43,263 nt of DNA from Terriglobia bacterium (GTDB taxonomy: Bacteria > Acidobacteriota > Terriglobia > Terriglobales > Acidobacteriaceae): contig JAIQFP010000029.1 of NCBI GenBank assembly GCA_020073165.1, positions 1-43,263 on the forward strand. Direction: 5' to 3'. Below the pieces are notes generated by a model, which was not told the DNA's origin, did not search any database, and was given only the letters and a program-made list of their open reading frames with translations. The translations under genes and the position numbers were made by a program. The number at the start of each line of letters is the position of its first letter. Position 1 is the first letter of the stretch. This document shows, piece after piece, positions 1 to 43,263 of this stretch.

Positions 1-61
1 TGGCTTCGTTCTCAGGTAATCTCAGGCAGCCACCCGCGTCGCCAACCCCAAGGAGATTACA

Positions 62-1231
62 TTGGCTAAGCGAACGCGGTATCAGTACGGTAGTGTTGAG
101 ATCAACAAACGCGTAACAGGACCGGACGTATGGCTCTATCGTTGGTGGGAACCGACTTCAGACGGTCGCAGGACCAGAAGGGCGTTCACCGTCGGAACTG
201 TCGAAAAGTACAAGACGGAGGCCCACGCCTTGAAAGCAGCAGAAGGCATGCGGCTGATGATCAACGATGGGATCTTGCGCCGAGATCCGGTTCTCTTCTG
301 TGGCATCCTCGACCGTTTCCTGCTCGATCAAAAACAGGAAGAGGATGCCGAACAAATCACTCACAATACTCTAGCCTCCTACCGAAGTATGATTTGCCAG
401 CACATCCGACCCAAGTGGGGCGACGTCTGTCTCGAAGACGTTCGGCCCGCTTTAGTACAGGATTGGCTTCGCAAGCTCGTCCTCTCGCCCAAGTACAAGG
501 GACATATCCGGTCCCTGATGTATCGTCTTTTCGACAAGGCGATGCTTTGGGAATTGCTGAATGTGGAACGAAACCCCATGGACTTGGTCGAAGTGAAGGG
601 CATCAGCAAGCGCAAGAAGCGTCCTCGCGTCCTTCAGGCGAAGGATGCGTGGCAAATACTCGACGCGCTGGTTCAGCCCTTTCGAACCATCGTGCTAATT
701 GGTCTATGTTTCGGTTTGCGAATCAGCGAAATCCTGGGTTTGCGCTGGACGGATTTCGATTTCAAGCGATCGGTAGTTTTGATTCAACGATCAGCGGTCG
801 GAAAGCGGCTCAACAAATTGAAGACGGAGTATTCGCAGGACGAGGTTCCAATCGAACGGGGATTTATTCTCGAACTGAGGAAATGGCAAGCGCTCTGTCT
901 CGATTCCGAAGGGCACTGGCTCTTCCCGAGTGCAGTGACAGGTCGACCGTATCACGCCGATTCGATTCGCAGCGACTACCTGGTTCCTGCAGGTCTGAAA
1001 TTGGGACTTGGCAGGATCGGGTTTCACACGTTCCGTCACACATATCGTGCGTGGCTGGACGAGACCGGAGCACCGGTGGGAGTGCAACAAAAACTCATGC
1101 GACATGCGCATGTTTCCACCACGATGGACCAGTATGGCAACGCCTCGGCCTTGGCCAAGCGGAAGGCCAATCGGCCAATCGTGCAACGCCTCTTGCAAAG
1201 GCCTGCCAATCAAGAGGTCTCCATTCAATAA
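62..1231 (+). CDS. Tyrosine site-specific integrase
   Basis: A 389-residue phage/island-type tyrosine recombinase that would integrate and excise DNA at an attachment site. The catalytic domain is complete: Arg220 in GLRISEILGLRW, His322 and Arg325 in HTFRHTYR, a third conserved His near 348 (LMRHAHVSTT) and the nucleophile Tyr358 (MDQYG). Residues 75-180 look like the SAM-like core-binding domain, with a basic N-terminus as in arm-binding domains. The start is TTG, preceded at good spacing by AAGGAG (50-55). It is transcribed toward the 3' end of the tRNA-fMet gene 90 bp downstream, a classic integrase/tRNA arrangement. No excisionase or cargo is visible, so the element would lie left of the window. 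Confidence 0.93.
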   Translation: MAKRTRYQYGSVEINKRVTGPDVWLYRWWEPTSDGRRTRRAFTVGTVEKYKTEAHALKAAEGMRLMINDGILRRDPVLFCGILDRFLLDQKQEEDAEQITHNTLASYRSMICQHIRPKWGDVCLEDVRPALVQDWLRKLVLSPKYKGHIRSLMYRLFDKAMLWELLNVERNPMDLVEVKGISKRKKRPRVLQAKDAWQILDALVQPFRTIVLIGLCFGLRISEILGLRWTDFDFKRSVVLIQRSAVGKRLNKLKTEYSQDEVPIERGFILELRKWQALCLDSEGHWLFPSAVTGRPYHADSIRSDYLVPAGLKLGLGRIGFHTFRHTYRAWLDETGAPVGVQQKLMRHAHVSTTMDQYGNASALAKRKANRPIVQRLLQRPANQEVSIQ

Positions 1232-1263
1232 ATAAGGGGAACTGTGTAGCAGTTCCCCTTATT
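1231..1263 (+). terminator. Perfect 14-bp hairpin after integrase
   Basis: The arms AATAAGGGGAACTG (1231-1244) and CAGTTCCCCTTATT (1250-1263) are exact reverse complements around a 5-nt loop, starting at the integrase stop codon. It probably ends integrase transcription. The 3' arm ends in CCTTATT rather than a clean T tract, so a protein-binding palindrome near the att site is the alternative. Confidence 0.6.
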
Positions 1264-1280
1264 GGACAGTTTTGGACAGT
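1262..1280 (+). repeat. Direct repeat TTGGACAGT x2
   Basis: Two copies of TTGGACAGT (1262-1270 and 1272-1280) separated by one base lie between the integrase hairpin and the tRNA 3' end. Spaced short direct repeats beside an integrase fit arm-type or accessory-factor binding sites. This is inference from position only. Confidence 0.4.
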
Positions 1281-1320
1281 CGCTGCGAGTGCCCAATTGC
1301 CCGTAACCTTATGATTGCGT

Positions 1321-1397
<77 letters not shown>

Positions 1398-1402
1398 GAA
1401 AC

Positions 1403-1431
1403 ATCATAACAACCGCGTCACCCAGCGTCAA
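1403..1431 (-). promoter_or_regulatory. Sigma70 promoter of tRNA-fMet
   Basis: On the minus strand, TTGACG (complement of 1426-1431) is followed after exactly 17 bp by TATGAT (complement of 1403-1408), and the tRNA 5' end begins 5 bases further on. This is a near-consensus -35/-10 pair. Confidence 0.8.
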
Positions 1432-1461
1432 ACCTGCCTATCACACAGCATTGTGCGGGCG

Positions 1462-2040
1462 TTAGTTCTTCAGCTTGTGGCGCTCGCAGGCGGCCACGAT
1501 CTTGGTGGGATCTATCGCCTCGCTGTCGATTTGCTCTTCCAGGATCTTTCCATCTTTTCCGATCAGGAAGTTCACCCGGCGGGCGGCTTTGTATTTGTCG
1601 ACGTAAACACCGTACTGGCGCGTGGCTTCGCCACCCCAGTCGCTCAACAGCGGGAAAGTGACGCCAATCTGGTCGGCAAATGCCTTATTGGCAAAGGGAC
1701 TGTCCATACTCACACCCAGGACCTGGGTGTCGGCTGCTTCCAGCTTTTTCAGGTTCTGCTGGAAGTTTTTCATCTGCTGGGTTCAACCGCCGGTGAAGGC
1801 AAAAATGTAGAACGCCACAATCACGTTCTTCTGGCCGCGATACTGGCTGAGCGTCACATTCTTCAGGTCGGTGCCGTCGAAGTATTGCAGCTTAAAGTCG
1901 GGCGCAACATCCCCCACCTTTGGCATAGAGGGCGCCGCTGCAGCTTTGTTTCCCTCCGCCAGCAATGGGCGTGAGAGAGGCGGAGACAGCGAGACCGCCA
2001 TCAACCATGCCGCCAGCCCGGTCCAAATCGCCTTTTTCAT
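1462..2040 (-). CDS. Peroxiredoxin (AhpC/TSA), probable selenoprotein
   Basis: Read through one in-frame TGA (codon at 1785-1783), this is a 192-residue secreted or membrane-anchored thioredoxin-fold peroxiredoxin. The N-terminus ([19 protein letters not shown]) is a signal sequence. Then come [30 protein letters not shown], Sec86, TQQMKNF, and a normal C-terminal half ([31 protein letters not shown]) ending near Cys185. The TGA sits where the family has its peroxidatic Cys (AFT..CT). Both halves are intact and in the same frame, so a nonsense mutation is unlikely. A SECIS-like hairpin follows. The start is ATG 2040 with GGGGTGG upstream; GTG 2049 is possible. A stop at the TGA would give only 85 residues. 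Confidence 0.85.
1737..1765 (-). promoter_or_regulatory. Bacterial SECIS-like hairpin
   Basis: On the minus strand, 17 nt after the in-frame TGA, CTTCCAGC (complement of 1758-1765) pairs perfectly with GCTGGAAG (complement of 1737-1744): 8 bp around a 13-nt loop beginning AG. The loop starts 25 nt after the TGA and has G among its first two bases. That matches the known bacterial SECIS rule (stem-loop just downstream of UGA, G early in the loop, loop about 16-37 nt away). It would bind SelB to insert selenocysteine. Confidence 0.75.
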
Positions 2041-2072
2041 CAGATCCACCCCGTTGAAGAAGAGTTGCTGAT

Positions 2073-2102
2073 AGCCTACTCTCTCGGCGAAATCAGGGTC
2101 AA
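2073..2102 (-). promoter_or_regulatory. Possible promoter of the selenoprotein
   Basis: On the minus strand, TTGACC (complement of 2097-2102) and TAGGCT (complement of 2073-2078) are 18 bp apart, placing a start about 25-30 nt before ATG 2040. The -35 is good and the -10 weak. The rest of 2103-2344 shows no gene that can be supported. Confidence 0.35.
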
Positions 2103-2344
2103 AGAAAAACCGCGGGGCGTTGCTTCTGACCGAAGAAACCAGTACATTCTTTTTCGGAGACCATGGCGGTTGCCCTTTCCAGTGCGGCTACTCGGAGTCC
2201 AAGCTTCCGCCATTTTCCTGTATAGTTCTGTGTTGACGATTCCTCTCAGTTTCCTTGCGCAATCCTGCCCCGGACAGCGTTCTGCCCTGCGGGGCCAACC
2301 GGTCTTGCACGATTGCGCTTGGGGGACGTGCCCGCGGATAGGCT

Positions 2345-4117
2345 GTGCAGACCCTTAACGACATTTTCTTCGCCATCATCGAGCATGAACATAGCCGGAT
2401 CATGATGCGCCGGCAGGCGATTGATTGGGTTCCGATCTCTTCCCACGAGTTCTACCGCGACGTGGCCGCGGTCGCTCGCGCCCTCTGCGGCTGGGGCATC
2501 GCGCACGGGGACCGCGTCGCCATTCTGAGCGAGAACCGCCCGGAGTGGGCCGTCGCCGACTTCGCTTCCCTGCTGCTGGGCGCGGTGGTCGTTCCCATCT
2601 ATTCCACCCTAACCGGGGAGCAGACGGCGTATCTCTTGCGCGATTCTGGCGCGCGCATCGTTTTCGTCTCTACCGAAAAACAGCTGCAGAAAGTTCTGCT
2701 CGTCCAGGACCAGACCGCGGTGGAGAAAGTCGTGGTCATGGATGCGGTCGAAACCGCCCACGCACAGCACATGCAACGTCTCATGCACGACGGCCCGCAG
2801 CAGCGCGACCCGCAACTCGACGCGAATGCTCGCGCCATCGGCCCCGACGACCTGGCCACGATCATCTATACCTCCGGCACCACCGGCACACCCAAAGGGA
2901 CCATGCTTACCCATGGCAATATGGCCTCGAACATTACCTGCTCGTTGCGGGGCTTTGAGGTCCGGCCGGGCGAAATCAGTCTTTCTTTCTTGCCCCTGTC
3001 GCATGTCACCGCGCGCCATGTGGATTTCGCCCTGCTCTATCACGGCGTCACTCTCGCTTACGTTCCGATCCTGGAGCACCTTCCGCAGGCGCTGCTGGAG
3101 GTCCAGCCTACGATCGTCGTCGCAGTTCCCCGCGTGTACGAAAAAATCCATACCCAGGTTGATCGCAAAGCCAAGGGTTTTCCCTCGCAGTGGATTTATC
3201 AGTGGGCTCTGGCTGTAGGACGGGCACACCAGTCCGAAATTCTTGCCGGACAGACTCCTTCTTCTTTGCTTTGGCGGCTCGCCAACCGCCTGGTTTACTC
3301 CAAGGTACGGGCCGGGATGGGGGGACACGCCGAGGTGTTCATCTCCGGCGGCGCTCCTCTAGGCCGCGAACTGGCCGACTGGTATGCCACGATTGGCATC
3401 CGCATCCACGAGGGCTACGGCCTCACCGAAACCTCTCCAGTCATTGCCGTCAACAGCCCCCTGGCGCACAAACTGGGGACGGTCGGGAAGCCTCTCTCCA
3501 ACGTTGAAGTCCGCATCGCGGAGGACGGCGAAGTTCTGGTTCGCGGCCCATCCGTGTTCAAGGGCTACTGGAACCGTCCGGAAGAAACGCGGGACGCCTT
3601 TGTAGACGGCTGGTTCAGGACTGGGGACATCGGCAACCTCGATGCCGACGGCTTCCTTTCCATCACCGACCGGAAGAAGGACCTGATTAAGACGTCCGGG
3701 GGGAAGTTTATCGCTCCGCAACCGATAGAAAACTCCCTGAAACACAGCGTTCTGATCGCAGAAGCGGTGGTTTTGGGGGAGAAGCGCAAGTTCCCTGCCG
3801 CGCTAATCGCCCCTTATTTTCCCCTGCTGGAGGATTGGGCCCGAACCAACAATATTCCTTTCTCCTCCCGCGAGGAACTTGTCGCACATCCCAAGGTCCA
3901 GATCCTTTATGAGGGCATTGTGGCCGAACTGAATCAGGGCCTGGCGCGCTTCCAGAAGCTGAAAAAGGTATTGCTGGTGGCCGACGAGTTCACCCCTCAG
4001 GACGGCAGCCTCACCGCCAGTTTCAAATTGCGTCGGCGGGTGGTCGAAGAGCGCTATCGCCAGCAAATCGACGCGATGTACGCCCAGGCCGAGGTTTCCA
4101 GTGTTTCTTCTTCGTAG
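2345..4117 (+). CDS. Long-chain fatty acid--CoA ligase (AMP-forming)
   Basis: A 590-residue ANL-superfamily adenylate-forming enzyme that activates fatty acids with ATP and CoA. The AMP-binding P-loop is TIIYTSGTTGTPKGTMLTHGN (about 175-195, within IIYTSGTTG), followed by the linker motif EGYGLTETSP (about 353-362), the FACS motif around GWFRTGDIGNLDADG (about 425), then DRKKDLIKTSGGKFIAPQ with the hinge and the C-terminal region. Length and motif order match the FadD/FACL group that covers bacterial long-chain ligases. The start is GTG, with a weak upstream AGG. It is transcribed away from the selenoprotein and has no obvious operon partner. Confidence 0.9.
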   Translation: MQTLNDIFFAIIEHEHSRIMMRRQAIDWVPISSHEFYRDVAAVARALCGWGIAHGDRVAILSENRPEWAVADFASLLLGAVVVPIYSTLTGEQTAYLLRDSGARIVFVSTEKQLQKVLLVQDQTAVEKVVVMDAVETAHAQHMQRLMHDGPQQRDPQLDANARAIGPDDLATIIYTSGTTGTPKGTMLTHGNMASNITCSLRGFEVRPGEISLSFLPLSHVTARHVDFALLYHGVTLAYVPILEHLPQALLEVQPTIVVAVPRVYEKIHTQVDRKAKGFPSQWIYQWALAVGRAHQSEILAGQTPSSLLWRLANRLVYSKVRAGMGGHAEVFISGGAPLGRELADWYATIGIRIHEGYGLTETSPVIAVNSPLAHKLGTVGKPLSNVEVRIAEDGEVLVRGPSVFKGYWNRPEETRDAFVDGWFRTGDIGNLDADGFLSITDRKKDLIKTSGGKFIAPQPIENSLKHSVLIAEAVVLGEKRKFPAALIAPYFPLLEDWARTNNIPFSSREELVAHPKVQILYEGIVAELNQGLARFQKLKKVLLVADEFTPQDGSLTASFKLRRRVVEERYRQQIDAMYAQAEVSSVSSS

Positions 4118-4172
4118 CACCGGGCGTCCCAGTTCTCGGTTCTTCTGACCGGCGCGACCGCTCCACTTTCAT

Positions 4173-4178
4173 TACAAT
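4173..4178 (+). promoter_or_regulatory. -10 box of thiG (leaderless)
   Basis: TACAAT lies only 9 bases before ATG 4188, so transcription would begin within about 3 nt of the start codon. No Shine-Dalgarno sequence precedes the ATG. No clear -35 is seen. Confidence 0.5.
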
Positions 4179-4187
4179 AGATGCATC

Positions 4188-4958
4188 ATGGATCCATTGG
4201 TTATTGCCGGTCGCCAGTTCCGCTCGCGCCTGATCGTCGGTACGGGGAAATACAAATCGTTTCAGGAGACGGGCCGCGCCCTCGAAGCCAGCGGCGCGGA
4301 GATGGTCACAGTCGCGGTGCGGCGCGTCAACCTTGACCGCAGCAAGGAATCGCTGCTCGACTACATTGATCCCAGCAAATACTTCCTGCTGCCCAACACC
4401 GCCGGTTGCTACACCGCGGACGAGGCCATCCGCACGGCGCGCCTGGGGCGCGAGGTCGGCTTGTCCGACTGGGTCAAGCTGGAAGTCATTGGTGACCAGG
4501 CAACGCTCTATCCGGATATTCAGGCCACGCTGGAAGCCACCCGCATCCTGGTGAAGGAAGGCTTCACCGTACTTCCCTACACCTCCGATGACGTGGTCTT
4601 CGCCAAGCGTTTGCTTGAGGCCGGGGCCAGCGCCATCATGCCTCTGGGCGCGCCCATCGGCAGCGGCCTGGGGGTGCAGAACGCCGCCAATTTCCGTATC
4701 CTGCGGGAGATGATCACCGGGGTGCCGCTGATTCTCGATGCCGGCGTGGGCACCGCTTCCGATGCCACCATTGCCATGGAACTGGGCGCCGATGCGGTAT
4801 TGATGAACACAGGCATCGCCAATGCCCAGGATCCAGTGTTGATGGCAGAGGCGATGAAGAACGCGGTTCTCGCGGGACGCCAGGCATACCTCGCTGGACG
4901 CATGCCGAGAAAGCTCTACGCAACCGCCAGTTCGCCCCTGGAAGGCATCGTACGCTAG
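4188..4958 (+). CDS. thiG: Thiazole synthase ThiG
   Basis: A 256-residue TIM-barrel enzyme that builds the thiazole phosphate moiety of thiamin from DXP, the ThiS thiocarboxylate and dehydroglycine. It is recognised by [10 protein letters not shown] near the N-terminus, [12 protein letters not shown], the Schiff-base Lys97 in [44 protein letters not shown] and [14 protein letters not shown]. The length is normal. It stands alone: thiS, thiF and thiH/thiO are not adjacent. The 70-bp upstream gap is too short for a TPP riboswitch, and expression appears to start from a -10 box almost at the ATG. Confidence 0.96.
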
Positions 4959-4995
4959 GGGGCAGCGCCGACGCCCTCGGTGCGTATCCGCCGAT

Positions 4996-5021
4996 AACTG
5001 GGAACCGGCAACTGAGAACTG
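4996..5021 (+). repeat. Intergenic repeat (AACTGGGAACCGGCAACTGAG type)
   Basis: A purine/CTG-rich motif AACTGGGAAC..CAACTGAGAACTG. Related forms occur after the ligase (4128-4140, CCCAGTTCTCGGT), at 11021-11051 and at 15867-15892. All are in intergenic DNA, so this is a dispersed family rather than a gene part. Confidence 0.5.
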
Positions 5022-5096
5022 CATATCAACCAAAGCCCCAAGCTGCGTGCGCGCCGAAGCGAACCGGCCATGCACTCTCCGCACGCATCCGGAGAG

Positions 5097-5125
5097 AAAA
5101 AAGAAAGGGCGACCTTAGGCCGCCC
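5097..5125 (-). terminator. Rho-independent terminator
   Basis: On the minus strand, GGGCGGCC-TAA-GGTCGCCC (8 bp with one G-T wobble, complement of 5107-5125) is followed by TTTCTTTTTT. It lies directly after the small secreted-protein gene and terminates it. Confidence 0.85.
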
Positions 5126-5146
5126 TGAACTTGCCGGTTACCTGCT

Positions 5147-5479
5147 TCACAGCATCTTCGCGCTCTCCACGTGGATGGAATCGCCTTCCACGTGCCCGGT
5201 CACGGCGACATGATGTCCCTCGTGTCCCTTCAGCGCGTCTGGATTTGATACGGTCAGCACCTTCTTGTCGCTGTCCGTAACTACCACCATCTTCGCACCC
5301 TTCTCGATGCACTTCTTGGTGCACTCTTCCTGACCCGCCATGGCGCCCTTGACGCCACACTGCGAGTCGGCGACCCAGCCATTCACCGTCTCCGACTTGG
5401 CTTCGTCACCTGCCGAGGCCATGGCTACCAGGAAAAACATCATCGCGAGGGCAAGACTGATTACTAACAGTTTCTTCAT
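5147..5479 (-). CDS. Small secreted protein, uncharacterised
   Basis: A 110-residue exported protein. Residues 1-23 (MKKLLVISLALAMMFFLVAMASA) are a clean signal peptide with an AxA cleavage site. The mature part has three or four Cys (DSQCGVKGA, EECTKKCIEKGA) followed by a beta-rich tail (KMVVVTDSDKKVL, HHVAVTGHVEGDSIHV), suggesting a small disulfide-bonded or OB-like fold. Similar small exported proteins are common in acidobacteria, but no function is known to me. The start at 5479 is chosen over an upstream in-frame one because GAGGAG lies 9-10 nt before it and the signal peptide begins there. It is monocistronic with its own terminator. Confidence 0.85.
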   Translation of the reverse strand: MKKLLVISLALAMMFFLVAMASAGDEAKSETVNGWVADSQCGVKGAMAGQEECTKKCIEKGAKMVVVTDSDKKVLTVSNPDALKGHEGHHVAVTGHVEGDSIHVESAKML

Positions 5480-5670
5480 GCGGAATCTTCTCCTCAAGTT
5501 TGTGCGGCCAGGGCCGCGGATTTGGGAAACAGCACCCTTCGACCTCCGCGCCTCCGCTGCCAGGTAGGGGCCGAAAGCTGGTGGAAAGTTACATCCTTAG
5601 CCAGATGAGAGTTGTCGAAACTATATCACAATCGGTTGTGACATCAGCCCGGAATCCAGAACGTGCGGAG

Positions 5671-6141
5671 CTACTTCCTGGCGGCAGCACTGGGTGCTGG
5701 CTGGGGGGGCGGCGGCGCCGGGGCCACATACACGACTTCACCGGGGCGGGTGTAATGCAACTGCTCGCGCGCTTCTTTCTCGATCGTCTTGGGATCACTT
5801 TGCAGGGCTTTCACGTGTTCGGTGTACCGATCGTTTTCTTTTTGCAGGCTGTCAATTTCCTGGTGGAGGCTCTGGTACTCGGCACGTTTCTGGCGATAAA
5901 CCACCATGCCGTTCGCACCCAGCACTACGTGGAAGAACAACCAGATCGCCAACACCGAGATTCCCGCCGTCGCCAACCGGCGCCGATTGCCATATACCGC
6001 CTCGCCTGCCGGACGCAGCTTCTCCTTGGTGCGATCTGCCCAGGCCTCAGCCTCCGGGGCCCGCTGCACCAGCGCCTGCAGTCTCTCCTCGGGTCGTCGC
6101 AGGACGCGAATTCCGGGGAGCCGCTCTACTCGAAGATCCAT
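5671..6141 (-). CDS. FtsB/DivIC-like septum formation protein
   Basis: A 156-residue bitopic membrane protein. A charged cytoplasmic segment (1-52) precedes one transmembrane helix (about 53-72, LATAGISVLAIWLFFHVVLG), then a coiled coil (YRQKRAEYQSLHQEIDSLQKENDRYTEHVKAL) and a segment typical of the DivIC/FtsB family (DPKTIEKEAREQLHYTRPGEVVYV). It ends in a Pro/Ala tail. FtsB-type proteins link FtsQ and FtsL in the divisome. ATG 6141 overlaps the end of the phosphohexomutase gene by 16 bp in another frame, so translation is probably coupled. Weak pairwise identity is normal in this family; the call rests on architecture. Confidence 0.85.
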   Translation of the reverse strand: MDLRVERLPGIRVLRRPEERLQALVQRAPEAEAWADRTKEKLRPAGEAVYGNRRRLATAGISVLAIWLFFHVVLGANGMVVYRQKRAEYQSLHQEIDSLQKENDRYTEHVKALQSDPKTIEKEAREQLHYTRPGEVVYVAPAPPPPQPAPSAAARK

Positions 6142-7535
6142 TGTTTGGCCGCTGTGCTCAGCTTCTCGAGGCTTGCCTTGCTGCCCGCTTCGCAATAGAC
6201 CCGAACCACTGGCTCTGTGCCCGACAGCCGGTAGCACACCCAGGACCCATCGTCGAACAGCAGCTTGAGTCCGTCGGTGCGTACCACTTCGCTGACCTTG
6301 CGGCCGAAGAAGTCGCACGGCTCGAGTCGCAACTTCTCAGTGAACTTCTCCTGCACTTGCGGCGTCAAGCGAAAGTTCTCCCGCTGGGGATAGAAGGAAC
6401 CAACTTTGACAAATAGCTCCTGCAATTGCCGGCCCAGCGGCTTGCCCCGCCGCGCTGCCATCTCGCAGCAGAGCAGGCCCGCCAGGATGCCGTCTTTTTC
6501 CGGAACGTGGTGCCGGATGGATAATCCGGCGCTCTCTTCTCCGCCAATCACGATCTTGTCCTGCTTGATCAGCTCACCAATGTACTTGAAGCCCACCGGG
6601 GTCTCGTGCAGCTCGATTCCATGGTGCTTCGCCAGCGCATTAATAAGGTTGGTCGTGGCCACCGACTTGGCCACTCCATTCTTCCAGCCACGGCTCTCTA
6701 CCAGGTAATCAAAGAGCAGCGCAATGATGTAGTTCGGCTGGAAGAACGTTCCGTCCTCGTCCACGATGCCAAAGCGGTCCGCATCGCCGTCGGTGGCGAT
6801 CCCGATGTGGGCTTTCATCTCACGCATCTTCTTCCGCATGTCGTCGAGCAGGTGATCGTCCGGCTCGGGAGCATGTCCGCCGAAAAGCACGTCACGATAG
6901 TCGTGCACGGCCGCCACTTCGACGCCGGCGTCGCGCAAGAGCGAGTCGGGATAACCCCGCGCCGCTCCCCACAGGGAATCGAAGACCACGCGCAGGCCGG
7001 CCTTCTGAATCGCCGGGAAATCGACGATCTCGCGCAGCCGTGCCAGGTACATGTCGCGGGGATCTAGTGTTTGCACGGCAGCCCGCCCGGTCGCAGCTTT
7101 CGACGAATTTTCGTTGCCACCCAGAGCCGCGATCTCCGCCTCGATCCGCTTCGTCACCTCCGGCAGCGCCGGCGCACCGTCTGGCGTAGAAAACTTGATT
7201 CCGTTGTATTCCGGTGGATTGTGCGAAGCCGTGAAATTGATGGCGCCATCAGCGTGCTCACGGATTACCGCGTAGGCGATGGCAGGAGTGGGAGCAGCTT
7301 CGGCGATCACCAGCGGCGTGATCCCGTACGCCGCAAGAATGTCCGCCGCCATGGTGCAGAATGTTTCCCCCAGAAACCGCGGATCGCGGCCGACAATCAC
7401 CCGTGCTCCGGCAGGTTTCTGCGACGCCACGTAGCGCGCGATGCCGCTCACGGCGCGCCGCACGTTGGCGAAGGTAAACTCCTCCGCCATGACCGCTCGC
7501 CATCCGGAAGTACCGAATTTAATCTGGGTTGCCAT
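6126..7535 (-). CDS. Phosphoglucomutase/phosphomannomutase family protein
   Basis: A 469-residue alpha-D-phosphohexomutase that interconverts hexose 1- and 6-phosphates via a phosphoserine. All four motifs are present: the phosphoserine loop TASHNPPEYNG (Ser104), the metal loop GIATDGDADRFG, the sugar loop GGEESAG and the phosphate loop YRLSGTEP. The length and FGTSGWRA opening are typical. Substrate choice (glucose, mannose or glucosamine phosphate) cannot be read from the sequence; the GEESAG sugar loop is the glucose/mannose type. It is the upstream member of a two-gene unit with the FtsB-like gene. Confidence 0.93.
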   Translation of the reverse strand: MATQIKFGTSGWRAVMAEEFTFANVRRAVSGIARYVASQKPAGARVIVGRDPRFLGETFCTMAADILAAYGITPLVIAEAAPTPAIAYAVIREHADGAINFTASHNPPEYNGIKFSTPDGAPALPEVTKRIEAEIAALGGNENSSKAATGRAAVQTLDPRDMYLARLREIVDFPAIQKAGLRVVFDSLWGAARGYPDSLLRDAGVEVAAVHDYRDVLFGGHAPEPDDHLLDDMRKKMREMKAHIGIATDGDADRFGIVDEDGTFFQPNYIIALLFDYLVESRGWKNGVAKSVATTNLINALAKHHGIELHETPVGFKYIGELIKQDKIVIGGEESAGLSIRHHVPEKDGILAGLLCCEMAARRGKPLGRQLQELFVKVGSFYPQRENFRLTPQVQEKFTEKLRLEPCDFFGRKVSEVVRTDGLKLLFDDGSWVCYRLSGTEPVVRVYCEAGSKASLEKLSTAAKQWIFE

Positions 7536-7562
7536 AGCTCGTTTCGACGTTCCTTTGCAATG

Positions 7563-7632
7563 GCGTCATCCTGAGCGACCTTCGGTCGCGAAGAGCCCGC
7601 CCTGAGGTGACAGCCGAAGGGATCTCGCGCGC
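7563..7632 (+). repeat. Dispersed intergenic repeat with UUCG hairpin
   Basis: GTCATCCTGAGCGACC..GAAGGGATCTCGCG is a motif I recognise as common between genes in acidobacteria. It contains a small hairpin GCGACC-TTC-GGTCGC (7575-7589) closed by a cTTCGg loop. It lies in the divergent gap between the mutase and cutA. Confidence 0.55.
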
Positions 7633-7692
7633 CGTGAACCAGGCCTGTTAGAGTCTCCTGGTCGTGACCTCGCAAACAACGACCGATTCTAT

Positions 7693-8013
7693 ATGACCAA
7701 ACACAGACTCGTCCTGACCACCGCCTCCTCCAAAGAAGAAGCCCACAAGATCGCCCGTGCCCTAGTCGAGCGCCACCTAGCTGCGTGCGTGAACTTGGTG
7801 CAACCGGTTGAGTCCATCTACCGCTGGCAAGGAAAGATCGAAGAGGCCCAAGAGTGGCTGTTGCTGATCAAAACCACGGGTGCGGCTTTCGAACGGGTCC
7901 GGGATGCCATCAAGGAACTACACTCCTACGACCTGCCGGAGTGCATCTGTCTCGCCATCGACGGCGGTTCTTCCGCATACCTGAAGTGGCTGGAAGATTC
8001 CGTGAGTGAATGA
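7693..8013 (+). CDS. cutA: Divalent-cation tolerance protein CutA
   Basis: A 106-residue CutA1 family protein, a small trimeric ferredoxin-like protein implicated in metal tolerance, though its molecular role is unsettled. Family features are LVLTTASSKEEAHKIARALVERHLAACVNLV, the YRWQGKIEEAQEWLLLIKT core, and the HSYDLPECICLAIDGGSSAYLKWL C-terminal block. The length is exactly that of the family. It starts at ATG 7693, divergent from the mutase. A 22-bp palindrome follows before a convergent methyltransferase gene. Confidence 0.95.
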   Translation: MTKHRLVLTTASSKEEAHKIARALVERHLAACVNLVQPVESIYRWQGKIEEAQEWLLLIKTTGAAFERVRDAIKELHSYDLPECICLAIDGGSSAYLKWLEDSVSE

Positions 8014-8034
8014 AGCGTTCGATCTTCTTCTGTA

Positions 8035-8056
8035 GAGACGCAGCTTGCTGCGTCTC
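8035..8056 (+). terminator. Palindrome between convergent genes
   Basis: GAGACGCAGC-TT-GCTGCGTCTC is a perfect 10-bp inverted repeat with a 2-nt centre, located between the ends of cutA and the convergent methyltransferase. It could stop transcription in both directions, but it lacks a T tract. It may also be a dispersed repeat: the TAGAGACGCAG form is familiar from other genomes. Confidence 0.5.
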
Positions 8057-8069
8057 CCCGCGTGGCCAA

Positions 8070-8861
8070 TCAGGGCATATCCGCACTCAGATTTAGGCGC
8101 CAGTAGTCCAAGGAATAAGGAGGGTCATCAGCAGCCGCCTGCCGGGTCAGTTCCTCGAGAAATTCATCACGCAGTCCGGCGTCCGGGATGCGTTCCAGGT
8201 GCCGGTGCAAAATCACCGTCCGCACAAATTCGGAGTATTTCCCCGCCTCCTCAAACACGGTCAATGCCGGTTCGAGCCCGGTGTCCACGGCCACGAACCC
8301 GGCGCGCCGCAACCTTTCCGCCGCGGTCTCCGCGTCCGAGTAGGTCCACGGCTCGGCATATCCACCGAGGAACGGCGAGTATTTCGGGCTCGCCGCGAGC
8401 GCCGCTGCGCGTTTGCGCAAACGTTCCAGATTGGGGCCACCGCCGCACTGCGCCCGCAGCCATCCCCCAGGGCGCAACGCTCCATACAAACTGCGGAACA
8501 GCTTGTCATGGTCCAGCACCCAGTGAAACGATGCCGTACTGAAAATTCCATCGAAGGCGCGCTTGAACGGGAGCGCCTGCAAGTCGGCATTCACCCACAA
8601 CACCCGATCGCCAAATCGAGGTGCCAGATGTTCGCGCGCGGTGCGCAGCATGTTCTGGGATAGATCCACCGCGATGACCCGTCCATGGGGCAGAGCTTCG
8701 AGCAGATCGGCGGTGAGCCGTCCCGTGCCACAGCCCGCATCGAGCAGCGTCTCATCGCCGTGCAATTTCACCCGGGCCAACACCTTCTTGCCCCAGCTAA
8801 GCTGCGGCCCGGAGAGACGATGGTAAGCGGAAGAATCCCACTCGCGCGAGTATGGAGTCAT
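8070..8861 (-). CDS. SAM-dependent methyltransferase
   Basis: A 263-residue class I methyltransferase. Motif I LLDAGCGTGRLT (about 39-50) binds SAM, followed by VIAVDLSQNML (motif II acidic residue), WVNADLQALPF and the post-I region FDGIFSTASFHWVLDHD. The layout resembles the trans-aconitate 2-methyltransferase/UbiE-like group, with substrate-binding elements in the C-terminal third. The substrate is unknown and neighbours do not help. Convergent with cutA. Confidence 0.88.
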   Translation of the reverse strand: MTPYSREWDSSAYHRLSGPQLSWGKKVLARVKLHGDETLLDAGCGTGRLTADLLEALPHGRVIAVDLSQNMLRTAREHLAPRFGDRVLWVNADLQALPFKRAFDGIFSTASFHWVLDHDKLFRSLYGALRPGGWLRAQCGGGPNLERLRKRAAALAASPKYSPFLGGYAEPWTYSDAETAAERLRRAGFVAVDTGLEPALTVFEEAGKYSEFVRTVILHRHLERIPDAGLRDEFLEELTRQAAADDPPYSLDYWRLNLSADMP

Positions 8862-8894
8862 GCGGGGAAGGATAGCAGGGAAAATTGGGACTGA

Positions 8895-8987
8895 TCACTC
8901 ATCCTCGATTGGCAAAACGATCACGGCAGGTTGAGAGTCTTCCTGTGTAATGGCGTAAACAATCCGGTTTCCGGACGAATCGAGGCC
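8895..8987 (-). pseudogene. In-frame extension beyond the amber stop
   Basis: Immediately after the TAG (8990-8988), in the same frame, 30 sense codons read GLDSSGNRIVYAITQEDS..VIVLPIEDE and end at TGA. The composition is protein-like rather than random. It may be the original C-terminus, cut off by a nonsense mutation, or chance. No gene start of its own was found. Confidence 0.35.
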
Positions 8988-9641
8988 CTAGTCGTATAGC
9001 CACTCCAAGAGCCCATATTGTTGACACAGTAAATACAACTTGTCACGTTCTTTTCGCCCTTCGTGTGAGTCCGCATGAGCCTTCGCGAAGTCGTGGTTGG
9101 CGATAGCGTTCTTCATGCTGCTCGCGATGAGCCTTATCCGGGCTTGCAGTTCGACGACATCCGCCGGGAGCGAGCCGCGTTCTCTGACAAATTCTTCCCG
9201 TATCGAATCATCATGTGGCACCCGGGCCAACTCTTCGCGAGTTGATTCGAGACGAACGCCGCGATCATACAGTATCTCTCCCGCTAAGCATTTCCCTTCC
9301 CGAAGGAGGCCAAGCAACAGATGTCCAGTGCCGATGCGTTTACTCGAAAGCTGATCTGCCTCCTCTGTTGCAAAAGCCAGCACACGTTTGCCTGCAATGC
9401 TGAGTGGAAGGTCTCCGGAGGCTGGAGCCTTCTCATGGACGGGCTTGCTTTGCTCGACCTTTCTCCAAACTGTTTCCAGCGCCCAAGGCGAACCAAGGAA
9501 CCGGTGTGCCAGGCTCATGTCTTCCCTCAACAAGCCCAGTAGGAGATGTTCCACTTCAATTTCAGAGCTTTCGCATTGACTGGCTATGTACCTCGACCAA
9601 AAGATCACGCGTCTTGCTCTCTCCGTATAACGCTCAAACAT
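8988..9641 (-). CDS. ClpC N-domain and UVR-motif protein, no ATPase
   Basis: A 217-residue protein with two Clp_N repeats: MFERYTERARRVIFWSRYIA..EVEHLLLGLLRE (1-45) and KRVLAFATEEADQLSSKRIGTGHLLLGLLREGKCLA (about 83-120). A C-terminal UVR-like segment follows (SMKNAIANHDFAKAHADSHEGRKERDKLYLL, about 175-205). ClpC proteins have the same N-domain and UVR-type linker, but here both AAA+ modules are absent, as in other stand-alone Clp_N proteins that may act as adaptors. The frame ends at an amber TAG after EWLYD and continues open for 30 further codons, so the true protein may once have been longer. Confidence 0.85.
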   Translation of the reverse strand: MFERYTERARRVIFWSRYIASQCESSEIEVEHLLLGLLREDMSLAHRFLGSPWALETVWRKVEQSKPVHEKAPASGDLPLSIAGKRVLAFATEEADQLSSKRIGTGHLLLGLLREGKCLAGEILYDRGVRLESTREELARVPHDDSIREEFVRERGSLPADVVELQARIRLIASSMKNAIANHDFAKAHADSHEGRKERDKLYLLCQQYGLLEWLYD

Positions 9642-9688
9642 GCGTTCTCTTTTCTCTACAAAATCCTCTCACTCGAATAGAGACCGAA

Positions 9689-9781
9689 ATGAACGTGACA
9701 ACCGTCGAAATCAAGGCGTTTAGACCACTTACCTGGGCCCCGCGCCAAGCCGTGGACCCGCGTTTAATCCCTGGCGACTGA
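9689..9781 (+). pseudogene. Possible 5' remnant of a VOC/glyoxalase gene
   Basis: A 30-codon frame starting MNVTTVEIKAF, which resembles the opening of many glyoxalase/bleomycin-resistance-type proteins, then losing similarity and stopping. No continuation was found in other frames nearby. There is no clear ribosome-binding site. Weak evidence. Confidence 0.25.
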
Positions 9782-9786
9782 ATGCC

Positions 9787-10947
9787 CTACATCGCCCCCA
9801 GCGCCTCATCCATATCGGCAACAATGTCTTCCACGTCCTCAATCCCGACCGAAATCCGCACCATGCCGTCGGTGATCCCGATCGCCGCACGCCCCTTTTC
9901 CCCTAGCGCCGCGTGCGTCATGGTGGCTGGATGCGAGATCAGCGTCTCCACCCCGCCGAGTGACTCGCCCAGCGAGCACACTCGCACCTTTTTCAGCATC
10001 TTGTTGGCGTTGGAGCGCGAGCCGGTCTCGAAGGTGATCATGGACCCGAAGCCGCTCATCTGCCGCTTCGCTAGTTCGTGCTGCGGATGCTCCGGCAGCC
10101 CGGGATAGAAGACTTTTTTCACTTTCTTGTGTTTGGCCAGGAACTCTGCCACCCGCCTGCCGTTGCGATCGTGCTGCTCCATGCGGACGGCAAGGGTCTT
10201 CACGCCACGCAGCACCAGCCAGCACTCAAACGGCGAAAGAATCGCTCCCGCCGCCTTTTGCAGAAACGCCAGCTTCTCCACCTGCTGCGGCCGGGTGCAT
10301 ACCACCACTCCCCCCAGACCGTCGCTGTGCCCGTTAAGGAACTTCGTGGTCGAGTGCACCACCATGTCCGCGCCCAGCGCGATAGGCTGCTGAAAGTACG
10401 GCGACATGAAGGTGTTGTCCACCACCAGTTCTACTTTCTTGCGGCGGCAGACTTCGCTGATTGCCCGGATATCGCTCAGCGTCATGAGCGGATTGGTCGG
10501 CGTTTCGATGTACGTCATGCGCGTGTTCTTGCGGATGGCACGCTCTACATTTCTTACATCGGACGAATCCACGTAGGTGAATTCCAGGCCGAGATCAGCC
10601 CAGACTTGATTGAACAACCGGGGCACACCGCCATACAGATCGTTTCCACACACCACGTGGTCGCCCGACTTGCACATGGTGGTAAGCGCATTGATCGCGG
10701 CCATCCCGCTGGCAAACACGCACGACCCAATCCCGCCTTCGAGCGCCGCTAGGTTCTGCTCCAGCCGGGTACGAGTGGGATTCGACACTCGGGAGTACTC
10801 ATAGCCCTTGTGCTTGCCCAACTCTTCCTGTACGTAGGTCGAAGTCGGGTAGATGGGTACCGTCACCGCTCCGGTCAGCGGATCAGGCTCCTGCCCGACG
10901 TGGATGGCGCGAGTCGCGAAACCGGCTGGCTTGTTTTGCTTAGACAT
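9787..10947 (-). CDS. Cystathionine gamma-synthase/lyase family PLP enzyme
   Basis: A 386-residue fold-type I PLP enzyme of the Cys/Met metabolism family. Evidence: YEYSRVSNPTRTRLEQNLAALEGG, the FASGMAAINA substrate loop, VDNTFMSPYFQQP, the PLP Schiff-base Lys202 in HSTTKFLNGHSD, and the C-terminal SLGGVETLISHPA..RISVGIED block. It could make cystathionine from an activated homoserine (MetB) or split cystathionine (gamma-lyase); motifs do not separate these. The neighbour 107 bp downstream on the same strand side is a CBS-like beta-synthase, which favours reverse transsulfuration. The start MSKQNKPAGF is preferred over an in-frame ATG at 10974, because the intervening DNA is a dispersed repeat (10963-10978). 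Confidence 0.9.
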   Translation of the reverse strand: MSKQNKPAGFATRAIHVGQEPDPLTGAVTVPIYPTSTYVQEELGKHKGYEYSRVSNPTRTRLEQNLAALEGGIGSCVFASGMAAINALTTMCKSGDHVVCGNDLYGGVPRLFNQVWADLGLEFTYVDSSDVRNVERAIRKNTRMTYIETPTNPLMTLSDIRAISEVCRRKKVELVVDNTFMSPYFQQPIALGADMVVHSTTKFLNGHSDGLGGVVVCTRPQQVEKLAFLQKAAGAILSPFECWLVLRGVKTLAVRMEQHDRNGRRVAEFLAKHKKVKKVFYPGLPEHPQHELAKRQMSGFGSMITFETGSRSNANKMLKKVRVCSLGESLGGVETLISHPATMTHAALGEKGRAAIGITDGMVRISVGIEDVEDIVADMDEALGAM

Positions 10948-11054
10948 GATGTCTTTCTGTGGAGCACTCAGCATTCAGTCCCTCGAGGATTGTGCCAATG
11001 CCAGAAAGAACGAGGTTTGGCTAATTGCTAACTGCTAGTTGCCAAGTGCTGCTT

Positions 11055-12008
11055 TTATACCCCACCCTCAAAAATCTTCTTCGACAAATATCGCTCCGCC
11101 GAGTCCGGAATCATGGTCACCACCCGCTTCCCCGGTCCCAGCCGTCTGGCCACTTCCAGGGAGGCAAAAACGTTGGCACCGCTGCTGGAACCCGCCAGCA
11201 CGCCTTCCCGAGCTGCCAGCGTCTTCACCATGCCAAAGGCGTCCGAATCCGTCACCATGATCACTTCGTCGCACACCGACGCATCAAAGTTCTTGGGGAT
11301 GAAGCTCGACCCGATGCCCTCCACCTTGTGCTTGCCCGGTTTACCGCCGCCCAGCACCGATCCCTGGGTCTCGACCGCAATTGCCAGCACCTTGGGCAGA
11401 CGCTCCTTTACATAACGTGCAATCCCAGTGAATGTCCCCGCCGTGCCGGCGCCGATCACCACGGCATCGAGCCGGCCTTCCATCTGGTCAAACATTTCGC
11501 GGGCGGTGGTTTCGTAGTGGTAATCGGGATTGGCGGGATTTTCGAATTGCGCCGCCATGAACGCGTTGGGATCGCGCGCGGCAAGCGCGTTGGCCCGGTC
11601 AATTGCTCCCTGCATGCCCTCGTCGTCCGGTGTACGGGTCACCTCGGCGCCGAGGGCGCGCATGATCATCACTTTTTCTTCCGAGAATTTCTCCGGTACG
11701 AACAACGCCACTTTGTACCCGCGATTCACTCCGATCAGCGCCAGCCCAATCCCGGTGTTCCCGGCCGTCGCCTCCACAATGGTGCCGCCGGGCCGAAGGC
11801 GCCCTTCCTCCTCCGCCCTGCGGATCATCCCGATGGCCGCGCGGTCTTTCACACTTCCGCCGGGGTTCAGATACTCCAGCTTGGCGTACACGTCCGCGGA
11901 GCCGGGAGGGACAATTCGCTTCAACTGCAGCATGGGAGTTTCACCGACCAGTTGGGTGATGTCGTCGGCGACGCGCAGGCGGGTGCCCTCAATGGTTTTC
12001 ATTCGCAC
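11055..12008 (-). CDS. Cystathionine beta-synthase/cysteine synthase family
   Basis: A 317-residue fold-type II PLP enzyme. PLP lysine: NPGGSVKDR (Lys54). Phosphate loop: GAGTAGTFTG. Substrate loop: EATAGNTGIGLA. Details lean toward CBS over CysK: FENPANPDYHYETTAREMFDQ and VEGIGSSFIPKNFD. It has no CBS regulatory or haem domain. It would join serine (or O-acetylserine) with homocysteine (or sulfide). It lies upstream of the gamma-synthase/lyase gene on the same strand, so the two could convert homocysteine to cysteine. The start is GTG 12008 or ATG 12002; no strong ribosome-binding site distinguishes them. Confidence 0.88.
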   Translation of the reverse strand: MRMKTIEGTRLRVADDITQLVGETPMLQLKRIVPPGSADVYAKLEYLNPGGSVKDRAAIGMIRRAEEEGRLRPGGTIVEATAGNTGIGLALIGVNRGYKVALFVPEKFSEEKVMIMRALGAEVTRTPDDEGMQGAIDRANALAARDPNAFMAAQFENPANPDYHYETTAREMFDQMEGRLDAVVIGAGTAGTFTGIARYVKERLPKVLAIAVETQGSVLGGGKPGKHKVEGIGSSFIPKNFDASVCDEVIMVTDSDAFGMVKTLAAREGVLAGSSSGANVFASLEVARRLGPGKRVVTMIPDSAERYLSKKIFEGGV

Positions 12009-12077
12009 CGTACAGAGTACGGAAGCTCAGGTGGAAGCGTCAATTACCGGAGGTCACATCAGGCCACGATCAAACTG

Positions 12078-13196
12078 CTAGTTCGCCGCACGTTCCTGGC
12101 CGGGATAGTAGCCGCTGCGTGTCCGGACCGTCAGCTTGCCGTGCCCGGACGCATGCGCATCCACGTGGATGGTGCGATATCCACCCACATTCTTGGGAGT
12201 GGACGGCTTATAACCGAGGGTGTACTGGTTGCGGATGTCATGCGCCACCGTCCGGCTGATTTCGTCCACTTCGTCCAGCGTCTTGGGAAAAAACGAGATC
12301 CCCCCGCTCCGTTCTGCCATGGTCTGCAACGCTCGCCGCGCCCGTCTGGCCTTCTCTTCGCCCAGCAACCCGATGGCGTATACCGTGGGCCCGTTCTCCT
12401 CCGACAAGCGCCGCACCGCCTGCTCCAGCGATTCGCGGCTGGCGTTGTCTTCCCCATCGGTCACCACGAACAGCACTTTCTTTTGCAGACGGGCATGCTT
12501 CCTCAGTTCGTCCGCTGTAGCCACCACGGCATCGTAAAGCGCGGTGCCGCCCCGGGTTTCGTACTTTTCCAGCGCCTCCTTCAGCAGGTTGATGTTGCTG
12601 GTGAAGGACTGGTCCAGGTAGTACTCGTCGTTGAAGTTGACCACGCAGACTTCGTCCTGCTGGTTGCTGGAGCGCACCAGGTTTAACGCCGCCTTGTTGA
12701 CCTTGTCGCGCTTCTCCCGCATGGAGCCGGAGTTGTCGATCACGATGCCCATTGAAACCGGAATGTCCTCGTGCCGGAACGAAGTGATCTTCTGTGGCTT
12801 GCCGTCCTCAAACACAGAAAATGCGTTCCGGTCCAATCCGGTGACCATACGCTGCTTGTCGTCCACCACAGTGGCGTGCAGAACCACTTCTTCGACTTGT
12901 GTCTTGAACACGAAAACGCCGCTGTCGCTACTCTGTGGAGTTTGTCCCTGGCCACCGGCGGGTTTCCCCTCATCCGGGGCCTGCGGCTGCGCTGGCGGTT
13001 GTTGTCCCTGGGCAGGCGGCTGGGTCGGCTGTCCCCCCGCAGTCGGTGGGTTCGGCTGGCTGGTAGTGCCCGCCGGCGGTTGCGAAGGATTGCTGGTGGG
13101 AGGATTCTGCGGGGTTGTGTTCTGGGGCGCGGCCCCGATGCAGAAGAAAAGTAAGGTGATTAGCAGGATCAGAACACGGTCATTCCGAAGGCGCAT
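12078..13196 (-). CDS. Secreted VWFA-related protein (Pro/Gln-rich linker)
   Basis: A 372-residue exported protein. A signal peptide (RVLILLITLLFFCIGAAPQ) is followed by a Pro/Gln/Thr-rich low-complexity linker (about 25-90) and a von Willebrand A domain with an intact MIDAS: DNSGSM, a Thr in RGGTALYDAV, and VTDGEDNAS. It ends in LGYKP and SGYYPG strands typical of the acidobacterial VWFA-related family. Such domains bind ligands via a metal ion; partners are unknown. The start at 13196 (MRLRNDR) overlaps the end of the upstream VWFA gene by 17 bp, so they are probably co-translated. Confidence 0.88.
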   Translation of the reverse strand: MRLRNDRVLILLITLLFFCIGAAPQNTTPQNPPTSNPSQPPAGTTSQPNPPTAGGQPTQPPAQGQQPPAQPQAPDEGKPAGGQGQTPQSSDSGVFVFKTQVEEVVLHATVVDDKQRMVTGLDRNAFSVFEDGKPQKITSFRHEDIPVSMGIVIDNSGSMREKRDKVNKAALNLVRSSNQQDEVCVVNFNDEYYLDQSFTSNINLLKEALEKYETRGGTALYDAVVATADELRKHARLQKKVLFVVTDGEDNASRESLEQAVRRLSEENGPTVYAIGLLGEEKARRARRALQTMAERSGGISFFPKTLDEVDEISRTVAHDIRNQYTLGYKPSTPKNVGGYRTIHVDAHASGHGKLTVRTRSGYYPGQERAAN

Positions 13197-14286
13197 AGTA
13201 ACCCGTCTTGGCGTACACACGGAGCGGCGGCAGTCCTTTGGGCGGAATCAACTTCACTTTTATCTTACGCCATTTGCCATCGTGCGTCGGGTTCTTTGGA
13301 CGGTATCCCAGCACATATTGGTTGCGTAGTTCGATGCCTATTTTTGTGGCTACATCCGCCAAGTCGTTCGGGTTATCGATGGTAAAGGTCCGTCCCCCGG
13401 TGAGTTCGGAAATGTCGCTCAGCAGGCCGGGACCCAGGCGCTCCTCTTCGGTGGGGAAATAGTGGTCGTAAATCCCAATCGCGTAAATGAGCGCATCAGC
13501 TTCTTTCGCCAGCGACTTGATCTCGCCTTCGGTGTAGCGGCTGTGGTTGTCGCCCCCATCGGAGATGATCAACAGCGCCTTCTTCTGGTACTTCGCCTGC
13601 CGCATCTTGCTGATCCCCAGATAAATCGCATCCAGCAGCGCCGTACGGCCTTTGGGAATGGTGTACACCAGCTTGCCCTGGATGTCGTCCACCGACTGGG
13701 TAAAGTCGGAAATCTCTTCCGGCTTGTCCGCGAAGGCGATCATGAAGAACTCGTCCTGCGGGTTGGCAGTCTTGAAGAATTCCACCACCGCCTCGCGGGC
13801 GCGCTCGATCTTGCTGCTCATGCTTCCGCTTACGTCGAAAATCACCCCCAGGGAAACCGGGGCGTCTTCGCTGGAGAAGTGCTTGATCTCCTGCTGGTCC
13901 TTGCCTTCAAACAGGGCGAAGTTGTCTCTGTCGAGTCCCGTTACCAGGCGGTTCATGGGATCGGTGATCGTCACGGGCACCAGGACCAGGTCCACATCCA
14001 CCTTCACCGGCTTGGTGTGTGTCCTCAGGGCGGGATCGATGCCGTCATCGTGCTTGGGCTGTGGTGGCTCGACGCGTGGCTTGACGTGCACATCTTCGAC
14101 TGCGACCTGCCCCCAGGCCATGGTAGGCAGGAAGAAACTCACGGCGATGCCTACTGCAAGGAGGGCACAAAACAACAATCCTTGGCTTGGGGCAGACCAC
14201 ACAAGGACGCTCTGGGTCCGGGATGGGGCCGAGTTGACGGGCCGGGCTAGAATCTCAGGGCGAGATGACCCACGGTGGCGGGCCAT
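13180..14286 (-). CDS. Secreted VWFA-related protein
   Basis: A 368-residue protein. After a basic N-terminus comes a signal anchor (GLLFCALLAVGIAVSFFLPTMAWG, about 36-59), a beta-rich family segment (VDVDLVLVPVTITDPMNRLVTGLDRDNF) and a VWA domain with MIDAS DVSGSMS, a Thr in KGRTALLDAIY and IISDGGDNHSRY. The C-terminal strands QYVLGYRP and VYAKTGYYAP are those of the VWFA-related family. It is close kin of the protein at 20063-21073 (shared DVSGSM/DISGSM context, NPQDEFFM, YFPTEEERLGP, TIDNPNDLADV), so the pair arose by duplication. First gene of a two-gene unit. Confidence 0.9.
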   Translation of the reverse strand: MARHRGSSRPEILARPVNSAPSRTQSVLVWSAPSQGLLFCALLAVGIAVSFFLPTMAWGQVAVEDVHVKPRVEPPQPKHDDGIDPALRTHTKPVKVDVDLVLVPVTITDPMNRLVTGLDRDNFALFEGKDQQEIKHFSSEDAPVSLGVIFDVSGSMSSKIERAREAVVEFFKTANPQDEFFMIAFADKPEEISDFTQSVDDIQGKLVYTIPKGRTALLDAIYLGISKMRQAKYQKKALLIISDGGDNHSRYTEGEIKSLAKEADALIYAIGIYDHYFPTEEERLGPGLLSDISELTGGRTFTIDNPNDLADVATKIGIELRNQYVLGYRPKNPTHDGKWRKIKVKLIPPKGLPPLRVYAKTGYYAPSE

Positions 14287-14454
14287 AGTGACCTCATTGC
14301 TGGGATACTACCACAGTCGTTCCTGGCCGATGTCAGGCTTTTTGCCCGTGGTCTTAGACTGGGTGAGGTACGCAAAGGTTTGCTCAGTCCACAATCTTTC
14401 CAACCCGGCTTCTGCGACCGAAACGCTCTTGCTACAATTCCCCAGTTCGGCTAA

Positions 14455-15813
14455 ATGGCTCATATTTCGCCATTCCGCGCTCTTCGTTACGACCCTGCCC
14501 GGGCTTCCCTGCCGCAGGTGGTTACCCAGCCATACGACAAGATCACCCCTGAGATGCAAGCGCAGTACCACGCCGACAGCCCCTACAACCTGGTCCGGAT
14601 CATCCTCGGCAAACAGGAACCCACGGACACCAGCGAGGACAATCGCTATACCCGGGCTGCCGCCTACTTCCACGACTGGCGCCGACAAGGCATCTTCCTG
14701 CAGGACCCCGAACCATCTCTTTACTCTTACGTACAGAGGTTCACGGTGCCCGGGGGGAAGACCGAACTGGAGCGGCGGGGCTTCATCGGCCTGGGGCGGA
14801 TCGAGGATTACCCGGCAGGAGTCGTTTTCCGCCACGAGCAGACCCTGGCCAAGCCCAAAGCCGACCGCTTGGACCTGCTGCGCGCCACCCGCGCCCACTT
14901 TGGACAGCTTTTCATGCTGTACAGCGATCCCGCCGGGGAAATCGACAGCCTGCTGGCGCCTGCCGATGCACCCGACATGGAAACCCGCGACCAATACGGC
15001 GTTCTCCACCGGGTCTGGAGAATCGCCGACTCCAGCCTGATTAACCTCGTCCGCGGCAAGATGCGCGACAAGAAGCTGATCATCGCCGACGGCCATCATC
15101 GTTACGAGACCGCTCTCAACTACCGCAACGAACGCCGGGCTGCGGCCGCCGGATCGGCTCCCGGAGTCCCCCGCGAGCGTTCCTCGGGCAGCCCGCTGGT
15201 TCGCGCCACTGAGCCGGAAGACGCCCCCTACGAACTGGTGATGATGACCTTCATCAATATGGACAGCCCCGGCCTGGTGATTTTGCCAGGCCACCGAGTC
15301 GTGCATGGGCTGGAGTCCTTCTCGCCCGACGCCCTGCGCGACGGCGCCCGCGCCTACTTCAGCGTCGAAGAGGTTGACCCTCCCATCGACGCCCTCCGCG
15401 CCAACGCCATCTTGCGCGAAGCCGGACACATGGGCACGGCTCTGCTGGCGGTCACTGCCAATCGCGCCTTTCTCTTCGACACGCCCAAAGCCATCGGCTC
15501 AAGTGTGCTTGCCGACCTGTCGTTGCGGCAACAATCGCTCGATGTAGTGCAGTTGCACAAATGTCTGCTGCAAGGAGTGCTGGGAATTTCCGAAGAAGCC
15601 ATCCGCGATCAGCAGAACATCAGCTATGTCCGCGAGACTGCGGAAGCGCTGGACCGGGTCCGCAGCGGTGGGGCGAACGTGGCCTTTCTCATGAACCCCG
15701 TCCGCATGCAACAGGTGCGCGACATCGCCTTCGCTGGAGAAGTGTTGCCGCAGAAATCCACGGATTTCTATCCCAAACTCCTGAGCGGCCTCACCATTTA
15801 CGCGCTGGAGTAA
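14455..15813 (+). CDS. DUF1015 family protein
   Basis: A 452-residue protein of the DUF1015 (COG4198) family. The opening ISPFRALRYDP..TQPYDKITPEMQ and the block KLIIADGHHRYETALNYRNE are its hallmarks. It also has FIGLGRIEDY near 118 and MTFINMDSPGLVILPGHRV. The family is widespread and its biochemical role here is unknown; some relatives are discussed as serine kinases. The start at 14455 has no Shine-Dalgarno sequence, and a TACAAT -10 box (14433-14438) lies 16 nt upstream, giving a very short leader. Confidence 0.88.
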   Translation: MAHISPFRALRYDPARASLPQVVTQPYDKITPEMQAQYHADSPYNLVRIILGKQEPTDTSEDNRYTRAAAYFHDWRRQGIFLQDPEPSLYSYVQRFTVPGGKTELERRGFIGLGRIEDYPAGVVFRHEQTLAKPKADRLDLLRATRAHFGQLFMLYSDPAGEIDSLLAPADAPDMETRDQYGVLHRVWRIADSSLINLVRGKMRDKKLIIADGHHRYETALNYRNERRAAAAGSAPGVPRERSSGSPLVRATEPEDAPYELVMMTFINMDSPGLVILPGHRVVHGLESFSPDALRDGARAYFSVEEVDPPIDALRANAILREAGHMGTALLAVTANRAFLFDTPKAIGSSVLADLSLRQQSLDVVQLHKCLLQGVLGISEEAIRDQQNISYVRETAEALDRVRSGGANVAFLMNPVRMQQVRDIAFAGEVLPQKSTDFYPKLLSGLTIYALE

Positions 15814-15821
15814 TGGACGCG

Positions 15822-15892
15822 GCGCCGGCGTCCCGCCGGCTGTCGAGCTTTGGTTGAGACCCCGGGTCTCGGTTGCCAGTTCCCGCTTCTCA
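15822..15892 (+). repeat. Intergenic repeats after DUF1015 gene
   Basis: GCGCCGGCGTCCCGCCGGCTGTC (15822-15844 in total) shares its GCCGGCGGGAC core with 31700-31752. It is followed by CTCGGTTGCCAGTTCCCG (within 15867-15892), a member of the CAACTGAGAAC repeat family. No gene is seen here. Confidence 0.5.
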
Positions 15893-15950
15893 GCGAACCG
15901 TTACCCAGCAATCCGCACCAGCTCTTCACCCCTGAGGTAAGATTGCCTGT

Positions 15951-17408
15951 TTGACCACTACTCCGCAAAATGAAGCTGGAGCAATCCCGTCGCCTCGAAC
16001 CTTCCCCGTCGGCGGGCTTGCGATCTTCCTCTCCCTGCTCTTGCTTCTCTCCGCCTTCCTCCTCTTCGCCAGCCCCGACGAGAAGCGCATCACCATCTAC
16101 TCCAGCATCGCCAATTACTCGCTTCCGGTCATCGAGCACAACGGACAGGACTACGCCGGCCTCTTTGAAATGCTGGAGCCGCTGGGGACGGTCGTCTCGA
16201 AGACCGATGGTTCGCGCTGGAAACTCCGCTATAACGATGTGGAAGGCGAGTTCAACACCGGCAAGACCCGCGCCCGGGTTCGTGGCCGCGACTTCGATCT
16301 CCCTGCCAATTTCCTAATGGAAGACGGCCGCGGCCTGGTGCCTTTGGCCGCGCTGACCACCCTGCTGCCCCGCTTCCTCGGCGGTCCCGTGACGTTTCAC
16401 GAAACCTCACGGCGCCTGTTCGTGGGCAGTGTCGCCGTCCACTTCACCGCCCAAGTCAGCAAGACCACTCCGCCGGCCCTGGTGATGGATTTCACTGCGC
16501 CGGTGAATCCCATGATCGCCACCGAGCCGGGAAAACTGCGCATGGTTTTCATCCACGAACCGCTCATTCTCCCAGGCTCCCCGATGCTCACCTTCGACAG
16601 CAAGACCATTCCGTCGGCCAGCTGCCAGGAAAGCAACGGTGCGGTCGAGATCACCGTGACCGGGACAGTGCCGCTCTTTGCCAGCTTCAGTAACGATGGC
16701 CGGACCATTACGGTTGCCCCGGCGGGGCAACCGTCCGCACAGACAACACCTGTGCCGGGGACGCCAGCGGCCTCCTCCTTCCCTGCCCCTCCGGTGATCC
16801 CTGCGGCTCCTGCTGAGCGGCGTTACTTCGCTGTGGTAGACGCCAGCCACGGAGGCGACGAACGCGGGGCCGCTCTCAGCAGTCAATTGTCTGAAAAAGA
16901 TGTCACCCTGGCTCTCGCTCGCCGACTGGCCCAGGAATTGGAGACTCGCGGGCTCACGACCCTGCTCCTTCGCGATGGCGACACTACGCTCACCCTCGAC
17001 CAACGCGCCAACCTGGCAAACACTACCCACGCAGCGATCTATATTTGTGTGCACGCTGCCTCGGAGGGCAATGGGGTTCGCCTCTACACCGCGCTGGTTC
17101 CGGCGGTCGGGGCGGGTCGGGGACCTTTTCTGGACTGGAACACGGCGCAGTCGGCCTTTTATGCCACTAGCCAGGCTGCGCAAGCCAGCCTGTCCGCCGA
17201 GCTCCAGCGGCGGCAGGTACCGGTTCGCTCCCTGGTCGCCCCCTTGCGCCCTTTGAACAACATCATCACCGCCGCGGTGGCAATCGAGGTCGCCCCCCCG
17301 GCTGACGATATTTCTGCGCTCAATTCCGCCCCTTACCAGCAACTCGTCGCCAGCTCGGTCGCCGCAGGCGTCGCCGCGGTGCGTGACAAGCTGGAGGCCG
17401 GCCGATGA
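15951..17408 (+). CDS. N-acetylmuramoyl-L-alanine amidase (Amidase_3)
   Basis: A 485-residue cell-wall hydrolase that cuts the amide between MurNAc and the peptide. An N-terminal transmembrane segment (about 20-41) anchors it. The middle part has copper-amine-oxidase-like or AMIN-like beta domains (RITIYSSIANYSLPV..FLMEDGRGLVPL, and a second up to about 255), then a Pro/Ala linker. The catalytic domain starts near 288. Zinc ligands appear as VVDASHGGDERGA (His about 300), SEKDVTLALA (Glu) and YICVHAAS (His), with the catalytic Glu in AVAIEVAP. The start is TTG, with GAGGTAAG 12-13 nt upstream. Its stop overlaps the next gene as ATGA. Confidence 0.85.
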   Translation: MTTTPQNEAGAIPSPRTFPVGGLAIFLSLLLLLSAFLLFASPDEKRITIYSSIANYSLPVIEHNGQDYAGLFEMLEPLGTVVSKTDGSRWKLRYNDVEGEFNTGKTRARVRGRDFDLPANFLMEDGRGLVPLAALTTLLPRFLGGPVTFHETSRRLFVGSVAVHFTAQVSKTTPPALVMDFTAPVNPMIATEPGKLRMVFIHEPLILPGSPMLTFDSKTIPSASCQESNGAVEITVTGTVPLFASFSNDGRTITVAPAGQPSAQTTPVPGTPAASSFPAPPVIPAAPAERRYFAVVDASHGGDERGAALSSQLSEKDVTLALARRLAQELETRGLTTLLLRDGDTTLTLDQRANLANTTHAAIYICVHAASEGNGVRLYTALVPAVGAGRGPFLDWNTAQSAFYATSQAAQASLSAELQRRQVPVRSLVAPLRPLNNIITAAVAIEVAPPADDISALNSAPYQQLVASSVAAGVAAVRDKLEAGR

Positions 17409-18001
17409 TTCCCCGTCACCTGGTGATCAGTGTCGCCATTATGCTGGCGGTGGCGCTGGGCATGAGCGTGTATGTCTGGCGCATTCGCGGACGCGTCGCC
17501 CAGACCGAGGCAACCGCCTACCCCAGCCCCTTAGCGCCTCCGGTCTCAGGGCCCACCGAGCAGATCACCTTGTACGTCGCCTACGACGATCCCGGTGTGA
17601 TCCGTCCCCAATCTGCCCGCATTCCGCTGCCCGCCGGACGCCAGCAACGCGCCCAGGAACTGCTACGTGCCTTGCTCGACCTTTATCTCGGCAAGTCCTC
17701 GCCCCATCCCCTGGCGACCGGGGCTGAGGTCCGCGATGTCTACCTCGCAGAACCCGGGCTAGCGGTAATTGACACCAATGCGACCTTCGCTGACGGTCAC
17801 CGTTCTGGCGTTCTGGTTGAGGAACTCACGGTGACCTCCCTGGTCCAGACCCTCTCCGCCAATGTTCCCGGTCTCACTCGGGTCAGGATTCTGGTGAACG
17901 GCAAACCCCGCGAAACCCTCGCCGGTCATGCCGATCTCTCCGATATCTACGACATCTCCCAAGTCAACCAGATGGCCACCCAACTGCAAGCCAGCCAGTA
18001 A
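17405..18001 (+). CDS. GerMN domain protein
   Basis: A 198-residue single-pass membrane protein. The transmembrane helix is residues 5-25 (HLVISVAIMLAVALGMSVYVW). The rest is a GerMN domain: ITLYVAYDDPG, RAQELLRALLDLYL, VRDVYLAEPGLAVIDTNATFADGHRSG, LVQTLSANVPGLTRVRILVNGK. GerMN was named from sporulation protein GerM, but is found in many non-sporing bacteria beside peptidoglycan enzymes. It starts on the ATGA shared with the amidase stop (4-bp overlap), so both probably act together at the cell wall. Confidence 0.88.
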   Translation: MIPRHLVISVAIMLAVALGMSVYVWRIRGRVAQTEATAYPSPLAPPVSGPTEQITLYVAYDDPGVIRPQSARIPLPAGRQQRAQELLRALLDLYLGKSSPHPLATGAEVRDVYLAEPGLAVIDTNATFADGHRSGVLVEELTVTSLVQTLSANVPGLTRVRILVNGKPRETLAGHADLSDIYDISQVNQMATQLQASQ

Positions 18002-18010
18002 ACCCAAACC

Positions 18011-18088
18011 GCAGGGGACGCCGAGGGCACGGAGGAATCGTCGGGGTTTTTCGTCCCCCAATTCCTCTGCGTCTTCCGTGTCCTCTGC
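18011..18088 (+). repeat. Imperfect inverted repeat hairpin
   Basis: The arms GCAGGGGACGCCGAGGGCAC.. (18011-18038) and its imperfect complement (18061-18088) match at 21 of 28 positions around a centre GGGG-TTTTTCGT-CCCC. Each arm resembles the GCAGAGGACGCAGAGG repeat seen between genes in many genomes; here two copies face each other. It could also terminate the amidase/GerMN transcript. Confidence 0.6.
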
Positions 18089-18098
18089 AATTTTCATT

Positions 18099-18104
18099 TA
18101 CAAT
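18099..18104 (+). promoter_or_regulatory. -10 box of rph (leaderless)
   Basis: TACAAT ends 8 nt before ATG 18113, so transcription would begin about 2 nt before the start codon. There is no Shine-Dalgarno sequence. It is the same arrangement as thiG. Confidence 0.45.
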
Positions 18105-18112
18105 CGCCGCTT

Positions 18113-18850
18113 ATGGTCTACCGCTCAGACAACCGCGCCCCCGACCAGATGCGCCCGGTCAACATCCTCCCGGATTACATCACCACGGCCGAGGGCTCAG
18201 TGCTCATCGAGGTGGGCAACACTCGCGTCATCTGCACCGCGTCGGTCGAGGAGACCGTCCCCCCGTTTCTGCGCAACACCGGCAAGGGCTGGATCTCGAG
18301 CGAGTACGCCATGCTGCCCCGCGCCACTCTGACTCGCACCCCGCGCGAAGTAAATAAAGGCCGTCCCAGCGGGCGCACCCACGAAATCCAGCGCCTCATT
18401 GGCCGCTCCCTGCGGGCGGTCACTGACCTGGAACGCCTGGGCGAACGCACCATCTGGATTGATTGCGACGTCATCCAGGCCGACGGCGGCACCCGCACCG
18501 CATCCATCACCGGCGCCTTTGTCGCCCTCGGCCTGGCCATGGAAAAACTGGTCGAGGCCGGCACCCTGACCTCGGTTCCCTTCCGCGACTTTGTGGCCGC
18601 GGTGAGCGTGGGCATCGTGGATGGGGAGATCATGCTCGATCTCAGCTACGAAGAAGACTCCCGCGCCGATGTGGACATGAATTTCGTCATGACTGCCGGC
18701 CGGAAGTTTGTGGAGGTTCAGGCCACTGCCGAGCACCAGGTTTTCGACGAGCAGCAACTCGCAAAGATGATCGCGCTGGCCAGCCAGGGGATTCAATCGC
18801 TGATTGCCAAGCAGCAGGCAATTTTGGGGATGCTGACGCTTAGGCAGTAA
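18113..18850 (+). CDS. rph: Ribonuclease PH
   Basis: A 245-residue phosphorolytic 3'-5' exoribonuclease that trims tRNA 3' ends. Diagnostic segments: [87 protein letters not shown] and [21 protein letters not shown]. Complete and of normal length. No rdgB (usual partner) follows; an unrelated aldolase does. Confidence 0.97.
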
Positions 18851-18905
18851 ACTTTGCGTCCTCCGCGGTTTCGATTGGTTTTGCTCTTCGGACTCCCAAA
18901 AGTAT

Positions 18906-18911
18906 TACAAT
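18906..18911 (+). promoter_or_regulatory. Likely -10 box of the aldolase gene
   Basis: TACAAT with a possible TTGCTC 19 bp upstream. It would give a leader of about 65 nt ending in the strong TTGGAGGA ribosome-binding site before ATG 18983. Confidence 0.4.
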
Positions 18912-18982
18912 GATGAGCCGTCGTGTCTGTGATTGGGCGGCATTGTCATTAATTCGTAACCCGCACTTATTTGGAGGAATCC

Positions 18983-19990
18983 ATGAAACTTACCCCTGGA
19001 AAACTTGCCGGCCTAAAAGCCGTTTCCAACGACCGCGGTGTGATCGCCGCTGCCGCCATGGACCAGCGCGGCTCGCTGCAGAAGTCCCTGGCCAAGGAGA
19101 GGGGCTCCGAAATTACCGACGCCATGATGGAAGAGTTCAAGACGCTGGTCGCCGAAGTGCTCACTCCACACGCCAGCGCGATCCTGCTCGACCCTGAATG
19201 GGGTCTTCCGGCTTCCAAGAAGCGTGCCAAGAACGCCGGCTTGCTCCTCGCCTATGAGAAGACCGGATACGACAAGACTGGCCCCGGCCGCTTGCCCGAC
19301 CTACTCGACAACTGGTCGGTGCGCCGCCTGAAGGAAGCCGGCGCCGACTGCTGCAAGATCCTGCTCTACTACACACCCTTCGATCCCAAGAACATCAACG
19401 ACATCAAGCACGCCTGGGTGGAGCGCATCGGCGATGAGTGCCGCGCCAATGACATTCCCTTCTTCCTCGAGTTTGTCGGCTACGAAGAAGGCGCTGACGA
19501 GAAGGGCTTTGAATACGCCAAGAAGAAGCCGGACATTGTCAGCGGCAGCATGAAGGAATTCTCCAAGGACCGCTACGGCGTGGATGTCTTGAAGGTCGAG
19601 GTGCCGGTCAATATGAAGTTCGTCGAAGGCGTCAAGACCTTCACCGGCCAAAAGGCGTACAGCAAGAGAGAAGCGGTTGACCTCTTCCACAAGGCCGCCG
19701 GCATGGCCACCAAGCCGTTCATATACCTTTCGGCCGGAGTCAGCAACGCGGAGTTCACTGAGACCCTGGAACTCGCCGGCGAAAGCGGCGTTAAGTTCAA
19801 CGGCGTACTCTGCGGCCGCGCCACCTGGAAGGATGGCATCCCGGTCTATGCCAAGCAGGGTGCCGCCGCCTTCCGCAAGTGGCTGGAAACCGAGGGCGTG
19901 AACAACATCAACAACGTCAACTCTCGCCTGAAAGCCGCCACGTCGTGGCACTCGATCTACGAGATCGAGCCCGCTCTGGCCGGAGCGTAG
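18983..19990 (+). CDS. lacD: Tagatose 1,6-bisphosphate aldolase (LacD type)
   Basis: A 335-residue class I aldolase that splits tagatose 1,6-bisphosphate (often also fructose 1,6-bisphosphate) to DHAP and glyceraldehyde 3-phosphate. Evidence: AAAMDQRGSL, ILLDPEWGLPA, GADCCKILLYYTP (Lys125), FFLEFVGYEEG, the Schiff-base Lys204 in DVLKVEVPVN, and GVSNAEFTETLELAGESG. The start at 18983 has GGAGGA 5-6 nt upstream; an upstream in-frame TTG lies inside that site and was rejected. No other lac/tagatose-pathway genes are near, so it may serve as a general glycolytic aldolase. A terminator follows. Confidence 0.9.
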   Translation: MKLTPGKLAGLKAVSNDRGVIAAAAMDQRGSLQKSLAKERGSEITDAMMEEFKTLVAEVLTPHASAILLDPEWGLPASKKRAKNAGLLLAYEKTGYDKTGPGRLPDLLDNWSVRRLKEAGADCCKILLYYTPFDPKNINDIKHAWVERIGDECRANDIPFFLEFVGYEEGADEKGFEYAKKKPDIVSGSMKEFSKDRYGVDVLKVEVPVNMKFVEGVKTFTGQKAYSKREAVDLFHKAAGMATKPFIYLSAGVSNAEFTETLELAGESGVKFNGVLCGRATWKDGIPVYAKQGAAAFRKWLETEGVNNINNVNSRLKAATSWHSIYEIEPALAGA

Positions 19991-20009
19991 AGTTACCGGA
20001 CTGGGTTAT

Positions 20010-20045
20010 AGAGCGTGCCAGGTCCCACCCGGCACGCTCTTTCTT
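20010..20045 (+). terminator. Rho-independent terminator
   Basis: AGAGCGTGCC (20010-20019) pairs perfectly with GGCACGCTCT (20031-20040) across an 11-nt loop and is followed by TTCTT. It is 20 bp past the aldolase stop, between convergent genes. Confidence 0.88.
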
Positions 20046-20062
20046 GTGGATAAGACCGTTTC

Positions 20063-21073
20063 CTACTCACTCGCCGCGTAGTAGCCCGCCTTGGCATGCA
20101 CATGCAGGAACGACAGCTTGGGGATCTGCAGTTTGATATTGATCTTGTGCCATTTGCCATCGTGCGGCGTATTGTCCGGGTGGTAAGCCAGCACATACTG
20201 GTTACGAAGCGCGACGCCAACGCGCGTGACCACCGCCGGCAAGTCATTGGGGTTGTCGAGAGTAAATGCTTGCCCGCCGGTGACTTCCGCAATGTTGTTT
20301 AGGAGCTCCGGCCCCAGTCGTTCTTCCTGGGTGGGGAAATAGCGATCGTAGGTTCCCACCGCGTAGATAACCACATCAGCCTCTTTGACCGCAGACTTGA
20401 CTTCAACGTCCGTGTAGCGGCTGTGGTTGTCCCCGCCGTCGGAGATGATCAGCAGCGCCTTCCGCGAATACCTGGCCTCTCGCATCTTGGAAATGCCCAT
20501 ATAGATGGCATCGAGCAGCGAGGTCTCGCCCCGGGCAGCTGCAAACAACAGCTTGTTCTCGACTTCCTCGGGGCGAGAAGTGAAATCCGTCACCAGTCTA
20601 GGCTCGTTCGAAAAGGTAACCATGAAGAATTCATCCTGCGGATTAGCCGCTTCGCAGAACCGCCGCACCGCTTCCTGCGCCCGGTCCATCTTGTACTTCA
20701 TACTGCCGCTGATATCCATGAGGATGCCGATCGAGACCGGTGCGTCTTCGCTGGAGAAATGTTCGATGGCTTGCGGCTTCTTGCCCTCGAAAACCCGGAA
20801 GTTGTTCTGCCTCAGGCCGACCACCAGCCGGTTCAACTCGTCCGTAATGGTGACGGGGACGAGCACCAGATCTACCGTCTTTCGGATCGGCTTGGTGTAA
20901 GTACTTAGGCCGAGGTCCATTCCGCGGGCCGCGGCAGCCAGGGCTGCGGGGCTTTGGTGCGGCGTGAGGTGGACTTCGTCACTGTCGTTCTGGGCCCACG
21001 CCCAAGCTGCGAAGGTTAAAACACAGAGGAAAAACAGGCCACGCAAGGAAAACGCTCTGCAACCAGCCGGCAT
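20063..21073 (-). CDS. Secreted VWFA-related protein (paralogue)
   Basis: A 336-residue exported protein with a signal peptide (RGLFFLCVLTFAAWAWAQ, ending near residue 28), a family strand block (TVDLVLVPVTITDELNRLVVGLRQNNFRVFEG) and a VWA domain with MIDAS DISGSMK, a Thr-equivalent in RGETSLLDAIY and IISDGGDNHSRY. It ends with QYVLAYHPDN..HVHAKAGYYAASE. It matches the 13180-14286 protein closely across the VWA and C-terminal parts. The start is taken at ATG 21073; an ATG at 21088 is also in frame. Monocistronic and convergent with the aldolase gene. Confidence 0.9.
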   Translation of the reverse strand: MPAGCRAFSLRGLFFLCVLTFAAWAWAQNDSDEVHLTPHQSPAALAAAARGMDLGLSTYTKPIRKTVDLVLVPVTITDELNRLVVGLRQNNFRVFEGKKPQAIEHFSSEDAPVSIGILMDISGSMKYKMDRAQEAVRRFCEAANPQDEFFMVTFSNEPRLVTDFTSRPEEVENKLLFAAARGETSLLDAIYMGISKMREARYSRKALLIISDGGDNHSRYTDVEVKSAVKEADVVIYAVGTYDRYFPTQEERLGPELLNNIAEVTGGQAFTLDNPNDLPAVVTRVGVALRNQYVLAYHPDNTPHDGKWHKINIKLQIPKLSFLHVHAKAGYYAASE

Positions 21074-21280
21074 GACGCACCGCCCCAATCCCGATCGGCA
21101 GTGCGCCGGCTTTCTGCAAAAGTCTGCTGCATTGCCTGCTTGGTTTTAGGACGGGTTTACAGTCGGAGCAAGCTAACTTTGGGGAGGGAGGAAACCAAAG
21201 TAACGTTAGAACCCCTGGGCTATACTGCTCGCTGTTGAATTTCTCGTCAGTGGTCTGGACCGGCTGTAGCGCATGTTGAA

Positions 21281-22057
21281 ATGACCAGCACGGCTCTCAT
21301 CACCGGGGCGTCCGGCGGCATTGGATACGAACTGGCCAAGCTGTTCGCCAAAGACCATCACAACCTGGTGCTGGTCGCCCGCAGCGGTTCCAAGCTGGCG
21401 CAGTTTGCCGACGAATTGCAGCGCCAGTTCGGGGTTTCGGTGAAAACCATTGCCCTGGACCTGTCAGGCGTTCCCGCGCCGCAGTTCCTCTTCGATCAAC
21501 TGCAGCGCGAAGCGATCGCTGTGGACATCCTGGTGAACAACGCCGCCTACGGCAAGCACGGCGAATTCGTCGCCATTCCCCTGGCTGAGAGTCTTGGTCA
21601 AATCCAGCTCAACATCACCGCGCTTACCCAGCTCTCGAAGCTTTTCCTGGGCCCGATGGTGGAGCGCCACGCGGGCAGAATCCTGAACGTGGCATCCACG
21701 GCTGCATTTCAACCGGGACCGCTGATGGCCGTCTACTACGCCACCAAGGCCTATGTGCTGTCATTTTCGGAAGCTCTGGCCAACGAGTTGAAACCCAGTG
21801 GCATCACCGTGACCTGCCTGTGCCCCGGTCCGACGCAAACCGGATTCCAGGAGCGCGCGGCCCTGCAGGGCTCTCGTCTGGTGAAGCTGGGAATGATGAA
21901 TGCGAAGGCTGTGGCCCTCGACGGCTACCGCGGGATGCTGGCGGGCAAGCCCGTGGTCATATCGGGAGTGCGCAACTGGTTCGTGGCGGAGTCGGTACGT
22001 TTCGCCCCTCGCAGGCTGGTGACTGCGGTGTCGCGAAAGGTGGCCGAAAAAACTTAG
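21281..22057 (+). CDS. Short-chain dehydrogenase/reductase
   Basis: A 258-residue SDR with a Rossmann fold. The cofactor loop is TGASGGIG (8-15), with VARS after beta-2 suggesting NADP preference. NNAAYG replaces the usual NNAG, and the catalytic set is Ser139 (NVAST) and Tyr152-xxx-Lys156 (VYYATKAY), followed by CPGPTQTGF. The C-terminal SVRFAPRRLVTAVSRKVAEK resembles the DltE/YqjQ-type SDR group. Substrate unknown. It starts at ATG 21281; TATACT at about 21220 may be its -10 box. Confidence 0.9.
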   Translation: MTSTALITGASGGIGYELAKLFAKDHHNLVLVARSGSKLAQFADELQRQFGVSVKTIALDLSGVPAPQFLFDQLQREAIAVDILVNNAAYGKHGEFVAIPLAESLGQIQLNITALTQLSKLFLGPMVERHAGRILNVASTAAFQPGPLMAVYYATKAYVLSFSEALANELKPSGITVTCLCPGPTQTGFQERAALQGSRLVKLGMMNAKAVALDGYRGMLAGKPVVISGVRNWFVAESVRFAPRRLVTAVSRKVAEKT

Positions 22058-22072
22058 TGCCCGGCTAGATCC

Positions 22073-23035
22073 TCACTTCACTTGGAAGTTCTTTGCGTCT
22101 ACCGAGATGTTCTCAATGATTCGAGTCGCGCTGGTGTCCCAATCCAAAACCGTCGTCTTCCCGCCCTGCAGCTCTTGCGTAAAGTGAATCGTGTAGTGAT
22201 TGGGCAGGGTAAGACCGTCGGCCGTCTTGAACTCGCTGAATCTTTCCTCGACGCGGTAGCGGGTTTCCTGCTGATTGCTGGCCTGCGCCGCGTCTGCGCT
22301 CACCGTTCCCTGTATTGCCATTGTTGGGCGGTCAACCTGTCCCCCACTACTCAACTCGGGGACGGCCAAGCTGTTCACCTCCCCGCCCTTACCCAGTTGG
22401 GCGCGGATCGACAAGGTATAGACCGTCAACACGTGATGAAAACTCTCCGGCTCGAAATATAAACGAATTTCTACATCTTGACCTTTCTTGGGCTTGTACC
22501 GGACCTCGTAGAGTTGCTTTCCATCAATGGTTTTCAGTCCTTCATAACTGAGCTTTGGCTTACGCTGGTCAATGTCAAGGAGAGGCCAGGCCGTGGACAG
22601 TTCTCCGCCCAACAAGCCGTCGCGCAGGATTATGTCCTGGATGTAGACGAAAGTCCCAAAGTTAGACCGGTTCTGCGCGTCGGTGGCGGTAGCGACCCCT
22701 ACCTTGTTTCCGTCGCAGATAATCCGTTCGCCGTGGTAGTTGCTGTTGGGGAATTTCATCATCAGTTGAACTTTGTGCTCCTCGGAAACGATGACGGTTT
22801 GGCCATCGGTCGACTTGCCGGCCCCACCCGCGACCACCTTAAACTGGGTGGTTCCCTCAAATACGCGCGACTTGGCTGCGGCCCGGGTCGCAGCGTCACC
22901 AATCGAAGCAAGATGGCCCGCGAGGATATCTTCCAGCTTCACCTCGGTGGCGGCACTGCTCAGCCGGGGGCTGGCAAGGCAAGGGAGGATGATGGCAACC
23001 GATAGGGCGGCCCTTACGAATCGAAGCTTAAGCAT
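22073..23035 (-). CDS. Secreted protein of unknown function
   Basis: A 320-residue exported protein. The signal peptide is MLKLRFVRAALSVAIILPCL..SSAA (about 1-29). The mature part begins with KLEDILAGHLASIGDAATRAAAKSRVFEGTTQFKVV and is rich in beta strands (HKVQLMMKFPNSNYHGERIICDGNKV, KQLYEVRYKPKKGQDVEIRLYFEPESFHHVLTVY, ETRYRVEERFSEFKTADGLTLPNHYTIHFT), recalling LolA/LolB-like or outer-membrane lipoprotein-sorting beta folds. No Cys lipobox. The start at 23035 is chosen because the signal peptide begins there. It is tail to tail with the SDR gene, 15 bp apart. Confidence 0.8.
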   Translation of the reverse strand: MLKLRFVRAALSVAIILPCLASPRLSSAATEVKLEDILAGHLASIGDAATRAAAKSRVFEGTTQFKVVAGGAGKSTDGQTVIVSEEHKVQLMMKFPNSNYHGERIICDGNKVGVATATDAQNRSNFGTFVYIQDIILRDGLLGGELSTAWPLLDIDQRKPKLSYEGLKTIDGKQLYEVRYKPKKGQDVEIRLYFEPESFHHVLTVYTLSIRAQLGKGGEVNSLAVPELSSGGQVDRPTMAIQGTVSADAAQASNQQETRYRVEERFSEFKTADGLTLPNHYTIHFTQELQGGKTTVLDWDTSATRIIENISVDAKNFQVK

Positions 23036-23183
23036 GGTACTTCTCTCGCTTTCTGCCAATGGCACACCACTCGCGAAAAACATATGTAGAGGATAACTCT
23101 ATTTGCAACGCCAGCGTCAAGAATCTGCGGCCACCGAACCTGCCGGTCGCGGTGTTCCTGCCCGCCGAGGCTGGCCATCAATG

Positions 23184-24743
23184 CTATTCCCACTCAATCG
23201 TCCCGGGCGGCTTTGAGGTGATGTCGTACACCACGCGGTTTACACCCTTTACTTCGTTCACGATGCGGCTGGAAATGGTTTTCAGCACTTCGGTAGGGAG
23301 CGGCACCCAGTCGGCGGTCATGCCGTCTTCGGAATGGACGGCGCGGATGGCGCAGGTGTAGGCGTAGGTACGCATGTCTCCCATGACGCCTACGGTCATC
23401 ACGGGCAAGAGCACGGCGAAGGACTGCCAGATTTTCGTGTATAGGCCGGCCTTCTTGATCTCCGTGACCACAATGTCGTCGCACTCGCGGAGAATGTCGA
23501 GGCGTTCGGGTGTGACTTCTCCCAGTACGCGCACGGCAAGTCCAGGGCCCGGGAAGGGTTGGCGCTGCAGGACCTCTTCCGGCATACCCAGATCGCGGCC
23601 GATCTTGCGGACTTCATCTTTGAATAAGTCTTTGAGCGGCTCGATCAGCTTGAGCTTCATCTTCTCCGGCAGGCCGCCGACGTTGTGATGGGTCTTGATG
23701 GTCTGCGAGGGCCCGCGAACCGAGCGCGACTCAATCACATCGGGATAGAGCGTGCCCTGCACCAGCCATTTGACTTTGCCCTCCTCCTTTTCGATGCGGT
23801 GGGCCTCTCTTTCAAAAACATGAATAAATTCGTTGCCGATGATCTTGCGCTTCTTCTCGGGATCGGTCACGCCCTTGAGCTTGGCAAGGAAGCGCTGGCT
23901 GGCGTCCACCGCAACGATGTGCAAACCGAGCTTGTCGCGCAGGTTCTGCTGGACTTTCTCGAACTCGTTCTTGCGCAGCACGCCGTTGTTGACGAAGACG
24001 CAGGTCAGTCGCGAAGCCTGGCCGTCGCGCATCGCGCGATCCACGAGCGTCGCAGCCACTGACGAATCCACGCCTCCAGAGAGAGCGCAGATAGCCCGGC
24101 CGTTGCCCACGGTTTGGCGAACGCTGGCGATAGTCGCATCGATAAAGTGCTGGGGCGTCCAACTGGGCTTGGCGCCGCAGATGTTGAGCGCGAAGTTGCG
24201 CAGAATGTCGGTGCCGAGCGGCGTGTGGTGGACCTCGGGGTGGAACTGCACCGCCCACATCTTCTGCTCGGCGTTCTCGATGGCGGCGACTGCGTTGGGC
24301 GACTTGGCAGTCAGGTGGAAGCCGGAAGGCAGTTCGACGGCTTCGTCGCCATGCGACATCCACACAGCCAGCACTTTGGGCAAACCTTCAAACAGGCGCG
24401 AGCCGTTCTGGAGTTCGACTTTGGCGTGGCCATATTCGCGCTTGTCCGCGGGACGGACCTTGCCTCCGAGGGCGTGCACCATGTATTGCAGGCCATAACA
24501 GATTCCGAGCACCGGCAGACCGAGGCTGAAAACACGCTGGTCAGCGACCGGAGCGTCCTTGTCATACACCGACGCCGGCCCGCCGGACAGAATGATCCCA
24601 ACCGGTGAGTAGCCTCGGATCTCATCCAGCTTGGCGTTGCAGGGCAGGACGACGGAGAAAACGTTCTGTTCGCGGATGCGGCGCGCGATGAGCTGGGAAT
24701 ATTGCGCGCCAAAGTCGAGAACAACGATGGATTGGGTTTCCAC
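23184..24743 (-). CDS. guaA: GMP synthase (glutamine-hydrolysing)
   Basis: A 519-residue enzyme converting XMP to GMP with glutamine and ATP. The class I amidotransferase domain has the nucleophile Cys82 in GICYGLQY and the partner His/Glu in [10 protein letters not shown]. The ATP-pyrophosphatase domain carries the PP-loop [10 protein letters not shown], then [12 protein letters not shown] and [12 protein letters not shown]. The dimerisation domain has [18 protein letters not shown] and ends [11 protein letters not shown] 24743 ([16 protein letters not shown]) gives the standard length. The longer in-frame TTG start near 24794 would add 17 residues from repeat DNA and is disfavoured. Confidence 0.97.
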
Positions 24744-24781
24744 GGATGAGTGTCTCAAAACGGGAGGATAGTGTAAAGAGG

Positions 24782-24812
24782 CAGCACCCAGCAATCAGCG
24801 CGCAGCATTCAC
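24782..24812 (-). repeat. Dispersed CAGCACTCAGCAATCAG repeat, copy
   Basis: GCAGCACCCAGCAATCAGCG..CAGCATTCA lies between guaA and the membrane-protein gene. The same motif occurs inside that gene (24891-24924), and a shorter one is upstream of the CGS-family gene (10963-10978, AGCACTCAGCATTCAG). Confidence 0.6.
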
Positions 24813-25969
24813 TCCTGAGAGGTTTTAGGCGGAAGAACGTCGCCCGGAGTGTCGCTGAGGATTGGTTCGTCTCTGTCGATGCTCAACGCTGGCTGAATGC
24901 TGAGTGCTGATTGCTGAGTGCTGGCTTCTGCGAGCACGTCGCTCAGAATGAGTTCGTCCTTATCAATGCCAGTTGCCAGCGCAGGGCTCACTGTTGTGGG
25001 CGGACGAGGTAGCGATAACAGTGGCGGGAGCGGCGCGGGCGTGGCCTCGGGGAGCTCGACGATCGCCACATAAGCCGCCAAACGTCCTACGTACAGAAAG
25101 TCCGCCACGGCGAAGTACAGCAGTGTGATCAAAAGCACACCGGCCAGGACCACGCCCCACGGCAGTAAGCCAATGAACGCCAGGGGAAACACAACCACGG
25201 AACTGGCGACGACGAAGGCCGCGAGATGGGTCAGGCCAAACCAGGTTCCAGCTGCGAACACCGGTCCGGTGCGGGCCCGGCACAGGTCCACCGTGCTGGC
25301 CACCGCGCCGAATGTGTCGCGTCCGCGGCCCACGACGAACACCGCGGCCAGCGACAAAAACCAGTTCAGCGCCGACCAGGCCAGCCATACCAGCATGGCC
25401 AGCACCATAAAGACCAGCACAGCGCTCCACGGCGAAGGATTCTTCTCTGGTGATGCTGCCCCGGCCAGCAGGAGCGCGCCCAGGCAGCCCACTGCCGCGG
25501 CAAACGTCACTCCCACTCGGAAGAAGTTCAGACCGAAGAGCGAGCGCAACCGTGACGGGGAGGCCTGGGGAAGGCTTTCGCCCGTCGGAGCCGCTCCCAC
25601 GGTGGCGGCGTACTCGCGGAAATATCGCAGCAGCGCCTTGAGCGTAGCCGCCCGTCCCAGCGAAGCCAGCATGATCCACGCCATCGCCATGGCCACAGCC
25701 AGCACAATGGCGACCTCGACCACTCGCGGTGCGCTGCCCCGAAAGATGTGTGCGATGGCCTGCGAGATCAGAGCCGGCTGCCGGCTGCGCAGCAGCAGCA
25801 AGTCACCCCGGCTGACCGGCAACGTGTCGAGGTATTCTAGGAAGGAAAAGACGAACAGTGACGTGACTGCCACCCCAAAGCTCCAGCGCCAGGTAATTTC
25901 TGCCAGGCCCAGCGACGGCTGGCGGAACATGGCGCGAAAGCCTTCCACAGTGGGTGAACGCGGCCGCAT
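24809..25969 (-). CDS. Multi-pass membrane protein, unknown function
   Basis: A 386-residue integral membrane protein with about six hydrophobic helices: around 30-48, 83-105, 150-172, 182-215 (probably two) and 240-290. The middle has RDTFGAVASTVDLCRARTGPVFAAGTWFG. A soluble Pro-rich C-tail follows (LPEATPAPLPPLLSLPRPP). I do not recognise a family. The tail contains two near-copies of IDKDELILSD (IDKDELILSD and IDRDEPILSD) flanking a stretch encoded by a dispersed repeat. The start may be ATG 25969, or ATG 25930, which has GGAAGG upstream. It lies immediately downstream of the kinase-like gene on the same strand. Confidence 0.8.
   Translation of the reverse strand: MRPRSPTVEGFRAMFRQPSLGLAEITWRWSFGVAVTSLFVFSFLEYLDTLPVSRGDLLLLRSRQPALISQAIAHIFRGSAPRVVEVAIVLAVAMAMAWIMLASLGRAATLKALLRYFREYAATVGAAPTGESLPQASPSRLRSLFGLNFFRVGVTFAAAVGCLGALLLAGAASPEKNPSPWSAVLVFMVLAMLVWLAWSALNWFLSLAAVFVVGRGRDTFGAVASTVDLCRARTGPVFAAGTWFGLTHLAAFVVASSVVVFPLAFIGLLPWGVVLAGVLLITLLYFAVADFLYVGRLAAYVAIVELPEATPAPLPPLLSLPRPPTTVSPALATGIDKDELILSDVLAEASTQQSALSIQPALSIDRDEPILSDTPGDVLPPKTSQE
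24891..24924 (-). repeat. Dispersed repeat inside a coding region
   Basis: A 34-bp copy of the repeat CAGCACTCAGCAATCAGCAC..ATTCAG lies in frame in the C-tail of the membrane protein and encodes STQQSALSIQP. It is the longest and most regular copy in the window. Confidence 0.65.
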
Positions 25970-26065
25970 CTGTGGCTAGGATAACTCAACTCGTGGCTCG
26001 CGGCAGTAACTGAGGACCAGCAGAAACGCCAAGGAGTGGGCCGCAGGCGCCAAATTGAGGACGTG

Positions 26066-27424
26066 CTACCGAGCAACCCGTGCCGGAAAGACCCTGGTCC
26101 CGCTTCTGCCAAACTCGAATCGCAGAACCCATTTTCTGGAAGCATCCTGAGCCGCGACCGGAGAGGGGGAAAACTTCCAGCCTTGCGCGGCCTGCATGGC
26201 TAACCGGGCAAAGTACTTGCTTGGCCCGGGCGAGACAAATTCCGTCTTGGTCACATTGCCGGCCGCATCCACTTGCACTTTCACCTTGACCTTGACCTTG
26301 CCGGTGATGGTGGCCCGCGCACTTGCAGACACATCGGGCAGGACCTGGTGAACTATTTCACCCTCAGGACGCTCGGCATTGATCTTGGCCCCCGTTTCGG
26401 ATAGCGGCGGGTTAGGCGGCTGAGGAGTACCTATGGAGGCCGCCTGTTGATCGCTCGCACTCTGGGTGGCGGGCTCGGTCTGAGGCGTGGTTTGATCCAT
26501 CGCGGGAGCGCTTCCTTGATTTTCTCGGCCAGAGTGAAGCAGGCGCGAGACTCCAAGGAGCGCAGCCAGCGCCAACCCTGCCACGACCGCTGGAACAAGG
26601 AAGCGCTGTTTCGACTTCTTGTGCCCCCCGGCGGCCGGTTGCTGCGGTGCAGTTAAGGTCTGACGTAGCCGCGCAGCCATTTCCGCAACCTTCCACCGGA
26701 ACTGCGGGTCCCGCCGGAGGGAGTTACGCACAATCTCCGAGAACGGCGCGGACAGCATCTCCGGCATTGCTGGGTCCTCTTCCCCCGTGCTCTCCCAAAC
26801 CGGCAGACGCTGGGTAAGGGCCTCGGCGAGAATCATGCCAAGCGACCAAACGTCTCCGGCAGGGGAGGAGATGGCCCCGCGGGCTTTTTCCGGTGGGTCG
26901 TAAGGGCCAGCCGTTTCCATGTCGGCCGCGGACTCACCGATCCGGCAAAGCCGGTCGCTTGAGAGTTTTAGTTGATCCTCGGCAGCCATGATGTTCGCGG
27001 GTTTGAGGTGACCATGCGCCAAACCCTGGCCGTGAAGGTATGCGAGTGCGTCTAGAGCCGGACCAAGCAGCTCGCGCACCTCTGCTGAGGTCAGCGGACG
27101 CTGGGGAAGAACCTGCGAGAGGTTCTCGGCGGCGTACTCCATCACCACGAAGAGGAACTCCGTGCCGCCCAGTTGGCATCGTCCCGTGCGAAAAAGACGG
27201 GTCAAGTGGGGATGGGACAGTTTAGTAGCCAGATCCCACTGAGAGAGTTGGCGGGTCGCGCTGACTTGACCAGCAGGAATGAGTTTGATGGCCGCCTTTT
27301 GAGGCTTCGGCTCGCCGTATTCGGTGAGAAACACGGCGCTATGCTCAGACCCACCCACGAACTGGTGCAGGCGGAATTCTCCGTTGACAACTTGGCCCTC
27401 CCACAGTTTCCAGGCCTCGGTCAT
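26066..27424 (-). CDS. Pseudokinase-TonB C-terminal domain protein
   Basis: A 452-residue protein with a Ser/Thr kinase-like fold (about 12-258), one transmembrane helix (275-296, FLVPAVVAGLALAALLGVSRLL), a Gln/Pro-rich linker and a TonB-C-like domain (about 350-445: TGKVKVKVKVQVDAAGNVTKTEFVSPG, QAAQGWKFSP). The ATP-binding Lys47 (AAIK) and the P+1-side YDPPEKARG and DVWSLGMILAE are kept. The catalytic loop is HGHLKPANI, where active kinases have HRDLKPxN, and the Mg-binding DFG is absent (KLSSDRLCRIGES). It should therefore not phosphorylate and may act as a ligand-binding or scaffold module signalling across the membrane. Confidence 0.85.
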   Translation of the reverse strand: MTEAWKLWEGQVVNGEFRLHQFVGGSEHSAVFLTEYGEPKPQKAAIKLIPAGQVSATRQLSQWDLATKLSHPHLTRLFRTGRCQLGGTEFLFVVMEYAAENLSQVLPQRPLTSAEVRELLGPALDALAYLHGQGLAHGHLKPANIMAAEDQLKLSSDRLCRIGESAADMETAGPYDPPEKARGAISSPAGDVWSLGMILAEALTQRLPVWESTGEEDPAMPEMLSAPFSEIVRNSLRRDPQFRWKVAEMAARLRQTLTAPQQPAAGGHKKSKQRFLVPAVVAGLALAALLGVSRLLHSGRENQGSAPAMDQTTPQTEPATQSASDQQAASIGTPQPPNPPLSETGAKINAERPEGEIVHQVLPDVSASARATITGKVKVKVKVQVDAAGNVTKTEFVSPGPSKYFARLAMQAAQGWKFSPSPVAAQDASRKWVLRFEFGRSGTRVFPARVAR

Positions 27425-27565
27425 CTACTTTGCCGACCTCCACCCATAAGTTAGCACTATTGTAGCCGCGTGCCCGGGCAGCATAGCACCGAAGCCTGAT
27501 TGTTGCTTTCGAGAAGCGTCTGGACCCCGCCAACTTGCTGTAAAATCCCGAGGCAAGAGGCATAT

Positions 27566-29200
27566 ATGCGTGTACTAACTGCGCTGTTGTCTGCTGCCAT
27601 CCTGTCCGCATCCCCGGCTTGGTGCGATGAGGGACACCATCACGCACTCACAGAAGCTGAGGTCGGCTCCGTAAGTTTTTCGACGTCGTGCGCAAGGTCT
27701 CTCGAGCACGACTTCAATCGGGCGGTCGCACTGCTGCATTCGTTTCAGTACGAGCAGGCCAGGCAAGCCTTTGCGGAAATCTCCAGCCAGGATCCCACGT
27801 GCGCCATGGCGCAGTGGGGCGTTGCGATGTCACACTACCACGGCTTGTGGAACAACGGAGACATGACGGCAGGGCGCGCTGCGCTGCGGAAAGCGGAGGA
27901 GATAGCGGCGGACAACTCGAAGACAACCGCGCGTGAACGCGCATATATCGATGCGCTAGCTGAGATTTACCGAGAGGATGGCAAGGACCGGATGGCTCAC
28001 GGCCAAGCCTTCGAACAAAAGATGTCCGGCGTGCAGGCGGCCTATCCCGATGACAGCGAGGCCGCAATTTTTCACGCGCTGAGCCTGGACATCACCGCTC
28101 CGAAAACCGACAAGACGTTTGCCAATCAACGCAAGTGTGCGGAGATCCTTGAACCCATCTTCAAGAAACAGCCGCAACACCCCGGCGTCGCCCACTACAT
28201 CATTCACTGCTCCGACAATCCCGTGCTCGCCGGAGAGGGCCTGGGCGCGGCCCGCATGTATGCCAGGATTGCGCCCGCCTCGGCGCACGCCAACCATATG
28301 CCTTCGCACATCTTCACCCGGGTCGGCTCGTGGGATGAATCCATCAGTTCCAACGCCAGGTCGGCGGAACTGGCTGCCAAGGCGGAGAGCACTTCGACCA
28401 ACGGAGAAGCGCGCGACCAGCGGCTCCATGCGATGGATTACCTGGAATACGCTTACCTGCAAAGCGGACGGGTGAAAGAAGCCAGGGCTACGCTCGATGA
28501 GATGACCGCGCTGGCGCCAGTCCCCGGACTCACCCTTACGGGTGATTACGCGTTGGCGGCAATTCCGGCACGCTATGCCGTGGAGCTTGGCAATTGGGAG
28601 CAGGCCAGCGGCCTGCGTGTAAGGGGAGAAGGCGTGGCTTGGGCGCAGGCCATCACGTGGGCGGCGATTGGCGTAGGCAGTGCACGCTCCGGAAAGCTCG
28701 ACCGGGCCACGCAGGCCGAGCAAACGCTGGCCACCCTGCGCGACACGATCGCCAGGCAAAACGAGATCTACTGGTCGAATCAGGTCGAGGTACAGCGCCG
28801 CGAAGTGGCTGCTTGGATCGCGCAGACAAGGGGTCAAGGCCCTGACGCCATCGCCATGATGCGTTCGGCAGCGGAATTGGAAGAGAGCATGGACAAGGAC
28901 GCTGTCACCCCGGGTGCGATCACTCCCGCCCGGGAAATGCTGGCACAGTTACTCCTCCTGGACGATCGCGCGCAGGAATCCGTTACAGCCTACGAAGCCG
29001 TCCTCCAGGTCGCCCCTAATCGGTTCAACGCGCTCTATGGCGCGGCCAGCGCAGCTGGAGCCTCGGGGAATGCCAGCGCCGCTAACCAATATCTCCGGAG
29101 GTTGACTGAGGTCGCAGTTGGGGAGGAGCGACCGGAACTGGTCATGGCACGCAAGAAGGTGGCGATCAGTGCCCAGCGCGCGGCCCCGCAGCAGCGATAG
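27566..29200 (+). CDS. Secreted TPR-repeat protein
   Basis: A 544-residue exported protein. The signal peptide is MRVLTALLSAAILSASPAWC (1-20). The mature part has tetratricopeptide-like helix pairs: DFNRAVALLHSFQYEQARQAFAEISSQDPTCAMAQWGVAM (about 51-90), a block with HANHMPSHIFTRVGSWDESISSNARSAELA (about 243-272), then YLQSGRVKEARATLDEM and SVTAYEAVLQVAPNRFNALYGAASAAG (about 475-505). Conserved His motifs such as GVAHYIIHCSDNP and HMPSHIF recur in this family and suggest a metal or ligand site, but its function is unknown. The start at 27566 has AAGAGG upstream and begins the signal peptide. Confidence 0.85.
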   Translation: MRVLTALLSAAILSASPAWCDEGHHHALTEAEVGSVSFSTSCARSLEHDFNRAVALLHSFQYEQARQAFAEISSQDPTCAMAQWGVAMSHYHGLWNNGDMTAGRAALRKAEEIAADNSKTTARERAYIDALAEIYREDGKDRMAHGQAFEQKMSGVQAAYPDDSEAAIFHALSLDITAPKTDKTFANQRKCAEILEPIFKKQPQHPGVAHYIIHCSDNPVLAGEGLGAARMYARIAPASAHANHMPSHIFTRVGSWDESISSNARSAELAAKAESTSTNGEARDQRLHAMDYLEYAYLQSGRVKEARATLDEMTALAPVPGLTLTGDYALAAIPARYAVELGNWEQASGLRVRGEGVAWAQAITWAAIGVGSARSGKLDRATQAEQTLATLRDTIARQNEIYWSNQVEVQRREVAAWIAQTRGQGPDAIAMMRSAAELEESMDKDAVTPGAITPAREMLAQLLLLDDRAQESVTAYEAVLQVAPNRFNALYGAASAAGASGNASAANQYLRRLTEVAVGEERPELVMARKKVAISAQRAAPQQR

Positions 29201-29323
29201 ACCACAGCTAGGTCGAACTTCTGCTTTCGCGGTACAGTATTCGCCTGTAAGATATGCCCCTCCCAAGGCTGGGTCCTGGGACGCTCACACGCCGCGCGGT
29301 GGTGCGGGGCACAGAGGTGAACC

Positions 29324-30067
29324 GTGGATATTCCAACCGTCTCCGTTGATACCCACGCCCGGCGGGCGACCGGCCCAATCGTTCTGCTGGGCGCGCCGGG
29401 AGCCGGCAAGGGCACGCAAGCCAAACTGATCGCCGCCCACTTCGGTATTCCCCAGGTTTCCACCGGCGACCTTCTCCGCGACCACGTCCGCCGGAACACT
29501 CCCCTCGGCCAACAGGCACAGGCGATCATGGGGCGGGGCGAATTGGTGCCCGACCAACTGGTTTGCGGCATGGTGGAGGGACGACTGGCGGAGAAGGACT
29601 GTGAGCAAGGCTTCACTCTGGACGGCTTTCCGCGGACGGTGGCACAGGCACAATGGCTGGATGGCCGCCTGCAAGCGGGGTTACTGCGGGGAAAACCTGC
29701 GCAAAAGGTGCCGCTATTAGTCATCGACATTGCCATCGATTACGGGCTTCTGGTGCAGCGGCTGACTGCGCGTCGTACGTGTCCGCACTGTGGTGCGATC
29801 TACAACCTGCACTTTAACCCGCCCCGCAAGCCAGGAGTGTGCGACGGGGACGGTTCGAACCTGATCACTCGTAAGGACGATGAGGAAGCAGTCATCGTGG
29901 AGAGGCTGAAGACCTACGAGCGCCAGACCTTGCCTCTGACTGATTACTACCGGCAGGGTGGCGCCCTGCGCCGCGTCGATGGGGCGGGTACGGTGGAGCA
30001 GATCGCGCAGGCGATTCGAGACTTGCTCGAGCGCCGTGGCGATGTATCTTGCCGTTCTTCTGCTTGA
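29324..30067 (+). CDS. adk: Adenylate kinase
   Basis: A 247-residue nucleoside-monophosphate kinase catalysing ATP + AMP to 2 ADP. The P-loop is LLGAPGAGKGTQAK (about 21-34). The NMP-binding part is VSTGDLLRDHVRRNTPLG, then FTLDGFPRTVAQAQWL. The LID is of the zinc type (RTCPHCGAIYNLHFNPPRKPGVCDGDG) with three Cys and an Asp that can hold a metal. The start is GTG, with AGAGGTG upstream. It has an N-terminal extension of about 17 residues and a C-tail beyond the usual core. It lies 75 bp upstream of two PPK2 genes on the same strand, which fits a polyphosphate/ATP recycling set. Confidence 0.95.
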   Translation: MDIPTVSVDTHARRATGPIVLLGAPGAGKGTQAKLIAAHFGIPQVSTGDLLRDHVRRNTPLGQQAQAIMGRGELVPDQLVCGMVEGRLAEKDCEQGFTLDGFPRTVAQAQWLDGRLQAGLLRGKPAQKVPLLVIDIAIDYGLLVQRLTARRTCPHCGAIYNLHFNPPRKPGVCDGDGSNLITRKDDEEAVIVERLKTYERQTLPLTDYYRQGGALRRVDGAGTVEQIAQAIRDLLERRGDVSCRSSA

Positions 30068-30142
30068 GCGGCGGTACCACACGCTGCTGAGATGAATCAC
30101 CCGAGCCGACCTCTTGGGCTCTGAAATACCGCGGAGGCCACG

Positions 30143-30967
30143 ATGCTGGAAACCGTCGACCTGAAAAAGAACCTCTCGAAGACCGCCTACGCCAAGCAGA
30201 TGCCGGCACTGCAGGAGAAACTGCGGAAGCTGCAATACGAGGCGAAAGAGAAGGGCTTGGCTGTGACCATCTGCCTGGAAGGCTGGGACCTGGGGGGCAA
30301 GGGTCACCTGATCAAGAAGCTGACGGAAAAACTGGATCCGCGGCTGTTCCGCATTCGTCCGGGCTCACCTCCCTCGCCCTTGGAGCAACGCTATCACTTC
30401 CTCTGGCGCTACCAGATGGCCCTGCCCAACTACGGCGAGATGACCCTCTTCGATCATTCCTGGTACGGTCGCGTGCTGGTCGAGCGCTGCGACAAGCTGA
30501 CCAGGAAGAAGCACTGGCGGGAAGGCTACCAGCAAATCAATGAGTTCGAACGCTGGCTGACCGACGATCGCCAGGTGCTGCTGAAGTTCTGGTTGCACAT
30601 CTCCAAGGCCGAACAGAAGAAACGCTTTCGCGAGACATTGGACGACCCCCTGTTGCGCTGGAAAATCACCAAGGAGTACCGGCGGCACCATCGCCAGTAC
30701 AACCGCTGGGTGGACGCGGTGGAGGAAATGCTGGCCAAAACCGACTCGCCCAACGCGCCCTGGACGGTTATTGAAGGCAATGACCTGCGTTGGGCGCGCG
30801 TACGCTTTTTGCGCACTATCGTCAACGCGGTTGAAACCGAACTGGCACGCCGCTCCGCGAGCGCCGCGGACAAAACCGACAGCCACTCGAAGCCACACCC
30901 GGAAAGGCCTCCGATGACCAAGCGTGCCGCGGCGCGGGCCCGATCGGCGGAGGTGGCCCATGCTTGA
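30143..30967 (+). CDS. PPK2-family protein, divergent copy
   Basis: A 274-residue member of the polyphosphate kinase 2 family, which moves phosphate between polyphosphate and nucleotides. The Walker A reads GWDLGGKGHLIKK (about 47-59), where the usual form is GWDAAGKGG.IK. The Walker B region reads FDHSWYGRVLVER where FDRSWYGR is usual. The lid-side KFWLHISKAEQKKRF and TDSPNAPWTVIEGNDLRWARVRFLR are conserved. It resembles the N-terminal, degenerate half of two-domain class II PPK2 (polyphosphate:AMP phosphotransferase). It ends in a basic tail (TKRAAARARSAEVAHA) overlapping the next PPK2 start by 8 bp. Confidence 0.9.
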   Translation: MLETVDLKKNLSKTAYAKQMPALQEKLRKLQYEAKEKGLAVTICLEGWDLGGKGHLIKKLTEKLDPRLFRIRPGSPPSPLEQRYHFLWRYQMALPNYGEMTLFDHSWYGRVLVERCDKLTRKKHWREGYQQINEFERWLTDDRQVLLKFWLHISKAEQKKRFRETLDDPLLRWKITKEYRRHHRQYNRWVDAVEEMLAKTDSPNAPWTVIEGNDLRWARVRFLRTIVNAVETELARRSASAADKTDSHSKPHPERPPMTKRAAARARSAEVAHA

Positions 30968-31667
30968 AAAACTGAAGATGAACCAGAAGCTGTCACCCCA
31001 ACAATACAAGGAAGCGCTTCCCAGGGTGCAAGTGCGCCTGCGCGAAATGGAATTTGAGATCTTCAAACAAAAGGTCCCGGTGCTGTGCGTGTTCGAGGGC
31101 TGGGATGCTGCGGGCAAGGGTGGCGCCATCAAGAGAGTCACGGAATTGCTCGATCCGCGCGGGTTCACGGTTTCGTCCTACGCTGCGCCGAACGGGGACG
31201 AAAAGACCCATCATTATCTCTGGCGCTTCTGGCGCAACCTGCCACGCACGGGTCACCTGGCAATTTTCGATCGCAGCTACTACGGGCGGGTGCTGGTGGA
31301 GCGGGTGGAAGGGTTCTGCGCAGAAAACGAATGGCAGCGCTCTTACCGGGAGATCAATGAATTCGAGTCGCACCAGGATTCGTTCGGCATGGTGATCTGC
31401 AAGTTCTGGCTGCACATCACCCGGGAAGAGCAGTTGCGCCGGTTCAAAGGGCGCGAGTTCGATCCCTTTCGCAGTTACAAACTGACCGATGAAGACTGGC
31501 GCAATCGCGCCAAGTGGAACCTTTACCGGAATGCGGTCGAAGACATGCTGGCCCACACCAGCACGCCGTACGCGCCTTGGACGGTGGTGGAAGCCAATGA
31601 CAAGTTGTTTGCCCGGGTGAAAGTGGTGCGCACCATCGTGGAGAGGATCGAGCAGCGGCTGAACTAG
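30960..31667 (+). CDS. PPK2-family polyphosphate kinase
   Basis: A 235-residue PPK2 with canonical motifs: Walker A FEGWDAAGKGGAIKR (about 45-59), Walker B IFDRSYYGRVLVERVEGF, KFWLHITREEQLRRF, and TPYAPWTVVEANDKLFARVKVVRTI. The VLVERVEGF segment is like the catalytic C-terminal half of polyphosphate:AMP phosphotransferases. ATG 30960 has GGAGG 7 nt upstream, inside the preceding gene, and overlaps its stop by 8 bp, so the two are co-translated. With adenylate kinase it could rebuild ATP from AMP and polyphosphate. Confidence 0.93.
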   Translation: MLEKLKMNQKLSPQQYKEALPRVQVRLREMEFEIFKQKVPVLCVFEGWDAAGKGGAIKRVTELLDPRGFTVSSYAAPNGDEKTHHYLWRFWRNLPRTGHLAIFDRSYYGRVLVERVEGFCAENEWQRSYREINEFESHQDSFGMVICKFWLHITREEQLRRFKGREFDPFRSYKLTDEDWRNRAKWNLYRNAVEDMLAHTSTPYAPWTVVEANDKLFARVKVVRTIVERIEQRLN

Positions 31668-31699
31668 CCAACTATCACGCCAGCGATCCCGAGAGTTCA

Positions 31700-31735
31700 C
31701 GGCTGCCGGCGGGACGGACGTCCCCACGGCAGCCG
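31700..31735 (+). repeat. Nested GC-rich hairpin, repeat family
   Basis: The outer arms CGGCTGCCG and CGGCAGCCG (9 bp) enclose inner arms GGGAC and GTCCC. The following GGCGGGACGCCGGGGC (to about 31752) repeats the GCCGGCGGGAC core also found at 15822-15844. It lies between the PPK2 pair and the histidine kinase and may also end the PPK2 transcript. Confidence 0.65.
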
Positions 31736-31790
31736 GCGGGACGCCGGGGCTACTTTTTCCGATAGACTGTGTCGGTGAGGGGAAGGCGCC

Positions 31791-33077
31791 TTGGCTGAAG
31801 AAAGCCGCAAAGGGGTGGACTGGCTCGACGTGGCGTGGCTGCTTTTCCTCGCCGGTCTGGCCATCTTGCCGCCGGTGCGGGAAGTGCACAAGCAGCTCAC
31901 CCTGCTGGCCATCGGCGTAGTGCAGATCTTCGAGGGCAGGCTCATCGCCCGGTTGCCGAAGTCGGGGCGCACCTACACGGTGCTGCTCAAGCTCCTGCTG
32001 GGCACGCTGCTGCTGGCACATACGGGCGGACCCGCCATTAACAGCAGTTACTATCCCATCTACTACTTGCCCGTAGTCACTGCCGCGGTTTACTTCGGCC
32101 CTCGCACTACGCTGCTGTGGACGCTGCTCACTTCCGCCCTGTACTGTTCGTATCTCTATCCCGCGCTGCAGGAATATGAGCTGACCACGGTGGGGGTCAC
32201 GGAACTCGCGATCCGCATTCTGTTCTTCTTTCTGGCAGCCCTGGTGGTAAACCGGTTCGCGGTGGAGAACCGCCGCCAGACCAGCCTCTATCAGCGCCTG
32301 GCCGAGCAACTGGCCGACACCAATCGCCAGCTCCGTCAGGCCCAGGCCGAGGCGCGCCGCTCGGAGCGATTGGCGGCCCTCGGTCAGCTTTCCGCGGGAC
32401 TGGCCCATGAGATTCGCAATCCGTTAGGCGTCATCAAGGGATCGGCGGAAATGCTGCACCAGAAGCTGGACGCGTCCAATCCTCTGGCCAGCGAGCTGGC
32501 GGGCTACATTTCCAGCGAGGTGAACCGTCTCAGCGTACTGGTCAGCCGTTTTCTGGATTTCGCGCGGCCGCTGCGCACCGAGACCCGTCCACAGTCGGTC
32601 ACCGATCTCCTCGACCGCGCCCTCAAGTCGGTCGCCGAGCAGTGGCAGGGCGGGACCGTCACGGTGGAATACGCGTACCAGGAAGATCTGCCGCTGCTGC
32701 CGCTTGACGAAGACCTATGCGAGCAAGCCTTCATCAACCTGGTGCAGAATGCCTACGAGGCAATGGGAAGCCAGGGAGGCACGCTTCGCGTGGACGTGGC
32801 TGCGGCCAACATGAATGGCCGGCGCGGAGTGGAAGTCCGCCTAAAGGACAGCGGCCCCGGCATTCCTGCCGACTTGCGCGAGCAGATCTTCAATCCCTTC
32901 GTGACCACCAAGAGCACCGGCGTCGGGCTCGGGCTGTCCATCGTGTCCAAGATCGTGGATGAGCACAAGGGGTCCATCCGTCTGGAGAGCGCTCCCCAGC
33001 AGGGCGCGTGCTTCGTGCTCTTCTTCCCCGCGGAAGAACCGGCCGCAACGCAGGAAGGAGCGCGGGCTTCCGCATGA
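31791..33077 (+). CDS. Membrane sensor histidine kinase
   Basis: A 428-residue two-component sensor. Five or so hydrophobic helices form the N-terminal membrane domain (about 13-160: WLLFLAGLAIL, LLKLLLGTLLLAH, YYLPVVTAAVYF, LLWTLLTSALYCSYLY, LAIRILFFFLAALVV). A coiled coil (165-195) leads to the dimerisation domain with phospho-acceptor His206 in GLAHEIRNPLG. The HATPase domain shows the N box FINLVQNAYEAM, G1 KDSGPGIP and G2 TGVGLGLSIV. There is no periplasmic ligand domain, so the signal may be sensed in the membrane. The start is TTG, with GAGGGGAAGG upstream. Its stop overlaps the response-regulator start as ATGA. Confidence 0.93.
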   Translation: MAEESRKGVDWLDVAWLLFLAGLAILPPVREVHKQLTLLAIGVVQIFEGRLIARLPKSGRTYTVLLKLLLGTLLLAHTGGPAINSSYYPIYYLPVVTAAVYFGPRTTLLWTLLTSALYCSYLYPALQEYELTTVGVTELAIRILFFFLAALVVNRFAVENRRQTSLYQRLAEQLADTNRQLRQAQAEARRSERLAALGQLSAGLAHEIRNPLGVIKGSAEMLHQKLDASNPLASELAGYISSEVNRLSVLVSRFLDFARPLRTETRPQSVTDLLDRALKSVAEQWQGGTVTVEYAYQEDLPLLPLDEDLCEQAFINLVQNAYEAMGSQGGTLRVDVAAANMNGRRGVEVRLKDSGPGIPADLREQIFNPFVTTKSTGVGLGLSIVSKIVDEHKGSIRLESAPQQGACFVLFFPAEEPAATQEGARASA

Positions 33078-34459
33078 GCACCAAAGCCAACATCTTGATC
33101 GTCGAGGATGAAGCCAAGATGCGGCGACTTCTTGAGCTCAATCTGGGCGACGATGGGTTCAACACCCTCTCCGCGGCCGATGCCGAATCCGGGTTGAAGC
33201 TGTTGCAGAGCGGGTCGGTGGATCTAGTGATTACCGATCTCAAGCTTCCTGGTATGGACGGTTTGGAGTTCTTGCAGCAGGTGAAGCGGTTCAATGCGGC
33301 GCTGCCCGTCGTGGTCATGACTGCGTTTGGGACGGTCGAGACTGCCGTCACCGCGATGAAGGCGGGGGCCAGCGACTATGTGCTGAAGCCGTTCTCGCTG
33401 GATGAGATGCGCATGGTGGTGCGCAAGGAACTGGATGTCCACCGGCTGCGGGAGGAGAACCGGTCACTGCGCGAGGCGTTGCAGAAGCGCTATGAGCATC
33501 CCAACATCGTAGCCCGCAGCCCCAAGATGCAGGAGGTGCTGGCCACCGTCGAGCGGGTGGCGCCTACCAACTCCACGGTGCTGCTGGGCGGGGAGAGCGG
33601 GGTGGGCAAGGACCTGATTGCGCGCGCCATTCACGAGAAATCGCGGCGGGCTTCGGGGCCGTTCATCAAGATCAACAGCACCGCGATTCCGGAGAACCTG
33701 CTGGAGAGTGAGTTGTTCGGCTACGAGAAGGGCGCGTTTACCGGGGCGGTCGGCAGCAAGCCTGGCAAGTTTGAACTGGCCGACAAGGGGACCTTGTTTC
33801 TGGATGAGATCGGCGATGTGCCGGCGGCTACCCAGGTCAAGCTGCTGCGCGTGCTTCAGGAGCGAGAGTTCGAGCGGCTGGGCGGCACGCGCACTTTGAA
33901 GGTGGACGTGCGGCTGGTGGCGGCCACCAATCGCGATCTGCGGGCAGCGCTGGAAGAGGGCACGTTTCGCGAGGATCTTTACTACCGGCTGAATGTCGTG
34001 CCCATTGATCTTCCGCCGCTACGGGAACATAAAGAAGATATCCCGGAGCTGGTGAACCTGTTTCTGGCGCGGGCCTCGGCGGAGTCCGGCAAAGAGATCG
34101 TGCGGGTGACACCGGATGCCCTGAAGGTCCTGATGGGCTACCACTGGCCCGGCAATGTTCGCGAGCTGCAGAACATCATCGAGCGGGCATCGGCGCTGGC
34201 CAAGGGGCCGGTGCTGGATGCGGCGGACATCCATCTCGATCCGCAGCGCTCGAAGCCGGCGAACTCGGGGGCCGCGCTTCTCCCCGAGGGGATGACGATG
34301 GAGCAGTGGGAGGACGAGATGATTCGCGAAGCGCTGCGGCGGGCGAATGGCAACAAGAGCCAGGCGGCGCGCCTGCTGGGGCTGTCGCGGAACGCGTTGC
34401 GCTACCGGCTATCCAAGATTGGGATCGAGGACGACGCGGAGAACGGAAAAGAAAGTTAG
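33074..34459 (+). CDS. Sigma54-dependent NtrC-type response regulator
   Basis: A 461-residue regulator. The receiver domain (1-120) has its phosphorylation site at Asp55 ([12 protein letters not shown]) and Lys about 105 (VLKPFS). The AAA+ domain has Walker [10 protein letters not shown] (172-180), the sigma54-contact loop GAFTGA (220-225), Walker [11 protein letters not shown] and an arginine-finger region [10 protein letters not shown]. The C-terminal Fis-type HTH is [28 protein letters not shown]. It forms a 4-bp-overlap pair with the histidine kinase and should activate sigma54 promoters; its targets are not evident here. Confidence 0.96.
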
Positions 34460-34530
34460 GCGCGTCTAATCCCGAGGGTGCTGCTCAGAAAGGGCAGGCC
34501 ACCCGCTGCCGAATCTGGCTTGCGAGCTGC

Positions 34531-34559
34531 TTGACACGAAATCTGCCTCGGCATAACCT
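34531..34559 (+). promoter_or_regulatory. Sigma70 promoter
   Basis: Perfect -35 TTGACA, then a 17-bp spacer, then TAACCT as a weak -10. It lies 55 bp upstream of the small membrane-protein gene starting at 34614. Confidence 0.55.
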
Positions 34560-34613
34560 TTGTTAACTTTCAAACGGGCCCATCAGGGTGAGATTGTTCC
34601 GAGGTGTCGGGGC

Positions 34614-34940
34614 ATGGGGTCCGGTGTAAACATCTGTGCGTTATTGGTGGGCCTGGCAGCTTTTGCGAGCTGGACGGTCTCTCGCTTCACTGTACCTCGG
34701 CGTGTGGGATGGGTTAACTTCCTTGGCGGAGTGGGTATCCTCGCTCTCTTCTTTTCCATCGTATCTCCCGATGATGACGGATTTCAGCAGGAGTTGATCT
34801 GCCCCCGTATCTTGTGCGGGCCAGGGGGCATTCCGGCCACGTCGACCGTATTGATGATCGATTTGGTGAACGCCAACCATGAGGTCTTTCCCGGTCAGTC
34901 CAAAACCGTGACGTTCACAATACCTGCCCCGGCGAAATAA
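34614..34940 (+). CDS. Small membrane protein, hypothetical
   Basis: A 108-residue protein with two hydrophobic segments (INICALLV-type opening around 5-20, and LGGVGILALFFSIVS about 38-52). A longer extracytoplasmic part has two Cys (ELICPRILCGPGG) and a strand-rich end (VNANHEVFPGQSKTVTFTIP). No family recognised. The start at 34614 is preferred because GAGGTG lies 8 nt upstream; an in-frame TTG start at 34560 is possible. It has its own predicted promoter. Confidence 0.65.
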   Translation: MGSGVNICALLVGLAAFASWTVSRFTVPRRVGWVNFLGGVGILALFFSIVSPDDDGFQQELICPRILCGPGGIPATSTVLMIDLVNANHEVFPGQSKTVTFTIPAPAK

Positions 34941-34957
34941 GACGAGGGAGGAGAACC

Positions 34958-35032
34958 ATGTTGGTTGCAGATGAGATCGCAGCTTTAGTAAGAAACTTTG
35001 TCGGTTTTCACGTTCAGCCACCAAAGGGCTGA
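34958..35032 (+). CDS. Possible 24-residue small protein
   Basis: A short frame (MLVADEIAALVRNFVGFHVQ..) begins 4-5 nt after a strong GGAGGAG ribosome-binding site and ends at TGA. It has an amphipathic helix-like stretch (ADEIAALVRNFVGF). It may be a true small protein, a leader peptide for the VOC gene 39 nt downstream, or the 5' scar of a lost gene. Confidence 0.4.
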   Translation: MLVADEIAALVRNFVGFHVQPPKG

Positions 35033-35071
35033 TCTGACTTTCGATTCATGCGAATGCATAAGGAGGAAAAA

Positions 35072-35761
35072 ATGGCAACTGCGAGTGCAATCCCCAACAA
35101 TGAACCAACCAGCAACGCGAGTCCCGCGAGAGTCGACATGAAGCTTGAGGTGGTCATCATCCCCGTCTCGGATGTCGATCGCGCGAAAGAGTTCTACTCC
35201 AGGCTCGGGTGGAGGCTCGACGCCGATTTCGCCGCCGGTGACGACTGGCGCGCGGTCCAGTTCACGCCGCCCGGCTCCGGGTGCTCGGTAATCTTCGGCA
35301 AGAACGTTACCCCGGCAGCACCTGGCTCTGCCCAAGGCCTGTACCTGATCGTGTCCGACATCGACGCCGTACGCAAAGATCTGCTCGGTCGTGGCGTCAA
35401 GGCTAGCGAGGTCTTCCACGGCGGCAGCGTGTTCGCTGGGCCTGACCAGCCCTACCTATTTGGCCGTCTCCGGGTCGTGGGTCCGGACCCCGAGCATCGC
35501 AGCTATCAATCGCATGTCTCGTTCACTGACCCAGACGGCAACGGCTGGCTGCTGCAGGAGGTCACGACGCGGTTGCCCGGTCGCATCGACTCTGGGGCGA
35601 CGACTTTCGCGTCGGCGATCGATCTGGCAAGCGCGCTTCGCCGTGCGGAAGCTGCCCACGGCGAACACGAAAAGCGCACCGGTCAACGCGACGCAAACTG
35701 GCCCGATTGGTACGCCGTCTACATGGTAGCGGAGCAGTCCGGCAAAGAGCTGCCGCAATGA
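35072..35761 (+). CDS. VOC-family (glyoxalase-like) protein
   Basis: A 229-residue protein. After about 22 flexible residues comes one VOC domain (24-155): MKLEVVIIPVSDVDRAKEFYSRLGWRLDADF, YLIVSDIDAVRKDLLGRGV and HVSFTDPDGNGWLLQEVT (metal-ligand Glu). The C-terminal extension (ASALRRAEAAHGEHEKRTG..WPDWYAVYMVAEQSG) is typical of one VOC subgroup. Enzymatic role unknown; the fold covers dioxygenases, glyoxalases and resistance proteins. The start at 35072 follows AGGAGG at 5-6 nt. Its stop overlaps a small remnant frame (ATGA). Confidence 0.88.
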   Translation: MATASAIPNNEPTSNASPARVDMKLEVVIIPVSDVDRAKEFYSRLGWRLDADFAAGDDWRAVQFTPPGSGCSVIFGKNVTPAAPGSAQGLYLIVSDIDAVRKDLLGRGVKASEVFHGGSVFAGPDQPYLFGRLRVVGPDPEHRSYQSHVSFTDPDGNGWLLQEVTTRLPGRIDSGATTFASAIDLASALRRAEAAHGEHEKRTGQRDANWPDWYAVYMVAEQSGKELPQ

Positions 35762-35829
35762 ACGGCTACGACGTGATCATCATCGAAGGCGCATATCTGG
35801 GCCAGCCCTGGATCGGTCCACTGGCCTAG
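35758..35829 (+). pseudogene. Remnant of an FAD oxidoreductase N-terminus
   Basis: A 23-codon frame overlaps the VOC stop (ATGA). It reads MNGYDVIIIEGAYLGQP.., like the first strand of flavoprotein disulfide reductases (YDVIIIGxGxxG) but with the Gly motif decayed, and stops at TAG. An intact flavoprotein gene starts 34 bp further on. It may be a scar of a deletion or replacement. Confidence 0.35.
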
Positions 35830-35862
35830 TGTGCCCTCCGATCTGCCTTAAAGGAGAGCTTC

Positions 35863-37242
35863 TTGTCGCAACATTTCGACGCCATCATCATCGGGACGGG
35901 CCAGGCAGGCCCGTCCCTGGCGGCTCGGTTTTCCGCCGCGGGCAAGACAGTCGCTATTATCGAACGTCACAAGTTTGGCGGCACTTGTGTGAACACCGGA
36001 TGCATCCCGACCAAGACGCTCGTTGCCAGCGCCTACGCGGCCCACGTTGCTCGCCGAGGTGGTGAATACGGTTTCAGCGTCAGCAGCGATGTGCGCGTCG
36101 ATATGAAGCGCGTCAAAGCACGCAAGGATGCAGTCTCCGGACGGTCGAACAAAGGCGTAGAAGAATGGTTGCGAGGACTTAAGAATTGCAAGGTCATCCA
36201 AGGCCATGCCCGTTTTCAATCGTCGGACGCTGTCGTGGTCAATGATGAAGTCCTCGAAGCCGACAAAATTTATATCAACGTCGGCGGACGCGCGTCTGTT
36301 CCAGAGATGCCGGGGATTCATGATGTTCCGTTTCTCAACAACTCATCGATAATGGACGTTGATTTCCTGCCGGAGCATCTCGTGGTTGTCGGTGGAAGTT
36401 ATGTCGGGTTGGAATTCGCTCAGATGTATCGCCGCTTCGGGAGCGAAGTCACGATTGTAGAGATGGGTGCCCGCTTGATTGGACGTGAAGACGAAGATCT
36501 GTCCCAAGCCGTGCGCGAAATCCTGGAGAAGGAGGGAATACAGATTCGGCTGAATGCAAAATGCATATCACTGGCGAAGCGCAACAGCCATATTAGGGTC
36601 GGCGTCGATTGCGAGGAAGGTCCGCCGGAAGTATTGGGCACTCATGTTCTCCTGGCCGTGGGACGTACTCCCAACACGCACGACCTTGGCCTTGACCGCG
36701 CCGGGGTTGCAACCGACCAGCGCGGCTACATCATGGTTGATGATCAACTGCAAACCTACGTGCCCGGCATTTGGGCCCTGGGTGACTGCAACGGCCGCGG
36801 CGCCTTTACGCATACTTCGTACAACGACTATGAGATCGTCGCCGACAATCTTTTCAACGCAGACCATCGCCGCGTGTCAGACCGAATTCAGGCGTACGCC
36901 TTGTATATAGATCCGCCCTTAGGCCGCTGCGGCATGACGGACGCTGACATACGGAAGTCCGGACGTCGTGCACTCATTACGAAATATCCCATGAGCCGGG
37001 TGAGCCGGGCCTATGAAAAAGGTGAAACACAAGGTTTCATGAAAATCTGTGTTGATGCGGAAACAAAACAGATTCTGGGTGCTGCGATTCTTGGCACCGG
37101 CGGCGATGAAGTCGTTCATGTTTTGCTGGATGTCATGTACGCGAAGGCTCCCTACACGGTCATACAGCGTGCAATGCATATTCATCCTACGGTTGCGGAA
37201 TATCTCCCTACCGTCTTGTTCAAACTGGAGCCTTTTGCGTGA
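35863..37242 (+). CDS. MerA-like FAD/NAD(P) disulfide oxidoreductase
   Basis: A 459-residue class I pyridine-nucleotide disulfide oxidoreductase. FAD site: FDAIIIGTGQAGPSLAARF (6-24). Redox pair: GGTCVNTGCIPTK (Cys42, Cys47). NAD(P) site: VVVGGSYVGLEFAQMYRRFG, with a second FAD motif at YVPGIWALGDCNGRGAFT. The dimerisation domain ends with HIHPTVAEYLPTVL, which carries the His-Pro of the active site. It lacks the N-terminal HMA domain and the C-terminal Cys pair of true mercuric reductase, so mercury reduction is not supported. The start is TTG, with AAAGGAG upstream. Confidence 0.9.
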   Translation: MSQHFDAIIIGTGQAGPSLAARFSAAGKTVAIIERHKFGGTCVNTGCIPTKTLVASAYAAHVARRGGEYGFSVSSDVRVDMKRVKARKDAVSGRSNKGVEEWLRGLKNCKVIQGHARFQSSDAVVVNDEVLEADKIYINVGGRASVPEMPGIHDVPFLNNSSIMDVDFLPEHLVVVGGSYVGLEFAQMYRRFGSEVTIVEMGARLIGREDEDLSQAVREILEKEGIQIRLNAKCISLAKRNSHIRVGVDCEEGPPEVLGTHVLLAVGRTPNTHDLGLDRAGVATDQRGYIMVDDQLQTYVPGIWALGDCNGRGAFTHTSYNDYEIVADNLFNADHRRVSDRIQAYALYIDPPLGRCGMTDADIRKSGRRALITKYPMSRVSRAYEKGETQGFMKICVDAETKQILGAAILGTGGDEVVHVLLDVMYAKAPYTVIQRAMHIHPTVAEYLPTVLFKLEPFA

Positions 37243-37347
37243 GAGGCAGAGCGCATAGGAGGAAAACATGGCAAGGCCGGGTGCCCCACAGGAACTTTTT
37301 GACGTCCCCCGCCGTATCTCAGGCCAAGCTCTCCCCAGGGGGACGAC

Positions 37348-38061
37348 ATGCATTCCACCCGGAACCCCGGCAGATTCGCAGGCTTGCTGTATGTACTGGT
37401 GTCAATCCCGGGCGTCTTCGCCCTCATGTACGTGCCCAGCAAGCTGATCGTGCACGGCAACGCCACCGCGACGGCCAGCAACATCACGGCCTCAGAGACG
37501 CTGTTTCGCGCCGGCATCGCGTGCAACCTCATCGGCCAGGTCCTTTTTATGTGGGTGACGCTGGCGCTGTACGATCTGCTGAAAGGGGTCAACCGGCGGC
37601 ACGCCTTGCTCATGCTGGGATTGTTTGTGGTGTCCGTCCCGATCGCGATGCTGAATGAGCTGAATTCCGTCGCGGCCCTCATCCTGGTGCGGGGAACTGA
37701 TTTCCTGTCCATCGTTGACAAGCCGCAGCGGGATGCTCTGGCCATGCTGTTCCTCAATCTGCATGGTCGCGGATTTGGCATCGCCGAAATATTCTGGGGT
37801 CTTTGGCTGTTACCGCTGGGGCTGCTGGTGTACCGGTCGGGCTTTATTCCCCGCATCCTGGGGGTGCTGCTGATGGTTAATTGCTTTTCCTATGTGGTAA
37901 CCAGTTTCACGTCCTTCGTCCTGCCACAGTACGAAAGCATCGTCGCCCGATGGATGATGCCGCTCCAGTTTGGAGAACTGTTGTTTATGCTTTGGCTTCT
38001 GATCATGGGCGCAAAGCCCAAGCCGTTAGCGGGTGCAGCCTCCTCGGCGGCGGTTGGTTAG
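37348..38061 (+). CDS. DUF4386 membrane protein
   Basis: A 237-residue polytopic protein of the DUF4386 family with about six transmembrane helices (around 12-30, 55-75, 86-104, 150-170, 172-195, 205-225). Family blocks are RFAGLLYVLVSIPGVFALMYVPSKLIV, LFRAGIACNLIGQVLFMWVTLALYDLLKGVN and GFGIAEIFWGLWLLPLGLLVYRSGFIPRILGVLLM. Function unknown. AGGGGG precedes the ATG. A short frame with AGGAGG at 37268 lies just upstream, but looks non-coding. Confidence 0.88.
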   Translation: MHSTRNPGRFAGLLYVLVSIPGVFALMYVPSKLIVHGNATATASNITASETLFRAGIACNLIGQVLFMWVTLALYDLLKGVNRRHALLMLGLFVVSVPIAMLNELNSVAALILVRGTDFLSIVDKPQRDALAMLFLNLHGRGFGIAEIFWGLWLLPLGLLVYRSGFIPRILGVLLMVNCFSYVVTSFTSFVLPQYESIVARWMMPLQFGELLFMLWLLIMGAKPKPLAGAASSAAVG

Positions 38062-38116
38062 GCGCACTCCGCGAAGGGTTGGCGCACCCGGCTCTTAGTT
38101 AAGGCAGCGTCCCGTC

Positions 38117-38150
38117 TGTCCCCAGTTTGTCCGTCTGTCCCCAGTTTGTC
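38117..38150 (+). repeat. Tandem GTCTGTCCCCAGTTTGTCC
   Basis: Two tandem copies of a 19-bp unit, the first truncated at the window's repeat start. Related GTCTGTCCCC motifs occur at about 40101-40115 (inverted) and 40288. The stretch 38062-38298 holds this repeat, a hairpin repeat and no supportable gene. Confidence 0.55.
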
Positions 38151-38165
38151 CAAGCAGCATCGTAC

Positions 38166-38198
38166 CCCACTCATTCGCAAAGAACGCGAATGAGTGGG
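38166..38198 (+). repeat. Hairpin repeat, copy 1
   Basis: CCCACTCATTCGC and GCGAATGAGTGGG are perfectly complementary (13 bp) around AAAGAAC. A GGGCCGCCCGCC tail follows. First of at least six copies between 38.1 and 42.8 kb. Confidence 0.8.
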
Positions 38199-38298
38199 CC
38201 GCCCGCCCGTGTGCGAGTCAACGCACAGGAGACGGTGACAGGGCGCACTGACCGGCGCTCGAATGAGTGCTGAGATAGCGCCGAAAGGAAGCTGTCTT

Positions 38299-38769
38299 GT
38301 GAAGTCACCAGATCTCGACGAGATCCAACGCCGCTTTGTGGCAATGCCACCCGAGGAGTTCGCACTCCTTAAGCGCGGGGACCTCACGGAATCAGGGCGC
38401 GAGCTGTACGATCGAGAAATCGAACGTCGCAGTAGCCCCGAGTGGTCTGCGCTGCAAGCGCGCAAAGAAGCAGAATACGTGAAACGCCTCGAGGGTTACA
38501 CGTCAAAGTATCATTGTCCACAATGCCAGGAGAAACTTAAGCGAGGCGAGTACGCAAGGTGGGTCAAGTGGTTCATTGGACCGATCTTCGGCCGGTTGCT
38601 GAGGCCGCTGATCTGCAAGCAACACGGAGAAATAGACATTGAATTGTTGGCCGCGGAGGAACAACGGTCGGCGAAGACAGCGAGATTCATTGGTCTTGTA
38701 GTCGGAGGCATTCTCAACGTCATCCTTTTCGTTTTCCTGCTGTGGTATTCCTTCTTCAGCGAACTGTAG
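38299..38769 (+). CDS. Zinc-ribbon-like membrane protein, hypothetical
   Basis: A 156-residue protein. A charged N-terminal part (DEIQRRFVAMPPEEFALLKRGDLTESGRELYDREIERR) is followed by a Cys/His set CPQC..ICKQHG (about residues 75-115) that could bind zinc, then one C-terminal transmembrane helix (FIGLVVGGILNVILFVFLLWYSFF). No family recognised. The start is taken as GTG 38299, with AAAGGA 9-10 nt upstream; an in-frame ATG at 38263 falls in repeat-like DNA. Flanked on both sides by hairpin repeats. Confidence 0.65.
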   Translation: MKSPDLDEIQRRFVAMPPEEFALLKRGDLTESGRELYDREIERRSSPEWSALQARKEAEYVKRLEGYTSKYHCPQCQEKLKRGEYARWVKWFIGPIFGRLLRPLICKQHGEIDIELLAAEEQRSAKTARFIGLVVGGILNVILFVFLLWYSFFSEL

Positions 38770-38805
38770 TCTGGAATTCAGGAACCGAGAGGCGGGGCGG
38801 GTGGC

Positions 38806-38836
38806 CCACTCATTCGCGTTCCTTGCGAATGAGTGG
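38806..38836 (-). repeat. Hairpin repeat, copy 2 (inverted)
   Basis: CCACTCATTCGC and GCGAATGAGTGG (12 bp) around GTTCCTT. On the minus strand the loop reads AAGGAAC, so the element is inverted relative to copy 1. Confidence 0.75.
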
Positions 38837-38921
38837 CGATGCGACGCTGCACGCAATACCTACAGCCTGGATGGGTGTGCGAGTCAATGATCACGATAAG
38901 TGTCCGTCGGCAGCACCCCAC

Positions 38922-38954
38922 CCCATACATTCGCAAAGAGCGCGAATGTATGGG
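38922..38954 (+). repeat. Hairpin repeat, copy 3 (compensated)
   Basis: CCCATACATTCGC and GCGAATGTATGGG (13 bp) around AAAGAGC, followed by a GGGCCACCCCGCC tail and another GGGCCACCCGCC. Two stem bases differ from copy 1 and both partner bases changed with them. Confidence 0.8.
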
Positions 38955-38990
38955 CCACCCCGCCTGTCTGGGCCACCCGCCGTCGACACC

Positions 38991-39989
38991 TTAAGGTACG
39001 TAGCCCGTGGTGGAGCCGACTATCTTCAGAAAGAATGTTATAGCTCCTTCGATCAGCTTCGTTGAGGGTTCAACGATAACCGGAATCACATGCGAGATAG
39101 CTCGACCATTAAATGTGATTTCCGCACGAAACTTCATCCGAAACGGTCGGCCTGCGGCCTGCATCAGATTGTTTATCTTGACCAGCTTCGCATGATCTAT
39201 CGGAACTTGAAAGTCCTGTCCACTGCGCTCAAGTCTGTCGCTGTCAATCTTGGCCTCGTGCATGTCAAGGTAATCCAACTGGGTCAGCACGATGTCGCGG
39301 TCAGCCGTAATCCATAAGATTGGACCGTTGGGATACTCGCCAATAAATTCAGCCTTGATTTGAGGATTGCGGAACTCATCGCGTGACCCCGCTGTCAGCT
39401 TTGACAGCTGCTGCTCGGCGCGAGCCTCGAATTTAGACAAGCCGGTCTCGAGTCTGCCTAGTTCGTTCCTAGAGCGCAGGTTCTGAATAACCGCCCTTAT
39501 GATTTGAGGCAGGTGTCTCGTCGCAACGGAGCGAAGCTCTTCAAGTGTCGAGTAGGTTGAATACAGCGAGTCTTTTTGACGCTGTGCCCGGTATTCCTTC
39601 AAAGCTTCCAGCTGTCCTCGGTCGGAGTCCCTCGGCACCGGTGCATCCGAAAAATAAAGGGCCACATGCCTGCCTGCCCTGCGAAGCTCCTCGATTTCCT
39701 CAATAGTCCCAGATAAGGCTTCCCCCGTTGGCGTACCAATCCGACAACCGAATATTCCGATTACTGCATCCGCCCCACTGACGATTTGCTTGTTTAGAAG
39801 TTGCTGTGGTCGCCCACCGGAAGCGGGGTAGCTATGCGTTTCCCACTTGATTGGCTCCAATATGACTTGCTGCTCTTGGGAGTGAACCCCGTTCCACGTG
39901 TGGATGACATCGGTAAACAATTCGCGTTCTTTTTCAACGTCCGAAGGGGACGCAATGAGTATCCTCAGAACAATTGCGGCTCTCGCCAT
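38991..39989 (-). CDS. DUF4062/TIR-like N-domain protein
   Basis: A 332-residue protein. The N-terminal domain (about 7-170) reads LRILIASPSDVEKERELFTDVIHTWN, VILEPIKWETHSYPASGGRPQQLLNKQIV, ADAVIGIFGCRIGTPTG, SGTIEEIEEL and HVALYFSDAPVP. These are the hallmarks of the DUF4062-type family with a TIR/deoxyribosyltransferase-like fold. A short coiled segment follows, then a beta-rich C-terminal domain (IKAEFIGEYPNGPILWITADRDIVLTQLDYLD..ISHVIPVIVEPS) that I do not recognise and that could be a sensor. Such fusions often sit in defence regions. No partner gene is adjacent. GGGGAAGA lies upstream of the ATG. Confidence 0.8.
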   Translation of the reverse strand: MARAAIVLRILIASPSDVEKERELFTDVIHTWNGVHSQEQQVILEPIKWETHSYPASGGRPQQLLNKQIVSGADAVIGIFGCRIGTPTGEALSGTIEEIEELRRAGRHVALYFSDAPVPRDSDRGQLEALKEYRAQRQKDSLYSTYSTLEELRSVATRHLPQIIRAVIQNLRSRNELGRLETGLSKFEARAEQQLSKLTAGSRDEFRNPQIKAEFIGEYPNGPILWITADRDIVLTQLDYLDMHEAKIDSDRLERSGQDFQVPIDHAKLVKINNLMQAAGRPFRMKFRAEITFNGRAISHVIPVIVEPSTKLIEGAITFFLKIVGSTTGYVP

Positions 39990-40464
39990 TAGTCTTCCCC
40001 TATTCGTCAGTGATTAACGCCCAAACCACGATAACCAAGCATATTATTGGCGACGCGGCCCGGCCTTCGACGAACAATCATAGGGTCAAGAAAGACCGCG
40101 GACAGACAATTCGGGGACAGACGGAAGTGACCCTAATTGTCGTGCCAGTTCGGGAAATCATTCGCAAATCGCTGCGATTCTGTCAAAGCCCCGACCGGCA
40201 TCCGTTACTTTGGCTGCCAAAAGCCCGTTGCAAATTCTGACCAGGACCAAATGGTTTTTGTGGCCTAGTTAGAATTGGCGTCAGTTCCGTCTGTCCCCGA
40301 TTTTCCCTAACCCCCACTTCTCGCAAAGAACGCGAAGGAGTGCGCCACCCGTGGTTGCGCTCTTTCCTAAATCGGGAGGGGCAAAATCGGAGGAGGATCG
40401 ACATTCTGGGCCACCTGCCAGACGAGGGCCATACAATATCGTTAAGTCCAAAGGAGGATCGCCG
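39990..40464 (+). other. Gene-free stretch with repeats
   Basis: 475 bp without a supportable gene. It contains GGACAGAC/GTCTGTCCCC motifs (about 40101-40115 and 40288), the imperfect hairpin copy at 40311-40347, a GGGCCACCTGCC tail motif near 40409, and the ribosome-binding site of the next gene. Nothing else is recognised. Confidence 0.6.
40311..40347 (+). repeat. Hairpin repeat, copy 4 (degenerate)
   Basis: CCCCACTTCTCGC-AAAGAAC-GCGAAGGAGTGCG followed by CCACCCG. The loop is identical to copy 1, but the stem has mismatches. Confidence 0.6.
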
Positions 40465-40875
40465 ATGAAAAGCGCAATCCTTCGCGTTTTCGCCCTTATC
40501 TTCTTTCTGGCCGGTTGTTGGTATGCGTTCAGTTCGGCGCTGGTGTTGGTCTCCGGGCAGGGGGGACTGGGCCAGATGGGAACCTGCATAGCTGGTCTCT
40601 GGGCATTGGTCGGGTCCGTAGGGTTGTTCAAGCGCGAACGCTGGGGCTGGCGAGTGATGTTGGCCTTTTTCTGTACCGCGGCATCCTGGTTGCTTCTCCA
40701 GTATTTCGTGTTGCCCGAGTGGGCCGGCGGGGTTCCGCAGTATTCCTATTCTTTATACGAGGCGGCTCGGGCGGTGGCAGCACCGTTGATTGCGATTGCG
40801 GTGCTTTTCTGGCTGCGCGGTGAAGTGGAAACCGAACCGCGAGCCACCAGCAAGGCAACAACCCTGGGGATTTGA
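40465..40875 (+). CDS. Small polytopic membrane protein, hypothetical
   Basis: A 136-residue protein with four transmembrane helices (about 5-24, 34-54, 60-80, 98-116) and a charged tail (RGEVETEPRATSK). No family recognised. The start at 40465 has AAAGGAGG 7 nt upstream; the longer in-frame start upstream runs through repeat DNA and is rejected. The following secreted-protein gene starts 70 bp downstream. Confidence 0.75.
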   Translation: MKSAILRVFALIFFLAGCWYAFSSALVLVSGQGGLGQMGTCIAGLWALVGSVGLFKRERWGWRVMLAFFCTAASWLLLQYFVLPEWAGGVPQYSYSLYEAARAVAAPLIAIAVLFWLRGEVETEPRATSKATTLGI

Positions 40876-40945
40876 CCTCCACCGGCTCTGAAGCGAACTG
40901 GGCGCGGCCGAGTTTCAAAGACTGCTGACAACCAAGGAGGTTGTT

Positions 40946-42610
40946 ATGCGCCGCTTCTTGCTGGTTTTCCTTCTGTTGTCTTCTCTGGTATTTGCCCAAG
41001 CCCGCGGAAGCAGTGCATCGAAAGAGAAAGCGCCGCCCCCGGCAGCGCCAGAAGCTACCCCCCGCGTCCTGCCGGGCGACTGGGAATTGAAGCCTCTCAT
41101 TCGTATCGGCGACCCCGCGCCTGAAACCGGCGGCCGGTTCCAAGAATTCAGCGATATTGCCTGGTTCGACTACGGGGGCGCCGCGCCAGACATAGGGCGC
41201 CGCTTTCAAGAGTTTAGCGAAGTCTTCTGGCTGGATTCCGGTGTGCTGGTGTTCTGGGGCCGCTTCGGGCCCAAGCAGTGGGGCCTGTACTCGTGGAAAG
41301 ACGGCCAACTAACCCTGGTGGTGCCCGAGGGGAACAAGGTGCAAGCTCCGCACGCCGAAGGCGTCACGGAAAAACTGGACGTACACCGCAGGTGGGGCTT
41401 GGGGTTTCGAACCATTGTGCAGGCCGGAAAATCTGTTGTGTACATCACTCCTACGCTCGGGTCGTTCCGGCCGACTGCCAGCGTTTACAGCTGGGACGGG
41501 CAGTACTTGCGAAAGGCCCTGGCTCGCGGAGACACAATCTCGCTCGGTGGGATTGCCCACACACTGCGTTCCGTCTGGATCATGAATGTAGGCTCCGACG
41601 GCGCCCTCCTGGTCCTTTATGAAACGCAGAAGCCACGCAAGACCTTCGGACTTGCTCTATTTGACGGCATCACGCTAACCCCCGTGCTCGCTTACGGTGA
41701 CGACCTGCCAGGAATGCGCGGTGTGAAGCCTTACGGCGGGATCTGGTACACGGGTCTGCATCTTCCTGCGATGATGGGTATGTCGCCGATCAGCGTACCG
41801 GGCGCGATGATTGCCGTTACGCGGCTTGCAGCACCCCCCTCCAGCGCGGTCTACCGACTGGCAGGGAACCGCTTCGAAAAACTTTTTGCCCCCGGCGACC
41901 CCCATCCGATTGATCCGAAGCAGAAAGTTCAGGATGTGTCCCTGTTCGGCGCATGGGACCCCGCTGAATTTCTCTTCTGCGTTAACGGAAGAGATGTGTT
42001 CTTGTACCGGCACGGAGAGTCCAAGAAGATCTTTGATGATTCCTGGATGAGCAAGGTATTCAACGTGGACGCAAACGTGTGGTCCGTCAAAAAGTTCGCC
42101 GAGATGAGCTTTGCGAAGTTGGGCGAATTGGATTACGTATTCCTGGTTACCATCTCGCGGCCGGCCACTGGGCGCGAGGAATTCTCCGGTGGCTACTTGG
42201 AACAGGTGGAGTATATGCGGAGTGCTTTCCTGCGCTTCGATGGACGCCAGGTCATCAATCTAACGCAGGCGCTCCCGCTAGATCGCACCAGCGATTTGCA
42301 CTGGATGGCCGGTGATTTCCCTGGGGTGTTGTTGCATGCAAAGCCGCCCCTGCAAGAGATAAGCAATCCTGAACTCATAGAGAGCGTGCGGATACTCGAG
42401 GGTTGGCACCCCCACGAGACCTGGTGGTTCCTGGGTGCCAACGCGGCGGAAAAAGGGTGGGAGCCGGCGCCAGAGTTTCATACCACCGATGGACGGCGTG
42501 TCCATCTCGGGCAAGTGCGGGCCTGGCGCAAGCCGGGAGAAGCGGTGGTGCAACTCGAAGACGGCTTCTACTTGTTGGCGAAGCGAAAAGAGCCTATCCC
42601 CGAACGCTAG
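40946..42610 (+). CDS. Large secreted protein, hypothetical
   Basis: A 554-residue exported protein. The signal peptide is MRRFLLVFLLLSSLVFAQA (1-19), then a Pro/Ala linker. The remainder is strand- and Trp/Tyr-rich with recurring short motifs such as LFDGITLTPVLAYGD, YRLAGNRFEKLFAPGD and YSWDGQYLRKALARGD, which look like blades of a beta-propeller. A local tandem duplication is visible at GRFQEFSDIAWFD and RRFQEFSEVFWLD (about residues 62-95). No family recognised. AAGGAGG precedes the ATG. Two hairpin repeats follow the stop. Confidence 0.8.
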   Translation: MRRFLLVFLLLSSLVFAQARGSSASKEKAPPPAAPEATPRVLPGDWELKPLIRIGDPAPETGGRFQEFSDIAWFDYGGAAPDIGRRFQEFSEVFWLDSGVLVFWGRFGPKQWGLYSWKDGQLTLVVPEGNKVQAPHAEGVTEKLDVHRRWGLGFRTIVQAGKSVVYITPTLGSFRPTASVYSWDGQYLRKALARGDTISLGGIAHTLRSVWIMNVGSDGALLVLYETQKPRKTFGLALFDGITLTPVLAYGDDLPGMRGVKPYGGIWYTGLHLPAMMGMSPISVPGAMIAVTRLAAPPSSAVYRLAGNRFEKLFAPGDPHPIDPKQKVQDVSLFGAWDPAEFLFCVNGRDVFLYRHGESKKIFDDSWMSKVFNVDANVWSVKKFAEMSFAKLGELDYVFLVTISRPATGREEFSGGYLEQVEYMRSAFLRFDGRQVINLTQALPLDRTSDLHWMAGDFPGVLLHAKPPLQEISNPELIESVRILEGWHPHETWWFLGANAAEKGWEPAPEFHTTDGRRVHLGQVRAWRKPGEAVVQLEDGFYLLAKRKEPIPER

Positions 42611-42633
42611 CGCCAGAATCCAGAGGGCGGCCC

Positions 42634-42664
42634 GCTCATTCGCACCCTTTGCGAATGAATGAGC
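42634..42664 (+). repeat. Hairpin repeat, copy 5
   Basis: GCTCATTCGC pairs with GCGAATGA..GAGC around ACCCTTT. The right arm carries an extra ATGA duplication. Confidence 0.65.
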
Positions 42665-42682
42665 CACGCGTCCAGGGACAAA

Positions 42683-42715
42683 CCCCACTTCTCGCACCGA
42701 ACGCGAGAAATGGGG
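42683..42715 (+). repeat. Hairpin repeat, copy 6
   Basis: CCCCACTTCTCGC and GCGAGAAATGGGG pair at 12 of 13 positions around ACCGAAC, followed by CACCCCGCG. Confidence 0.7.
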
Positions 42716-42930
42716 CACCCCGCGCCCCCTTCTTGGTATTTATGGCTTACAACAGCGGCGAAGAGGCGGGCCACCCGCCATACCTGGGCAGACTCATCTC
42801 TCTCCCGCTCACCCCACTCGGTGACCCGCGTCCTTGACAGATATTAGCTAAAAGAGCAATCATGTCGGCACGCTATTCTCAATAAGATATAGCCCGGGCA
42901 GCTAACTCCTGTGTTTGACGGATTTTGCCT

Positions 42931-42984
42931 CTAAGCCCTTTGAAATCAAAGATCGTTTCCCTAAAGCCTTTGTTTTCAAAGATC
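42931..42984 (+). repeat. 24-bp direct repeat with 30-bp period
   Basis: CTAAGCCCTTTGAAATCAAA.. (42931-42954) and CTAAAGCCTTTGTTTTCAAA.. (42961-42984) match at 19 of 24 positions. They are followed by G runs of 6, 5 and 6 (42990-43016). The whole gap 42611-43102 holds repeats and the IS end but no supportable gene. Confidence 0.6.
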
Positions 42985-43021
42985 ACATAGGGGGGAGGGG
43001 GTATCCAATCGGGGGGTACAG

Positions 43022-43063
43022 ACCGGGCACATGCCTGACAGAATGAACCGGGGACATTCCTGA
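43022..43063 (+). repeat. Direct repeat at presumed IS left end
   Basis: ACCGGGCACATGCCTGACA and ACCGGGGACATTCCTGACA lie side by side, 40-80 bp before the transposase start. They probably belong to the insertion-sequence terminus. The right end is outside the window, so the inverted-repeat boundary cannot be fixed. Confidence 0.5.
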
Positions 43064-43102
43064 CACTGCAACGCATGGCGGGTGCGAGGTACAACCTGGC
43101 AC

Positions 43103-43263
43103 ATGCCATGGAGAGCGAGCAGTGTGATGGAAGAGAAGGTCCGGTTCGTTGTTGACTATGAACGGGATGAGCAGACGATGACGGAGTTGTGTGAGCGCTA
43201 CGGGATCGCGCGCGAGACCGGGTATGTGTGGCTACGGCGGTATCGGCAGAGCGGGATGGCCGG
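43103..43263 (+). CDS. IS481-type transposase, 5' part
   Basis: The first 53 codons, cut by the window edge. The frame opens MPWRASSVMEEKVRFVVDY and continues with a helix-turn-helix (MTELCERYGIARETGYVWLRRYRQSG), the characteristic N-terminus of IS481-family transposases. The DDE catalytic domain would lie beyond the window. A GTG/ATG start further inside (43127) is possible, but the MPW.. opening is typical of the family. Confidence 0.8.
   Translation, partial: MPWRASSVMEEKVRFVVDYERDEQTMTELCERYGIARETGYVWLRRYRQSGMA

What the first reader, a model, noticed from the sequence alone, without database searches (positions are those of the whole stretch)
38166..42715. Clustered hairpin-repeat family with compensatory stem changes
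At least six elements of the form CCCACTCATTCGC-(7 nt)-GCGAATGAGTGGG lie in 4.6 kb and none elsewhere in the window. Copy 3 changes two stem bases with both partners matched, one copy is inverted, and most carry a GGGCCACCCGCC-like tail. Covariation implies the folded form matters. They may be REP/MITE-like elements mobilised in trans, or termination/processing signals that spread in accessory DNA.
Basis: partly seen in the sequence, partly recalled or inferred. Interest (0 to 1): 0.55.

Follow-up and report, generated by a model that had tools for sequence, protein, structure and literature searches.

The report
REP hairpins of a soil acidobacterium
These short hairpins are mobile "REP" repeats that single-strand DNA transposases appear to copy around acidobacterial genomes, each transposase lineage with its own hairpin stem; they are a new branch of a known kind of element, not a new kind of system.

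Summary
The six hairpins are real and confined to 38.16-42.72 kb of the window. They belong to a family with at least 48 places in this genome (covariance search, E<=0.02). They are REP elements of a RAYT (TnpA-REP) system of Acidobacteriota, in a variant form: tag GGGTG[C/G], foot CCC, variable but paired stem, loop, GGG. Of 140 unique RAYT domains of one clade, 119 have such a hairpin within 500 bp, mostly as REP-rayt-REP with tags outward. Both flanks of a RAYT share a stem; stems differ between RAYTs and diverge with them (r 0.38, 0 of 2000 permutations). The window's stem flanks RAYTs in two relatives but none found in its own genome, so here it looks orphaned. Wobble pairs fit the tag-5' strand 151 to 16, which argues for a folded single strand. 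Insertions with empty counterparts exist: one intergenic, others inside RAYT genes. A terminator role is not supported as the main function. The tag is mostly GTGC, not the canonical GT[AG]G. Strand cleavage and transfer by the RAYT is inferred from homology, not shown.

The parts
38163..38204 (-). REP copy 1, stem CTCATTCGC, hairpin 38166-38198; strand given is the one with the tag at the 5' side (tag here GGGCGG)
   Evidence: z -5.6; E 2.1e-6
38799..38840 (+). REP copy 2, stem CTCATTCGC, inverted relative to copy 1; tag GGGTGG
   Evidence: z -4.3; E 1.1e-4
38919..38960 (-). REP copy 3, stem TACATTCGC with two compensated changes; tag GGGTGG
   Evidence: z -7.0; E 7.3e-7
38967..38981 (.). lone tail-like sequence TCTGGGCCACCCGCC without a hairpin (others at 40405-40419 and near 42768)
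   Evidence: nature not established, perhaps remains of REPs
40310..40350 (-). REP copy 4, degenerate; a better kept hairpin stands at the same edge of the homologous block in G049 (L335 about 4335)
   Evidence: z -0.9; E 1.3e-4
42625..42666 (+). REP copy 5, stem CTCATTCGC with changes, inverted relative to copy 1
   Evidence: z -2.9; E 0.059
42681..42720 (-). REP copy 6, another stem class (TTCTCGC) with a T.G wobble at pair 5; tag GGGTGC
   Evidence: z -5.0; E 1.5e-9

Best explanation
The hairpins are REP elements: non-autonomous substrates of RAYT (TnpA-REP) HUH/Tyr transposases of Terriglobia-type Acidobacteriota. The working form is one DNA strand, 5'-GGGTG[C/G]-CCC[A/G]-stem-(often 7-nt loop)-stem'-GGG-3', when it is single-stranded. 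The RAYT binds the folded hairpin, uses the bases at its 5' foot as a guide, cuts beside it and joins the element (about 36-41 nt) to a new site without evident target duplication. Each RAYT lineage spreads copies of its own flanking hairpin, so stems differ between lineages while foot and tag stay constant. In the window's genome the CATTCGC copies look orphaned: the only RAYT of this clade found there carries a GGTCTCG stem. Shown here: the family, stem covariation, strand asymmetry, REP-rayt-REP linkage, stem-RAYT co-divergence, insertion/empty-site pairs. Inferred: single-strand cleavage and transfer, guide use, action in trans, loss of the cognate RAYT.
For: 48 places at E<=0.02 in the own genome. 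Stem-blind pattern: 43 of 150 family genomes, control 0 in all 150; 89% of stem positions pair against 62% shuffled; covariation 0.735 against 0.202. Wobbles 151 against 16 by strand, 60 against 13 without pair 5. RAYT clade over the NF047646 cut-off in 3 of 3 tested; 119 of 140 unique domains flanked within 500 bp; tags outward 98 against 8 upstream and 107 against 18 downstream within 150 bp; both-side stem similarity 0.90 against 0.44 shuffled in 82 RAYTs. Mantel r 0.375, 0 of 2000. Window stem beside RAYTs L299 and L310. Insertions with empty counterparts; presence in 3 of 16 orthologous spacers. Closest solved structure is E. coli TnpA-REP, 4er8, E 4.7e-17.
Against: The tag is GTGC in 228 and GTGG in 38 of 266 RAYT-adjacent hairpins, so the canonical GT[AG]G is mostly absent. 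21 of 140 clade domains have no frame hairpin within 500 bp. No RAYT with the window's stems was found in the own genome. NF047646 is also passed by L013, a Y1 gene of another type without such hairpins. Three of the 29 best PF01797 loci of other types (L143, L151, L158) have a frame hairpin within 700 bp or inside the open frame. The loci tested are the top-scoring ones, and the profile was built from flanked RAYTs. No activity was tested.
Confidence: 0.92

Rival explanations
1. The hairpins are transcription terminators or RNA processing/stability signals that spread in accessory DNA; the RNA fold is what is selected.
For: Strand-asymmetric wobble would also fit an RNA fold. TTTT follows 34 of 178 dispersed hairpins on the tag-5' strand. 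29 of 103 classified spacer copies are convergent against 21% of spacer length.
Against: None of the six is terminator-like and terminator-like sites are not above shuffles (7 found, mean 6.1, sd 2.9). Orientation between tandem genes is 28 against 30 (crude gene caller). The linkage to RAYT genes and the matched stems are not explained.
Confidence: 0.04
2. REP elements as in the best explanation, but stem differences are neutral: each RAYT spreads whatever stem flanks it, changes are compensated only to keep a hairpin, and the protein does not read the stem sequence.
For: For the studied TnpA-REPs the main determinants are guide, bulge or loop, with a milder role for stem sequence (PMC8266576, passages). 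RAYTs of about 45% identity can share a stem motif (L284/L243 against L310). Co-inheritance alone gives a Mantel correlation.
Against: Stems are kept alike on both sides of 82 RAYTs, and several stem classes coexist in one genome, which neutral copying also allows; not decisive.
Confidence: 0.5
3. They are MITEs of a DDE transposase or ends of another mobile element, and the RAYT linkage is incidental.
For: The region holds other mobile DNA: GTCTGTCCCC repeats and an HTH of an IS-like transposase at the contig end.
Against: Flanking in 119 of 140 RAYT domains with matched stems on both sides; no target duplication evident at the clean site; a single hairpin of 36-41 nt moves, not a pair of ends.
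Confidence: 0.02

Closest known systems
REPtron: RAYT/TnpA-REP with REP elements (PMC2817692, PMC3686654, PMC6006769)
   Same: REP-rayt-REP with inverted REPs, HUH and Tyr motifs, dispersed copies, compensated stem changes, RAYT-REP co-divergence, orphan REPs.
   Different: Tag GTGC in most and GTGG in some; T.G wobble frequent at pair 5; host is Acidobacteriota.
TnpA-REP subclass 2.4 = RAYT group 4 (PMC6006769)
   Same: Foot of three G-C pairs; REPs inserted within the RAYT gene without stopping it; WQ motif.
   Different: HUH motif here mostly EHVH (Table 1: NH[IFV]H) and Y motif Y[IVM]HRNP (Table 1: YIxNNP); no tree with reference members was made.
E. coli TnpA-REP and its REPs (PDB 4er8; group 2)
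   Same: Best solved relative by sequence; acts on single-stranded REP and not its complement (PMC8266576).
   Different: GTAG guide and a two-mismatch bulge there; GGGTG[C/G] and at most a wobble at pair 5 here.
TIRYT / TIRtrons of Acidobacteria (PMC3733652)
   Same: Tyrosine transposases of Koribacter, Terriglobus, Acidobacterium and Granulicella flanked by inverted repeats, one set being a repeat family.
   Different: The GGGGWSAS motif of those ends fits the window's other repeat (GGGGACAG), not these hairpins; the figure with the sequences is not held, so overlap cannot be excluded.
Class 3 HuH proteins with hairpins, about 600 copies in Solibacter (PMC6006769)
   Same: Acidobacterial hairpin repeats near a HuH gene.
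   Different: Class 3 has foot CnGA and a Y motif ending in Q; here GGGTG and HRNP.

Membership tests
REP elements of a RAYT (broad sense) | Palindromic, repeated, mostly extragenic | tested here: met
   48 places at E<=0.02 in the own genome; 21 of 178 dispersed copies in predicted genes while 68% of the sequence is predicted coding
REP elements of a RAYT (broad sense) | RAYT gene flanked by inverted copies | tested here: met
   119 of 140 unique clade domains within 500 bp; tags outward 98 vs 8 and 107 vs 18
REP elements of a RAYT (broad sense) | Cognate RAYT for each REP class, co-divergence | tested here: met
   0.90 vs 0.44 both-side similarity; Mantel r 0.375
REP elements of a RAYT (broad sense) | Transposase of the REP-associated family with HUH and Tyr | tested here: met
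   NF047646 over cut-off in 3 of 3 clade proteins; HUH and Tyr columns in alignment A2
REP elements of a RAYT (broad sense) | RAYT cleaves and moves the single-stranded REP | not testable with these tools
   Only indirect: insertions with empty counterparts, strand-biased wobble
Canonical REP (GT[AG]G tag 0-2 nt from the foot) | GTAG or GTGG at the 5' foot | tested here: not met
   GTGG in 38 of 266, GTGC in 228 of 266 by the first base after the foot
Subclass 2.4 / RAYT group 4 | REPs inside the RAYT gene, three G-C pairs at the foot | tested here: met
   (L187/L190, L208, L220, L210). The three G-C pairs at the foot are required by my scanner, so that part is not independent.
Subclass 2.4 / RAYT group 4 | Motifs NH[IFV]H, WQ, YIxNNP and place in the tree | tested here: inconclusive
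   Motifs read by eye against Table 1: WQ mostly met, HUH and Y motifs differ; no tree made
Intrinsic terminators | Hairpin with a T run, oriented with transcription | tested here: not met
   0 of 6 in the window; TTTT after 34 of 178; orientation 28 vs 30
Rfam RNA families | Match to a covariance model | tested here: not met
   0 matches at E<=1 in 36000-43263

The most novel reading that the evidence does not exclude
In this clade the stem sequence is the address: foot and tag are constant while each RAYT reads its own stem, so one protein scaffold has been re-programmed in nature to many single-stranded hairpin sequences (44 seven-base stem classes among 110 RAYT-hairpin pairs). That would differ from the studied TnpA-REPs, where guide, bulge or loop dominate.
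Probability: 0.3. Interest if true: 0.6.

Novelty: new variant of a known kind. Interest (0 to 1): 0.35.

Why it matters
It extends well-supported REP-rayt-REP units to a major soil phylum with a different guide-like tag. It yields 110 natural RAYT-hairpin pairs in 44 stem classes, a ready set for asking what an HUH transposase reads in a DNA hairpin. The strand-biased wobble is a sequence-only test of which strand is the substrate. It also explains small palindromes in acidobacterial genomes that could be taken for terminators or RNA genes.

Tried and rejected
Rfam: no match at E<=1 in 36000-43263. The best PF01797 hits of the family (29 loci, L131-L159) are mostly other Y1 types; 3 of 29 (L143, L151, L158) had a frame hairpin within 700 bp or in the open frame. 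A first script assumed every locus was turned to the + strand and gave wrong proteins; redone with strands.

Pair 38166(+)/38805(-) around ORF 38263-38769 as a mobile cassette: tags point inward, opposite to the REP-rayt-REP layout, and no second copy was seen; not kept. Block 40312-42628, bounded by copies 4 and 5, is 94% identical in G049 but in another order. 10 of 17 alignment ends between the two genomes have a REP or tag within 80 nt in at least one of them, against 0-8% of positions by locus and 14% in 38-43 kb; the loci were chosen for their REPs, so this only suggests that REPs mark breakpoints. The insertion in G049 at window 31700 is not a REP. The spacer of L065:2165-2197 has the REP in 3 of 16 genomes but is too diverged for a clean empty site; the other REP of that locus (6513-6547) also gave no clean empty site of its own. 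Plasmids: no match for one RAYT at E<=1e-15. Viral contigs: 4 stretches on 3 contigs, only scanned for hairpins.
Full report
OBSERVATION. The window holds six hairpins between 38163 and 42720 and no others (six places at E<=0.059, the next at 0.96). Three have the quoted stem within 3 mismatches, 0.00 expected by shuffling. Copy 3 has two compensated changes; copy 6 has another stem; copy 4 is degenerate; copies 2 and 5 are inverted. The window is a whole contig (C30) of a genome of 4.6 Mb in 35 contigs.

ONE FRAME, MANY STEMS. The own genome holds the same frame with many other stems (51 places, 16 for the reversed control, so some are chance), besides 8 sites with the quoted stem within 3 mismatches. 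A covariance model from 23 elements in RAYT loci of relatives finds 54 places at E<=0.5, of which 48 at E<=0.02; 150 of 2356 candidates were scored, so this is a lower bound. A pattern that fixes only CCCAC, GCAAAGAACGC and TGGG[GC]CACCC hits 43 of 150 genomes of the family, with 0 for the reversed control in all 150.

THE FOLD IS KEPT, AND ON ONE STRAND. Among 78 distinct elements found without fixing the stem, 476 of 532 stem positions (89%) are Watson-Crick, against 62% (maximum 68%) with shuffled partners. In the 23-row alignment 98.2% of cells pair against 70.2% shuffled, with 75 both-side changes against 26 and covariation 0.735 against 0.202; the rows were chosen as good hairpins, which biases the percentage. 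Mismatches are strand-asymmetric. Among unique RAYT-adjacent hairpins 151 are wobbles on the tag-5' strand and 16 on the other, 60 against 13 without pair 5; in dispersed copies of L015-L130 126 against 10, and 44 against 8. That is expected if the tag-5' strand is the one that folds, as DNA or RNA. Cells are not independent events.

RAYT LINKAGE. The own genome has six Y1 genes. One of them (C6:118888-119403) belongs to the clade below and has a GGTCTCG hairpin 97 nt upstream. In 65 Y1 loci of the own and other genomes, 17 had a frame hairpin within 700 bp or in the open frame; most of these 17 share one protein type, from which I built a profile. Three tested members pass the NCBIfam RAYT model NF047646; L013, of another type and without hairpins, passes it too. 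The profile finds matches at E<=1e-20 in 121 of 150 family genomes, a threshold that also lets in other Y1 types. I took its top-scoring places (30 loci given by the tool, 96 fetched regions) and the own one. Of 158 unique domains, 140 score at least 100 bits and 119 of these have a frame hairpin within 500 bp, 21 do not; of 18 below 100 bits 2 do, and both are fragments in loci of flanked RAYTs. Within 150 bp: upstream tag-outward 98 against 8, downstream 107 against 18. In 82 RAYTs with both sides the stems agree at 0.90 (47 identical) against 0.44 shuffled, maximum 0.50. Over 110 RAYTs protein distance and stem mismatch correlate (r 0.375, 0 of 2000 permutations); mismatch is 0.06 below 20% divergence and about 0.61 above 45%; there are 44 seven-base classes. 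The window's CATTCG stem flanks L299 on both sides and L310 downstream (CATCGC upstream); these proteins are 69% identical. The TTCTCGC stem of copy 6 flanks L297, L298 and L308. Neither stem was seen beside the six Y1 genes of the own genome; the assembly has gaps.

MOBILITY. In L381 a net 41-nt insertion carrying one hairpin lies where G082, G153, G163 and G142 have none; no target duplication is evident (boundaries are my reading). Inside RAYT genes, hairpin insertions of 36-48 nt with empty counterparts occur in L187/L190 (one gene), L208, L220 and L210; the counterparts of L210 are only 62-69% identical; L208 and L220 share a position and may be one event, and their insert begins at or next to GTGC. 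One spacer has a REP in 3 of 16 genomes. Short-spaced inverted pairs (up to 150 bp) favour tags outward, 11 to 1; the loci scanned overlap in part, so some pairs may count twice.

TERMINATOR RIVAL. None of the six is terminator-like. Of 178 dispersed copies 21 lie in predicted genes, 58 between tandem, 29 between convergent and 16 between divergent genes, 54 at locus edges were left out; orientation to tandem genes is 28 against 30; the gene caller is crude. A T run follows 34 of 178 on the tag-5' strand and 4 on the other, so a secondary terminator role of some copies stays open.

MECHANISM. The best solved relative is E. coli TnpA-REP (4er8). That protein acts on single-stranded REP and not on its complement, cuts at CT beside it and needs GTAG (PMC8266576, passages). 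I infer that these RAYTs act on the folded tag-5' strand, use the GGGTG[C/G] foot as guide and move single elements in trans. None of this was tested.

WHAT IS KNOWN. Seen: PMC3733652 section 16 and passages; PMC6006769 sections 12 and 17 and passages; PMC8266576 passages; PMC2817692 passages with parts of the abstract; PMC3686654 abstract and outline. They establish REP-rayt-REP units, complementary changes, RAYT-REP coevolution, REPs inside RAYT genes (subclass 2.4) and REPs left after RAYT loss. Searches with REP or RAYT and Acidobacteria or Koribacter (of which 15 of 36 papers were listed) showed only PMC3733652 and PMC6006769 on the subject. The figure of PMC3733652 with the acidobacterial repeat sequences is not held, and preprints and most subscription papers are not searched, so these elements may be in print. 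The tag (GTGC in 228, GTGG in 38 of 266), the frequent T.G wobble at pair 5 and the host group set them apart; hence a new variant of a known kind.

A SECOND REPEAT FAMILY. The GTCTGTCCCC repeats of the window (38112-38150, 40101-40124, 40287-40305) are distinct. Inverted ends of 30-32 nt with the same core flank the other Y1 type in L009 and L012 and, at 80%, L010, and GGGGACAG fits the GGGGWSAS motif of TIRYT ends (PMC3733652). Window 40108-40303, two such ends 134 nt apart, looks like an internally deleted copy: its halves match the two ends of the L009 element at 78-80%.

Noticed in passing
window 40108-40138 and 40273-40303 (also 38112-38150): A second repeat family, core CCGTCTGTCCCC, whose inverted copies flank the other Y1 transposase type in L009, L012 and L010. 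The window pair, 134 nt apart, looks like a small internally deleted element. PMC6006769 reports no REP-like repeats for the subclass (2.1) that this transposase resembles by its motifs, while PMC3733652 describes such ends as TIRs.
   Followed up: partly
L317:4082-4430 (own genome C31): A non-coding repeat of about 350 bp with more than a dozen matches in G049 at 69-80%, several of them close to REPs.
   Followed up: no
window 40312-42628: Two-gene block bounded by REP copies 4 and 5, 94% identical in G049 but in another gene order; REPs or tags lie near 10 of 17 alignment ends compared.
   Followed up: partly
L318, about 1700-1737 and 2810-2847 (own genome C34): A direct repeat of about 38 nt directly beside two REPs that bracket about 1.1 kb with one gene; the second copy continues into a neighbouring gene conserved in G049.
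   Followed up: no
window 38991-39989 (-): 332-aa frame with a DUF4062 match below Pfam's cut-off (20.4 against 24.7 bits).
   Followed up: no
window 43100-43263: Start of an IS-like transposase (HTH_28/HTH_23) at the contig end.
   Followed up: no
L342, L343, L345 (IMG/VR contigs): Contigs of a viral collection with REPs of this frame; whether phage or host DNA was not decided. L344 matched the pattern but not the hairpin scan.
   Followed up: no
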